Source of the DNA: an uncultured Deferribacteraceae bacterium
GTDB lineage: Bacteria; Chrysiogenota; Deferribacteres; CAMZNJ01
NCBI GenBank assembly: GCA_947313855.1
Contig: CAMZNS010000022.1
Coordinates: forward strand, 1-43,838
Reading direction: 5' to 3'
DNA length: 43,838 nt
Part shown: positions 1 through 43,838 of the stretch, piece after piece
Layout of the letters: every line of letters begins with the position of its first letter
How positions within the stretch are numbered: position 1 is the first letter of the stretch
Translations under genes and position numbers: made by a program
The notes under the pieces: model-generated
What the model saw: the letters and a program-made list of their open reading frames with translations, nothing else
The model's database searches: none
What the model was told of the DNA's origin: nothing

Positions 1-312
1 CGTTGAATAACAGACTAGTAAGCCGAACCGCCTACCCCAGATACCCAACTAACACTACAACAAAAGGGGCTTTGTCGAGGGAGGCTCTTTTGTTAAGTCA
101 AGCAACGGTCTAACAGATAGTTGTTATGGCTAGAGAAACAACGTAACCCACTAAGGAAAGACCTTGCGAGCGACCACAGAACTTTTATGAGCTCCGAAAC
201 GCTCGTTTCTCTTGTCAGTTATTAAACGAGTGTCCCCTTCTGAAACTTATGACTAATAGTCGATAAGGCAACGCACTAGGGAACACTAAGACAACCGCAG
301 ATGTCTAGATAC
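1..312 (-). ncRNA. Candidate tracrRNA and/or CRISPR leader, structured, next to cas2
   Basis: No convincing gene lies here. The stretch follows a minus-strand promoter and is unusually rich in inverted repeats: AACAAAAG/CTTTTGTT (about 60-96), GGTCT/AGACC (108-163) enclosing GTTGTT/AACAAC (119-142), CGAGCG/CGCTCG (about 167-205), GCTCGTTT/AAACGAGT (about 201-231) and CTTAT-GACT/AGTC-ATAAG (246-267). Type V-B systems need a tracrRNA encoded close to the cas genes and array, so an RNA starting near 312 and running off the window is the natural candidate. No repeat-spacer unit is visible, so anti-repeat pairing cannot be tested here. It could equally be the array leader alone. Confidence 0.45.
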
Positions 313-318
313 AAAACC

Positions 319-347
319 AATCTAACACCTAACAAATACTTTGTCAA
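319..347 (-). promoter_or_regulatory. Sigma70-type promoter reading away from cas2 into the structured region
   Basis: On the minus strand a TTGACA hexamer (342-347) is followed after 17 bp by TAGATT (319-324). The start would be near 312, about 70 bp past the cas2 stop. No open reading frame with a ribosome binding site follows, so the promoter probably serves a noncoding RNA (tracrRNA or pre-crRNA). Confidence 0.6.
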
Positions 348-382
348 CACTTTATTTACAACTAAAATATATTTACGAAAAA

Positions 383-676
383 TCAGTATATCATATAGCG
401 ACTCTCCGACTCATAAACACGCCTGCCGTAAGTCTCCCAACGATCAACCTCGAGATATTTATCTGTGCGGTGGAGCGGAATAAATATTACCTGATCATGA
501 TGATAATGGATGGTACTGGATATTTTGTCCTGAAGAATGGAAAGGTGGCTAGGGCTCAGTTGGCACAAAAATACGGACTTCTGAATGCCGTCACCATAAT
601 CTTTGACGATGCGGTGAACCTGCTGAAGGCGTTTGCTGTCGGATATGTCGTAAACAACTAACCAAGTCTTTTGCAT
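383..676 (-). CDS. cas2: CRISPR-associated endoribonuclease/integration subunit Cas2
   Basis: 97 aa, the normal length for Cas2. The N-terminal beta strand WLVVYDISD with its conserved Asp, followed by a helix and the GIQKSVFLCQL strand, is the ferredoxin-like Cas2 fold. Cas2 dimers bridge two Cas1 dimers in the spacer integration complex. The start ATG has a GGGAG ribosome binding site. The 41-bp gap after the cas4-cas1 stop contains a run of eight C (plus strand). It is the last cas gene of the leftward unit cas12b, cas4-cas1, cas2. The identification is firm. Confidence 0.95.
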   Translation of the reverse strand: MQKTWLVVYDISDSKRLQQVHRIVKDYGDGIQKSVFLCQLSPSHLSILQDKISSTIHYHHDQVIFIPLHRTDKYLEVDRWETYGRRVYESESRYMIY

Positions 677-717
677 AATCTCTGCTCCCTACCCCCCCCA
701 CTCCATTAAAAGCTATG

Positions 718-2517
718 TTAACGCACGGTTAAAGGGGTATAATCCGAAATGTCGCCCTGAATGTAGCGCGCAAGGAGGCGTGACTCCAATACAAGAGTCC
801 GACGGTAGCTGAGGGAGTAGTCGAAGCTGGGGTGTGTAATCACCTCCCCCATGCGTTGCTCGTAAACATTGATGAAACGTCGCTTTGCCCTAGGACGAAT
901 ATAGCAACCACCCTTGTAAATACTGAAATCGGAAGACTTCACAATACCCTGATTAATACTGCGAAGAACGCTGGAATCAACAATGATAGGACGATAAGGC
1001 TCCATCATATCCAACGCAAGGGACGGACGCTTATACTCTGATGCATGATAAAAGCCGCGGTAAGGATCGAATCCGATGCTAGAAAGAGCGATGTAGACGT
1101 CGCGAAGAAGAAGTGTGTAGCCCAAAGACAGAAGGACGTTCACAGGATCGCGAGGTGGACGACGATTGCGACCCGTAAACGGAAAATCACCACCCTGAAA
1201 CTGATACGGAAACAAACTCCAATAAGCCTTCGCAGCATAACCCTCGATACCCAAAAGACTCTCCTGACTCTCACACTCCTGTGACTTCACATACATACGA
1301 CGAAGATCGTCCAAACAGTAAGGTGAACCGGAAATGTCAACCTTCAAATTACGACGTAGAAGTGTGCGCTGGTTGCGTATCTTAGACTCAACTATACGAC
1401 GAGAAAGATAAAGACGACGAGAGGAACTACCAAACTCATCGAACTGCTTAATGCGAAGCTTGATATTGGTCGACAAAGGGGAATGGCAGATAGACTCATA
1501 ACGACCATAGTAAGACAAATATTGGACGGCACAACCGCGTGCCCCCAACGAACGAATAAGCTGAGTCGATAACTGAACATTACCAAATACACACACACTC
1601 GAAATATTAATAAGGGGAATATTATCCGAACGACCATCAGGAGTCGTAAGAACAAGAATCTCACCCGACTTACGCAAATAACTACCCTGAGTCGTTACAT
1701 ACAAAATACCACCACTAACATGGGGAACCATTAACCGACGAGGCTTAGACTCCTGAACACTATTCAAATAGTTCAACTCGTTAGGAAGGCATATCTCATT
1801 CAACGAACAACCAGAACACTTGGGCGAATTAACCAACGGAGACGGACGACTAACGCTCGAAAGGGTCTGGGCATCACGTATCAACGCTCGTGCATAACCC
1901 AAAAGTGACTCAGTAAACTCAATGGAAACACGACGCTTGCTACCCAAATACGAAATATGGGCGGAACTGCAAACATAACCATTGGACGCAAGAAGAAGGT
2001 AGTAGCAGGCAACCTGAGCCTGATCGTTGTGGTAGGCATGGGGGGAAAGCTGGAACGTCTTACCGTTGGCACGAACGCTAATGCTGGCAGGAGGGGTAGC
2101 GTCAACGTCAGCGTCATCGTCAACAGCGTCAACAGCGTCAACGTCATCGTCAACAGCGTCAGCAGCGTCAACAGCGTCAGCAGCGTCAACGTCAGCAGAG
2201 AGGCTCGCCCTGGCAATCATACTGCGTGTGGGACCGCGACCAACCTTGTCCTCAATCAATGTAACACTACCATTCTCCGCAATAAAACCATCGAATACGC
2301 CCGTGAGACCAAGGGACGGACAACTTAGCTGAAACCCCTTCTGCTCCAAGGTGCCACCCTTCTGCGTGTCCCCCTTAAAGTTTGAGCGGCGACGTTTTTT
2401 GTGGCGAAGAGTGCCGTCGATAGTGTGAACATTGTGTTCAAACAGACCGTCCACGTACATTAAATAGGCGAGTCGGGGGCAGTAGGCGATTTCGTTTATC
2501 ATGCGAACTTCGATCAT
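718..2517 (-). CDS. cas4-cas1: Cas4-Cas1 fusion protein (adaptation nuclease-integrase)
   Basis: About 599 aa. The N-terminal third is Cas4: the first cluster Cys in AYCPRLAY, an acidic GVFDGF motif, EDK as the nuclease acid/lysine pair, QVACYY as the Gln/Tyr motif, and a CSGCSLNEIC iron-sulfur cysteine set. The rest is Cas1, with a beta-rich N-lobe, the catalytic Glu in GIEGYAAKAYW, His in GFYHASEYKRP and the acidic residue in MMEPYRP. Such fusions are usual in type V-B loci; Cas4 selects PAM-bearing prespacers and Cas1 integrates them. The ORF track begins at an upstream GTG (2565), but the ATG at 2517 has GTGGGGGT just upstream and starts exactly at the Cas4 motif, so I choose it. Oddity: a VDA/ADA-type acidic repeat inserted in the Cas4 half between EDK and QVACYY. 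Confidence 0.95.
   Translation of the reverse strand: MIEVRMINEIAYCPRLAYLMYVDGLFEHNVHTIDGTLRHKKRRRSNFKGDTQKGGTLEQKGFQLSCPSLGLTGVFDGFIAENGSVTLIEDKVGRGPTRSMIARASLSADVDAADAVDAADAVDDDVDAVDAVDDDADVDATPPASISVRANGKTFQLSPHAYHNDQAQVACYYLLLASNGYVCSSAHISYLGSKRRVSIEFTESLLGYARALIRDAQTLSSVSRPSPLVNSPKCSGCSLNEICLPNELNYLNSVQESKPRRLMVPHVSGGILYVTTQGSYLRKSGEILVLTTPDGRSDNIPLINISSVCVFGNVQLSTQLIRSLGARGCAVQYLSYYGRYESICHSPLSTNIKLRIKQFDEFGSSSRRLYLSRRIVESKIRNQRTLLRRNLKVDISGSPYCLDDLRRMYVKSQECESQESLLGIEGYAAKAYWSLFPYQFQGGDFPFTGRNRRPPRDPVNVLLSLGYTLLLRDVYIALSSIGFDPYRGFYHASEYKRPSLALDMMEPYRPIIVDSSVLRSINQGIVKSSDFSIYKGGCYIRPRAKRRFINVYEQRMGEVITHPSFDYSLSYRRTLVLESRLLARYIQGDISDYTPLTVR
2099..2197. repeat. In-frame 9-bp tandem repeat inside the Cas4 domain
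   Basis: Degenerate units of GCGTCAACA/GCGTCATCG read on the minus strand as Asp-Ala-Val/Asp-Ala-Asp tripeptides, giving about 33 acidic residues. All length changes by whole units keep frame. Canonical Cas4 has no such segment, so it is probably a disordered surface loop. Confidence 0.9.
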
Positions 2518-2603
2518 AGTACCCCCACAATAGCGGATTGACGCACAAGGCAAGCAGAGTAGCACAGCCGTAGCGTGCGTGCCGACCTTGACGTCATCGC
2601 CGT

Positions 2604-2655
2604 AGCCCCCTAGCCCACGAGCCCCCTAGCCCACGAGCCCACGAGCCCACGAGCC
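2604..2655. repeat. 8/16-bp tandem repeat between cas12b and cas4-cas1
   Basis: Repeated AGCCCACG units, some expanded to AGCCCCCTAGCCCACG, end at the cas12b stop codon. The unit is not a multiple of three, unlike the repeats inside genes. Confidence 0.85.
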
Positions 2656-2656
2656 A

Positions 2657-5600
2657 CTACTTCTGTAACTTTTTAGTTTCACGTTCCATAGCTTTGTAGT
2701 CGTAAAGTGTAATCCCATTGCCATTACGTCCATTCTGTGTAAATGGTGTGGCTAGTTTGTTGAGTCTATTCCTCACCATCGTCCAGAAGATCCCTTTTTG
2801 TGCGGTGTAGTAGTAGTCTTTGTTGAAAAGGATACCGCTGGGGTCACGGAACAGGTTAAATGTACCTTTGGCAACAACGCTACTATTTTTCTTTGTGCTT
2901 AGCTCCATGAGTTCGTCTACAACGGCTTGGTCTTCCCTTACCTCTTCGGTGTTGAGCAGGTTTGCCTCCCCCTGTGCACTGACTACTTGGAATGTAATGT
3001 CACTATTGCCAAGTCGTTTGAATTGGTAGTTTTTGCCAAATTCATGTTCGAGGTTTTTGTGGAACGATATCATAAACATGTTGGAGTTCTTTTTCACCGC
3101 ATTCTCGCAGTATTTGGAGTCGGGGGAGCTTTTGACAAGCATTTTGTTCCAGGATTTGTCCCATTTGAGGTATCGTGTTTGCAGGTTGGTGGCAGCGTTT
3201 TCGTCGGCGTTAACAACTTGCAACACCTTGTTGCCATTTTCATCGTAGGCAACACTCAAAAAGTCTGGGCCACCAGCTTTGATGACAAACCCTGTAATGC
3301 GGTCTTCGTGCGTTCCCATTCTAAAGAGTTCCTGCATCTCTGCCGATTTGCTTTCGCTGATATTTTTCAGCAAGTGATTCTGTAGCATTGTTGGTGCATA
3401 TTTCTGATCATTTTTGTTGCGACCGCTATGACGACCGATGGCAAATCCACGCACACCTGGGGCACCATTCTCGGAGTAGAATTGGCTGGTGTAATCGGCA
3501 TTGACGCTGATGACACGCATTTTGTAGGCATCGGCGGCTTTCTCCACTGTTTCCACAATGGCACGATGGGACCATGTCATTAGTGTACGGTTTCCCTGTC
3601 TGTCGCTTGAAAAGGAGGTTCTGTAGCTGGCGAGGTCTTCGAACAGGATAAGTTTGCATGTTTTGGCACCGTCAACAAGTTCCCAGCCGATTTTTTGTCC
3701 TGTTTGGAGGTCTTTTTCGACACTATTGCCGGCACTTTTTACAGGTCGATACCCTAAAGCAGCACGGATAATTAGGTCGGAGCCAACCTTCACCCTGTCG
3801 TCGCGGAGGCTTAGGATGTGGTCTTTGAATGTACGAAGGAACCTGCCGGTACGTTCTGCAGTTTCCATGCCCCTGTTCATATCGACTTTGCCGAGGTTTT
3901 GCCAGCTTTTCAGTAGCTGAAAAACGCGGTCGTAGTAGTCGATGGCACTGGCTGTTTTGCCCCATACAACCTTACGACTCCCATATTTGGTCGCCTTGCT
4001 GGTTCGTTGTATCTTGTACCAAGCGTAGATTAGGGTGCTGAAGCTCTTGCGTAGTTCGACCATCCCCTTGCGACGAATACTGTCCGCTTCGCTTTCGGGT
4101 AGGAACCTCATGTCGTGCAGGTCTAGCTGTTTCCCCTCTTTGACATCGCTCAGCCCGACCATAGTTGGGTTATTGGCGATGTTTGTTTTGATGCTGTGGA
4201 GGATATTGCTGTACACTCGGTGGCACACATCCATGTAGTTGGCGGTTTCTTGTGGCAGGATGCTTGCGAGGGATTCGGGCACACTGGGGTAGTGTTTTTT
4301 CAGTAGTGCGACTTGGTCAGCCACACTCCCTATATTTTGCATCTCTTCGGACACATTAGTGTTGGCATCGAGGTTCGCCGAAAAGTGCCTCGACATGTCT
4401 GAGATAGTGTCGGGAGCATCCTCTTTCCGACTAGTGTGCGGGTTTACGGATTTGATAAATCCGATATGCCCTTTGAAGAAGCCGATAATGTTGTACTGAT
4501 TGTTGCGTATGTTTTCGGCTCTTTTTGCGTCTGAGTGGGTTGCCCCTGCAACGATGGAGCCCTCGCCAGGCATATTGAGTGGGAAGGAGCGTACCTTTAC
4601 CGCATAAAGGTTGTCTTTTTTGCGATCGGGAATGGGGAACCACAGCGTACTGTTGCCTGCCCTTTCGTGTGTTGGTTCTTTGTCTGTAATCTCGAATACG
4701 GAGCAGGAAGCGAATGTGCGAACGCCCAGATCGATACTTAGTATGTTGTCGCCAACAGATAGGGCTTTGGTGATATTTTCGTTACCTGTACCATGGTTGC
4801 GGACAATCTCTTTTTGAATACCATTGGCAATTATTGGTGTAACATCAACGGTCATGCTGATAAAAGCAGGTCCGCCCATTGCTTTGTCGGGTGATGGTAT
4901 TTTTTCGTTGTTGAGGGTGTCGTTATCGTTATCGTTGGCGTTGGCGTTGGCAGTGTTGCGATTGTTGGCACGGTTGTTAGCACGAATACGTTCCATCTCC
5001 ATGCGTTCGAGCAGGTGTCGATCGTACACTATTTTACCGCCACCGAGTTCGCCACTGAACTGCTTGTAGTTCGAGTTAAATTCGACTTTAACTTTCTTGC
5101 CTGCAGTAGTGATATCGAAGCCGTCGAAGTGTGTTGTTCGTATGGCATGAATTTTGGGGTAAGTGTCGCCAACGGTGGGGATATCGTCTTTTTTGGATTT
5201 TTTCTGTTTGGGAGGTTTGCCCATGTTACCGAGGGATATTTCGTACATCCGTCGACCCTTGAGGTTGCCGTGGAATTCGTATGTGTCGTAGTTGCTTCCA
5301 CTGCTTTCGTATCGCGACCACTGTGGGTTGAAGATATGGTTCGGTGGCGTGTAGAGTGCGAAGTCACGGGTACGACGTTTTTCGAGTTTCCACATCCCTG
5401 TGGTTGCGACTAGCACGAATAATGGTACTTGGTTCTGATCGTCAGGACATGCCAAGGAGGTGGTATCTTTGTTGATACTTCTCCAGAGGAATGTTTTCGG
5501 TTTTTCGGCGTCTTTGACATCGTCCATGAAAATATCTTGTTGCCAGAGGTATTCGTTCCCTACTCGAGCGATAAACTGAAAGAAAGGGAAGTCGCCGAAG

Positions 5601-7174
5601 TTTTTGTTTTTTTGTTGCACAAGTTTGATAGCGGACTCTCTTCTGCTTTCGAGAACATCATCGCTCCACGGTTGATTGTCGTTTCTGGCTTTGACCCTGC
5701 CGATTTCGATACCGTACAACCCTTCGACCACAAGTTGCCACTGTTTGATTGTGCCTGTGTTCATGATGAAGTTTTCTTTTGCTTGATTGCCACTTGCCTT
5801 GCTTTGCGTTTGTGTGTATTCCTCTTCATAGTTGCCGATATCGTCAAGTGCTTTTTGGCCATGGTTCTGTTTTTTTATAAAATCGACACCCTTTTCGATG
5901 AGGTCGCTTGCACCTTTGAGTGATTTTTCGGCTTTGTCCACCCATGTTGTCCACGCTTTCATGTGTTCGATGGCAACAATGAGGGACATTTTCATTGGTA
6001 CAGATCCGGCGGTATTGTTGAGGCATGGCACGATGCATAATTCTTGCAATCGCCCCCTATCTAGTTCAACTTTAAGTTTGTGTTGCTCTTTTTGCTTGCT
6101 GTAGAATGTGTAGATCCATTCAACTTGAGCCATATTTTGGGGCATTAGTCGCCCTTGGTTGTAGCCTTCGTACCATTGAGTGAAGTACGGATCTTTGAGC
6201 CAACCGGGGGTGTTCCCTGTTCTGTTGTTGATTAGGGTATCGACTCCCATGTGGAAGTCGCCTTTGTTCATTATGCTCCCTGCTTTTTCCAGTGCCTCTG
6301 CTGAAATGGTGAACTGTTTCGGTTTGAGGCTTTTGCCTTCGTCGTCAAGTTTTTCGGTTTTGCCAGCGTCAAGAGTTGCGATGATTTTCTCTAGTGTAGC
6401 GTAGGTTTCGTCGCCGATATAAGCCTTTGTGCCTGCTTCAGAGGAGAAGTTGTATAAAAACGATGGTTCGCCACCAAAGGAGTTGGCAGGTTTCCCTTTA
6501 GCGTTAGGGTCAAGGTTGCCGTCGTCGCCTAGTACCGCTTCGGGGAGTATGAAGTCGTGGTATGCTTTGAGTAGTTTGAGGATGTCTTCGTCAGTTCCGC
6601 GTGCTGTTTCGTTATCGATCTCCATGCGGTTTTGTGCTTCGCGAGCCGTATCGATCTCTTTTGCGTTTGCTTTGGCAGTTTTTTGGTACTCCTCTAGGTT
6701 TAGCTCGGCGATACGTTTTTGGTTTAGTCGTACGAACTTGAGTCCAGCATCTTTGATCTCATCAGCACCGTAGAAGTAGAGCACTTTGGTGCTATCGGTA
6801 ACAATGGTGTTGTTATCCAATGTTTTGCCCATTTCGTTCTGTACTTGAGGTTTGATGTCTGTGAGGCATCTGAGTAGGTCGTAGTTGATTGAGTTTTGCA
6901 CTCCAATACCGCTATGTATGCCGTATGCGAGTGGGCTGTGGCTACGTACGATTGCATTTTTGTCAGCATCTGACTTGGCAGTGTCGTCGCCGAGGTGAAC
7001 TCGGAATTCTGGGTGAGCTCTCATTCGTAGTGATTCGCCGCGAAAGATCAGTAAAAGGAGTTCGTATTCTCGTGCGAGTTGGTTGACTTCTTTGTGTTTG
7101 TGCCATAGTTCTTTTCGTAGTTTGTTGGATCCTTTTGGGAAAAACAGCTTTAGTTTGTAGGCTTTGCTTGCCAT
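2657..7174 (-). CDS. cas12b: Cas12b (C2c1), type V-B CRISPR effector nuclease, unusually large
   Basis: 1505 aa against roughly 1100-1300 aa for characterised Cas12b. It is a dual-RNA-guided DNA nuclease that cuts both strands with one RuvC site. The opening (YKLKLFFPK...LWHKHKEVNQ) matches the Cas12b wedge start. RuvC-I is SIDLGVRTFASCSVF (Asp about 815), RuvC-II LILFEDLASY (Glu about 1179) and RuvC-III NADENAATNLQ (Asp about 1324). Flanking Cas12b signatures are LLKSWQNLGKV, LMTWSHRAIVETV, SENGAPGVRG and LFRDPSGI. All three catalytic acids are kept, so it should be active. The extra length is mostly before RuvC-I (about 245 aa more than in the A. acidoterrestris enzyme) and between RuvC-I and II (about 85 aa). 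A 6-bp repeat codes an Asn-Ala/Asn-Asp stretch before RuvC-I. The start ATG has AGGAGA 7 bp upstream. First gene of the cas unit. Confidence 0.95.
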   Translation of the reverse strand: MASKAYKLKLFFPKGSNKLRKELWHKHKEVNQLAREYELLLLIFRGESLRMRAHPEFRVHLGDDTAKSDADKNAIVRSHSPLAYGIHSGIGVQNSINYDLLRCLTDIKPQVQNEMGKTLDNNTIVTDSTKVLYFYGADEIKDAGLKFVRLNQKRIAELNLEEYQKTAKANAKEIDTAREAQNRMEIDNETARGTDEDILKLLKAYHDFILPEAVLGDDGNLDPNAKGKPANSFGGEPSFLYNFSSEAGTKAYIGDETYATLEKIIATLDAGKTEKLDDEGKSLKPKQFTISAEALEKAGSIMNKGDFHMGVDTLINNRTGNTPGWLKDPYFTQWYEGYNQGRLMPQNMAQVEWIYTFYSKQKEQHKLKVELDRGRLQELCIVPCLNNTAGSVPMKMSLIVAIEHMKAWTTWVDKAEKSLKGASDLIEKGVDFIKKQNHGQKALDDIGNYEEEYTQTQSKASGNQAKENFIMNTGTIKQWQLVVEGLYGIEIGRVKARNDNQPWSDDVLESRRESAIKLVQQKNKNFGDFPFFQFIARVGNEYLWQQDIFMDDVKDAEKPKTFLWRSINKDTTSLACPDDQNQVPLFVLVATTGMWKLEKRRTRDFALYTPPNHIFNPQWSRYESSGSNYDTYEFHGNLKGRRMYEISLGNMGKPPKQKKSKKDDIPTVGDTYPKIHAIRTTHFDGFDITTAGKKVKVEFNSNYKQFSGELGGGKIVYDRHLLERMEMERIRANNRANNRNTANANANDNDNDTLNNEKIPSPDKAMGGPAFISMTVDVTPIIANGIQKEIVRNHGTGNENITKALSVGDNILSIDLGVRTFASCSVFEITDKEPTHERAGNSTLWFPIPDRKKDNLYAVKVRSFPLNMPGEGSIVAGATHSDAKRAENIRNNQYNIIGFFKGHIGFIKSVNPHTSRKEDAPDTISDMSRHFSANLDANTNVSEEMQNIGSVADQVALLKKHYPSVPESLASILPQETANYMDVCHRVYSNILHSIKTNIANNPTMVGLSDVKEGKQLDLHDMRFLPESEADSIRRKGMVELRKSFSTLIYAWYKIQRTSKATKYGSRKVVWGKTASAIDYYDRVFQLLKSWQNLGKVDMNRGMETAERTGRFLRTFKDHILSLRDDRVKVGSDLIIRAALGYRPVKSAGNSVEKDLQTGQKIGWELVDGAKTCKLILFEDLASYRTSFSSDRQGNRTLMTWSHRAIVETVEKAADAYKMRVISVNADYTSQFYSENGAPGVRGFAIGRHSGRNKNDQKYAPTMLQNHLLKNISESKSAEMQELFRMGTHEDRITGFVIKAGGPDFLSVAYDENGNKVLQVVNADENAATNLQTRYLKWDKSWNKMLVKSSPDSKYCENAVKKNSNMFMISFHKNLEHEFGKNYQFKRLGNSDITFQVVSAQGEANLLNTEEVREDQAVVDELMELSTKKNSSVVAKGTFNLFRDPSGILFNKDYYYTAQKGIFWTMVRNRLNKLATPFTQNGRNGNGITLYDYKAMERETKKLQK
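4921..4951. repeat. In-frame 6-bp tandem repeat in cas12b
   Basis: CGTTAT and CGTTGG units read on the minus strand as Asn-Ala and Asn-Asp dipeptides. They lie in an Asn-rich low-complexity linker ahead of the RuvC-I motif. Confidence 0.85.
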
Positions 7175-7333
7175 ATTCGTTCTCCTGTTGACACTTTAGT
7201 CCAGTTTTTTCCCGAGTGTGTTTAGTCTAAGTTTGTCGGGCAAGGAGTAAGGAAGCCTTTCCTGCTTGTACTTTCGGTTATGTTGAAGTTAAGTTCTCGA
7301 CTAAAGGTTAAAAAATATTAATAAATTAGATAT

Positions 7334-7362
7334 ACTTTACAGTTAATAAGTTAGTTTGTCAA
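7334..7362 (-). promoter_or_regulatory. Promoter of the cas12b-cas4-cas1-cas2 unit
   Basis: TTGACA (7357-7362) and TAAAGT (7334-7339) are 17 bp apart on the minus strand. The predicted leader is about 150 nt, long for a cas gene. It contains CTGGACTAA, resembling a half of the palindrome in front of tetR. Confidence 0.6.
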
Positions 7363-7502
7363 CAGTATGTATGTTTCATTCGGGTATCGTCCTGCTATTC
7401 GGTGATTTTTGTAACGGTTTTGCGTGTGTGGTTCTGCGGTTCTGTGCGAGGTTCTATGATAAATTATTCCATAAATACACGACAGCGACGCCCTTTTCGG
7501 GG

Positions 7503-7590
7503 TTGGAATAGATTATTCCATTTGGAATAGATTATTCCATTTGGAATAAATTAGCACATTTGGAATAATTTAGTATGGAATAATTTAGTA
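7503..7590. repeat. Tandem 19-bp palindromic AT-rich repeats upstream of the cas promoter
   Basis: Two perfect 19-bp copies of TTGGAATAGATTATTCCAT, each holding the dyad GGAATA-GAT-TATTCC, are followed by a diverged 19-bp copy and two shortened copies (16 and 15 bp) ending in TTTAGTA. There are no spacers, so this is not a CRISPR array. An operator array or a slippage-born repeat are both possible. Confidence 0.85.
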
Positions 7591-7642
7591 CGGACAGGCG
7601 TGTTTATTGGTAGTTGCCTCTGTGTTGCTCTGTGTTGCCCAG

Positions 7643-7990
7643 CGTCGCCCTACCTTGCTCCACCTTATTGCCCCGTTGTTGTTGTGTTTCGTGGCGTGGC
7701 GTAACTTGAAGTTGAAGTATTATTATCGTTGCCCAGCACTGTCCAGCCCAGCACTGTCCAGCATCGCACTGTCCAGCGTTGCACCGTCCAGTGTTGCACC
7801 GTCCAGCGTCGCCCTACCTTGCTCCACCTTATTGCCCCGTTGTTGCTGTGTTTCGTGGCGTGGCGTAACTTGAAGTTGAAGTATTATTATCGTTGCCCAG
7901 CACTGTCCAGCATCGCACTGTCCAGCGTTGCCCTACCTTGCTCCACCTTATTGCCCCCCGTTGTTGTTGTGTTTCGTGGCGTGGCGTAAG
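7643..7990. repeat. Minisatellite with three large copies and 15-bp subunits
   Basis: A block beginning CGTCGCCCTACCTTGCTCC and containing GTGGCGTGGCGTAA occurs at 7643, 7807 and 7926 (third copy shortened). Between copies lie 15-bp units such as CAGCGTTGCACCGTC. The spacing of 164 and 119 bp differs only in 15-bp steps. The third copy codes the last residues of the tetR product. The region from 7175 to 7886 holds no other gene I can support. Confidence 0.9.
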
Positions 7991-8597
7991 CGTACAGCAA
8001 CTCTGTGGCAGTATCTTTGGCAACATCGATGTAGCTAGTATCCTTGTGGATGGTGCTAGCAACGATACCCCCTTCGTACAGCAGGTATATTGCTGTGGCA
8101 ATGGTTTGTCTGCTAGTTTTGTGCCCCCGTCCAGCTGTTCCGCTATGGGCGAAGTGCGACTCTAGGGCATCGGAGATGCATCCCTGCAGGGCAGTTTTGT
8201 AGTTAGCAACAATACTGCTCATTTCGTCACTTAAAGTGGTGTTACTTGTGCCTATGTAGGTGCTGATGAAGGGGCATCCGAGGCTTATGTCGTCGTTGAA
8301 GAGGGTTTTGGCGTAATTAAACACCACTGTAGCCTTGGAAATGCTGTCGGTTTTGCGTTCCATGAGTGTTTTGATGACTTCCAGGGAGGATTTTTGTCTT
8401 CGCGTTAGGTATTCGACCCCGAGTTCCTCTTTTGAGGCGAAGTTGAGGTAGAATGATGATTTGGAGACTCCAGCCTCTTTCAGGATTTCGTTTAGCGATG
8501 TTGCTTCGTACCCTTTTTGGCGAAAAAGTACGGAGGCTTTGCCGATTATGTTTTGTTGAGTGTTGTGTCGTTTTTGTCTAGCGTTGAGGCTGTCCAT
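7887..8597 (-). CDS. TetR/AcrR family transcriptional repressor with repeat-derived tail
   Basis: 236 aa. Residues about 14-60 form the TetR helix-turn-helix (KASVLFRQKGYEATSLNEI, then GVSKSSFYLNFASKEEL); the rest is a helical ligand domain with GCPF, as in the LmrA/NemR-like branch. The ligand is unknown and no efflux pump or enzyme target is adjacent; nrdJ is divergent 440 bp away. The start ATG has GGAGG upstream. The last about 32 residues (from ATPRNTTTTGG) are translated from the flanking minisatellite. The copy that is read has six C where the other two copies have four, which sets the frame. A normal TetR would end near LLYAY. Probably autoregulated through the palindrome in its promoter. 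Confidence 0.88.
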   Translation of the reverse strand: MDSLNARQKRHNTQQNIIGKASVLFRQKGYEATSLNEILKEAGVSKSSFYLNFASKEELGVEYLTRRQKSSLEVIKTLMERKTDSISKATVVFNYAKTLFNDDISLGCPFISTYIGTSNTTLSDEMSSIVANYKTALQGCISDALESHFAHSGTAGRGHKTSRQTIATAIYLLYEGGIVASTIHKDTSYIDVAKDTATELLYAYATPRNTTTTGGNKVEQGRATLDSAMLDSAGQR

Positions 8598-8640
8598 GTT
8601 TGTGTGTCCTCCGTTGGCAAGGCTTTCTGATGTATTTTAG

Positions 8641-8669
8641 CAATTATGGACTAGTCAGTCCAGTGGAAT
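8641..8669 (-). promoter_or_regulatory. tetR promoter with overlapping palindromic operator
   Basis: TGGACT-AGTC-AGTCCA (8647-8662) is a perfect dyad with 6-bp arms. On the minus strand TGGACT is followed after 17 bp by TAAAAT, so the dyad would cover the -35 and part of the spacer of the tetR promoter. This geometry suits TetR autorepression. Binding is inferred. Confidence 0.5.
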
Positions 8670-8851
8670 CTTTAAGGCGGGGGGATGTGCTTGGTTGTGG
8701 TGGTTTTTGAGCTAAGTGTGGTGGTGATTATTTATTTAGCTATTTGGGAGGGATATTTTTCAGCATGATGATGGCGATGAGCCTTTGCTTTGGGGTTGGC
8801 AGGTGTCTGTATGTGAGTAATAGAAGGCTTCACCCCTCTCACAACTAACCA

Positions 8852-8911
8852 AACAGTGTTGTATTGTTTTTCATAACAGTGTTTGTTTGAATAAAATTAC
8901 GACGTTATATA
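8852..8911 (+). promoter_or_regulatory. Probable nrdJ promoter with paired AACAGTGTT boxes
   Basis: TTGTTT (8883-8888) and TATATA (8906-8911) are 17 bp apart. Two copies of the near-palindrome AACAGTGTT lie at 8852-8860 and 8875-8883, the second touching the -35. The leader to the nrdJ ATG is about 120 nt and includes a short CA-rich run; I see no B12-box of a cobalamin riboswitch. The boxes do not fit the NrdR consensus well, so the regulator is unknown. Confidence 0.4.
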
Positions 8912-9037
8912 AAAAACGCTCTTTCTTTGGTTGTGTGCAACGTGTTTAACTACTTTTTGAATGGATTAATACACAGCACACACACAGCACACACCTACCC
9001 TCTTGCGGGGTTCAAATACAATTATTTAGGGGTTAAT

Positions 9038-11545
9038 ATGTTTAACACTGAGCCGAAGTTTACTCAAAACGCATTGTCTATTTTGGAGAAGCGTTACCTA
9101 CATCGTGGGTTGCTTGCTGAGGAGAAGGGTGACCTTGGTCATGGTCAGACTAGTAATGCCACCGATAGTACGACCGATAGTACGACCGATAATGCCACCT
9201 CTAGTACCACCGCTAAGGCTACCGATAGTGCCACCGCTAAGGCTACCGATAGTACGACCGATAATGCCACCTCGAGTACCACCGCTAAGGCTACCGATAG
9301 TGCCACCGATAATGCCACCTCTAGTACTACTGAGACGCCTAGGGAGATGTTTATTCGTGTTGCGTCTAACTTGGCTCTAGGGGATGCTAAGTACGGTGTA
9401 AGCGACTCTGAGATTGCTTCTACGACGGGTATGTTTTACGATGAGATGGCAAGCTTGCGATTCCTACCGAACTCCCCTGCTCTTATGAATGCGAACACCT
9501 ATTTGCAACAGCTTTCGGCATGTTTTATGTTGCCTGTTGGCGATTCTTTGGGTGGAATTTTTGATTCGGCGAAAACAACGGCGATAATACATCGTTCGGG
9601 TGGTGGAACAACGTTTTCGTTTTCTCATTTGCGTCCTAGTAATATGTTGGCGTCTACAGATAAGGGTGTTTCCGGTGGTCCTGTGTCGTTCATGGGTGTG
9701 TTCAACGCTGCGACGGAGACCATTAGTCATACGGGAATACGTTGCGGTTTGAATATTGCGCGGCTTCATATGAGCCACCCTGATATTGAGGAGTTTGTTT
9801 ACGCTAAGTCGAGTGGTAGGTTGAATTTGTCGAGTTTTACCCTTGCTGTTGTTATGGATAGCGAGTTTATGGAGGCGGTGAGTTTGAATCGGAGCTACGA
9901 TCTTCGCAACCCTTCTACGGGAGAGGTTGTTGGTAGTTATGATGCTCGGGGTATGTTGGGTAAAATTGTAGCTTTGACTGTTGCGAATAGTGGCACAGCA
10001 CCGCGTATTATTTTTGATGATGGTGGTTCGGGTAGTTTGCAGAGTTATGAGGCGTGCAATCTTGGTTCTATTAATCTTGGTAAGTTTGTTGTTGGTGGCG
10101 AGGTGGACTACGATGGTTTGCGCAAGACAGTGCACGTTGCTACCCATTTTTTGGATAATCTCATCGACATGACCCGTTACCCTACTGAGGAGATAAAGTT
10201 GGCGACAACGTCTAATCGTAAGATAGGCATCGGTGTTATGGGTCTTGCTGATATGTTTGCTTTGTTGGGAGTGTCTTACGGTTCAGCTGAGTCGTTGTTG
10301 ATTGCTTCTGAAGTTATGTCGTTCATCCGCAGTGAGAGTCGTGTTAAGTCTTGTGAGTTGGGTACGGTTCGCGGTTCATTTGTTGGGTTCGAGGAGTCTG
10401 CGTTCCCGGGTATGGGTTATTCTGCCATGCGTAACGCGGCGACCACGACCATTTCGCCAACACGTTCCATCTCGATTATTGCTGATGCGTCGTCGGGTAT
10501 CGAACCTTACTTTAGTATTGCCCATCGTCGTGTTGCTAGTGGTTCAGATACGAACGCGGTAGCAATCGATTCCAATGGCAACTTCATGGATGTGGCTATT
10601 GCTGAGGGGTTTTACTCGCAGGAGCTTATGGAGTCCATCGCCGATGCGAGTAGCTTGAAGAGTATTACGGATGTGCCGGAGAGATGGCGGAATATCTTTG
10701 TGACAACTTATGATGTTGGTTCAGACGAACATATCAGCATGCAGTGGGCATTTCAGCAGCATACTGATGGTTTGGTAAGCAAAACAATCAACATGGGGGA
10801 GAACGCTACCCACGACGATGTTGAGCGTGCGATTATTCATGCCCATGATTTGGGGTGCAAAAGTATCGATATTTACGTCCACAAGGGTACGACGGAGTCA
10901 CCAGAGCCTGCTGCGTCAAGTGTTGGTGTTGCTGTTGGTGTTGCTGTTGGTGTTGGGGGTGGTGCTACCCTGCCCCCTAGCATGGACGAAATGAAACCGG
11001 TGGTACGAGCTCGCCCCAAAGTGCTTGTGGGTAAAACCATGGAGATGATGACGGGTTGTGGCAAGCTGTACGTTACCACAAATATGGACAAAGATGGGAA
11101 CGCCTTTGAGGTGTTCACGCGTATGGGTAAGGTTGGCGGATGTGCTAGTAGTTACACGGAGGCGATAGGTCGTCTTGTGTCTGTGTCCATGCGTGCGGGT
11201 ATCGGGGTGGACAAAATCTCTCGACAGCTCAAAGGGATATCCTGCCACATGCCATACGGGTTCGGTCAAAACAAGGTGCTCTCATGTGCGGACGCTGTGG
11301 GCAAGGCATTGGAAGAGGTTTACGAAGATAATGTTATGATATCGCCGAGTCGCAAGCAGGGTAATGACGCTACCATGATGGATGCCCTTTTACAGGGCAC
11401 GACGCCACCTACTCCAAGGGAGAAGCCTAGTAAGAAGGCGGTTGTTGTTCATCACCCTGGTGCGTGTCCGGAGTGTGGTGGTCCTGTGTCTCCTGTTGAG
11501 GGTTGCGATGTATGTTATTCGTGTGGTTATTCCCACTGCAACTAG
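9038..11545 (+). CDS. nrdJ: Class II (B12-dependent) ribonucleotide reductase NrdJ-like, catalytic loop missing
   Basis: About 835 aa. NrdJ signatures in order: SACFMLPVGDSL with the first redox Cys, GGGTTFSFSHLRPS, HPDIEEF, YEACNLGSINL with the second redox Cys, IGIGVMGLADMF, the ADASSGIEP loop, a C-terminal domain, and the cysteine-rich tail CPECG...CDVCYSCGYSHC used for re-reduction. Family members make deoxynucleotides using adenosylcobalamin to generate a thiyl radical on the Cys of a conserved NPCGE loop. Here IIFDD is joined to SYEACNLGS by only about eight residues; about 21 residues including NPCGE are absent in all frames. RRGAN is also changed to RCGLN. As written the protein should be inactive in canonical chemistry. 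ATG 9038 has TAGGGG upstream and fits the family start; the earlier TTG (8927) is rejected. Two internal 12-bp repeats. Confidence 0.85.
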   Translation: MFNTEPKFTQNALSILEKRYLHRGLLAEEKGDLGHGQTSNATDSTTDSTTDNATSSTTAKATDSATAKATDSTTDNATSSTTAKATDSATDNATSSTTETPREMFIRVASNLALGDAKYGVSDSEIASTTGMFYDEMASLRFLPNSPALMNANTYLQQLSACFMLPVGDSLGGIFDSAKTTAIIHRSGGGTTFSFSHLRPSNMLASTDKGVSGGPVSFMGVFNAATETISHTGIRCGLNIARLHMSHPDIEEFVYAKSSGRLNLSSFTLAVVMDSEFMEAVSLNRSYDLRNPSTGEVVGSYDARGMLGKIVALTVANSGTAPRIIFDDGGSGSLQSYEACNLGSINLGKFVVGGEVDYDGLRKTVHVATHFLDNLIDMTRYPTEEIKLATTSNRKIGIGVMGLADMFALLGVSYGSAESLLIASEVMSFIRSESRVKSCELGTVRGSFVGFEESAFPGMGYSAMRNAATTTISPTRSISIIADASSGIEPYFSIAHRRVASGSDTNAVAIDSNGNFMDVAIAEGFYSQELMESIADASSLKSITDVPERWRNIFVTTYDVGSDEHISMQWAFQQHTDGLVSKTINMGENATHDDVERAIIHAHDLGCKSIDIYVHKGTTESPEPAASSVGVAVGVAVGVGGGATLPPSMDEMKPVVRARPKVLVGKTMEMMTGCGKLYVTTNMDKDGNAFEVFTRMGKVGGCASSYTEAIGRLVSVSMRAGIGVDKISRQLKGISCHMPYGFGQNKVLSCADAVGKALEEVYEDNVMISPSRKQGNDATMMDALLQGTTPPTPREKPSKKAVVVHHPGACPECGGPVSPVEGCDVCYSCGYSHCN
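9149..9328. repeat. Fifteen 12-bp units in the nrdJ N-terminal region
   Basis: Exactly 180 bp of 12-bp units coding Thr-x-x-Ala/Thr tetrapeptides (TDST, TDNA, TSST, TAKA, TDSA), with a higher-order order repeated about every 72 bp. It lies between the start region and the ATP-cone-free catalytic part, presumably as a disordered linker. Confidence 0.95.
10922..10957. repeat. 12-bp tandem repeat in nrdJ (VGVA units)
   Basis: Three units of GTTGGTGTTGCT (the last ending GGG) code VGVAVGVAVGVG, in the linker between the catalytic barrel and the C-terminal domain. Confidence 0.85.
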
Positions 11546-11616
11546 CGTTCGTAGGTGGTTTTGGCTTAGCGAGTGGTTTAGTTGTGGTTCAGGTTCCACT
11601 ACTGATTGGGCGTAAA

Positions 11617-11648
11617 AAAGGGGAAGCATGTTTGTGTGCTTCCCCTTT
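11617..11648. terminator. Bidirectional intrinsic terminator between nrdJ and htpG
   Basis: A 12-bp perfect stem AAAGGGGAAGCA / TGCTTCCCCTTT with an 8-nt loop lies between two convergent stop codons. A-rich and T-rich flanks let it work for both genes. Confidence 0.88.
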
Positions 11649-11678
11649 CTGTTTGTGTAGAGCTTGTGTTCCGTGTTG

Positions 11679-13637
11679 CTACAGTATTTTGGTCATAAGG
11701 TTTGTGACTCTTTTTACGTAGTCTCCAGGGTTGTCCAGTGTGCCTCCTTCGGAAACGACGGCGTTATCGTAGAGTAGTTGTGCGTACCCTTTGAGGTCGT
11801 CGGAGTTTGCGTCCTTGGCGTGGAGTTGTTGCAATTTTTTCACAAGTTCGTGGTTCATGTTAATCTCCATCCCTTTTTTGGGTGGAGTGTATTCTTGTCC
11901 CATGGATTCGAGAATTCGTTGCATGTGGGGATCGGGAGCGAACCCTTGGTTTGTGAGTAGTGAGGGGTAGCTTCGCAGGCGTGTGGATGGGATAACGTCT
12001 GATACGTTGTCGGTTAGCGCCTCTTTGAGGAAGTCGACGAAGTTTGTTTCGTCGTCTGAGAGGTTTGGTTGTTCTTTGTTGTCTTCGTCGTCGTTCGTTG
12101 TTTTCGGTGTAGCGTCGGAGGCAGAGAGTAGTTGTTTCCCTTTGAATTCACCTAGTGTTCGCAATATCATGTCGTCGATGTCGTCTGTTGCGAAGATTAC
12201 TTCAAGCCCTTTGCTTTGTAGTTCTTCGATGTATGGAGATTCTTGTAGTTGGCTTCTTGATTGTCCTGTGATGTAGTGTATGTTGTTTTTGTTTTCGGGT
12301 AGTCGTTGAATGTATTCGTCCAGCGTTGTGAAGTTTCCGGGTTCGGTTGCTGTTGATTCGAATAGTAGTAGTGCGGCGACGTCTTCTTTACGTTCCATAT
12401 CGTAGTGGATCCCTTCTTTGAGTACTTTGCCGAATTCGCCGTAGAATTTTGTATATTCGTCGCGTTCATTTTTGAGTGTAGATTTTAGTGTTGCGAGTAT
12501 TTTTTTGGATATGCTTTTGCGCATCATGTCCACTTGTTTGTTGCTTTGCAGTATTTCTCTTGAGACGTTGAGTGGTAGGTCGCTGCTGTCTACCACACCT
12601 TTGACGAATCTCAAGTGTAGGGGTACAAGTTGTTCGCAGTTTTCCATGATTTGCACTCGTCGTACGTACAGTGTTGGTCCTATTTTGTAGTCTTTGTAGT
12701 AGATGTCCAGCTGTACTTTTGATGGTATAAAGAGCATGGCGTTGAATTCGTTTGTGCCTTCAGCTCGGTAGTGAATGGTTTTGAATGGTTCGAGGAAGTC
12801 TCTTGTTTGTTGTTTGTAGAATTGGTTGTATTCTTCGTCGGTAACTTCCGATTTTGGTTTCATCCACAGTGCTTGCATGGAGTTTAGAGTAACGTCTTTC
12901 ATTTCGGTGGTAGTTTCTTCGGTGGTATCAGCGTCGTCGGTATCGCTATCGGTATCGGTATCGGTATCGGTATCGGTGTTGTCAACGGGTACAACAGTTT
13001 CTTCCTGCATTATGATTGGGTATGATATGAAGTTTGAGTAACGTGTAACGAGTTCTTTGATTGTGTAGGCGTCGAGGAATTCGTTGTTGTCGTCTCCCAA
13101 GTGCAGTATAATTTCTGTGCCTTCGGTTCTTGGGTTGTCCAGTTCTACTAGGGAGTATGCACCCTCTTTCAGGGATGATTCCCATTTGATGGCTTTGGAA
13201 ATTTTGCCATTTTCGGGTACACGTTGGGATAAGACAGTCACCTTGTCGGCAACCATGAAAGAGGCATAGAATCCGACTCCGAATTGACCGATGAGGTCAG
13301 CATTATCGTCCCCCCCTTCGGCCATTTTTTCCATAAAGGCTTTCGTGCCTGAGTGTGCGATTGTTCCCAGAGCAATTTTGGCGTCTTGTAGGTTCATCCC
13401 TATTCCGTTGTCGGAAATGGTTAGAGTTTTGGCATCGTTGTCGATGTTCAGGCGTATTTCCCACTGTTTTTCGTCAACACTTTTGTCGGTCAAGGATAAG
13501 ACACGAGCTTTGTCGATGGCATCCGATGAGTTTGAGATTAGTTCACGTAGGAATACTTCTTTGTTGGAGTATAGTGAGTTGACTACGATATTTAGTAGTT
13601 GGCTCACCTCTGTTTGAAATTGAAATTGTGTACTCAT
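11679..13637 (-). CDS. htpG: Chaperone protein HtpG (Hsp90)
   Basis: 652 aa; E. coli HtpG has 624. The N-terminal GHKL ATPase domain shows NKEVFLRELISNSSDAIDKA, the DNGIGM motif and GQFGVGFYASFMVADKV; the middle domain follows from QALWMKPKSEVTDEEY and the C-terminal dimerisation domain closes it. It is a cytosolic ATP-driven folding chaperone. Between the N and middle domains lies an Asp-Thr dipeptide repeat (about 20 residues) from a 6-bp tandem repeat, in the place where eukaryotic Hsp90 has its charged linker and bacterial forms usually have little. ATG 13637 has GGAGAGG upstream. Own promoter at 13686-13714. Confidence 0.96.
   Translation of the reverse strand: MSTQFQFQTEVSQLLNIVVNSLYSNKEVFLRELISNSSDAIDKARVLSLTDKSVDEKQWEIRLNIDNDAKTLTISDNGIGMNLQDAKIALGTIAHSGTKAFMEKMAEGGDDNADLIGQFGVGFYASFMVADKVTVLSQRVPENGKISKAIKWESSLKEGAYSLVELDNPRTEGTEIILHLGDDNNEFLDAYTIKELVTRYSNFISYPIIMQEETVVPVDNTDTDTDTDTDSDTDDADTTEETTTEMKDVTLNSMQALWMKPKSEVTDEEYNQFYKQQTRDFLEPFKTIHYRAEGTNEFNAMLFIPSKVQLDIYYKDYKIGPTLYVRRVQIMENCEQLVPLHLRFVKGVVDSSDLPLNVSREILQSNKQVDMMRKSISKKILATLKSTLKNERDEYTKFYGEFGKVLKEGIHYDMERKEDVAALLLFESTATEPGNFTTLDEYIQRLPENKNNIHYITGQSRSQLQESPYIEELQSKGLEVIFATDDIDDMILRTLGEFKGKQLLSASDATPKTTNDDEDNKEQPNLSDDETNFVDFLKEALTDNVSDVIPSTRLRSYPSLLTNQGFAPDPHMQRILESMGQEYTPPKKGMEINMNHELVKKLQQLHAKDANSDDLKGYAQLLYDNAVVSEGGTLDNPGDYVKRVTNLMTKIL
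12935..12978. repeat. 6-bp tandem repeat coding the Asp-Thr linker of HtpG
   Basis: About seven units of TCGGTA/TCGCTA read as Asp-Thr/Asp-Ser on the minus strand. Confidence 0.9.
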
Positions 13638-13685
13638 GTTAAATATTCACCTCTCCTGTTTTTTAATGGAATTATTCACCGCACT

Positions 13686-13714
13686 ATTTTACTTGAGTTG
13701 TCAGAAAATGACAA
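13686..13714 (-). promoter_or_regulatory. htpG promoter with TTGTCA/TGACAA dyad
   Basis: Minus-strand TTGTCA (13709-13714) and TAAAAT (13686-13691) are 17 bp apart. The -35 is the left arm of the inverted repeat TTGTCA-TTTTC-TGACAA, a candidate operator. No CIRCE element is seen. Confidence 0.6.
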
Positions 13715-13750
13715 GTTTAAGTAAAAATATACATTGTGTGTTATTTCTGT

Positions 13751-13839
13751 CGGGGTTGTGATGCTGGCGGGGTTGTGATGCTGGCGGGGTTGTGATGCTG
13801 CTCTGGCGGGGTTGTGATGCTGGCGGGGTTGTGATGCTG
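13751..13839. repeat. Five copies of a 17-bp repeat upstream of htpG
   Basis: CGGGGTTGTGATGCTGG begins at 13751, 13768, 13785, 13807 and 13824; a 5-bp CTCTG insertion separates copies three and four. It sits just after the hfq-like stop. The 17-bp unit is not a codon multiple. Confidence 0.92.
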
Positions 13840-13855
13840 GTTGGGTTGTTGGTTG

Positions 13856-14311
13856 TTATTGAACTGAGTAGATAGATGGTTTGTAGATTAGGTGGAGTGT
13901 TTTTTCGGATCGAATAAGGGTTGTTGTTTGGTCGTAAGATACGAGTTTGCCTGCGAGTCGATCCCCTGTTCGGAGTATTACGGATATTTTGGCATATTTG
14001 TTTCGTAGTTTGTTGTTGTAGAAGCGATTTTGGGCATTGGTGTTGGTATTTTCGAGTCTGTAGTCTTTGATGTTGGCGAATGATTTGGTAAAGTTGGACA
14101 TATCTTTGCCACTGGTAAAGTGTATTGCTATGCAGACGGTTTGGTGTTTTTGGATAACGGAGTCACGCATTTTTGTATCACGAATGGCAATATCAGCTTG
14201 GGAGTATGTGAGGATATATGTTTCAATGGTGAGTTTTCGCAACTTGATACAGCATTTCACTTGGTTGGTGATGATGTAGTCTAAGAAGTTGTTTTCACAC
14301 GTATGCAACAT
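13856..14311 (-). CDS. hfq: Tandem (two-domain) Hfq-like RNA chaperone
   Basis: 151 aa, twice the size of an Hfq core. Residues about 95-150 match Hfq closely: QNRFYNNKLRN (helix), ISVILRTGDRLAGKLVSYDQ (Sm1) and LIYKPSIYSV (Sm2, canonical YKHAISTV). Residues about 5-64 also align: NNFLDYIITNQ, then ETYILTYSQADIAIR against the Sm1 core, and VIQKHQTVCI against Sm2. The KH pair survives in the first half only; the second half has KP. So it looks like two Hfq protomers in one chain, which could assemble as a trimer. Hfq helps small RNAs pair with mRNAs. The long start is supported by GTGGAGGATATATG; an internal ATG at 14101 lacks such a site. Own promoter upstream. The second-half call is strong, the first-half call moderate. 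Confidence 0.75.
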   Translation of the reverse strand: MLHTCENNFLDYIITNQVKCCIKLRKLTIETYILTYSQADIAIRDTKMRDSVIQKHQTVCIAIHFTSGKDMSNFTKSFANIKDYRLENTNTNAQNRFYNNKLRNKYAKISVILRTGDRLAGKLVSYDQTTTLIRSEKTLHLIYKPSIYSVQ

Positions 14312-14386
14312 ATATCCTCCACTTTTTTTAGTTTGCTACTAATTGTACCTGTTGATTAAGTGGTGTGTATACTATTAATCTTGTCA

Positions 14387-14415
14387 ATTGTACATGAAAA
14401 AATAGTTTTAGTCAA
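14387..14415 (-). promoter_or_regulatory. Promoter of the hfq-like gene
   Basis: Minus-strand TTGACT (14410-14415) and TACAAT (14387-14392), 17 bp apart, giving a leader of about 70 nt before the strong ribosome binding site. Confidence 0.55.
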
Positions 14416-14441
14416 ACCAAGAAGTATTAATTAAAGATATA

Positions 14442-16133
14442 TTATTTGTGCAAAATATATCTGAGGTATCCTCCCGAGAAGTTTTTGCATTTGAATCCGT
14501 TGTTCATCAGGATACGGCTAGCGATGTAGCCACGTAGCCCTACTCGGCAGTAGAGTAGGTATTCGGTATTTTTATCCAGATCGCCAAGTTTGCCACGTAG
14601 TTCGTCCACGGGGATATTGATGCTGTTGTGGATATGTCCGTCGTCATACTCACTAGGTGTGCGTGTGTCGATGATGACCTGATTTTTGTTTGGTGTGTTA
14701 ATATCGTTGTAGGAGCAGTGTACAACATCGCCACGCATTTCGTCTGAAGCGATTAGTCCGAGCATGTTGTTTGCATCCCGTGTGGAGCCGTATGGTGGTG
14801 CGTATGCTAGCTCCATCTCTTCCAGGTCGAAAACGCTCATGCCGGCTTTGATTGCCACTGCGATAACGTCGATACGTTTGTCCACACCATGTTTCCCCAC
14901 AGCTTGCATACCGAGGATGCGACCGTTGTCGGGGTTGTAGAGTAGTTTCATGGTGATGGATTCGCTGCCGGGGTAGTAGGATGCGTGGCTTGCGGGGTGT
15001 GCGTAAGCAGTTTTGTAAGGGATGCCTGCTTTGGTGGCAGTTTTTTCGTTAATGCCAACAACGGCTGCGGTGTAGTCGAGTACTTTGCAGACGGATGTGC
15101 CTATTGCACCGCCGAATTTGCTTTCGCGTCCGAATATTGTGTTGGCGGCGATGCGTCCTTGTTTTGCAGCGTTCCCTGCGAGTGGTAGTCGCACTTTGGT
15201 GTTGGAGACGATGTGATGGACTTCTACGGCATCACCCACGGCAAAAATATTCTTATCGGAAGTTCTCATCTGCTCATCCACAGCGATAGCTCCGGTATCG
15301 CCCAGTTTTAGTCCAGCTTTTTGTGCAAGATCTGTATTGGGCACAACTCCGATGGCGAGAACAACCATGTCTGTTGTTAGTGTTTCGCCGTTTGTTGTGG
15401 TTAGGGTTAGTGTTGCGTCGGGGTTTTTCGCAATTTTGGTGATACTTGTGCCGAGTTTGACGTCAATGCCGTTGTTTTGTAGTTCGTTGAGTAGCGGTGT
15501 GGACATCTCTTTGTCTAGGGGGGCGAACACCTGATTAGCGAGTTCGATGATAGTAACTTTTTTGTTACGTCTGTGCACCTCTTCGGCGATTTCGAGTCCG
15601 ATGAAGCCAGCACCGATAACAACCACAGATTTAGCGTCATTGTTGTCGGCAATTTTCTTAATTTTGTCCATATCGGGGAGTGTTTGCAGTGTGTAAACGC
15701 CGTCAGTGGCATGGGTTGAGATTTCGATGTCGTGTAGTTCCATTGGTGGTACAATGGATTTTCCGCCAACAGCCACAACAAGTTTGTCGTAGGTTTCGGT
15801 GTATTCGCGACGTTCACCGTTGGACGTATCCACAACTGTTACTGTTTTTGCATCTTTGTCGATGTTTAGGACTTCGCTGCTTAGTCGAACGTCGATATTG
15901 AATCGTTGTCGTAGTAGTGATGGTTGTACGACGAGTAGTGAGTCGCGATTTGGTATTGTTTTGCCAACGTGGTATGGAAGCCCGCAGTTTGCGAAAGCGA
16001 CGTACTCCCCTTTTTCGAACATGATGATTTCGGCTGTTTCGTCTAATCGGCGTAGTTTTGTTGCGACGGCACCGCCACCGGCAACGCCACCTACGACCAA
16101 TACTTTCAGTATTTTTTTCGAGTTTGAGGACAT
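14442..16133 (-). CDS. cdr: CoA-disulfide (persulfide) reductase with C-terminal rhodanese domain
   Basis: 563 aa. The N-terminus is a FAD/NAD(P)H pyridine nucleotide-disulfide oxidoreductase: VVGGVAGGGAVATKLRRL (FAD site), the single redox Cys in AFANCGLPYHVG (about Cys50), VVIGAGFIGLEIAEE (NADH site) and IFAVGDAVEV. A dimerisation domain follows, and from about residue 465 a rhodanese domain with LYCRVGLRG (Cys about 529). This architecture is known for CoA-disulfide/CoA-persulfide reductases that reduce CoA disulfide, polysulfide or persulfides with NAD(P)H in the cytosol, in redox or sulfur handling. The start ATG has CAGGAGACC. It has its own promoter overlapped by a palindrome of the type bound by persulfide-sensing ArsR-family repressors; no such regulator is in the window. 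Confidence 0.92.
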   Translation of the reverse strand: MSSNSKKILKVLVVGGVAGGGAVATKLRRLDETAEIIMFEKGEYVAFANCGLPYHVGKTIPNRDSLLVVQPSLLRQRFNIDVRLSSEVLNIDKDAKTVTVVDTSNGERREYTETYDKLVVAVGGKSIVPPMELHDIEISTHATDGVYTLQTLPDMDKIKKIADNNDAKSVVVIGAGFIGLEIAEEVHRRNKKVTIIELANQVFAPLDKEMSTPLLNELQNNGIDVKLGTSITKIAKNPDATLTLTTTNGETLTTDMVVLAIGVVPNTDLAQKAGLKLGDTGAIAVDEQMRTSDKNIFAVGDAVEVHHIVSNTKVRLPLAGNAAKQGRIAANTIFGRESKFGGAIGTSVCKVLDYTAAVVGINEKTATKAGIPYKTAYAHPASHASYYPGSESITMKLLYNPDNGRILGMQAVGKHGVDKRIDVIAVAIKAGMSVFDLEEMELAYAPPYGSTRDANNMLGLIASDEMRGDVVHCSYNDINTPNKNQVIIDTRTPSEYDDGHIHNSINIPVDELRGKLGDLDKNTEYLLYCRVGLRGYIASRILMNNGFKCKNFSGGYLRYILHK

Positions 16134-16205
16134 TATTTTGGTCTCCTGTATAATTTTGTAGTTTTGGTATTTTGTTACGTTACTGTTATCTTATCGGAAG
16201 TTTTG

Positions 16206-16255
16206 TGGTACTATATTCATCATTATGAATATACCACCATAGTTTGCTATGTCAA
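16206..16255 (-). promoter_or_regulatory. cdr promoter with large palindromic operator (ATTC-N8-GAAT)
   Basis: Minus-strand TTGACA (16250-16255, overlapping the mfd stop codon) and TATATT (16228-16233) are 16 bp apart. Over the -10 lies a dyad 16206-16239: TGGT, 2 nt, TATATTCAT, CATT, ATGAATATA, 2 nt, ACCA. Its core is ATTC-N8-GAAT, the spacing I recall for SqrR/BigR persulfide-responsive repressors, which suits the rhodanese-fused gene behind it. Regulator identity is inferred. Confidence 0.65.
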
Positions 16256-19200
16256 TCAACACTTTTGGTGTGATTGACATTTTTTTCGTCCTGTTCTTTT
16301 TGTGTGTGAATCAGGGCTTGGAGTTTGCTAAACAGGTTGTGTATCGTGTCAAAGTTGTGGTCGTACAGGATACTTATTTCATAGGTGCCGACAAAAGTGA
16401 ACGGTGCATCCATTTCGCTTAGTGCTTCCATGAGGTCGACTATGTTGTAAGACATTTTGTCGGAGAATTCGAGTTTCATGTGTTTTGCGGTGATTACTAT
16501 TTTTGTGACGAATAGTCGTGCTCCCCTTGCTTTGATGAGCATGATGTTTGCTAGGTTACGTACTTCGTCGCCGAATTCGCCGAAAGTGGATTCCATGCCG
16601 TAAAGTAGGTTGTTCATCTGTTCTGTGGAGTCGGCGTCTGCGAGTGCTCTGTAGTATTCAAACCGGACACGTGTGTCGTCGATGTAAGATGCTGGGATGT
16701 AGTATGGTATGCTTACGGCGGCAATATTCACAGTGGAGAAGTCTGTTGAGTGCCCTTTCATCTCTTCCAGTGCACTTTCCACCATGCGAATGAATAGTTC
16801 GTACCCTATTTTGACAGCCAATCCGCTCTGCTCTGCTCCGAGTAGGTTTCCTGCACCTCGTATTTCCAGGTCGTTCATGGCGATTTTGAATCCGCTTCCC
16901 AGTGCAGAGAGTTGTTGAATAGTGTGTATCCGTTTCCTCGCGATTTCGCTGAGAGCGGTGATATCTTTTATGAATAAGTAGGCGTGCCCTTTTTGGTAGC
17001 TTCGCCCTACTCGTCCTTTTAGTTGGTAGAGTTGTGCTAGTCCGTACATGTGTGCTTGGTTGACAATCATGGTGTTTGCGTTGGGCACATCTAGTCCGTT
17101 TTCGATTACGGTGGAAGCAACGAGGATTTGTATTTCGCCGGCGTAAAATCTGAGTAGTGTATTTTCCAGTTGTTTGATGGGCATTTGTCCGTGTGCCATG
17201 CCGATGACGGCTTCGGGGATCATGGTTTTGAGTTTGTAGACGATGCTTTCCATGCTTTGAACGTTGTTGTGTAGGTAGTACACCTGCCCGTTTCGCTGCA
17301 ACTCGAACTCAATTGCTTCACGCACCTGTGTGTTGCTTGAGATAATATGCACCCCAACCTCTTGACGCCTAGCTGGCGGTGTGTTGAGTGTTGATACGGG
17401 TCTCAGTCCTGAAAGTGATAACTGCAATGTTCTTGGTATGGGTGTGGCACTTAGCGTTAGGACATCGATATGTGTTTTCAGTTTGGTGATGCTCTCTTTG
17501 TGGCTTACGCCAAAGCGTTGTTCTTCGTCCACCACGAGTAGCCCTAAATCTTTGAAGACAACATCTTGTGAGAGGAGTCGGTGCGTACCGATGATAATGT
17601 CGATATCCCCCCTTTCCAACAGTTGAAGTATTGCTTTAAGTTCCTTAGGTGATTTAAGTCTGGATAGGTATTCGACGCGTACCGGGATATCTTTAAAGCG
17701 TTCCTTGAACTTAATAAAGTGTTGTCGAACAAGTACTGTTGTGGGTGCAATTAGTGCCACTTGTTTTGCTGATTCCACTGCTTTTGCTGTGGCACGAATG
17801 GCGATTTCGGTTTTGCCATACCCCACGTCTCCGCAAATAAGCCTGTCCATGGGTTTTGCGTTACTCATGTCGTTGTAGACGTCTTCTAGTGCTGTGAGTT
17901 GGTCGGGTGTTTCTTCGAATGGGAAGTCGGTTTCGACAATTTTGAGGAATTCCCCTTGATTGTTGAATGCATGTCCGGGTACTGTTTTACGGTCAACATA
18001 GAGTTTGAGCAGATCCATGGCGATTTTGCGTGCAACTTTGCGTGCAACTTTGCTGGCTTTGCTCCAAGCGGTACTGCGTAGGTTGCTGACGGATGGTGAG
18101 TCTGTGCCGATGTATTTTTGTACAAGGTCTATTTTTTGTATTGGAACGTAGACCATGTCGCCGGATTCGTATTCGAGTGCTAGGTAGTCCCCCTTGGATC
18201 CACCGATTTCACGGCTTACAATCCCTTTGTAGATGGCAATTCCGTAGTCGACGTGTACAACGTAGTCGCCGGTGTTGATGTCTGCAAGTGTGGTTCTGAA
18301 GGGTGAGTTTTCAACTTTGGCGTGGAATTTATTGTGTCCGAAAATCTCTTCGGGGGTAACAATAACTAATTTGAGAGTATTGAAGACTGCTCCGACCCCT
18401 ATTTTACGGGGATAAACACTGATGACATCGCCCTTTTGGGCATTATTTTGTGCGTCTTCGAGGTGTTCAATATTTTGCAGTTTTAGGTTATGGTCGTGCA
18501 TGAATTTGTCGAGAAATTCACGTTGCATCTGCGATTCTATGGTTAAAACAATCTTAAAGTTTTCCTTTAAGTATTTCTGTAACACAGCGTAGAAGCCGTC
18601 TACAGCTTTGTATTTGTTGGTTTTGTCGTAGGTAAATTCTTGTATGGATGAGTGACATTGTAGCTGTTCCCATTCCGAGTCCACGTTTTTTGCAAACTGA
18701 GTATTGGTGTGTGTTTCGATGTATTTTTCGATGGTGTGTCGTTGGGCGTAGTTTTGGGCAAAAACAGGGTCAATGCCCTTTTCAGCAATGGTTTCGTCCA
18801 TAGTGGAGTACATTTTTTCTAGAATACCTTTGTGCTCCATGGCGTCGAAAATATAAACATGGGCATTTTGCGGAATATAATCCATGAAGGTGGCGTATTC
18901 ATTGCTGTTGTGTACGAAAGGGTAGAGCCAGTAGAAGCCAGCAATTTTCCCAAATTCGGAGACACGATGTCCGATACTGCTTTTCAGTGCGTCGGGTGAT
19001 CCGCTCAGTATTTGGGCAAGGTCTGAGCCAGCAATGACAAGGTCTGTGGCGGGTAGAATAGTTACACTTGAAGTAGTGGTTGAGGTTTTTGCGTCGGTAT
19101 TATTTGTGCCATTGCTTGCTGATTTGCCTGCTGATTTGCCTGCTGATTTGCCTGCGTCTGTGTTAGCTGCTTTTACGAATATGCTAGCGGTGTCGTGTGG

Positions 19201-19869
19201 GTTGTAGAAGTCGATACGTTCTAGTTCGTTGTCGAAGAAGTCTAGTCTTGCGGGTGCGTCTTGTCCGCTTCCGTAAATGTAGACCAAGCCACCCCTTGTG
19301 GAGTACTGTCCGGGTTCGGTTACGTATTCCACGTTGATGTATCCGAGTAGTTCTAGTGCGTCGAGTAGTTGTATTCGTCCTATTTGCATCCCTATGAATA
19401 GTTGTAGTGTGGCGTTTTGGAAGTTTTTGGGTGGTGTAATGTGTTTGCATAGGGCAGCCATGGTTGTTATTACCACAGGTGCTGTACCGTCGTCTTTGTC
19501 GTCGGTATTTTGTGCGTGTATCATTGCGTGTAGGGCTTTTGTTCTTTCGGCTGTTATGTTTGGGTTGACGTATGCTTCTTCGAGGGGGGCTGTTCCGTAG
19601 TCGTAGAATCTGAAAGCCTTATTTGACAATGGTGGGGGGGGTGTATTGGTGTTAGTAGGGGGGTGCCCCCCTTCACTACTTTCGGAAATTTTTACCCCCC
19701 CCCGACCCCCCTTTTGGGGTTTGGCGAGGGTATAAATGTTGTGAATGATGTCCACCGCGTTGTTATCCTTTGCGATGAGGATAAGTGGTGTATTGCGAGT
19801 GCGTTTGGATGCTAGGTTTAGTGTTTTTGGGAGGTAGAAGTCGAGTATGTTATTCAAGGGCTTCCTCAT
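16252..19869 (-). CDS. mfd: Transcription-repair coupling factor Mfd
   Basis: 1205 aa (E. coli 1148). The N-terminal UvrB-like module includes YSTRGGLVYIYG and ARLDFFDNELERI; the RNA-polymerase-interacting region follows near GDYVVHVDYGIAIYKGI; the RecG-like translocase has Walker A CGDVGYGKTE, DEEQRFG and LSATPIPRTL; the C-terminal autoinhibitory domain ends the protein. Mfd removes RNA polymerase stalled at lesions and recruits UvrA. Oddities: a Gly/Pro-rich insertion in the first domain coded by runs of 8 G, 6 G, 6 C, 9 C and 6 C (plus strand), and a 12-bp GKSA repeat. No clear ribosome binding site; start 41 bp after the upstream unknown gene, so probably co-transcribed and coupled. Confidence 0.96.
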   Translation of the reverse strand: MRKPLNNILDFYLPKTLNLASKRTRNTPLILIAKDNNAVDIIHNIYTLAKPQKGGRGGVKISESSEGGHPPTNTNTPPPPLSNKAFRFYDYGTAPLEEAYVNPNITAERTKALHAMIHAQNTDDKDDGTAPVVITTMAALCKHITPPKNFQNATLQLFIGMQIGRIQLLDALELLGYINVEYVTEPGQYSTRGGLVYIYGSGQDAPARLDFFDNELERIDFYNPHDTASIFVKAANTDAGKSAGKSAGKSASNGTNNTDAKTSTTTSSVTILPATDLVIAGSDLAQILSGSPDALKSSIGHRVSEFGKIAGFYWLYPFVHNSNEYATFMDYIPQNAHVYIFDAMEHKGILEKMYSTMDETIAEKGIDPVFAQNYAQRHTIEKYIETHTNTQFAKNVDSEWEQLQCHSSIQEFTYDKTNKYKAVDGFYAVLQKYLKENFKIVLTIESQMQREFLDKFMHDHNLKLQNIEHLEDAQNNAQKGDVISVYPRKIGVGAVFNTLKLVIVTPEEIFGHNKFHAKVENSPFRTTLADINTGDYVVHVDYGIAIYKGIVSREIGGSKGDYLALEYESGDMVYVPIQKIDLVQKYIGTDSPSVSNLRSTAWSKASKVARKVARKIAMDLLKLYVDRKTVPGHAFNNQGEFLKIVETDFPFEETPDQLTALEDVYNDMSNAKPMDRLICGDVGYGKTEIAIRATAKAVESAKQVALIAPTTVLVRQHFIKFKERFKDIPVRVEYLSRLKSPKELKAILQLLERGDIDIIIGTHRLLSQDVVFKDLGLLVVDEEQRFGVSHKESITKLKTHIDVLTLSATPIPRTLQLSLSGLRPVSTLNTPPARRQEVGVHIISSNTQVREAIEFELQRNGQVYYLHNNVQSMESIVYKLKTMIPEAVIGMAHGQMPIKQLENTLLRFYAGEIQILVASTVIENGLDVPNANTMIVNQAHMYGLAQLYQLKGRVGRSYQKGHAYLFIKDITALSEIARKRIHTIQQLSALGSGFKIAMNDLEIRGAGNLLGAEQSGLAVKIGYELFIRMVESALEEMKGHSTDFSTVNIAAVSIPYYIPASYIDDTRVRFEYYRALADADSTEQMNNLLYGMESTFGEFGDEVRNLANIMLIKARGARLFVTKIVITAKHMKLEFSDKMSYNIVDLMEALSEMDAPFTFVGTYEISILYDHNFDTIHNLFSKLQALIHTQKEQDEKNVNHTKSVD
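19118..19155. repeat. 12-bp tandem repeat in mfd (AGKS units)
   Basis: About three copies of GCTGATTTGCCT, read as Gly-Lys-Ser-Ala on the minus strand, within the UvrB-like N-terminal part. Confidence 0.88.
19634..19711. repeat. Cluster of G/C homopolymers inside mfd
   Basis: Runs of 8 G (19634-19641), 6 G (19658-19663), 6 C (19666-19671), 9 C (19695-19703) and 6 C (19706-19711) lie in 78 bp. A single-base slip in any run would shift the mfd frame near residue 60. Confidence 0.9.
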
Positions 19870-19909
19870 AGGTTTTGGGTGTGTTGAAAGGTATTCGTCA
19901 CCCTTGCCT

Positions 19910-20746
19910 TTAGTCTTCTTCGTTGTTGTCGGTATTTAGCCAAGCCACTAAGTGGTCGTAGATTTTGGTTGAGAGTTCGTCATCGTTTTTGAGTTCGGTG
20001 ATATTTTTGAGTTCGTCGTCGTTAATGAGTAGGAATTCGGCAATAGTTTCGAGGTTATCGTAGAAGAGTGTTTCTTTGCCGTCAGTGATTTCTGAGATGA
20101 TTGTTGTGTCTTCGGCGATGTGCACAAATTTGATATAGGACATTGTGCATGTGTTTGCAAGTTCGATGACTTTGTCGAGTAGGTCTTCGGAGCAGTACAT
20201 GGCTGGGAATAGCACTGTATTTTGGTGGATAATGATGTCTTCGTTCTCTTCAGTGTTAGTGTTGGGGTTGGTGTCATCCATGATACAGCGGTATGAGTTG
20301 TGGTTGCTGTGAGCGATTAGTTTGGTGTCCACAAGGTTTTCCATAACGTCTTCGAGTTCTTGTTTGGAGTTGAATTCGAGTCCACCATGTAGTAGGCAGA
20401 CTTCCATGGCATTTTTGTTATTTGTGTTTAGTAGGTTGAGTGTGAAGGGGTCGTGTAGAGGGTCACCATCGATGAGATAAAGGGGGTTGAGTAGGTTTGT
20501 TGTTGCGTCTGGGTGGGGTATTGCGTGTCCTAGTGCGTCTTTGGGGTTTGGGAAATCGTCGTCAACGTTGAGTAGTGTTGTGAAGTCACTGTCGCCGCCG
20601 TGTATACTATTGAGGTAGTATGGCATAGGTGTGGTAGATTTTTCTAGGGGGTCGAATTCGTCATTATCTATGTATGTTGCAGAGCCTTCGTCGTCATGAT
20701 TGATTTCGTCGAAGCTGCCATATCTATCGTCGTAACTGTTATCCAT
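19910..20746 (-). CDS. Acidic protein of unknown function upstream of mfd
   Basis: 278 aa, rich in Asp, Glu and Asn throughout; no membrane segment, signal peptide or motif I recognise. The N-terminal 40 residues are Asp-rich and probably disordered; the rest looks like a folded alpha/beta protein with acidic surface (for example YCSEDLLDKVIELAN and YDNLETIAEFLL). It is the first gene in front of mfd, with GGGAAGG before the ATG and its own promoter. No function can be assigned from sequence. Real gene by length, start site and operon position. Confidence 0.75.
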   Translation of the reverse strand: MDNSYDDRYGSFDEINHDDEGSATYIDNDEFDPLEKSTTPMPYYLNSIHGGDSDFTTLLNVDDDFPNPKDALGHAIPHPDATTNLLNPLYLIDGDPLHDPFTLNLLNTNNKNAMEVCLLHGGLEFNSKQELEDVMENLVDTKLIAHSNHNSYRCIMDDTNPNTNTEENEDIIIHQNTVLFPAMYCSEDLLDKVIELANTCTMSYIKFVHIAEDTTIISEITDGKETLFYDNLETIAEFLLINDDELKNITELKNDDELSTKIYDHLVAWLNTDNNEED

Positions 20747-20817
20747 TAGTAATTACCTTCCCGCCTGTGGTATTACGGTACTCCCCTCGTTATATAATTT
20801 AAGTTTTGTTTGTTATG

Positions 20818-20843
20818 ATTGTTCGTTACAATTGTTCGTTACA
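20818..20843. repeat. Two 13-bp direct repeats in the leader of the mfd operon
   Basis: ATTGTTCGTTACA occurs twice head to tail in the presumed 5' untranslated leader (about 140 nt) of the unknown gene-mfd unit. Confidence 0.8.
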
Positions 20844-20894
20844 ATGTTGTAAAACTTATTGTTTATGGTTATTGTTCTATTTCTAGGACGGCTC

Positions 20895-20922
20895 ATTATA
20901 ACAGAAACATAGGATATTGAAA
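20895..20922 (-). promoter_or_regulatory. Promoter of the unknown gene-mfd unit
   Basis: Minus-strand TTTCAA (20917-20922) and a perfect TATAAT (20895-20900), 16 bp apart. Confidence 0.55.
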
Positions 20923-20990
20923 CAAAAAATTTATAGATATTTGAGAAAATCGTACTGAAAGTTATTTTGTGTGTGATTTTTGTGTGTGGT

Positions 20991-21380
20991 TTAGCCTTCG
21001 TTGTCGAGGAAGCTTTTGTCGCGATCGATAAAGATATTGCTGTACCCTTTGTAGGCTTGTTTGCGTTTGCGTGTGGAGTTTAGGTTCTCCACGAGTTCGC
21101 CGTGTAGTTTTTCCACGTGTGTCAATACTTTGTCGTGAGAGTTGGTGTATTGTTGTACCATGGTTCTGATTTTGGATCTGATTTGGCTGTTGTTGTGTGA
21201 GTTATTTGTTAGGGAGTCGAGTACGTCTTGAATTTGCAGGAAGTTGTTGTTGTAGTTGTTGAGTAGTTTGTCCATGAGTTGTTGGTCGGTACTGCTGAGA
21301 ATCTCTTCAGCAATACCGATCCCTTGGAGCAGTAGTATTTCGAGGTTAGCGATTATTGTGTTGTTTTGGTTATTGTTCAC
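20991..21380 (-). CDS. Small helical protein of unknown function
   Basis: 129 aa, Asn/Gln-rich and apparently all helical, with a basic segment RKRKQAYKGYS before an acidic end. It starts at a GTG (21380) preceded by AGTAGG, 24 bp after the pgi stop, so it is probably in the pgi operon. The size, helical character and basic KGY-type end loosely recall flagellar chaperones of the FlgN/FliT kind, but no motif is decisive and no flagellar gene is in the window. I leave the function open. Confidence 0.65.
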   Translation of the reverse strand: MNNNQNNTIIANLEILLLQGIGIAEEILSSTDQQLMDKLLNNYNNNFLQIQDVLDSLTNNSHNNSQIRSKIRTMVQQYTNSHDKVLTHVEKLHGELVENLNSTRKRKQAYKGYSNIFIDRDKSFLDNEG

Positions 21381-21403
21381 GATGCGAATACCTACTGTGT
21401 TGT

Positions 21404-22699
21404 TTAGTACCCCGGTTTGCCGAGTAGTTTGAAGACGTTTGTTTTGTAGATTTCGACACCGGGTTGGTTGAAGGGGTCGACACCGTTGAGGTATCCTGCC
21501 ATTGCGGTGGTTTTCATGAACATGTACATGAGGTACGCCAATGATTCTTCGTCGAGGTTGTCCATTTCCAGTGAGATGACGGGTACGTTCCCTTCAACAT
21601 GAGCGAGAGCGGTTGCGTGCATTACGGTTTGGTTGACTTCGTTGACGGTTTTGCCTACGAGGTAGTTGAGTCCGTCGATGTCGCCGTCGAGTGTTGGTAC
21701 GGGTATATCGGCAGTGGGTTTGCCTGTGTTGATGAATGTTTCGAACATGATATTTTTGCCATCTTGCACGTATTGTCCGAGTGAGTGTAGGTCGGTGGAG
21801 AATGTCATTGCGATGGGTAGTATCCCTTTGTTGTCTTTGCCTTCGCTTTCGGCGAATAGTTGTTTGCACCATTCTGTTAGGTAGTACAAGTTTGGTTCGC
21901 TGGAGACGTAGTTTTCCACGTCCCGCCCTTTTCTGTTCAGGATTAGTCGTAGTACAGCGTAGTGGTAGGCTTCGTTTTGTTCGATGTTGTGGTTGTTGAG
22001 GTGTTTGTGAGCTTTTGTTAGTCCTTGTGTTAGTTTGTGAATGTCTATTCCGGCGATAGCCATCGGTAGTAGTCCTACTGGTGTGAAGGCTGAGAATCTG
22101 CCGCCGATATCATCTGGTATGATGAATGTTTGGTACCCTTGTTTGTCTGCTAGTTTGCGTAGTGCACCTTGTTTTTCGTCTGTGATTGCGACAATTCGTT
22201 TTTTGACATCGTCTGGTGAGAATGATTTGTCCATGAAGTTTTTGAGGAATCGGAACGCGAGTGCTGGTTCGGTGGTTGTTCCTGATTTTGAGATGACGAT
22301 GATTGATACTCGTTTCCCTTCGAGGTAGTTTAGTAGTTCGACCATGTAGGTGGAGCTAATGTTTAGTCCTGCGTAGAGGATTTCTGGTGCGTTGTTGTCT
22401 TTTTGGAATAGTTGTGGTTTTAGGGTATCGATGACCGCCCTTGCCCCGAGGTACGATCCGCCGATGCCGACAACGACAACAATGTCGGAGTTGTTTCGCA
22501 TCTCTTGTGCAACATATTGAATGCGGTGTAGTGATTCTGTGTTTAGTGTGTTCGGGTAGTCCACCCAGCCGGTGAAGTCTGGTGCGTCTGTGGAGTGTAG
22601 CATCTGGTGTATTGATGTGACCTGTTCCTGCAGTGCTGTTACTTCATGTGTTGCCATAAAATTATGCAAAAAAGCGGTATTAACTCGAACTAAGCTCAT
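21404..22699 (-). CDS. pgi: Glucose-6-phosphate isomerase
   Basis: 431 aa, the short form of the family. Interconverts glucose 6-phosphate and fructose 6-phosphate in glycolysis/gluconeogenesis. SIS-fold motifs: VVGIGGSYLGARAVID, ISKSGTTTEPALAFRF (phosphate binding), the PGI signature GGRFSAFTPVGLLPMAIAG, and QPGVEIYKTNVF near the C-terminus. ATG 22699 follows AGGAGGAAC. Divergent from the solute-binding protein gene, with back-to-back promoters in a 147-bp gap. Confidence 0.97.
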   Translation of the reverse strand: MSLVRVNTAFLHNFMATHEVTALQEQVTSIHQMLHSTDAPDFTGWVDYPNTLNTESLHRIQYVAQEMRNNSDIVVVVGIGGSYLGARAVIDTLKPQLFQKDNNAPEILYAGLNISSTYMVELLNYLEGKRVSIIVISKSGTTTEPALAFRFLKNFMDKSFSPDDVKKRIVAITDEKQGALRKLADKQGYQTFIIPDDIGGRFSAFTPVGLLPMAIAGIDIHKLTQGLTKAHKHLNNHNIEQNEAYHYAVLRLILNRKGRDVENYVSSEPNLYYLTEWCKQLFAESEGKDNKGILPIAMTFSTDLHSLGQYVQDGKNIMFETFINTGKPTADIPVPTLDGDIDGLNYLVGKTVNEVNQTVMHATALAHVEGNVPVISLEMDNLDEESLAYLMYMFMKTTAMAGYLNGVDPFNQPGVEIYKTNVFKLLGKPGY

Positions 22700-22743
22700 G
22701 TTAAGTTCCTCCTAAAATATATGGGAAACCCCAAACTATTGCG

Positions 22744-22772
22744 ATTATACACTCTTTGAGGTTGGTTCGCAA
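22744..22772 (-). promoter_or_regulatory. pgi promoter
   Basis: Minus-strand TTGCGA (22767-22772) and TATAAT (22744-22749), 17 bp apart. Confidence 0.65.
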
Positions 22773-22785
22773 CATGGAATTAACC

Positions 22786-22814
22786 TTGACAAGCAAAACG
22801 TCGCAACGTAAAAT
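22786..22814 (+). promoter_or_regulatory. Promoter of the solute-binding protein gene
   Basis: TTGACA (22786-22791) and TAAAAT (22809-22814), 17 bp apart; the start should be near 22821. This puts the TTG at 22814 outside the transcript and ATG 22826 at its very tip, so the ATG at 22847 is the likely translation start. Confidence 0.7.
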
Positions 22815-22846
22815 TGATAATAAAGATGGAGAACGATTTGAGCTGT

Positions 22847-24001
22847 ATGTTTCCATATTCAATACGCAGAAGAGATAGTCTGAAATACACTCCCCCTTCG
22901 TCGTTAATGTTAATACTGCTTGCACCCCTACTCTTTCTACTCTTTGCGTACCCGAGCACGCTCAATGCTGAGGTGGAGATTGCTCAAACCAACGCCATCT
23001 TTGCCGCTAACGGGATAGTGACAGAAAATCCGGAGGTTATGCCTCAAGGGTTTGTCAATATCTACATGTACCGCGATCCTAGTACAATTGCTCCCCTCCT
23101 CGAAATCTTTACAAAACAAACGGGGATACGTACAAGGGTTGTGGTTATCCCTCAAGTTTCCGATGAGATGTTGAAGCGTCAGGGGTTGTCAACCTCTGTG
23201 GATATTATTATCTCAGACAATATCGTAGCACTGGAAACCATTAGCAAAGAGGGATTACTCGTGCGTGTCTACGACATTGGTGTTCGAAACAATATCCCTA
23301 ACTACCTTGTTGCCAAGGATGAATCCTGGTTCGCCATCAGCACGCGGGCACAAGCCATTTACACAACAAAAGCTGGACTAGGCAAACTACCCGACAACTT
23401 CACATACATGGATCTTGCCGATCCAAAATACAAAGGACAAATATGCATCAGCTCAGGGGAACGATCGAATAATAATATGGAGCTGTTGGCACTAATGATT
23501 GGCAAGTATGGTGAGAGTGTTGCCGAAGAGTGGCTGATTGGGCTGAAGAGCAACCTTGCACGCAGACCAAAAGGTGACGACAGAACTCAGTTGAAAGATC
23601 TAAACAAAGGGTTGTGCACCATAGCTTTGGCAAATAGTCGTTACCTTGGCATGGCGATTAGTAATCTGAAAGAGCGTTCAAGCGTGAGCAATACAGTGAT
23701 AAACTTCCCTGTGTTCGACGAGAAAAAACCGACAACTTTTGTGACCATGACCACCATCGGTGTTGCTAGGTATGCGACGAATAAGCAAAGTGCACTTCGA
23801 TTTTTGGAGTTTATGCTGTCTGTAAGGGCACAGCGTTCGTATGCCTCCATCAATTACGAGTACCCTGCACGTAAGGAGCTTTCGCCACCATCAATTACAA
23901 AATCTTGGGGTGAAATCGTACCGAACAATAATTTTAGAAAGGTGATAAGTAACTACTCCAAAGCAGTGGATATGGCAACTAGGGTTGATATCGACCTGTA
24001 G
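22847..24001 (+). CDS. Periplasmic ferric-iron-type ABC transporter substrate-binding protein
   Basis: About 384 aa. A signal peptide is clear: basic n-region (RRRDSLK), hydrophobic core LMLILLAPLLFLLFA and a signal peptidase I site after STLNA. The mature part is a type II periplasmic binding fold like FbpA/FutA: VNIYMYRDPSTIAPLLEIFTKQTGI, then a DLADPKYKGQICIS hinge and a C-terminal FLEFMLS helix. Such proteins bind Fe3+ for import. No permease or ATPase gene is beside it, so its partners must be elsewhere. It is one of only two plus-strand genes and converges on mqnD with 15 bp between stops and no terminator visible. Metal identity is a family-level inference. Confidence 0.85.
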   Translation: MFPYSIRRRDSLKYTPPSSLMLILLAPLLFLLFAYPSTLNAEVEIAQTNAIFAANGIVTENPEVMPQGFVNIYMYRDPSTIAPLLEIFTKQTGIRTRVVVIPQVSDEMLKRQGLSTSVDIIISDNIVALETISKEGLLVRVYDIGVRNNIPNYLVAKDESWFAISTRAQAIYTTKAGLGKLPDNFTYMDLADPKYKGQICISSGERSNNNMELLALMIGKYGESVAEEWLIGLKSNLARRPKGDDRTQLKDLNKGLCTIALANSRYLGMAISNLKERSSVSNTVINFPVFDEKKPTTFVTMTTIGVARYATNKQSALRFLEFMLSVRAQRSYASINYEYPARKELSPPSITKSWGEIVPNNNFRKVISNYSKAVDMATRVDIDL

Positions 24002-24016
24002 CTTCGCAAGTATTTC

Positions 24017-24835
24017 TTACAGAATATGTCGTTTGCTGATACCGATAAGGTCGTGTATCCCTTTGTACGCGTCTGTTAGATCTTTGCTGTACTTGTTGAC
24101 ATAGGTCTGAATATGGTGTCGTGCGATTTTTGGGTCATCGCTATGGGCATGTTTTAAAATATGTTCTTCCATTTTATCATAGTTTTTTGCGGCAAAAATC
24201 ATGGATTCGCATATCATGTTGTTGACTGTTTCGGCAAGGTGTGCGTTTTCGTTATTGATAACAATGCAGCCAAGTGGTAGTGGTGATTGGTATTTTGTTT
24301 GCCAGTTGTCGCCTAAATCGGCAACGAGTTTCAGGTTGAAGTCTTTGTAGACCAGCCGACCTTCGTGAATGAGTATCCCTCCGTCCACCTCACCCGTTTC
24401 GACCATGCTTGGTATTCGGCTAAAGAGTGCTTCGGTGTATCGATATTTGGGGTTATTGTCATCGTTGTCGTAGAATAGTTTAAATATTTTGTAGGCAGTG
24501 GTGGTAACCCCGGGAACAGCGATTAGAGAGTTTGGTGGTAGTTCGCCGTGGTCATTTTTGCTAACAACAATGGGTCCACCGGCGTTTGATAATGCTCCAC
24601 CGGATCGTAGGATGTGGTATGCGGATTTTAGTTCGGGGAAGAAGCCCATGGATATTTTTACGATGTCGAATTCGCCACTAAGGGCAGCGTTGTTGAGTTC
24701 GGCAATGTCCATGAGTTCTGTTTCGATTTTGATATCGCCGTAGTCGAGATACCCCCATATTAGTGCACCAAAGATAAAGGTGTCGTTTGGGCATGTTGAG
24801 ATGGCAAGTTTCAGTTTGTGAGGTTTGTTGTCCAT
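24017..24835 (-). CDS. mqnD: 1,4-dihydroxy-6-naphthoate synthase MqnD (futalosine menaquinone pathway)
   Basis: About 272 aa from the ATG at 24835. It converts cyclic dehypoxanthinyl futalosine to 1,4-dihydroxy-6-naphthoate. Family motifs at the N-terminus are LAISTCPNDTFIFGAL and the ELMDIAELNNAALSGEFDIVKIS stretch; IAVPGVTTTAYKIF and LIHEGRL follow. The longer ORF (to 24949) adds an unrelated basic N-terminus overlapping mlaD, while ATG 24835 has AGGAAT upstream and fits the family start. It follows mlaD by about 97 bp and may be read from the mla unit. No other menaquinone gene is in the window. Confidence 0.93.
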   Translation of the reverse strand: MDNKPHKLKLAISTCPNDTFIFGALIWGYLDYGDIKIETELMDIAELNNAALSGEFDIVKISMGFFPELKSAYHILRSGGALSNAGGPIVVSKNDHGELPPNSLIAVPGVTTTAYKIFKLFYDNDDNNPKYRYTEALFSRIPSMVETGEVDGGILIHEGRLVYKDFNLKLVADLGDNWQTKYQSPLPLGCIVINNENAHLAETVNNMICESMIFAAKNYDKMEEHILKHAHSDDPKIARHHIQTYVNKYSKDLTDAYKGIHDLIGISKRHIL

Positions 24836-24932
24836 AGTTTGTAGATTCCTCGTTCTGGTTATTTGGTAGGTATTAGTATATGCCAGCTTAGGGTTTCTGC
24901 AACTTTTTGCCGTGCATGTTTGGTTTTTCTGT

Positions 24933-26297
24933 TTAGAATGCTGTTGCAAGTGGTAGGAAGCTAATGGCTTTGCCGAGGTCTCTGTCCCAGATAACAGTAC
25001 CGAGTCCTAGGTACATGAGTGGTTGGTCTTTGTCGACATAGTCGTCTATTCCAGCTGTTATGTAGAATATATTTTTCACGTAGTAGTTGAAGCCGGTGGC
25101 AACACGCGGTAGAGTTCGTCTTCCCCCACCGATGTCCCATATGTTTGTTTCGATGTCGAAGTTCCACTGTGGGAAAGAGTATGCTACACCTAGTCCGGCG
25201 GAGCTTTCCATTAGTCCACCTTGCACAGTTAGTCGTTGGTCGAAGAATCTTAGTCCGTAAAGAGCGGACAGTTTTATTTGTGTTGTGGCGTTGCTGATTT
25301 GTTCGACGGATGTTATCTCTTCGGTGGAGATGATGTTACCGTTGGCGTCTCTGATTACCACAGTTTTGTTGCGAATTTCTTCACTAAAGCTTGATCCGGC
25401 GGATAGTCCGAATTTGTAGAATTTGTTTGGATTTGGTGCGATGGCGAGGCTGACTGCCCCACGGTAGTGTGTTCCGAAGTTGTCGTTGTAAATATTTTGT
25501 TCTTGGAAGTTAGTGTAGATTCCTGCTTCCAGTCCCATGAAGAATTTTGTGCTAGAGTAGAGTTGTATGGTGTCGTTGATTGCTTGCACAGTGGATCGAA
25601 GTTGTACTGTGAGGTTGTCGTCGTTGATGAGAGCGGGGATGACCCCGTCGCCGTTGTCGATGTTGTCGACGAGGAAGGTGATTCTGTTGACAAGCAAGTC
25701 CATTTGAGCGATGAAGGTGGGTATTTGGTCAGCGGCGATACTTAGTTGGTCAGCGATGTTTTTGGATTGGTTGGTAATATTTACGATATTTGCTAGAACT
25801 TGTCCATCGATTAGGGTTTTGTCTAGTGCGGCACTAATGTTGTCCATGTAGTTTACGATGTTGATAACTTTTGCTTCGATGTCGGTTATGTCGAAGTCAA
25901 CTGTTGAGTCGGCATAGAATTCGCCGTCTTGTAGCACTCCTGTGGATGGTTTGTCGGGGTCTCTCAGGATGTCCACGTATTTGAATCCGAGTAGCGAGTC
26001 TGTTTTGATTCGCACGGTAATGTTGTTTGGTATTGGTGCTTCTTGCGGTTCGATGCCTACACGTACGACAACGTCGTTGCCGTCGAAAGTTATTCCCCTT
26101 ACGGATCCGACGTCTATGCCGTGGTAGTAGACTCTAGCACCACGGAACACTCCTTTTGCGGAGTTTGTTTTCACGTAAATGCTGATTGCATCTGAGCCGA
26201 TATTTTTACCAATGGTGGAGTATCCGAGGATCATTGTGCCGAAAATGAGTAGTCCTAGGATTACGAATATTCCAACACGCGTTTCTGTAGAAATCAT
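24933..26297 (-). CDS. mlaD: MlaD-type MCE protein fused to a beta-rich C-terminal domain
   Basis: 454 aa against about 180 in E. coli MlaD. Residues 1-30 hold one transmembrane helix (VGIFVILGLLIFGTMILGY). The MCE domain spans about 38-118 (GVFRGARVYYHGIDVGSV, SLLGFKYVDIL). A helical segment about 125-240 follows, then about 200 residues of alternating-pattern strands with many aromatics (FMGLEAGIYTNF, LSALYGLRFFDQRLTVQGG, YITAGIDDYV) ending in a terminal Phe, as in outer-membrane beta-barrels. MCE rings carry lipids between membranes; a barrel on the same chain would anchor the tunnel in the outer membrane. The barrel is inferred from pattern only. Operon: mlaE, mlaF, mlaD, with a 2-bp gap after mlaF. 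Confidence 0.88.
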   Translation of the reverse strand: MISTETRVGIFVILGLLIFGTMILGYSTIGKNIGSDAISIYVKTNSAKGVFRGARVYYHGIDVGSVRGITFDGNDVVVRVGIEPQEAPIPNNITVRIKTDSLLGFKYVDILRDPDKPSTGVLQDGEFYADSTVDFDITDIEAKVINIVNYMDNISAALDKTLIDGQVLANIVNITNQSKNIADQLSIAADQIPTFIAQMDLLVNRITFLVDNIDNGDGVIPALINDDNLTVQLRSTVQAINDTIQLYSSTKFFMGLEAGIYTNFQEQNIYNDNFGTHYRGAVSLAIAPNPNKFYKFGLSAGSSFSEEIRNKTVVIRDANGNIISTEEITSVEQISNATTQIKLSALYGLRFFDQRLTVQGGLMESSAGLGVAYSFPQWNFDIETNIWDIGGGRRTLPRVATGFNYYVKNIFYITAGIDDYVDKDQPLMYLGLGTVIWDRDLGKAISFLPLATAF

Positions 26298-26299
26298 AG

Positions 26300-27079
26300 T
26301 TAAGCAACCTCAATGGGACCGTCTTTTTTTGCGTTAATGAATTGTACTATGTAAGGGTTGTCGGATGTTTTGATGTCTTCTTTGGTTCCTTGGTAGACGA
26401 TGTACCCTTTGTATAGCATATAAATATAATCTGGAATAGTCAATATACTCTGTATGTCGTGTGAGACAACAACTGTTGTGATTTTAAATTGTTGTTGAGT
26501 TGTGTAGATTAGGTTGTCGATGACGCTTGACATTATGGGGTCTAACCCTGCCACAGGTTCGTCGTACATTAGTATTTCGGGGTGCAGGATAACGGCACGA
26601 GCTAGTGCTACACGTTTTTTCATCCCTCCTGAGAGTTCCCCTGGCATTTTGTAGATGGCATGTTTGAGTCCGACTTTTGTGAGCAGGCTGACGACTTTGG
26701 ATTTGATTTCGGTGGCGGGTGTTTTGGTGTGTTCTCTGAGGGGGAAGGCAACGTTATCGAACACGCTCATGAAGTCGAACAGAGCACCTTGTTGGAATAG
26801 CAGGCTGAAACGTCGACGCAGTAGTAGTAGTTCTTTTTCGCTCATTTTGGTAATATCTTCGCCATCCAGCAGAATTGCACCTTTGTCGGGTCGAATGAGT
26901 CCTATCATCTCTTTGAGCAAAACACTTTTGCCTGTACCGGAGGGTCCAACAATGTAGGTTATTTTTCCACGGGGTATTTTCAGTGTAATATCTTTGTGTA
27001 CTTCCTGCGTGCCGAAACGTTTGGCAACGCCTTGGAATTCGACAATGACATCCCTCATATCAGGGGTGTTGCTTTTCAT
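26300..27079 (-). CDS. mlaF: ABC transporter ATPase MlaF (phospholipid transport)
   Basis: 259 aa. Walker A GPSGTGKSVLLKEMIGL, with the Ser-Val-Leu-Leu-Lys form typical of MlaF/TtgA-type ATPases, signature LSGGMKKRVALARA, Walker B ILMYDEPVAGLD and the switch His in VVVSHD. It powers the MlaE permease in the inner membrane for lipid trafficking with MlaD. Lies between mlaE (9-bp gap) and mlaD. No mlaA, mlaB or mlaC gene is in the window. Confidence 0.96.
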   Translation of the reverse strand: MKSNTPDMRDVIVEFQGVAKRFGTQEVHKDITLKIPRGKITYIVGPSGTGKSVLLKEMIGLIRPDKGAILLDGEDITKMSEKELLLLRRRFSLLFQQGALFDFMSVFDNVAFPLREHTKTPATEIKSKVVSLLTKVGLKHAIYKMPGELSGGMKKRVALARAVILHPEILMYDEPVAGLDPIMSSVIDNLIYTTQQQFKITTVVVSHDIQSILTIPDYIYMLYKGYIVYQGTKEDIKTSDNPYIVQFINAKKDGPIEVA

Positions 27080-27088
27080 AAGTGTCCC

Positions 27089-27892
27089 CTAAAAAAGTAT
27101 TAGTGTTAGCACTGAGTCGGAAAGAAGTATCATAACACTTGACCATATCACAGCATTTGTTGTGGCAACGCCGACACCAGTGGCATCGGCACGGGAGTAG
27201 TAGCCTTGGTAGCACGAAATGGAGCTGAGGATAAACCCAAACACCGCCGCTTTAATCATCCCTTTAACATAGTCGCTGAACGACAGGAGCAGATCTACGT
27301 ATTGGCGGTACATGTAGTCGTTGACGCCAAGGATTACGACAACAAGGAGGTAGCTACTGAGAAGGCTGACAACAAGACCGATGCTCATAAGTACGGGCAT
27401 AACAAGTGTTGTGGCGAGTATTCGGGGTGCGATGATGTAGCTGTAGGGGCTAACGGCCATGGCACGAAGGGCGTCAACCTGTTCGCCAACTTTCATGGAC
27501 GATATTTCGGCGGCCATGGCACTCCCAGCACGGGCAGTAACCATCAGCCCTGCAAGGATAGGTGCGAGTTCGCGAGTCATGGAAACGGCAACCATGCCAC
27601 CAGTAATGTAGGTAATGCCAAACGCTTGTAGAATGATGTACCCTTGGACGCCCATAACAAGACCTATGGCAGCACTAGTGAGCACAACAATAAGCATGGA
27701 GCCGAAGCCGATTGTGTCGAGGAAGCCGATAAAAAGGCGGGGTCGGTAGGGTGGTCGAACAATGGCGGACATGGCGTTGGCTACGAACAGGGTAAATTTG
27801 CCCAAGGAGTGCATGTTGCTTAAAGTTATTTGACCGACTTTATTGAATAAAACCATAGATACTTGCAGTCTGGGGGGGGAAAGACGCTCCAT
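27089..27892 (-). CDS. mlaE: Lipid ABC transporter permease MlaE
   Basis: 267 aa, an MlaE/TGD1-type integral membrane permease with the family block IGFGSMLIVVLTSAAIGLVMG, MTRELAPILAGLMVTARAGSAMAAEI and KVGEQVDALRAM. First gene of the mla unit. A run of eight G (plus strand 27872-27879) lies in codons about 5-7, so a one-base slip would destroy the reading frame near the start; an internal ATG (27856) could bypass it. Neither start has a clear Shine-Dalgarno sequence. Confidence 0.95.
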   Translation of the reverse strand: MERLSPPRLQVSMVLFNKVGQITLSNMHSLGKFTLFVANAMSAIVRPPYRPRLFIGFLDTIGFGSMLIVVLTSAAIGLVMGVQGYIILQAFGITYITGGMVAVSMTRELAPILAGLMVTARAGSAMAAEISSMKVGEQVDALRAMAVSPYSYIIAPRILATTLVMPVLMSIGLVVSLLSSYLLVVVILGVNDYMYRQYVDLLLSFSDYVKGMIKAAVFGFILSSISCYQGYYSRADATGVGVATTNAVIWSSVMILLSDSVLTLILF

Positions 27893-28089
27893 AATAAAAT
27901 TTAGTCAAAAGCTTTAATCATATCGTTGTACAGCTGAAAAGTGCTGAAAATATTGAGAATAAGCCATACATAAACAGCATGTTAGTACATAAATACATAT
28001 TTTGCAAATAAATTTTTCAACATAAAATATTAGCTTCTGAAAGACACCTTACACCTAATATAAGTAGTATCGGTCAGAACTTCAAGATA

Positions 28090-29211
28090 TTATGTTTTTG
28101 AGCTTGTTTTGTTGTGCCAAGTGTGCAGGAGGTATTCCTTGATAAAAATATCGATGTTGCCGTCCATGACCCCGTCCACGTTGCCAACCTCCACCCTTGT
28201 GCGTAGGTCTTTCACCATCTTGTAAGGGTGCATGACGTAGGATCGGATCTGACTTCCCCAAGCAATATCCTCTTTGACACCCTCCAGCTCTTTCTGTTCG
28301 AGGAGTTTTTGGTGTTGTTGTAGGTCGAAGAGTTTCGACGTTAGTATTTTCATCGCTGAGGCTTTATTTTTGTGTTGGCTACGTTCAGATTGGCAGCTGA
28401 CAACAGTCCCTGTGGGTAGATGTGTTATGCGGATTGCCGAGTCGGTGGTGTTAACATGTTGTCCCCCTGCCCCACTTGCTCGGAAGGTATCGATACGCAG
28501 GTCGGACGGACTGATTTGGATTTCGAGTTGTGAGTCGTCGATTTCGGGTAGTACGGCAACTGAGGCGAAGGAGGTGTGTCGTCGGCTGGATGAGTCGAAG
28601 GGTGAGATGCGTACGAGTCGATGAATGCCTACTTCTGAGCACATGAGACCGTAGGCGTATGAGCCTTGAATGCGTGCGGTAATGGATTTGTAGCCGGCGG
28701 AGTCGCCCTGTTCGAAGTCCAGTATTTCCCATGAGAAGCCACGTCTATCGGCCCAGCGGTCGTACATTCGTCCTAGCATGGCACACCAGTCGTCAGCCTC
28801 AGTCCCCCCTGCTCCTGAGTGGAGTGTTACGATGGCGTTATTTTCGTCGTAATCCCCACCCAGCATGAGTTTTACGTCGAGGTCGTCCACCATATTTTTC
28901 AGTGTATTGTAGAGCGGTTCGATATCGTCGAAGCCCCCCGCCTCCCCTTCGTCGTATAGTTCCCATAAGGTATGGATGTCGTCCATAGTGTTTTGGATTT
29001 TGTTCACCATGGCGATGTATGTTTCGATCCCCCCTTTCTCTTTGAGGAGGTGCTTACTATTTGTCAGTGACCAGAAGTCTGGTGTTGATGCGATCATCTC
29101 TTCAATCTCCCTGAGTCGGGTGATGGATGGTGATGCGAGGTATGATTCTGCAAGTGCAGAGCCTTTGCTATTGAGTTGCAAGCAGGCTTCGCGTAGCTCT
29201 TCTGGAAGCAT
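28090..29211 (-). CDS. prfB: Peptide chain release factor 2
   Basis: 373 aa. Releases nascent chains at UGA and UAA. The tripeptide SPF in RISPFDSSSRRHTSF identifies RF2 rather than RF1; GAGGQHVNTTDSAIR is the catalytic GGQ loop. Alignment with E. coli RF2 runs from near the start, and the region where many prfB genes have the in-frame UGA frameshift (after GSALAESYL) reads straight through, so the autoregulatory frameshift is absent. Start ATG adjoins the yhaM-like stop; last gene of the long leftward string. The following 197 bp to mlaE hold no gene and are AT-rich, probably carrying the mla promoter. Confidence 0.97.
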   Translation of the reverse strand: MLPEELREACLQLNSKGSALAESYLASPSITRLREIEEMIASTPDFWSLTNSKHLLKEKGGIETYIAMVNKIQNTMDDIHTLWELYDEGEAGGFDDIEPLYNTLKNMVDDLDVKLMLGGDYDENNAIVTLHSGAGGTEADDWCAMLGRMYDRWADRRGFSWEILDFEQGDSAGYKSITARIQGSYAYGLMCSEVGIHRLVRISPFDSSSRRHTSFASVAVLPEIDDSQLEIQISPSDLRIDTFRASGAGGQHVNTTDSAIRITHLPTGTVVSCQSERSQHKNKASAMKILTSKLFDLQQHQKLLEQKELEGVKEDIAWGSQIRSYVMHPYKMVKDLRTRVEVGNVDGVMDGNIDIFIKEYLLHTWHNKTSSKT

Positions 29212-30180
29212 TTATGAACCGTATGAGTGGCGATACATTTGGCGTTCTAAAAACCTATCGTAGTAGCTCCACTCCCCCTCTTCTAATTCGTTTTTCTCAA
29301 AGATACCTTGAATGGAGTTCATTTTGGCGTCAAGATCGTCTATGCGACTTAGCAGGAATGCTTCAATGGTTTTGGGAACCTGAGGCGAGCCGAATTCTAG
29401 GAGCCCATGGTGTGAGTAAATTATGTGTAGAAGCAGGTCAAGCTCCTCTTCAGGGAAATCGGGTAGCGTCCGTGCATAGGTTTCCAAAATACGTGCGGAG
29501 CCAACAATATGACCGGTAAGGCGACCGTTGGTGGTGTAGTCAAACCCCTTGACCATGGTGAGTTCATCGATCTTGCCGAGGTCGTGGAATAGTGCTCCAA
29601 GAATAACGTGTTCCCTGTTGATTTTCATGTTGGTGGTTGTGCGGTAGAAGTCGCAAACGCTCAACGCCAAGCGGACAACAGAGAGGGTGTGTTCGAGAAG
29701 TCCGTAAACGGTGGCGTGGTGCAAAGCCTTTGCTGCGGGGGATTTGGTAAACGCGTCCATACGGTGTGTGTCGTTTAGTAGGCATTCGGCAAGTTGCAGT
29801 AGATGGGGGGTGGTGATGTGTTTGCGAATGATATCTTCCAGACTTGCGAGCATGTCGTCGGGGTTGAATATGGATTTTGGGAGGAACTCTTCGATGCTCG
29901 ATGTTCCCTCTTCAATGGTTACAACCTTAACCTGCATGGTGGAGTTGTACTCTTGATAGTTCCCTGTAATTGTGTAGATTTCCCCTTTTTCGACGGCGAT
30001 TGTGAGGGTATCGGAGTTAAACATAATTGCGGGGAAGTGGTTATTTTTCCCGTCAACAAGTGTCATTTTCAGGTACGGACGATTATCTTTCGTTAAGAGG
30101 GTAGTGACCTCATGGCAAAGCATATTTTGCTTGACAAAGCTCCCTACCATCGGTTGTGCCGTTGCGTCTGTTTTGTTCAT
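29212..30180 (-). CDS. YhaM-like 3'-5' exoribonuclease (OB-fold plus HD domain)
   Basis: 322 aa. An N-terminal OB-fold (about 10-95; YLKMTLVDGKNNHFPAIMF, GNYQEYNSTMQVKV) precedes an HD phosphohydrolase domain with HHATVYGLLEHTLSVVRL, ALFHDLGKIDEL (HD pair) and IIYSHHG. This is the YhaM family, which trims single-stranded RNA or DNA from the 3' end with Mn2+. ATG 30180 follows GGGGGAA. It sits between the DUF4911-like gene and prfB in the riboflavin/translation string. Confidence 0.88.
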   Translation of the reverse strand: MNKTDATAQPMVGSFVKQNMLCHEVTTLLTKDNRPYLKMTLVDGKNNHFPAIMFNSDTLTIAVEKGEIYTITGNYQEYNSTMQVKVVTIEEGTSSIEEFLPKSIFNPDDMLASLEDIIRKHITTPHLLQLAECLLNDTHRMDAFTKSPAAKALHHATVYGLLEHTLSVVRLALSVCDFYRTTTNMKINREHVILGALFHDLGKIDELTMVKGFDYTTNGRLTGHIVGSARILETYARTLPDFPEEELDLLLHIIYSHHGLLEFGSPQVPKTIEAFLLSRIDDLDAKMNSIQGIFEKNELEEGEWSYYDRFLERQMYRHSYGS

Positions 30181-30231
30181 TTTTGTATTCCCCCATATTT
30201 ATGTTTATGTTGTTTTGTAGTTTGTTGTATT

Positions 30232-30477
30232 TTATTCGACTGTTGAAGATATTTCGACGTGTACGTTAAAAATATTTAGTTTTTCCTTTTTGATAAGGTT
30301 GTTGATAAGTGTCAGGCATTTTTCGACCATCCAGACATTGGTGTAGATGCACATATGTGTTGTTTCGGAGTTTATGGTTCTGAGTAGTCCAATCCCTTCG
30401 TATGATTCGAATATTTGGCTAACGTATGAGATATCTTCTTGGTTCATGTTGAAGTGTATTTTTCTATTTGACTCCAT
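30232..30477 (-). CDS. Small DUF4911-like protein
   Basis: 81 aa. The pattern (short beta-strand KIHFNMNQEDISYVSQIFESYEG, later strand-rich segment with WMVEKCLTLINNLI) resembles the DUF4911 small-protein family, which has no settled function. ATG preceded by GAGGATACTT. In the same direction as and between the unknown gene/nusB block and yhaM. The 158 bp upstream contain a GT-rich microsatellite and no gene. Confidence 0.65.
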   Translation of the reverse strand: MESNRKIHFNMNQEDISYVSQIFESYEGIGLLRTINSETTHMCIYTNVWMVEKCLTLINNLIKKEKLNIFNVHVEISSTVE

Positions 30478-30635
30478 GATAAGTATCCTCTTTGTTGGTA
30501 TTGTTGTGTGTGTGAGAGTGTGTGTGAGTAGTTGTGGTTACACACTTTATAGAGCATACTTGCTGCAATATGTTCATAAAAACAACCCAATGCGTCGGTT
30601 GTATTTTTGTTATTTAGTTACGATTATGTTCGTTT

Positions 30636-31142
30636 TCATTTTGGATTAGGAGATGATTTTTGTTCGTCAGGCGTGGTGTCTTTGTTTGAGTCTCCCATTT
30701 TGATACTGAGTATTCCCAGCTGTATATTTTTGTTGAGAGCTGTTCTTAGTTTTTTGACAAAGCTTTTGGTTGCGTCGTTAAATATGTAGATGACTTTGGT
30801 TTGCCCCATTTGGTTTGCACATTTCACTATTTGGTCGATACACCTTGGGTCTTGGTAGTCTACAACGAAGAATCCTTGTGGCATGAAGAATTCTTTACGT
30901 CTTACGAATAGCATTTTGCTTTTGGGTATTTCGCCTGCTATTTTGGTGAGTTCTCCAGAAGATAGGAAGTCGATGTAGAGCATTGATCCACGGATGCGTT
31001 TATTTTTGATATCAAAGTCGGCGAATATTGGTGTTTGAGTCATTTCCCATGGATCTTGCGGTTTTAGGTGTATGATATCGCCTTCTATTTCGTTGTTTGC
31101 GTTGGTATTCGCGTTATGTTTTGTATTTTTTGTTTTGCTCAT
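30636..31142 (-). CDS. Conserved-looking protein of unknown function coupled to nusB
   Basis: 168 aa. Low-complexity Asn/Thr-rich first 20 residues and a polar tail surround an alpha/beta core (SMLYIDFLSSGELTKIAGEI, MLFVRRKEFFMPQGFFVVDYQ, VIYIFNDATKSFVKKL). Its ATG overlaps the nusB stop codon in ATGA, showing translational coupling and a real gene. No family recognised; no signal peptide or membrane segment. Confidence 0.7.
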   Translation of the reverse strand: MSKTKNTKHNANTNANNEIEGDIIHLKPQDPWEMTQTPIFADFDIKNKRIRGSMLYIDFLSSGELTKIAGEIPKSKMLFVRRKEFFMPQGFFVVDYQDPRCIDQIVKCANQMGQTKVIYIFNDATKSFVKKLRTALNKNIQLGILSIKMGDSNKDTTPDEQKSSPNPK

Positions 31143-31567
31143 TTGTTTTTTTCAAAGTCCTTCAGTATTTTGTTTAGAATACTATTTATGAAGTCCACTG
31201 TTTTGGTATCGCAGAAGCTAGCGGATACGGTAACATACTCTTCGAATATTGCATACATCGGGGTATTCATGTATAGAAACTCAACAATGGCACTTGAGAT
31301 GAGCCCACGCTCGAAAAAGCCGATACGATCGATTGTCCAGCTGTTGCCTAAGTATTTGGTGATAATACCTTCGCAGTATTCCATATGTGTTTTGTAGTGT
31401 AGAAAGACTGTTTCGGCATGTCGTTTGCTGGATTTGGATGCACCTTCGGCCCCATCCATTGTCCAGAATTGTTCTGTTGTAAAGTTGTTATTTAGCCTGT
31501 ATGCGTAAGCCATTTGCACAGCATAGTATCGTGCTTGTCGTAGTGTTGAGTTATTTTTGTGTTCCAC
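31139..31567 (-). CDS. nusB: Transcription antitermination factor NusB
   Basis: 142 aa, all-helical NusB fold with RQARYYAVQMAYAYRL at the N-terminus and ISSAIVEFLYMNTPMYAIFEEYVTVSASF near the end (family: E..i..t..pv.v.inE.v.la..f). Works with NusE/S10 on rRNA boxA in antitermination. It starts at GTG directly after the ribH stop codon and overlaps the next gene by 4 bp. The ribH-nusB neighbourhood is common in bacteria. Confidence 0.93.
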   Translation of the reverse strand: MEHKNNSTLRQARYYAVQMAYAYRLNNNFTTEQFWTMDGAEGASKSSKRHAETVFLHYKTHMEYCEGIITKYLGNSWTIDRIGFFERGLISSAIVEFLYMNTPMYAIFEEYVTVSASFCDTKTVDFINSILNKILKDFEKNK

Positions 31568-32044
31568 TTATTTGATGCTCCTGAGGAGGCTGACCATTTC
31601 GATGGCGACAACAGCGGCTTCGGCACCTTTGTTGCCTGCTTTGGTTCCTGCCCGTTCGATAGCTTGTTCAATATTTTCTGTTGTGATGATTCCGTTGATA
31701 ATTGGTGTGTCGGTTTTGAGTGCGACGCTTGCGAGTCCTTTGGCAGATTCGGAGGCAACATAGTCGAAGTGTGGCGTTGCACCTCGAATGATGGCTCCGA
31801 GTGCGATAATTGCGTCGTAATTTTGTGTATTTGCTAGTCGTTGTACAACGATTGGTGTTTCGAATGCCCCTGGTACTTTGTAGTGCTGTATATTTTTTGT
31901 ATCCACGCTGTGTCTTGTTAGTGCGTCCACGCATCCGTTTGTGAGCGAGTTGACGATAAAGTCGTTGAATCGGGAGGATACGATGGCGATTTTCATCCCT
32001 TCGCCGTTGAAGAGTCCTTCGTGTGTGGAGATATTTTGGTTCAT
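31568..32044 (-). CDS. ribH: 6,7-dimethyl-8-ribityllumazine synthase
   Basis: 158 aa. Condenses 5-amino-6-ribitylaminouracil with dihydroxybutanone phosphate, the step before riboflavin synthase. Motifs: [35 protein letters not shown] with the catalytic His, and [11 protein letters not shown]. The C-terminus [18 protein letters not shown] is typical. Between ribBA and nusB in the riboflavin operon. Confidence 0.97.
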
Positions 32045-32068
32045 TGTTTGTGTTCCTCGGTTATTTTG

Positions 32069-33286
32069 TTAAGTTGGTTTGTTTATTTTGTGTCCGTTAT
32101 TTTTTTTTGTATTAAGGTATCGTTCGTTGTGTTTGTTGAAAGTTGGTTGTAGTTCGAGGGTGCTTTCGATATGTACACCATATTTTGTGAGCATCTGTAT
32201 TTTGTGTGGGTTGTTTGTGATTAGTTGTACGGATTTTACGCCTAGTGTATGGAGTATGTTTGCTTGTAGGGAGTAATCACGTTGGTCTTTGTTGAACCCT
32301 AGTTTTTCGTTAGCTTGGTATGTATCCAGCCCTTTTTCTTGTAATTCGTATGCTTTTAGTTTGTTGATTATACCTATTCTGCGTCCTTCTTGCAATTGAT
32401 AAATTATAAGACCTGCACCTTTTTCGTTGATTATTGTCATGGCTTTGTGTAGTTGTTCTTGGCAGTCGCACCTGCAGCTACCGAAAACGTCTCCGGTCAT
32501 GCATTGGGAGTGGACTCTGACAGGGATATTTTTTGCGTTATGTAGTTGTTGTGTGGTTCCTTTGTAGAGTACGAGGCATTCTTCGTCGGTGTATTTGTGT
32601 GAGTACGCGAGTATTTTGAAGTTGCCGAAAGTGGTTGGCAGGATTGTGTCTGCTTCTAGGGTGGCGAATGTGTGGTGTTTTATTTTGTATGATTTGATGG
32701 CGTCGACGGATATTATTTTTAGGTTGTGTTGTTGCGCGAATTTGATGAGTTCGGGTTTGCGTGCCATTGTTCCGTCGGCGTTCATTATTTCGCAGATTAC
32801 ACCTGACGGGTTTAGTCCGGCAATGATTGCTAGGTCGACGGATCCTTCGGTTTGTCCGCCTCTTGTGAGTACTCCGCCATTTTGTGCACGTAGTGGGAAG
32901 ATGTGTCCGGGTGTTGCGATTTGGTTTGGAGTGGCGTCTTTGTGAATGGCTGTGAGAATGGTGTGTGATCGGTCATGGCTTGAGATGCCTGTTGTTACCC
33001 CTTCAGCGGCTTCAATGGAGTATGTGAAGGGTGTTTGGAATTTGGAGTTGTTGTCGCCAATGCTCATCATGGGTAGTCCGAGTTGTTGAACTTGTTTGTC
33101 GGTTAGTGTTAGGCAAACAAGTCCTCGTCCGTGTGTTACCATGAAGTTGATGGTGTCGGGTGTTGCGAATTCGGCGGCACATACGAGATCCCCTTCGTTT
33201 TCTCTATCTTCGTCGTCCACCATGATGATCATGTTCCCTTTGCGAAGTTCGTTGGCGGCGTCTTCCACTGAGCATATGTATGACAT
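32069..33286 (-). CDS. ribBA: RibBA: dihydroxybutanone-phosphate synthase / GTP cyclohydrolase II
   Basis: 405 aa bifunctional enzyme feeding both precursors of lumazine. The N-terminal RibB half has [16 protein letters not shown] and [14 protein letters not shown]; the C-terminal RibA half has the zinc cysteines in [16 protein letters not shown] and [18 protein letters not shown]. In line with ribE (43-bp gap) and ribH. Confidence 0.97.
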
Positions 33287-33329
33287 GGGTTGGTTCTCCG
33301 AGTAGTGTTTGTTTTTTTGCAGTAGTTTG

Positions 33330-34001
33330 TTAGAGTAGGTTAATTAGTTCTGCGATGTTTTGTTTGCTGTTGTTGTTTTTGGTGGTATCCATCAGTGTTG
33401 CCATATGTTTTTCAGCATACCTTGCGATAATGTCTGTTTCGATGTTGACCTTTTGTTCTGTTGAGATATTTTCGAGGGTGGTGTTAGCGAGTGTGTGCGG
33501 TATGACAACAACTTCGAAGGTGCTGTGTGCGACCATGGTAACGGTGAGCGATATGCCGTCTATGGCGATGGAGCCTTTTTCGACGATGTATTTTGCGAAT
33601 TCGCCATGTTTGAGTGTAAAGCGTAGTGTTTGGCTTCCCCCTGCATTTACCTTGCTGACTAGATGTGCTGTTGTGTCGATATGTCCTGCGACAAGGTGTC
33701 CTCCGAGTCGTGTTTGCAGTGTGAGTGCTCGTTCGAGGTTGACCTTGCTACCAGTTTGCATATCTTTGTCGCCTAGTGTTGTTCGTTGCAGTGTTTCGTG
33801 TGCTGCGTGAGCGTTGAATCCGTGTTGCGTCATGTTGGTGACGGTGAGGCAGATACCGTTAACGCTGATGGAGTCCCCTATTTTTGTGTCATTAAGAACA
33901 GTGGAGCAGCTGATAAAAACTTCAGCGTTCCCGTTATGTCCTTGTCCCCTTTTGGAGATTCGGCTCAGGGTTCCACGTTCCTCTATGATACCAGTAAACA
34001 A
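33330..34001 (-). CDS. ribE: Riboflavin synthase, alpha chain
   Basis: 223 aa. Starts with the family signature MFTGIIEERG and contains two lumazine-binding repeats, each with a GDSISVNGICLTV / KGSIAIDGISLTV core. LGGHLVAGHIDTTA is the first-repeat active-site strand. Dismutates two lumazines to riboflavin. Between ribD and ribBA. Confidence 0.97.
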   Translation of the reverse strand: MFTGIIEERGTLSRISKRGQGHNGNAEVFISCSTVLNDTKIGDSISVNGICLTVTNMTQHGFNAHAAHETLQRTTLGDKDMQTGSKVNLERALTLQTRLGGHLVAGHIDTTAHLVSKVNAGGSQTLRFTLKHGEFAKYIVEKGSIAIDGISLTVTMVAHSTFEVVVIPHTLANTTLENISTEQKVNIETDIIARYAEKHMATLMDTTKNNNSKQNIAELINLL

Positions 34002-34073
34002 AGTCTTCCCTCCGTGAGCACAGATTTCCGCAATTATATCACAACCACACGTTTCAGGCTAGAGATAAAATTT

Positions 34074-35435
34074 TCAGGTACGAAAAACGTTAAATTCTAG
34101 TAGTGTGTCGTCCCCTATTTGTCGTGAGTGTTTGAGTTGGAGTGTGGTGGCGTTGCCTAGTGTGATGCCCTGTGGTGGCTGTGGTGATTGTGGTGATTGT
34201 GGTGATTGTGGTGGCTGTGGTATTTGTAGAGCGTTTGTGCCACCGAATATTAGTTTTGGTGCGATAAACATGTGAATAGCGTCGATGTGGTTTTCGTGGA
34301 GCATCGCCGACGTTAGTGTTGCTCCTGCCTCGAGCATAACATTGTTGAAGCCTAGTTTGTGAATGGTTTGTAGCATGTGCAAAAGGTTTAGGCGAGGTGT
34401 GTGGGTGTCTGCCTTGGTGTCCACTGTGATGACGGCGATTCTGCTACTTAGGTTGTTGAGTTTTTGTACTTGTGGTGCGTTTTGCGGTTCCCCAGTGAGG
34501 ATGTACAGCATGTCGGTGCCGTCACCATTACCACTACCATCCCGTTGCGACGCGTACCGTTGCACAACCCTGCTACTCAGCGGTGTTCGACAGTGTGTAT
34601 CGGCAATGATTACGCTAGGGTTGCGGTGTTGATTAGGAGTTGTCGTAGTATGTAGTCGTGTGTCCAGTATGCTATCGTCGGCTAGGATAGACCCTATTCC
34701 TGTTAGAATGGCGTCGGCACCGTGTCGAAGGGCGTGAACGTGTTCTCGAGCAGGCAGCCCTGTTATCCACTTCGACGTGCCAAACGAGTCGGCGGTGTAT
34801 CCGTCCAGGGTTTGGGCGATTTTGGCAAAAATGTACGGTGTCTGCGTCGCAATCCCCTTGGCAAAAGGTGCCAGCAGGGTCGTAGCACTCTCAGCCATCA
34901 CACCGACGGTAACATGAATCCCATGGTTGCGGAGAAGCTCTATGCCACGACCAGAGTGCAGAGGGTTAGGGTCGAGAATAGCAACGTAAACACGTTTGAT
35001 GCCACTTGAGAGAATAATATGGGTGCAGGGGGGGGTACGTCCGTGAGTGGAGCATGGCTCTAGGGTGATGAATAGTTCGCCACCAGCAGGGAGAGTGGTG
35101 TTGGTTGCGTCGGTGATGTTGGTTGCGTCGGTGGTGTTGGTTGCGTCGGTGGTGTTGGTTGCGTCGGTGGTTTCTGCAAGGCGATTAAGGGCGGAACCGA
35201 TGGCAAGACGCTCAGCATGAAGACCACCGCAACGCTGATGTGCCTCCAAGGCGATAACCTTGCCGTCAACAACAACAGCTGCCCCAACGCAAGGGTTCGG
35301 CGAAACAGTTCCACGATATTTGTATGCCTCAGCGATGCAGCGTGCCATGATGTGTTCTTCGCGGGACAGAGTGCTCGCCGTGCCTGCTGTGCTCACCGTG
35401 CTAATATGGTTGAAAAGTTGTGGCAAAACTACCAT
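34074..35435 (-). CDS. ribD: RibD: pyrimidine deaminase/reductase of riboflavin synthesis
   Basis: About 453 aa from ATG 35435. The N-terminal deaminase has PNPCVGAAVV, zinc ligand His in LHAERLAIG and PCSTHGRTPPC; the C-terminal DHFR-like reductase has IFAKIAQTLDGYTA and SKWITG, and MLEAGATLTSAML. The ORF track runs to a TTG at 35489 inside plsY; ATG 35435 lies 22 bp past the plsY stop, with no good Shine-Dalgarno, so the start is uncertain. Two in-frame repeats: an 18-bp Thr-Asp-Ala-Thr-Asn repeat just before the zinc PC..C motif and a 9-bp Gln-Ser-Pro repeat near the C-terminus. Confidence 0.94.
   Translation of the reverse strand: MVVLPQLFNHISTVSTAGTASTLSREEHIMARCIAEAYKYRGTVSPNPCVGAAVVVDGKVIALEAHQRCGGLHAERLAIGSALNRLAETTDATNTTDATNTTDATNITDATNTTLPAGGELFITLEPCSTHGRTPPCTHIILSSGIKRVYVAILDPNPLHSGRGIELLRNHGIHVTVGVMAESATTLLAPFAKGIATQTPYIFAKIAQTLDGYTADSFGTSKWITGLPAREHVHALRHGADAILTGIGSILADDSILDTRLHTTTTPNQHRNPSVIIADTHCRTPLSSRVVQRYASQRDGSGNGDGTDMLYILTGEPQNAPQVQKLNNLSSRIAVITVDTKADTHTPRLNLLHMLQTIHKLGFNNVMLEAGATLTSAMLHENHIDAIHMFIAPKLIFGGTNALQIPQPPQSPQSPQSPQPPQGITLGNATTLQLKHSRQIGDDTLLEFNVFRT
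34174..34227. repeat. Six 9-bp units coding Gln-Pro/Ser-Pro near the RibD C-terminus
   Basis: Units GGTGATTGT, GGTGGCTGT and GGTATTTGT in tandem, read on the minus strand as Gln-Ser-Pro, Gln-Pro-Pro and Gln-Ile-Pro. Confidence 0.93.
35098..35172. repeat. Four 18-bp units in the RibD deaminase domain
   Basis: GTGTTGGTTGCGTCGGTG-type units code Thr-Asp-Ala-Thr-Asn-Thr on the minus strand, inserted between HAERLAIG and the zinc-binding PCSTHG segment. Confidence 0.93.
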
Positions 35436-35457
35436 GGGCGAATTCAATGCACGCCCC

Positions 35458-36066
35458 CTACTTACGCATGATGAACGAAACAATCTCAACCTGAGGCTCT
35501 GTTCCAGCCTTAATGCGTTTCATATTTGTCCGATGGTTGTAGATAACAAATCCAGCCAACACGATTACCAAAATACGTACTGTCCAGTGGTAATCCATCA
35601 CTAACGCAGCAAAGACCATACTTAAGGCTGCTGTAATGGATGAAATGGACACGGTTTTCTTGATAACAAGGGACACAGCAAACCCCAGTATGCCAAATAG
35701 TGCGGCCATGGGGAATAGTGCTAACGCAATACCCACACCGGTAGCAACACCCTTCCCGCCACGAAAATACAGGAATATGCTGTAAACATGACCAACAAGA
35801 AGCATGATAGCACTTGCCATAATTAGCATACCGTTGTCAGTAAGATTACGTAGGGCAATAATGGTCATGAACCCTTTCAGCAGGTCGAAGCCGAAAACAT
35901 AAATAAACCCTTTGAAGCCTAAAACGCGGGAAACATTGGTTGCACCGGAGCTACCACTCCCGATAGTGCGAATATCTATTCCGCGTGATAGTTTTACGAG
36001 GACATAGCCGAATGGTAAAGCACCAATCAGATAGGATATGCCCATAACGAGAATATAAGATAGCAT
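35458..36066 (-). CDS. plsY: Glycerol-3-phosphate acyltransferase PlsY
   Basis: About 202 aa. Multi-pass inner-membrane enzyme that acylates glycerol 3-phosphate from acyl-phosphate, first step of phospholipid synthesis. Motifs: IDIRTIGSGSSGATNVSRVLG and the FRGGKGVATG loop. The ORF track starts at 36099, but ATG 36066 has GGGAG upstream and begins exactly at the first membrane helix, so I prefer it. Follows pgsA and precedes ribD. Confidence 0.94.
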   Translation of the reverse strand: MLSYILVMGISYLIGALPFGYVLVKLSRGIDIRTIGSGSSGATNVSRVLGFKGFIYVFGFDLLKGFMTIIALRNLTDNGMLIMASAIMLLVGHVYSIFLYFRGGKGVATGVGIALALFPMAALFGILGFAVSLVIKKTVSISSITAALSMVFAALVMDYHWTVRILVIVLAGFVIYNHRTNMKRIKAGTEPQVEIVSFIMRK

Positions 36067-36131
36067 AGTTTGTGCTCCCAGTATTCGGGGGTACGCCAAA
36101 ACGGATGCCCTGAATACGGATTAAGTTGTTT

Positions 36132-36773
36132 TTATTGATGTTGATCTTTCATTGCGAGGTACTGCACACAGTATGTGTAGAACGAGTACCATGCAACAAC
36201 AATAGCGGCGTAAAGCAGGATGGTTCCTATGATCATTGTGCTCTGTCCGAAGATGCTAGTGTTGATAATCACAAGTCCGATACCGGTCATTTGCAGAGTT
36301 GTTTTCACCTTCCCCCAGATGTTTGCGGGCATGATTACGCCTTTGCTAGATGCCAAGTCACGAACAACGGATATGGAGAGGTCTCGTGCAAGTAGTAGTG
36401 CAAACACCCAGAACCCGACTGAGCCGATGGATAGGAGTGCGGCTAAGGTGATGAATACCAGCAATTTGTCGGCTATGTGGTCGGTTACTTTGCCGAAGTC
36501 GGTAATGAGTCCGCGTTTGCGAGCGATGTATCCGTCAACGAAGTCGCTAATGGCAGCGATTGCGAATAGTCCGAATGCTAGATAGGTTAGGAATTCTTTC
36601 TGCCATAATATTAGGCATCCGATGGGTATTACTGATAATGCTCTAAGTACTGCTATTTGGTTTGGTAGGTTTAGGTTTTTGAATAGTACAACGAGGGGGC
36701 TGAGTAGGTTTTTGATTCCTTGTACGGAGATTCCTTTGATTAGCGACACCGGCGTAGTTATTATTCTTTTCAT
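36132..36773 (-). CDS. pgsA: CDP-diacylglycerol-glycerol-3-phosphate phosphatidyltransferase-like protein
   Basis: About 213 aa. The CDP-alcohol phosphotransferase signature is present: SDFVDGYIARKRGLITDFGKVTDHIADK condensed as DG..AR, 8 residues, G, then two Asp. Several membrane helices follow. Makes phosphatidylglycerol phosphate; family members with other alcohols cannot be excluded, though the neighbour plsY fits lipid synthesis. ATG 36773 has AAAAAGGAGC; the longer ORF start at 36797 is less likely. Confidence 0.9.
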   Translation of the reverse strand: MKRIITTPVSLIKGISVQGIKNLLSPLVVLFKNLNLPNQIAVLRALSVIPIGCLILWQKEFLTYLAFGLFAIAAISDFVDGYIARKRGLITDFGKVTDHIADKLLVFITLAALLSIGSVGFWVFALLLARDLSISVVRDLASSKGVIMPANIWGKVKTTLQMTGIGLVIINTSIFGQSTMIIGTILLYAAIVVAWYSFYTYCVQYLAMKDQHQ

Positions 36774-36851
36774 AATAGCTCCTTTTTTGAGAGACACAAG
36801 TATTTATAAGTATTTATTTGTCATGGGTATTTTTAGGGGTGTCGTATTTTT

Positions 36852-37328
36852 TTAGTAAGAGACTTCTAGTATTTCGTAGTAAAATTCTCCTGAGGGTGCT
36901 GTTACGGTAACTTCGTCGCCGATTGTTCTGCCGATTAGGGATTTGGCGATTGGTGAGACGATGGATATTTTTCCGCTACTGAAGTCGGATTCGTATTCGC
37001 CTACAATGGTGTATGTGCGTAGTTCGTCGGTGTCGGCATTTTTGAGTTTGACGGTAGCTCCGAATTCTACTTTGTCGGTATTGTGTCCATCGGTTTCGAT
37101 TACGTCGAAGAGGGTCATTTTGGCTTCGAGGTCGATGATTCGTGTTTCGAGTAGAGCTTGTTGTTCTTTTGCGGAGTGGTATTCGGCGTTTTCGCTGAGG
37201 TCGCCATGAGCTCTTGCCACCTTGATTGCTTCACCGATTTCGCGTCTATCTATTCGTTTCATCCTTTCCAGGTCGGATTTTGCTTTTTCGAACCCTTTGG
37301 GTGTAATGGGAATTCGTCGATTTGCCAT
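36852..37328 (-). CDS. greA: Transcription elongation factor GreA
   Basis: 158 aa. An N-terminal coiled-coil (ITPKGFEKAKSDLERMKRI, ARAHGDLSENAEYHSAKEQQALLETRI with the tip acids) and the C-terminal FKBP-like domain (KISIVSPIAKSLIGRTIGDEVTVTAP). Stimulates RNA cleavage by backtracked RNA polymerase. Starts 9 bp after the xseA stop without a strong ribosome binding site, so likely coupled. Confidence 0.97.
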   Translation of the reverse strand: MANRRIPITPKGFEKAKSDLERMKRIDRREIGEAIKVARAHGDLSENAEYHSAKEQQALLETRIIDLEAKMTLFDVIETDGHNTDKVEFGATVKLKNADTDELRTYTIVGEYESDFSSGKISIVSPIAKSLIGRTIGDEVTVTAPSGEFYYEILEVSY

Positions 37329-37336
37329 GGGGTTGT

Positions 37337-38881
37337 TTACTCCTCTTTTTCATCTGTGGCACTTAAAACTTCGGCTTTGAGCCAGCCGGTTTTGAGTTGA
37401 ATATTAACGATAGAGTGTGGTTCGATCGTTGTTAGGTTTTCCACTATGTTTCCTTCATGATACACGATGGAGTACCCTTTTTGCAACAATAATTCCGGAT
37501 TATTATTGATAATAAGTTGTGTATCGCGTGATATCGTCCTTTTGTGGTTATACAGTATGTTATCCATGTATCGCGTTAGTTTCATTGTTTGTTCGTCGAT
37601 ATTCCCTCTGGATATTTGGCATGTTTTGGTGATGAGTGTTGGTGAGCATCTTCGACTAATGTTGTTTAGTTTGTGTTGTAGAGTTTGAGTTCGGTTTATG
37701 ATATTGCGTTTTAAGTTTACGCCCATGTAGTTGAGTATTTGTGTATGGTTTTGGAGTTGTGGTTGGTGCGATCGGACTATTTGTGCATGGTGGTTGAGCT
37801 GATTTTTGTGTTTTGCGATGGTAGTGTTGAGTGCGAGTTTGAGTTGTTTTTCGTAGGCGTCGATATTTCGGGTAAAGCCGTAGTCGATTGAGGAGTAGAC
37901 TTTGGTGAGTAGCATTTCTAGCTCAGCACGGTAGGAGTTGATCTGATGGCTTGACACCATTTGCAGTAGCATGGCGTATGTGTGGTCGAGGTTTTGCCAT
38001 TTATCTTCTAGTCGTCGGGTAATGATGTGTGTGATGGTTTGTTCTATTTCGAGGGATTTGTTGCGTGCATTGGAGTATTCGGTGGCGAGGAGTGTGGCGG
38101 CGTCGGTTGGTGTTGATGCTACAACGTCGGCAACGAGGTCGCATATTGTTTGGTCTCGTTCGTGCCCTATTGCTGAGACAACGGGTGTGTGGCATGCGTG
38201 TATTGCTCGAGCAATGGATTCGCTGTTGAAAACTGCTAGGTCGTCTTGGGATCCCCCTCCCCGCATGACAACAATTGCGTCGTAGTTGTATCCGCGTTGT
38301 TCAAGGCTTTTGGCGGCACGTTGTATCCCTGATGTGATGAGTTGTTCGGCACCCTGTCCTTGTACTGGAACGTTGTAGAGGTCCACTTTGAATATTGCAC
38401 CAGCACTGTTGGCGACCTTAATGAAGTCACCTAATGCGGCACCGTGGGATGATGTTATGAGGGCGATGTGTTTTGGGTATTTGTTTAGTTGTTGTTTTTT
38501 TTGTGAGTCGAAAAGTCCTTCCCTTTCTAGTAAGCGTCGCACCTCTTCGAAGCGTTTGTAGAAGTCGCCGATGCGTTCGTAAACAACACGTCGAGCACGT
38601 AATTGGTAGGTGCTACTAGCTGGGTAGGTATTGAGTTCGCCATGTACGACAACAAGGTCGCCATTTTTGACAGTAATGTTGTTAAGTTGGGCATAGTTTT
38701 TGAACATAACAACATTGATGGTGCTACTGGTGTCTTTGATTGAGAAGTAGAGGTGTCCTGCAGGTGATACGGATCGATTGAGGACTTCCCCCACAACAGC
38801 AACACTCCCTTGGAATAAGGTTGCGATAGCGGAGTTGATGACTTTAGACAATTCGTCAACTTTGTAGACCTTACCATTCAT
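37337..38881 (-). CDS. xseA: Exodeoxyribonuclease VII large subunit
   Basis: 514 aa. N-terminal OB-fold (VAVVGEVLNRSVSPAGHLYFSIKD), catalytic core with ALITSSHGAALGDFIKV, VVMRGGGSQDDLAVFNSE and VVSAIGHERDQTICDLVAD, a long coiled-coil region (about 300-430) and a C-terminal YSIVYHEG segment. Degrades single-stranded DNA with the small subunit XseB, whose gene is not in the window. Between the ftsB-like gene and greA. Confidence 0.97.
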   Translation of the reverse strand: MNGKVYKVDELSKVINSAIATLFQGSVAVVGEVLNRSVSPAGHLYFSIKDTSSTINVVMFKNYAQLNNITVKNGDLVVVHGELNTYPASSTYQLRARRVVYERIGDFYKRFEEVRRLLEREGLFDSQKKQQLNKYPKHIALITSSHGAALGDFIKVANSAGAIFKVDLYNVPVQGQGAEQLITSGIQRAAKSLEQRGYNYDAIVVMRGGGSQDDLAVFNSESIARAIHACHTPVVSAIGHERDQTICDLVADVVASTPTDAATLLATEYSNARNKSLEIEQTITHIITRRLEDKWQNLDHTYAMLLQMVSSHQINSYRAELEMLLTKVYSSIDYGFTRNIDAYEKQLKLALNTTIAKHKNQLNHHAQIVRSHQPQLQNHTQILNYMGVNLKRNIINRTQTLQHKLNNISRRCSPTLITKTCQISRGNIDEQTMKLTRYMDNILYNHKRTISRDTQLIINNNPELLLQKGYSIVYHEGNIVENLTTIEPHSIVNIQLKTGWLKAEVLSATDEKEE

Positions 38882-38923
38882 AATAAAAACCTAGTGTGTT
38901 TGGGAGTAATGTATTGCACCACA

Positions 38924-39313
38924 CTATTGACTATCGCCTAAATTCGTCATACCTGAAGTATTGGCAATCGGTTTGGGTGTTTTGGGTTTGTCGGATGTGC
39001 CTGCAGTTTGTGAAATATTGAGGTAAATGCCGTATTGTTTCTGATTTAGGGGTCGGTTAATGTAAAGTGTTTCATTTGGGGTAGTGAGGTAGAGGTGTGC
39101 TTTGATTAGGTCTTCGGTAATGTTCGTGTTGTTGCGTATTTCGTTGATTTGGATTTCGTAGTTTTCGATACTCGTTAGTAGCATCTCTTGTCTGTGCATG
39201 TACTCTTTGAGTATCGCCTTTTTGTTAATAATATCGATCATCCCGTTGCGTCCAAACAGTAGGATGGAGGATAAAATAAATAAAAATATTAATCCCGAGA
39301 AGGCTATTCGCAT
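38924..39313 (-). CDS. FtsB/DivIC-like septum formation protein
   Basis: 129 aa. One N-terminal transmembrane helix (FSGLIFLFILSSILLF), then GRNGMIDIINKKAI, a coiled-coil about 35-65 and the short LIKAHLYLTTPNETLYI segment that matches the FtsB/DivIC pattern (ending in a P-x-E-x-x-x hydrophobic motif). These proteins link division components FtsL and FtsQ in the inner membrane. ATG preceded by AGGATG; 6-bp gap after recG. A Pro/Lys tail after residue 105 is unusual. Confidence 0.8.
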   Translation of the reverse strand: MRIAFSGLIFLFILSSILLFGRNGMIDIINKKAILKEYMHRQEMLLTSIENYEIQINEIRNNTNITEDLIKAHLYLTTPNETLYINRPLNQKQYGIYLNISQTAGTSDKPKTPKPIANTSGMTNLGDSQ

Positions 39314-39319
39314 ACAAGT

Positions 39320-41914
39320 TCATCCTACAAATGAAAATTCTAGAAGGTGTTTCCATTTTGTTTTTAATGACAGAGCAACAGCCCTGCTACTTATTTTATC
39401 TAAAAACTCATCATCTTTCAAGAGCATTTCGGCGTCCTCCCTTGCATGTTCGAGAATAAGGGCATCAGCAAGGATATCAGCGTATTTAAAGTTTGGTAAT
39501 CCGGATTGATTTATGCCGAAAAAGTCGCCAGCACCGCGTAATTCGAGGTCGATGGCAGCAAGTTTGAATCCGTCGTTGTGGTCGACCATGGCGTCTAGTC
39601 GTCTACGTGATACCTCGCCGATGTTGTCGTCGTGTAGTAGTAGGCAGTGGCTGGGCAAGTTGCTACGCCCCACACGTCCACGCAATTGGTGAAGTTGCGA
39701 CAAGCCGAATCGTTCCGCATGGTTGATCATCATTACGGTGGCGTCTTTCACGTCGACACCCACTTCGACAACGGTAGTGGATACGAGTACCTGTATTGCA
39801 CCGGTGGTAAAGTCGTCAATGAGTTGTCGTTTTTCTGAAGCTTTGAGACGTCCATGCATGAGACCGACGCCGTATTTGCCAAACACCTGCGTCATCTCTT
39901 CGAACCCCTGCTCAGCCGACACAAGGGGTAGGTTTTCGCTTTCGCTGATAAGGGGGTAAACGCAGTAAGCTTTGTGTCCTTTTTCCAGTTCGTCTTTGAG
40001 GATACCGTGGGCACCATGTGTGAACTGACTGTTGAACACTTTTGTTTCGATATGGATTCTGCCGGGTGGCATTTCGTCGATTACAGAGAGATCAAGGTCG
40101 CCGTACATGGCAAGGGCTAGAGTACGTGGTATGGGTGTTGCTGTCATCAGTAGTACGTGTGGGTTGAACCCTTTCGCCATGAGGTTTTTGCGTTGTAAAA
40201 CGCCGAAGCGTTGCTGTTCGTCTACAATTATCATGCCTAGGTTGGCGAACGATACATTCTCTTCTAGTACGGCATGAGTTGCGATTACGAAGTTGATGGC
40301 ACCTGAGGCGATTAGTGTTTTGACGTTCTGTTTCTCTTTGGCACCCATGGATCCTGTGAGCAGCACGCACTCTTCGTTTGTGCCCCCTAGGAATTTTGTA
40401 AGGTTTTTGAAGTGTTGATCGGCTAAGACCTCTGTGGGGGCGATGATGACAGATTGGTAGCCGTTTTGGGCAGCGATCATGCATGTGATGAATGCGACGA
40501 TGGTTTTGCCACTCCCCACATCCCCTTCGAGGAGTCGGTTCATCTGGTGTTTGGAGGAGATGTCTTTGATTATGTTTGCTAAAACGCGACGTTGTGCATC
40601 GGTTAGTGTAAATCCTAGTAGTTTTTTTATCTGTTTTTCGCCATGACTAGACATGGTCATAACTTCGCCACAACTGCTACTGTATCCAACTCGTCTCATG
40701 AGCATCATTAGTTGGTGGTAGAAGAGTTCTTCGTAGATAAAGCGTTTGTAGGCGACGTGTTCGCGATTTAGTATGGTTAGGCAGTTTGCTGTTGTTAGGG
40801 GTTGGTGTAGTGTTTTGAGTGCGTCGTCGAGTTTTGGGAAGTGGTGTTTGTTGCGAATGTGTTCTGGCAGTGTTTCCCCTACTTCCCCTAGGTAGTTGTC
40901 TAGAGCAGTGTTTACGATTCGTGCGTAGGTTGCTTGTTTGACACTTTTGGGTATGGCGTACTTTGCTTTGATGATGTTCATTTCATCGTCTTTGATTATT
41001 CGTGGGTAGAATATTGCATGTCGTCGTGAGTATTCTTTGAGGGTGCCGTAGAGGTTGTAGATTCTGCCCGGTCGGAGCATGGTACGCAGGTAGCCCACAG
41101 AGCCGAACCAAAGTCCTGTAATTGTTTCGCCGGTATAGTTGTGGCTATGACTGTTGTCGGTTGTTTTGGTTCCTACAGCTAGGGTAACGCCCCCTTCGGC
41201 GAATTTGTGGGCAGTGTTGTTCGGCGTGTTGTTCGGCGTGTTGTGGTGGTTGGTGTGTGCGGAGTTGGCTTCAACAGCCACTCGTTGGAATGTTGCGATG
41301 AACATATCTCTGCCATTTCGGGTGCGGATATTTTGTCCGCTGGAGTATTGGACACGGAAAACATGTGGATTTGTGTCCATGGTGTGTGCAATTTCGTTAA
41401 GGGGTGTGGTGGATAGTTCGTGTATTTTGTAGTCTGTTGGCAGGGCATGGAGCACGTCGCCCACTGTTTTCACCCCTATTTCTGCCAATAGCTCCATGGT
41501 TTTGGCACCCGCCCCTGGTGTTTTGGGTATGGGTACGTTCATGATGTCTACTGTGGTGGTGGTATGGGTATCATCGGTATGGGCAACGTTTGGTGTGGGT
41601 GTGTGCCCTAGATTATGGAGCCATGTTTGGTTGAGCAGTTCCGCGAGTCTGTTGGTGTTGTGTCGAAACGATTGAAATTGGTGTTGTGATTTGGGGTTTT
41701 CTTCGAGTAGTAGGTCGATGGTCGCAATTAATTCGGTGTTGGCGGAATTATCGGTGTTGGCGGAATTATCGCCACCGTCGCCACCGTCGCCATCGCGTGC
41801 GACAGCTTTACGTAGCCGAACAAGGTCGTCTCTGTACGATTCTACAAACTTGCTGTAATCCTCTCGTAGCAAGGACAGTACCTGTCGAATGTCCTTATGA
41901 GCCATATTTGTCAT
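39320..41914 (-). CDS. recG: ATP-dependent DNA helicase RecG
   Basis: 864 aa, about 170 longer than E. coli RecG, mainly at the N-terminus. The wedge/OB part is around residues 170-330; the helicase core has LLEGDVGSGKTIVAF (Walker A), VDEQQRFGVLQR, MTATPIPRTLALAM and HQLRGRVGRSNLPSHCLLL, and the C-terminus GAGDFFGINQSGLPNF is RecG-specific. Reverses stalled forks and processes Holliday junctions. The N-terminal extension carries 18-bp and 9-bp in-frame repeats. ATG 41914 has AGGATA upstream. Between the lipoprotein gene and the ftsB-like gene. Confidence 0.97.
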   Translation of the reverse strand: MTNMAHKDIRQVLSLLREDYSKFVESYRDDLVRLRKAVARDGDGGDGGDNSANTDNSANTELIATIDLLLEENPKSQHQFQSFRHNTNRLAELLNQTWLHNLGHTPTPNVAHTDDTHTTTTVDIMNVPIPKTPGAGAKTMELLAEIGVKTVGDVLHALPTDYKIHELSTTPLNEIAHTMDTNPHVFRVQYSSGQNIRTRNGRDMFIATFQRVAVEANSAHTNHHNTPNNTPNNTAHKFAEGGVTLAVGTKTTDNSHSHNYTGETITGLWFGSVGYLRTMLRPGRIYNLYGTLKEYSRRHAIFYPRIIKDDEMNIIKAKYAIPKSVKQATYARIVNTALDNYLGEVGETLPEHIRNKHHFPKLDDALKTLHQPLTTANCLTILNREHVAYKRFIYEELFYHQLMMLMRRVGYSSSCGEVMTMSSHGEKQIKKLLGFTLTDAQRRVLANIIKDISSKHQMNRLLEGDVGSGKTIVAFITCMIAAQNGYQSVIIAPTEVLADQHFKNLTKFLGGTNEECVLLTGSMGAKEKQNVKTLIASGAINFVIATHAVLEENVSFANLGMIIVDEQQRFGVLQRKNLMAKGFNPHVLLMTATPIPRTLALAMYGDLDLSVIDEMPPGRIHIETKVFNSQFTHGAHGILKDELEKGHKAYCVYPLISESENLPLVSAEQGFEEMTQVFGKYGVGLMHGRLKASEKRQLIDDFTTGAIQVLVSTTVVEVGVDVKDATVMMINHAERFGLSQLHQLRGRVGRSNLPSHCLLLHDDNIGEVSRRRLDAMVDHNDGFKLAAIDLELRGAGDFFGINQSGLPNFKYADILADALILEHAREDAEMLLKDDEFLDKISSRAVALSLKTKWKHLLEFSFVG
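41733..41794. repeat. 18-bp and 9-bp tandem repeats in the RecG N-terminal extension
   Basis: Two copies of TCGGTGTTGGCGGAATTA (Asn-Ser-Ala-Asn-Thr-Asp type) followed by copies of GCCACCGTC (Gly-Gly-Asp), all in frame on the minus strand. Confidence 0.92.
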
Positions 41915-41945
41915 GGGACTATCCTATATTATTGCGTAAAATAAA

Positions 41946-43838
41946 TCAATGAAGAGATGCGTAAGGCTCTAGTGTTGCTCCCTGCATGGGAGTGTTTATG
42001 AGGATATACATTGCGTCTTCTTTGGGTGTAGCTTCTTGAAACCCTTTTGTGTTGTAGAAGTAGTATTTTGTTCCGTTTGGGCAATGGTATCCCACCATCC
42101 CTCTTGCGAATACCTCTTTGGGGAATGTGTTGTCCATGGTGCACCCTGCTTCAATATTTGTGTTGTGGATAGGTTGGCGATTATTGAAGCTACTTCGGTT
42201 AGCACTTAGGTTGTAGTAGTAATTCTCCTTGCCGTTGTTGCTGAGGACATAAAGTTGACCGCCATTATTTGGGTTGAATGTTGTATGGTCGGTTATGTTC
42301 ACTTGAATAGTGTCTGCAAGTGGTGTTGAGTTATTGGTTGTGTCCTCGGCAATGCTGGCGTTGAGAAGAAACACGGCGTTCCCTCGACGTAGTAGGGCAA
42401 ACTCTTTGTTGGCAAGGGTTTGAGCATCTGCCACAAGTGTGTACACAAAGTTTGCTGCCATGGTTTGTTCCCATTGTGCGGTTCTTGGGTTGGCAAATTC
42501 CCCCGTGGAAATATTGTAGATACGCCTTACTCGTAGACTGTTTGTCTTTTGTTTGTCGGCAAGGTAGAGCAGGAGAATAGTCTCGTTCACCAATATGTGT
42601 TGATACCAGTGTTTCCCTACCCCCCTCGCTGTTAGTGAGGCATCAAGGCTTCGCTTATCTTTATCGTACAACATGTAGTGCAGGTCACCCGTATTTGAAA
42701 GAATATACGCAGGTAGATTTATCTCATGGGGGTAGAGGAATCGGGCATCGGCTACAGTAAAGTGCTCGCTAGCATGTTCAAATATCGCCCGATAACTAGT
42801 CCGACTCATGGTTATCCCGTAAGAGAAGTTTGAAGCGATACTACGCTCTTCAATGCCGTCGGTGGTGGGGATATAAACTATGTCCGAGCCGTATAAGCTC
42901 TCCACGTCGAGGATATTTTTGGGATCAAACCTGCTTGCACTAGGGGTAACGTTAAAAGATAAAACAAGGTCGGTGTCACGCATGGTAAACTGATTCGAGG
43001 CAGGATCGTCATCCGCACTAAGCGTAAAGGGGAGGGGTATGGTGAAAAGCATAAACCTTACGTCGTCAGTGCCTACTGAGCTGTACAGACCGTAAAACAG
43101 TTTACCATCGTGCACCTTCATGAGTGGTGGCATGTATCCTTGTGCGTCAGTAGTATTGCCATGTCTTAGCTGGAATTTAGACATATTCTCTTGCTCCATG
43201 ACGTTGTAAATATCCCACGGGGTAATGTGGTAGACTTCAGGGGAGTTGCCACTGAGCAGAAGCAGTAACTGTTCATTCGGTTCCCCCTCCCCGTTGCGAT
43301 ACCGTGCTGTTGCAAGGTAATAGTCGCCATCGCGAACCATGTCGTCGATGTATATTGAGTCGATAGCACTAGCATTCGCATCACTAGCATTCGCATCACT
43401 TATTCCAAACCCTGGGGTGGGAGCATTGTAGATAGCCGTTGCAAAGGTTGACTCCTGAATATCAGCCAAAACTACCCCCTGCGAGTTAATCCCCTTGGCG
43501 TAGGTGTAGTGACCGAGACTGTTGCCACGGTTCATCGTATCGTTGGAGGTAGTTGAGGGGATCGGACTGCTAATAAAAAAGCTAGCGGTATAATTGGATG
43601 TGTGTTGGTTGTAGGGTGCTGAAATGCCAAATTGAACAGATAATGTGCGTGAAATATTAAGTACAGGTGCAGGTTTGGTATCGGGTGGGATAACCGGTTG
43701 GTAAGGATCGAGGGGGTCGGGGGGGACGCTATCCTCAGGCGGGCTACTGCCAATCTTCAAGCCCGATCCACAGGCTGTTACGACTACGAGTGTCAACATC
43801 AGCATTAATAGTAATATTGCGATAAGTCTATTTTCTGA
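41946..43838 (-). CDS. Lipoprotein of unknown function (5' end beyond the window)
   Basis: At least 630 aa. The ORF track starts at ATG 43805, but the frame stays open to the window edge and the extra codons (ENRLIAILLL) extend the hydrophobic signal sequence, so the real start is outside. Lipobox VVTAC gives a lipidated Cys; a Pro-rich tether (PPEDSVPPDPLDPYQP) follows. The remainder is beta-rich with repeated tyrosine/aspartate strands (for example YILSNTGDLHYMLYD, LYVLSNNGKENYYYNL), suggesting a beta-propeller-like surface or periplasmic domain. No enzyme motif recognised. Contains two 15-bp repeats (Asp-Ala-Asn-Ala-Ser) at 43367-43396. Ends 32 bp before recG. Confidence 0.8.
   Translation of the reverse strand, partial: SENRLIAILLLMLMLTLVVVTACGSGLKIGSSPPEDSVPPDPLDPYQPVIPPDTKPAPVLNISRTLSVQFGISAPYNQHTSNYTASFFISSPIPSTTSNDTMNRGNSLGHYTYAKGINSQGVVLADIQESTFATAIYNAPTPGFGISDANASDANASAIDSIYIDDMVRDGDYYLATARYRNGEGEPNEQLLLLLSGNSPEVYHITPWDIYNVMEQENMSKFQLRHGNTTDAQGYMPPLMKVHDGKLFYGLYSSVGTDDVRFMLFTIPLPFTLSADDDPASNQFTMRDTDLVLSFNVTPSASRFDPKNILDVESLYGSDIVYIPTTDGIEERSIASNFSYGITMSRTSYRAIFEHASEHFTVADARFLYPHEINLPAYILSNTGDLHYMLYDKDKRSLDASLTARGVGKHWYQHILVNETILLLYLADKQKTNSLRVRRIYNISTGEFANPRTAQWEQTMAANFVYTLVADAQTLANKEFALLRRGNAVFLLNASIAEDTTNNSTPLADTIQVNITDHTTFNPNNGGQLYVLSNNGKENYYYNLSANRSSFNNRQPIHNTNIEAGCTMDNTFPKEVFARGMVGYHCPNGTKYYFYNTKGFQEATPKEDAMYILINTPMQGATLEPYASLH
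43367..43396. repeat. Two 15-bp units in the lipoprotein gene
   Basis: CACTAGCATTCGCAT occurs twice head to tail, coding Asp-Ala-Asn-Ala-Ser on the minus strand. Confidence 0.9.

Follow-up and report, generated by a model that had tools for sequence, protein, structure and literature searches.

Hfq units assemble into six-membered rings, which are normally homohexamers with all six RNA sites alike. In Sphingomonadales, a two-domain Hfq serves as the main Hfq of the cell and both of its domains are well kept; NCBIfam model NF010691/PRK14091, whose length and match pattern are those of a two-domain protein, presumably represents this group. The Hfq proteins of Zymomonas mobilis (ZMO0347) and of six other Sphingomonadales species have been reported to contain two Sm-like domains each; whether the Zymomonas protein forms a ring of three subunits was asked in 2010 (PMC2877685). 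Tandem Hfq in itself is already known, as the initial annotation of the locus described here had noted. Its other precedent, long Hfq proteins of Borrelia, is void: BB0268, once called 'long Hfq', is FlgV, a flagellar basal body membrane protein that is unrelated to Hfq and does not bind RNA (PMC11607428), and only the old annotation and a similar length are shared with the protein discussed below.

This protein is encoded in a window of 43,838 nucleotides (the whole stretch of DNA that was analyzed) from an uncultured Deferribacteraceae bacterium. It appears to share with the Sphingomonadales protein the presence of two Sm/Hfq domains per chain, from which a trimer could make a hexamer-like ring. 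With two units and a linker of about 20–25 residues, such a trimer could close the ring with two kinds of RNA site alternating, and this fixed alternation would distinguish a tandem Hfq from a homohexamer with its six identical sites. Membership in NF010691 was ruled out by scores: the cut-off is 270 bits, whereas tandem proteins that we found in Deferribacterales scored 72–80 bits and the window protein 20.4 bits. Also, no member above the cut-off was detected in 385 sampled genomes. In our opinion, the notable discovery is not the window ORF but the module to which it may be related, i.e., a Deferribacterales tandem Hfq family that is outside the NF010691 cut-off and has a dedicated receiver.

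The window genome is 1.34 Mb in size and also encodes a canonical Hfq (C35:19607-19792, 92.8 bits). A scan of the collection identified a sole related genome, the Deferribacteraceae-labelled MAG M_SnakePit_MAG_00002 (the sister genome), which belongs to the same genus. This MAG has been named Candidatus Rimicarispirillum nautilei; the organism lives as a symbiont in the midgut of the deep-sea vent shrimp Rimicaris exoculata, and its genome is reduced to 1.25–1.36 Mb (PMC9636832). We infer that the window genome represents the other named Rimicarispirillum species.

The Hfq-like gene is a real ORF at 13856..14311 on the minus strand, with ATG at 14311 and a stop codon that ends at 13856. It encodes a predicted two-domain protein of 151 amino acids, and a collinear ORF in the sister genome is 92% identical to it. 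The initial annotation had given the same coordinates, and all residues quoted in it were found in the 151-residue translation; however, the strand had to be corrected to minus because the plus-strand reading of 13856-14311 contains stops. A Shine-Dalgarno sequence, GGAGG (14316..14320, minus strand), is located 4 nt before the ATG and is also present in the sister genome. Further upstream, a strong sigma-70-type promoter, TTGACT-N17-TACAAT (14387..14415, minus strand), could be read directly, and its 29 bases are identical in the sister genome. Neighboring genes are all in the same direction, in the order mfd, a CoA-disulfide-reductase-like gene with a rhodanese domain, the Hfq-like gene and htpG. 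A search of the window against Rfam gave no match. Between the two species, dS was about 0.35 in each half of the gene, and dN/dS was 0.114 for the first half, 0.088 for the second half and 0.105 for the whole gene. These values indicate similar purifying selection on both halves: the first half, too, is translated, and the constraint on it is about the same as that on the Hfq half. Translation only from the internal ATG at 14101, on which the initial annotation would have given up its reading, is disfavored by GGAGG at the first ATG, by the promoter shared with the sister genome and by dN/dS of the first half.

The second half of the protein (residues 94–151; 13859..14032, minus strand) corresponds to an Hfq/Sm domain. 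It matched PF17209 with 35.9 bits (E 5.9e-9, residues 100–149), exceeding the Pfam gathering score of 27, and has the alpha-beta5 order in the structural model. The protein scored 39.1 bits against TIGR02383, which is under the curated equivalog cut-off of 61.7, and nearly all of its sequence matches in PDB were Hfq chains. As judged by sequence, residues 94–150 are a clear Hfq domain, in agreement with the original claim. Sm1 of this half (LAGKLVSYDQ) is in register and keeps Gly34 and Asp40; both are replaced in the first half. In Sm2 (LIYKPSIYSV), the YKH signature is absent, the canonical His57 being replaced with Pro (YKP). Canonical Hfq proteins (PF17209, TIGR02383), such as that encoded elsewhere in the same genome, resemble this unit in Sm fold and sequence but have a single domain per chain and an intact YKH.

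The first half (residues 1–75; 14087..14311, minus strand) is a putative degenerate Hfq-like unit, followed by a linker (residues 76–93; 14033..14086, minus strand). Residues 1–92 alone matched no Pfam family. Residues 6–63 align in register with canonical Hfq, and in global profile alignment the score was above that of shuffled sequences: none of 2000 shuffles scored as high when the genome's own canonical Hfq was in the profile, and when this copy was left out, 21 of 20000 shuffled sequences and 5 of 3334 segments of real proteins did so. The corresponding z was 3.7 to 4.7 and p was about 0.001, a value that is suggestive only, because it came from one among several tests tried. A profile-HMM version gave 40 of 4611, with part of the score derived from another register (residues 57–80), and local HMM scores were near zero and split over two competing registers. 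Besides, the first half did not score above shuffles against the profile of tandem-family N domains (406 of 3000; 22 of 300 in a second run). Alignment with canonical Hfq showed that Gly34 of Sm1 is replaced with Thr and Asp40 with Ser. The relationship of this half to Hfq is thus suggestive and not proven by sequence. The initial view that it follows the Hfq pattern held with regard to register and p value and was weakened by the absence of a family match and the loss of key Sm1 residues. The statement that the first half 'keeps' the Lys-His pair is doubtful. In the first halves of all 25 tandem relatives described below, Lys is followed by Arg, Lys, Asn or Gln, and His in the window protein is therefore more likely a regained residue or a coincidence than a retained one.

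Structure prediction with AlphaFold2, using ten relatives (12 sequences), gave the alpha-beta5 order twice in series. The first unit was predicted as H5-15, E19-24, E27-36, E40-43, E50-53 and E59-64 with pLDDT of about 50–70, and was followed by a helix (H68-79) and then by another helix and five strands, with pLDDT mostly 64–83 in the second unit. The input alignment placed the first helix of the window protein wrongly, and confidence in the first unit is modest. When only the two sequences were used, mean pLDDT was 32 and the first half was under 50, too low for the model to be of use. A Foldseek comparison of the better model with PDB had Hfq as best matches, with a target-based TM of 0.65–0.82 and E of about 1e-3 over approximately 60 columns; because the output omits which half matched, this does not count as independent evidence for the first half. 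A model in which the first 90 residues are not an Sm fold would have spoken against the initial annotation; the predicted order is that of Sm, but pLDDT is only about 50–70. Considering the tandem relatives and the doubled alpha-beta5 order on the one hand, and the badly degenerate first half on the other, we regard two Hfq-like units in one chain as the best reading of sequence and model.

We examined the phylogenetic spread of tandem Hfq by a profile search over 51 Deferribacterota genomes. Unmistakable full-length tandem Hfq proteins of 166–174 amino acids were found in 25 of these genomes, belonging to families f2–f6 and f9, and all 25 encode a canonical Hfq as well. Isolated first halves of three of these proteins matched PF17209 with 23.3, 35.0 and 39.7 bits. 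With the tandem profile at E 1e-18, none was detected outside the order in the 385 sampled genomes. Family f10 had single Hfq only, as did the phage collection, in which no tandem form was found, and the 20 genomes of families f7 and f8, several of which are over 95% complete, gave no match to either kind of Hfq at E 1e-3. Canonical Hfq was present in all families of the class except f7 and f8. The two units of the tandem proteins differ in residues with known roles (E. coli Hfq numbering): first units no longer have Tyr25 and Gln8 but mostly retain Gln41, and second units keep Gln8 and have Asp or Asn in place of Gln41 and Thr, Ser or Asn in place of His57 (YKT/YKS/YKN). A linker motif, HPKHTRPPMQDIF, and a C-terminal tail, GEIIKYDxER, occurred in some form in 25 of 25 proteins.

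The window protein resembles this family in its apparent two-unit layout, length and Hfq second unit, in being extra to canonical Hfq and in its occurrence in the same class. However, it is at most approximately 21% identical to the tandem proteins, ends at SVQ without the tail, lacks the conserved linker motif (as compared with the 25 free-living relatives) and has no adjacent receiver gene. The tandem model matched it over both halves with 28.6 bits (E 8.9e-7, model positions 31–151), mostly in the second unit, and 25.7/27.5 bits of the tandem-model score came from the C half.

The gene directly after tandem Hfq abuts or overlaps it in 25 of 25 cases and codes for a stand-alone receiver of approximately 122 residues. 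This receiver matched PF00072 with 104.8 bits and has a complete set of phosphorylation residues (DD-D-T-K) and very conserved segments (DDEEHTRLGYAEVL, ITAFG and LNKPVRA). Outer neighbors of the pair vary between families, and we therefore consider tandem Hfq and receiver a conserved unit. The proximity of tandem Hfq to a signaling protein in free-living relatives suggests an RNA chaperone under signal control, and the coupling in 25 of 25 cases within one bacterial order, if functional, would link two-component signaling directly to an RNA chaperone. No description of an Hfq with a receiver partner was found in the open papers searched, and phrase searches for tandem Hfq likewise gave no relevant paper. 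Several other features of these loci were observed. The two-gene unit corresponds to loci L053-L065 (e.g., L053:6157-7037) in the 25 Deferribacterales genomes. Conservation of the receiver's first helix (EEHTRLGYAEVL) is unusually high, as might be expected if it had a single fixed partner. In 9 of 13 loci (L053:7032-8624 and equivalents), the receiver is adjoined by a convergent gene for a protein of 530–650 amino acids, in which the only Pfam match was to a 2Fe-2S ferredoxin domain (PF00111) at the N terminus.

Orthologs of the receiver (209–213 bits) were absent from ten tested genomes without an intact tandem gene, in which the best matches were 79–92 bits. The window and sister genomes are two of these ten, their best matches being 84–85 bits and located in long ORFs, and the gene downstream of the window Hfq-like gene is htpG instead of a receiver. 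It appears that the receiver was lost in this lineage, although its absence could also reflect a gap in the MAGs, the window genome being 90.7% and the sister genome 86% complete; the gene is missing in both. The window protein may be viewed as a natural experiment: the joint absence of tail, linker motif and receiver suggests that tail and linker are the parts that serve the receiver.

In a tree of Mfd, the long branch of the shrimp symbionts fell within the class, among families f2, f7 and f8, and f10 was placed outside the class. The simplest reading is that the module is ancestral, because it is carried by f9, f3–f6 and f2, and the window gene would then be a diverged remnant. We favor this interpretation with some reserve, i.e., the window ORF is probably a degenerate, partner-less derivative of an ancestral Deferribacterales tandem Hfq-receiver module. 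Sequence alone is no proof of its orthology to the tandem family: its N half did not reach significance with the tandem N profile, and its Hfq domain did not join the tandem C domains in a domain tree. In free-living relatives, three tandem chains would most likely close a six-unit RNA-binding ring, and the phosphorylated receiver would tune its action. The symbiont seems to have lost the receiver gene and the tail, and apparently signal control as well, and the first unit would have decayed. With its own promoter, the symbiont protein would probably serve canonical Hfq as a constitutive or simplified accessory that binds RNA, and what selection has retained of it probably binds RNA or assists canonical Hfq. 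It is tempting to speculate that the chaperone is gated by phosphorylation, with three chains forming a pseudo-hexamer to whose conserved tail or linker the receiver docks and the symbiont keeping an ungated, half-degenerate version, but we offer this only tentatively.

A different origin of the gene would be a lineage-specific duplication of canonical Hfq, giving a second Hfq whose N-terminal domain is unrelated or was fused independently, while the tandem-receiver module was simply lost. The window C domain scored 32.7 bits with canonical Hfq versus 28.1 bits with the tandem C profile, and the domain tree kept it apart from tandem C domains; however, this tree of about 60 columns, with a very long window branch (1.92), leaves room for orthology. 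Gene neighbors that differ from those of free-living relatives and the rise of the first-half score when the genome's own canonical Hfq is in the profile also fit a duplication. We nevertheless consider it rather unlikely, as the lineage is nested among tandem-bearing families and the second Hfq would have about the same length and two-unit layout as the tandem proteins.

It may also be asked whether the first half is an Sm unit at all. If the protein had only one Hfq domain, preceded by a non-Sm extension whose resemblance to Hfq arose by chance, this would explain why residues 1–92 had no Pfam match, why local HMM matches were near zero in two registers and why key Sm1 residues are missing. 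But the global alignment outscored 99.9% of the shuffled sequences and 99.85% of the segments from real proteins, the model had the alpha-beta5 order and relatives with the tandem layout exist, making such an extension improbable. Finally, a small genome (1.34 Mb), a degenerate first half and a lost partner are what might be expected of a pseudogene decaying out of a reduced genome. With frame, promoter and Shine-Dalgarno sequence intact in two species, dS of about 0.35 and dN/dS of about 0.1 in both halves, this explanation is hardly credible. A degenerate derivative of the ancestral module remains our preferred interpretation.

Repeats were frequent across the entire window. A 17-base repeat array (CTGGCGGGGTTGTGATG) occupies 13747-13849, between the Hfq-like gene and htpG, and the same gap in the sister genome contains another, C-rich repeat. 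Housekeeping genes contain in-frame insertions of tandem repeats; these were found in htpG (12937-12977, Asp-Thr) and mfd (19112-19155, Ala-Gly-Lys-Ser), and in-frame Thr/Ala/Asp/Ser repeats (9154-9327) near the start of a gene for an adenosylcobalamin-type ribonucleotide reductase. A short palindrome-like tandem repeat, TTGGAATAGATTATTCCAT, was present at 7503-7594 in approximately 3.4 copies. Also, a 278-amino-acid ORF before mfd (19910-20746), which has no Pfam match, is conserved in the sister genome.
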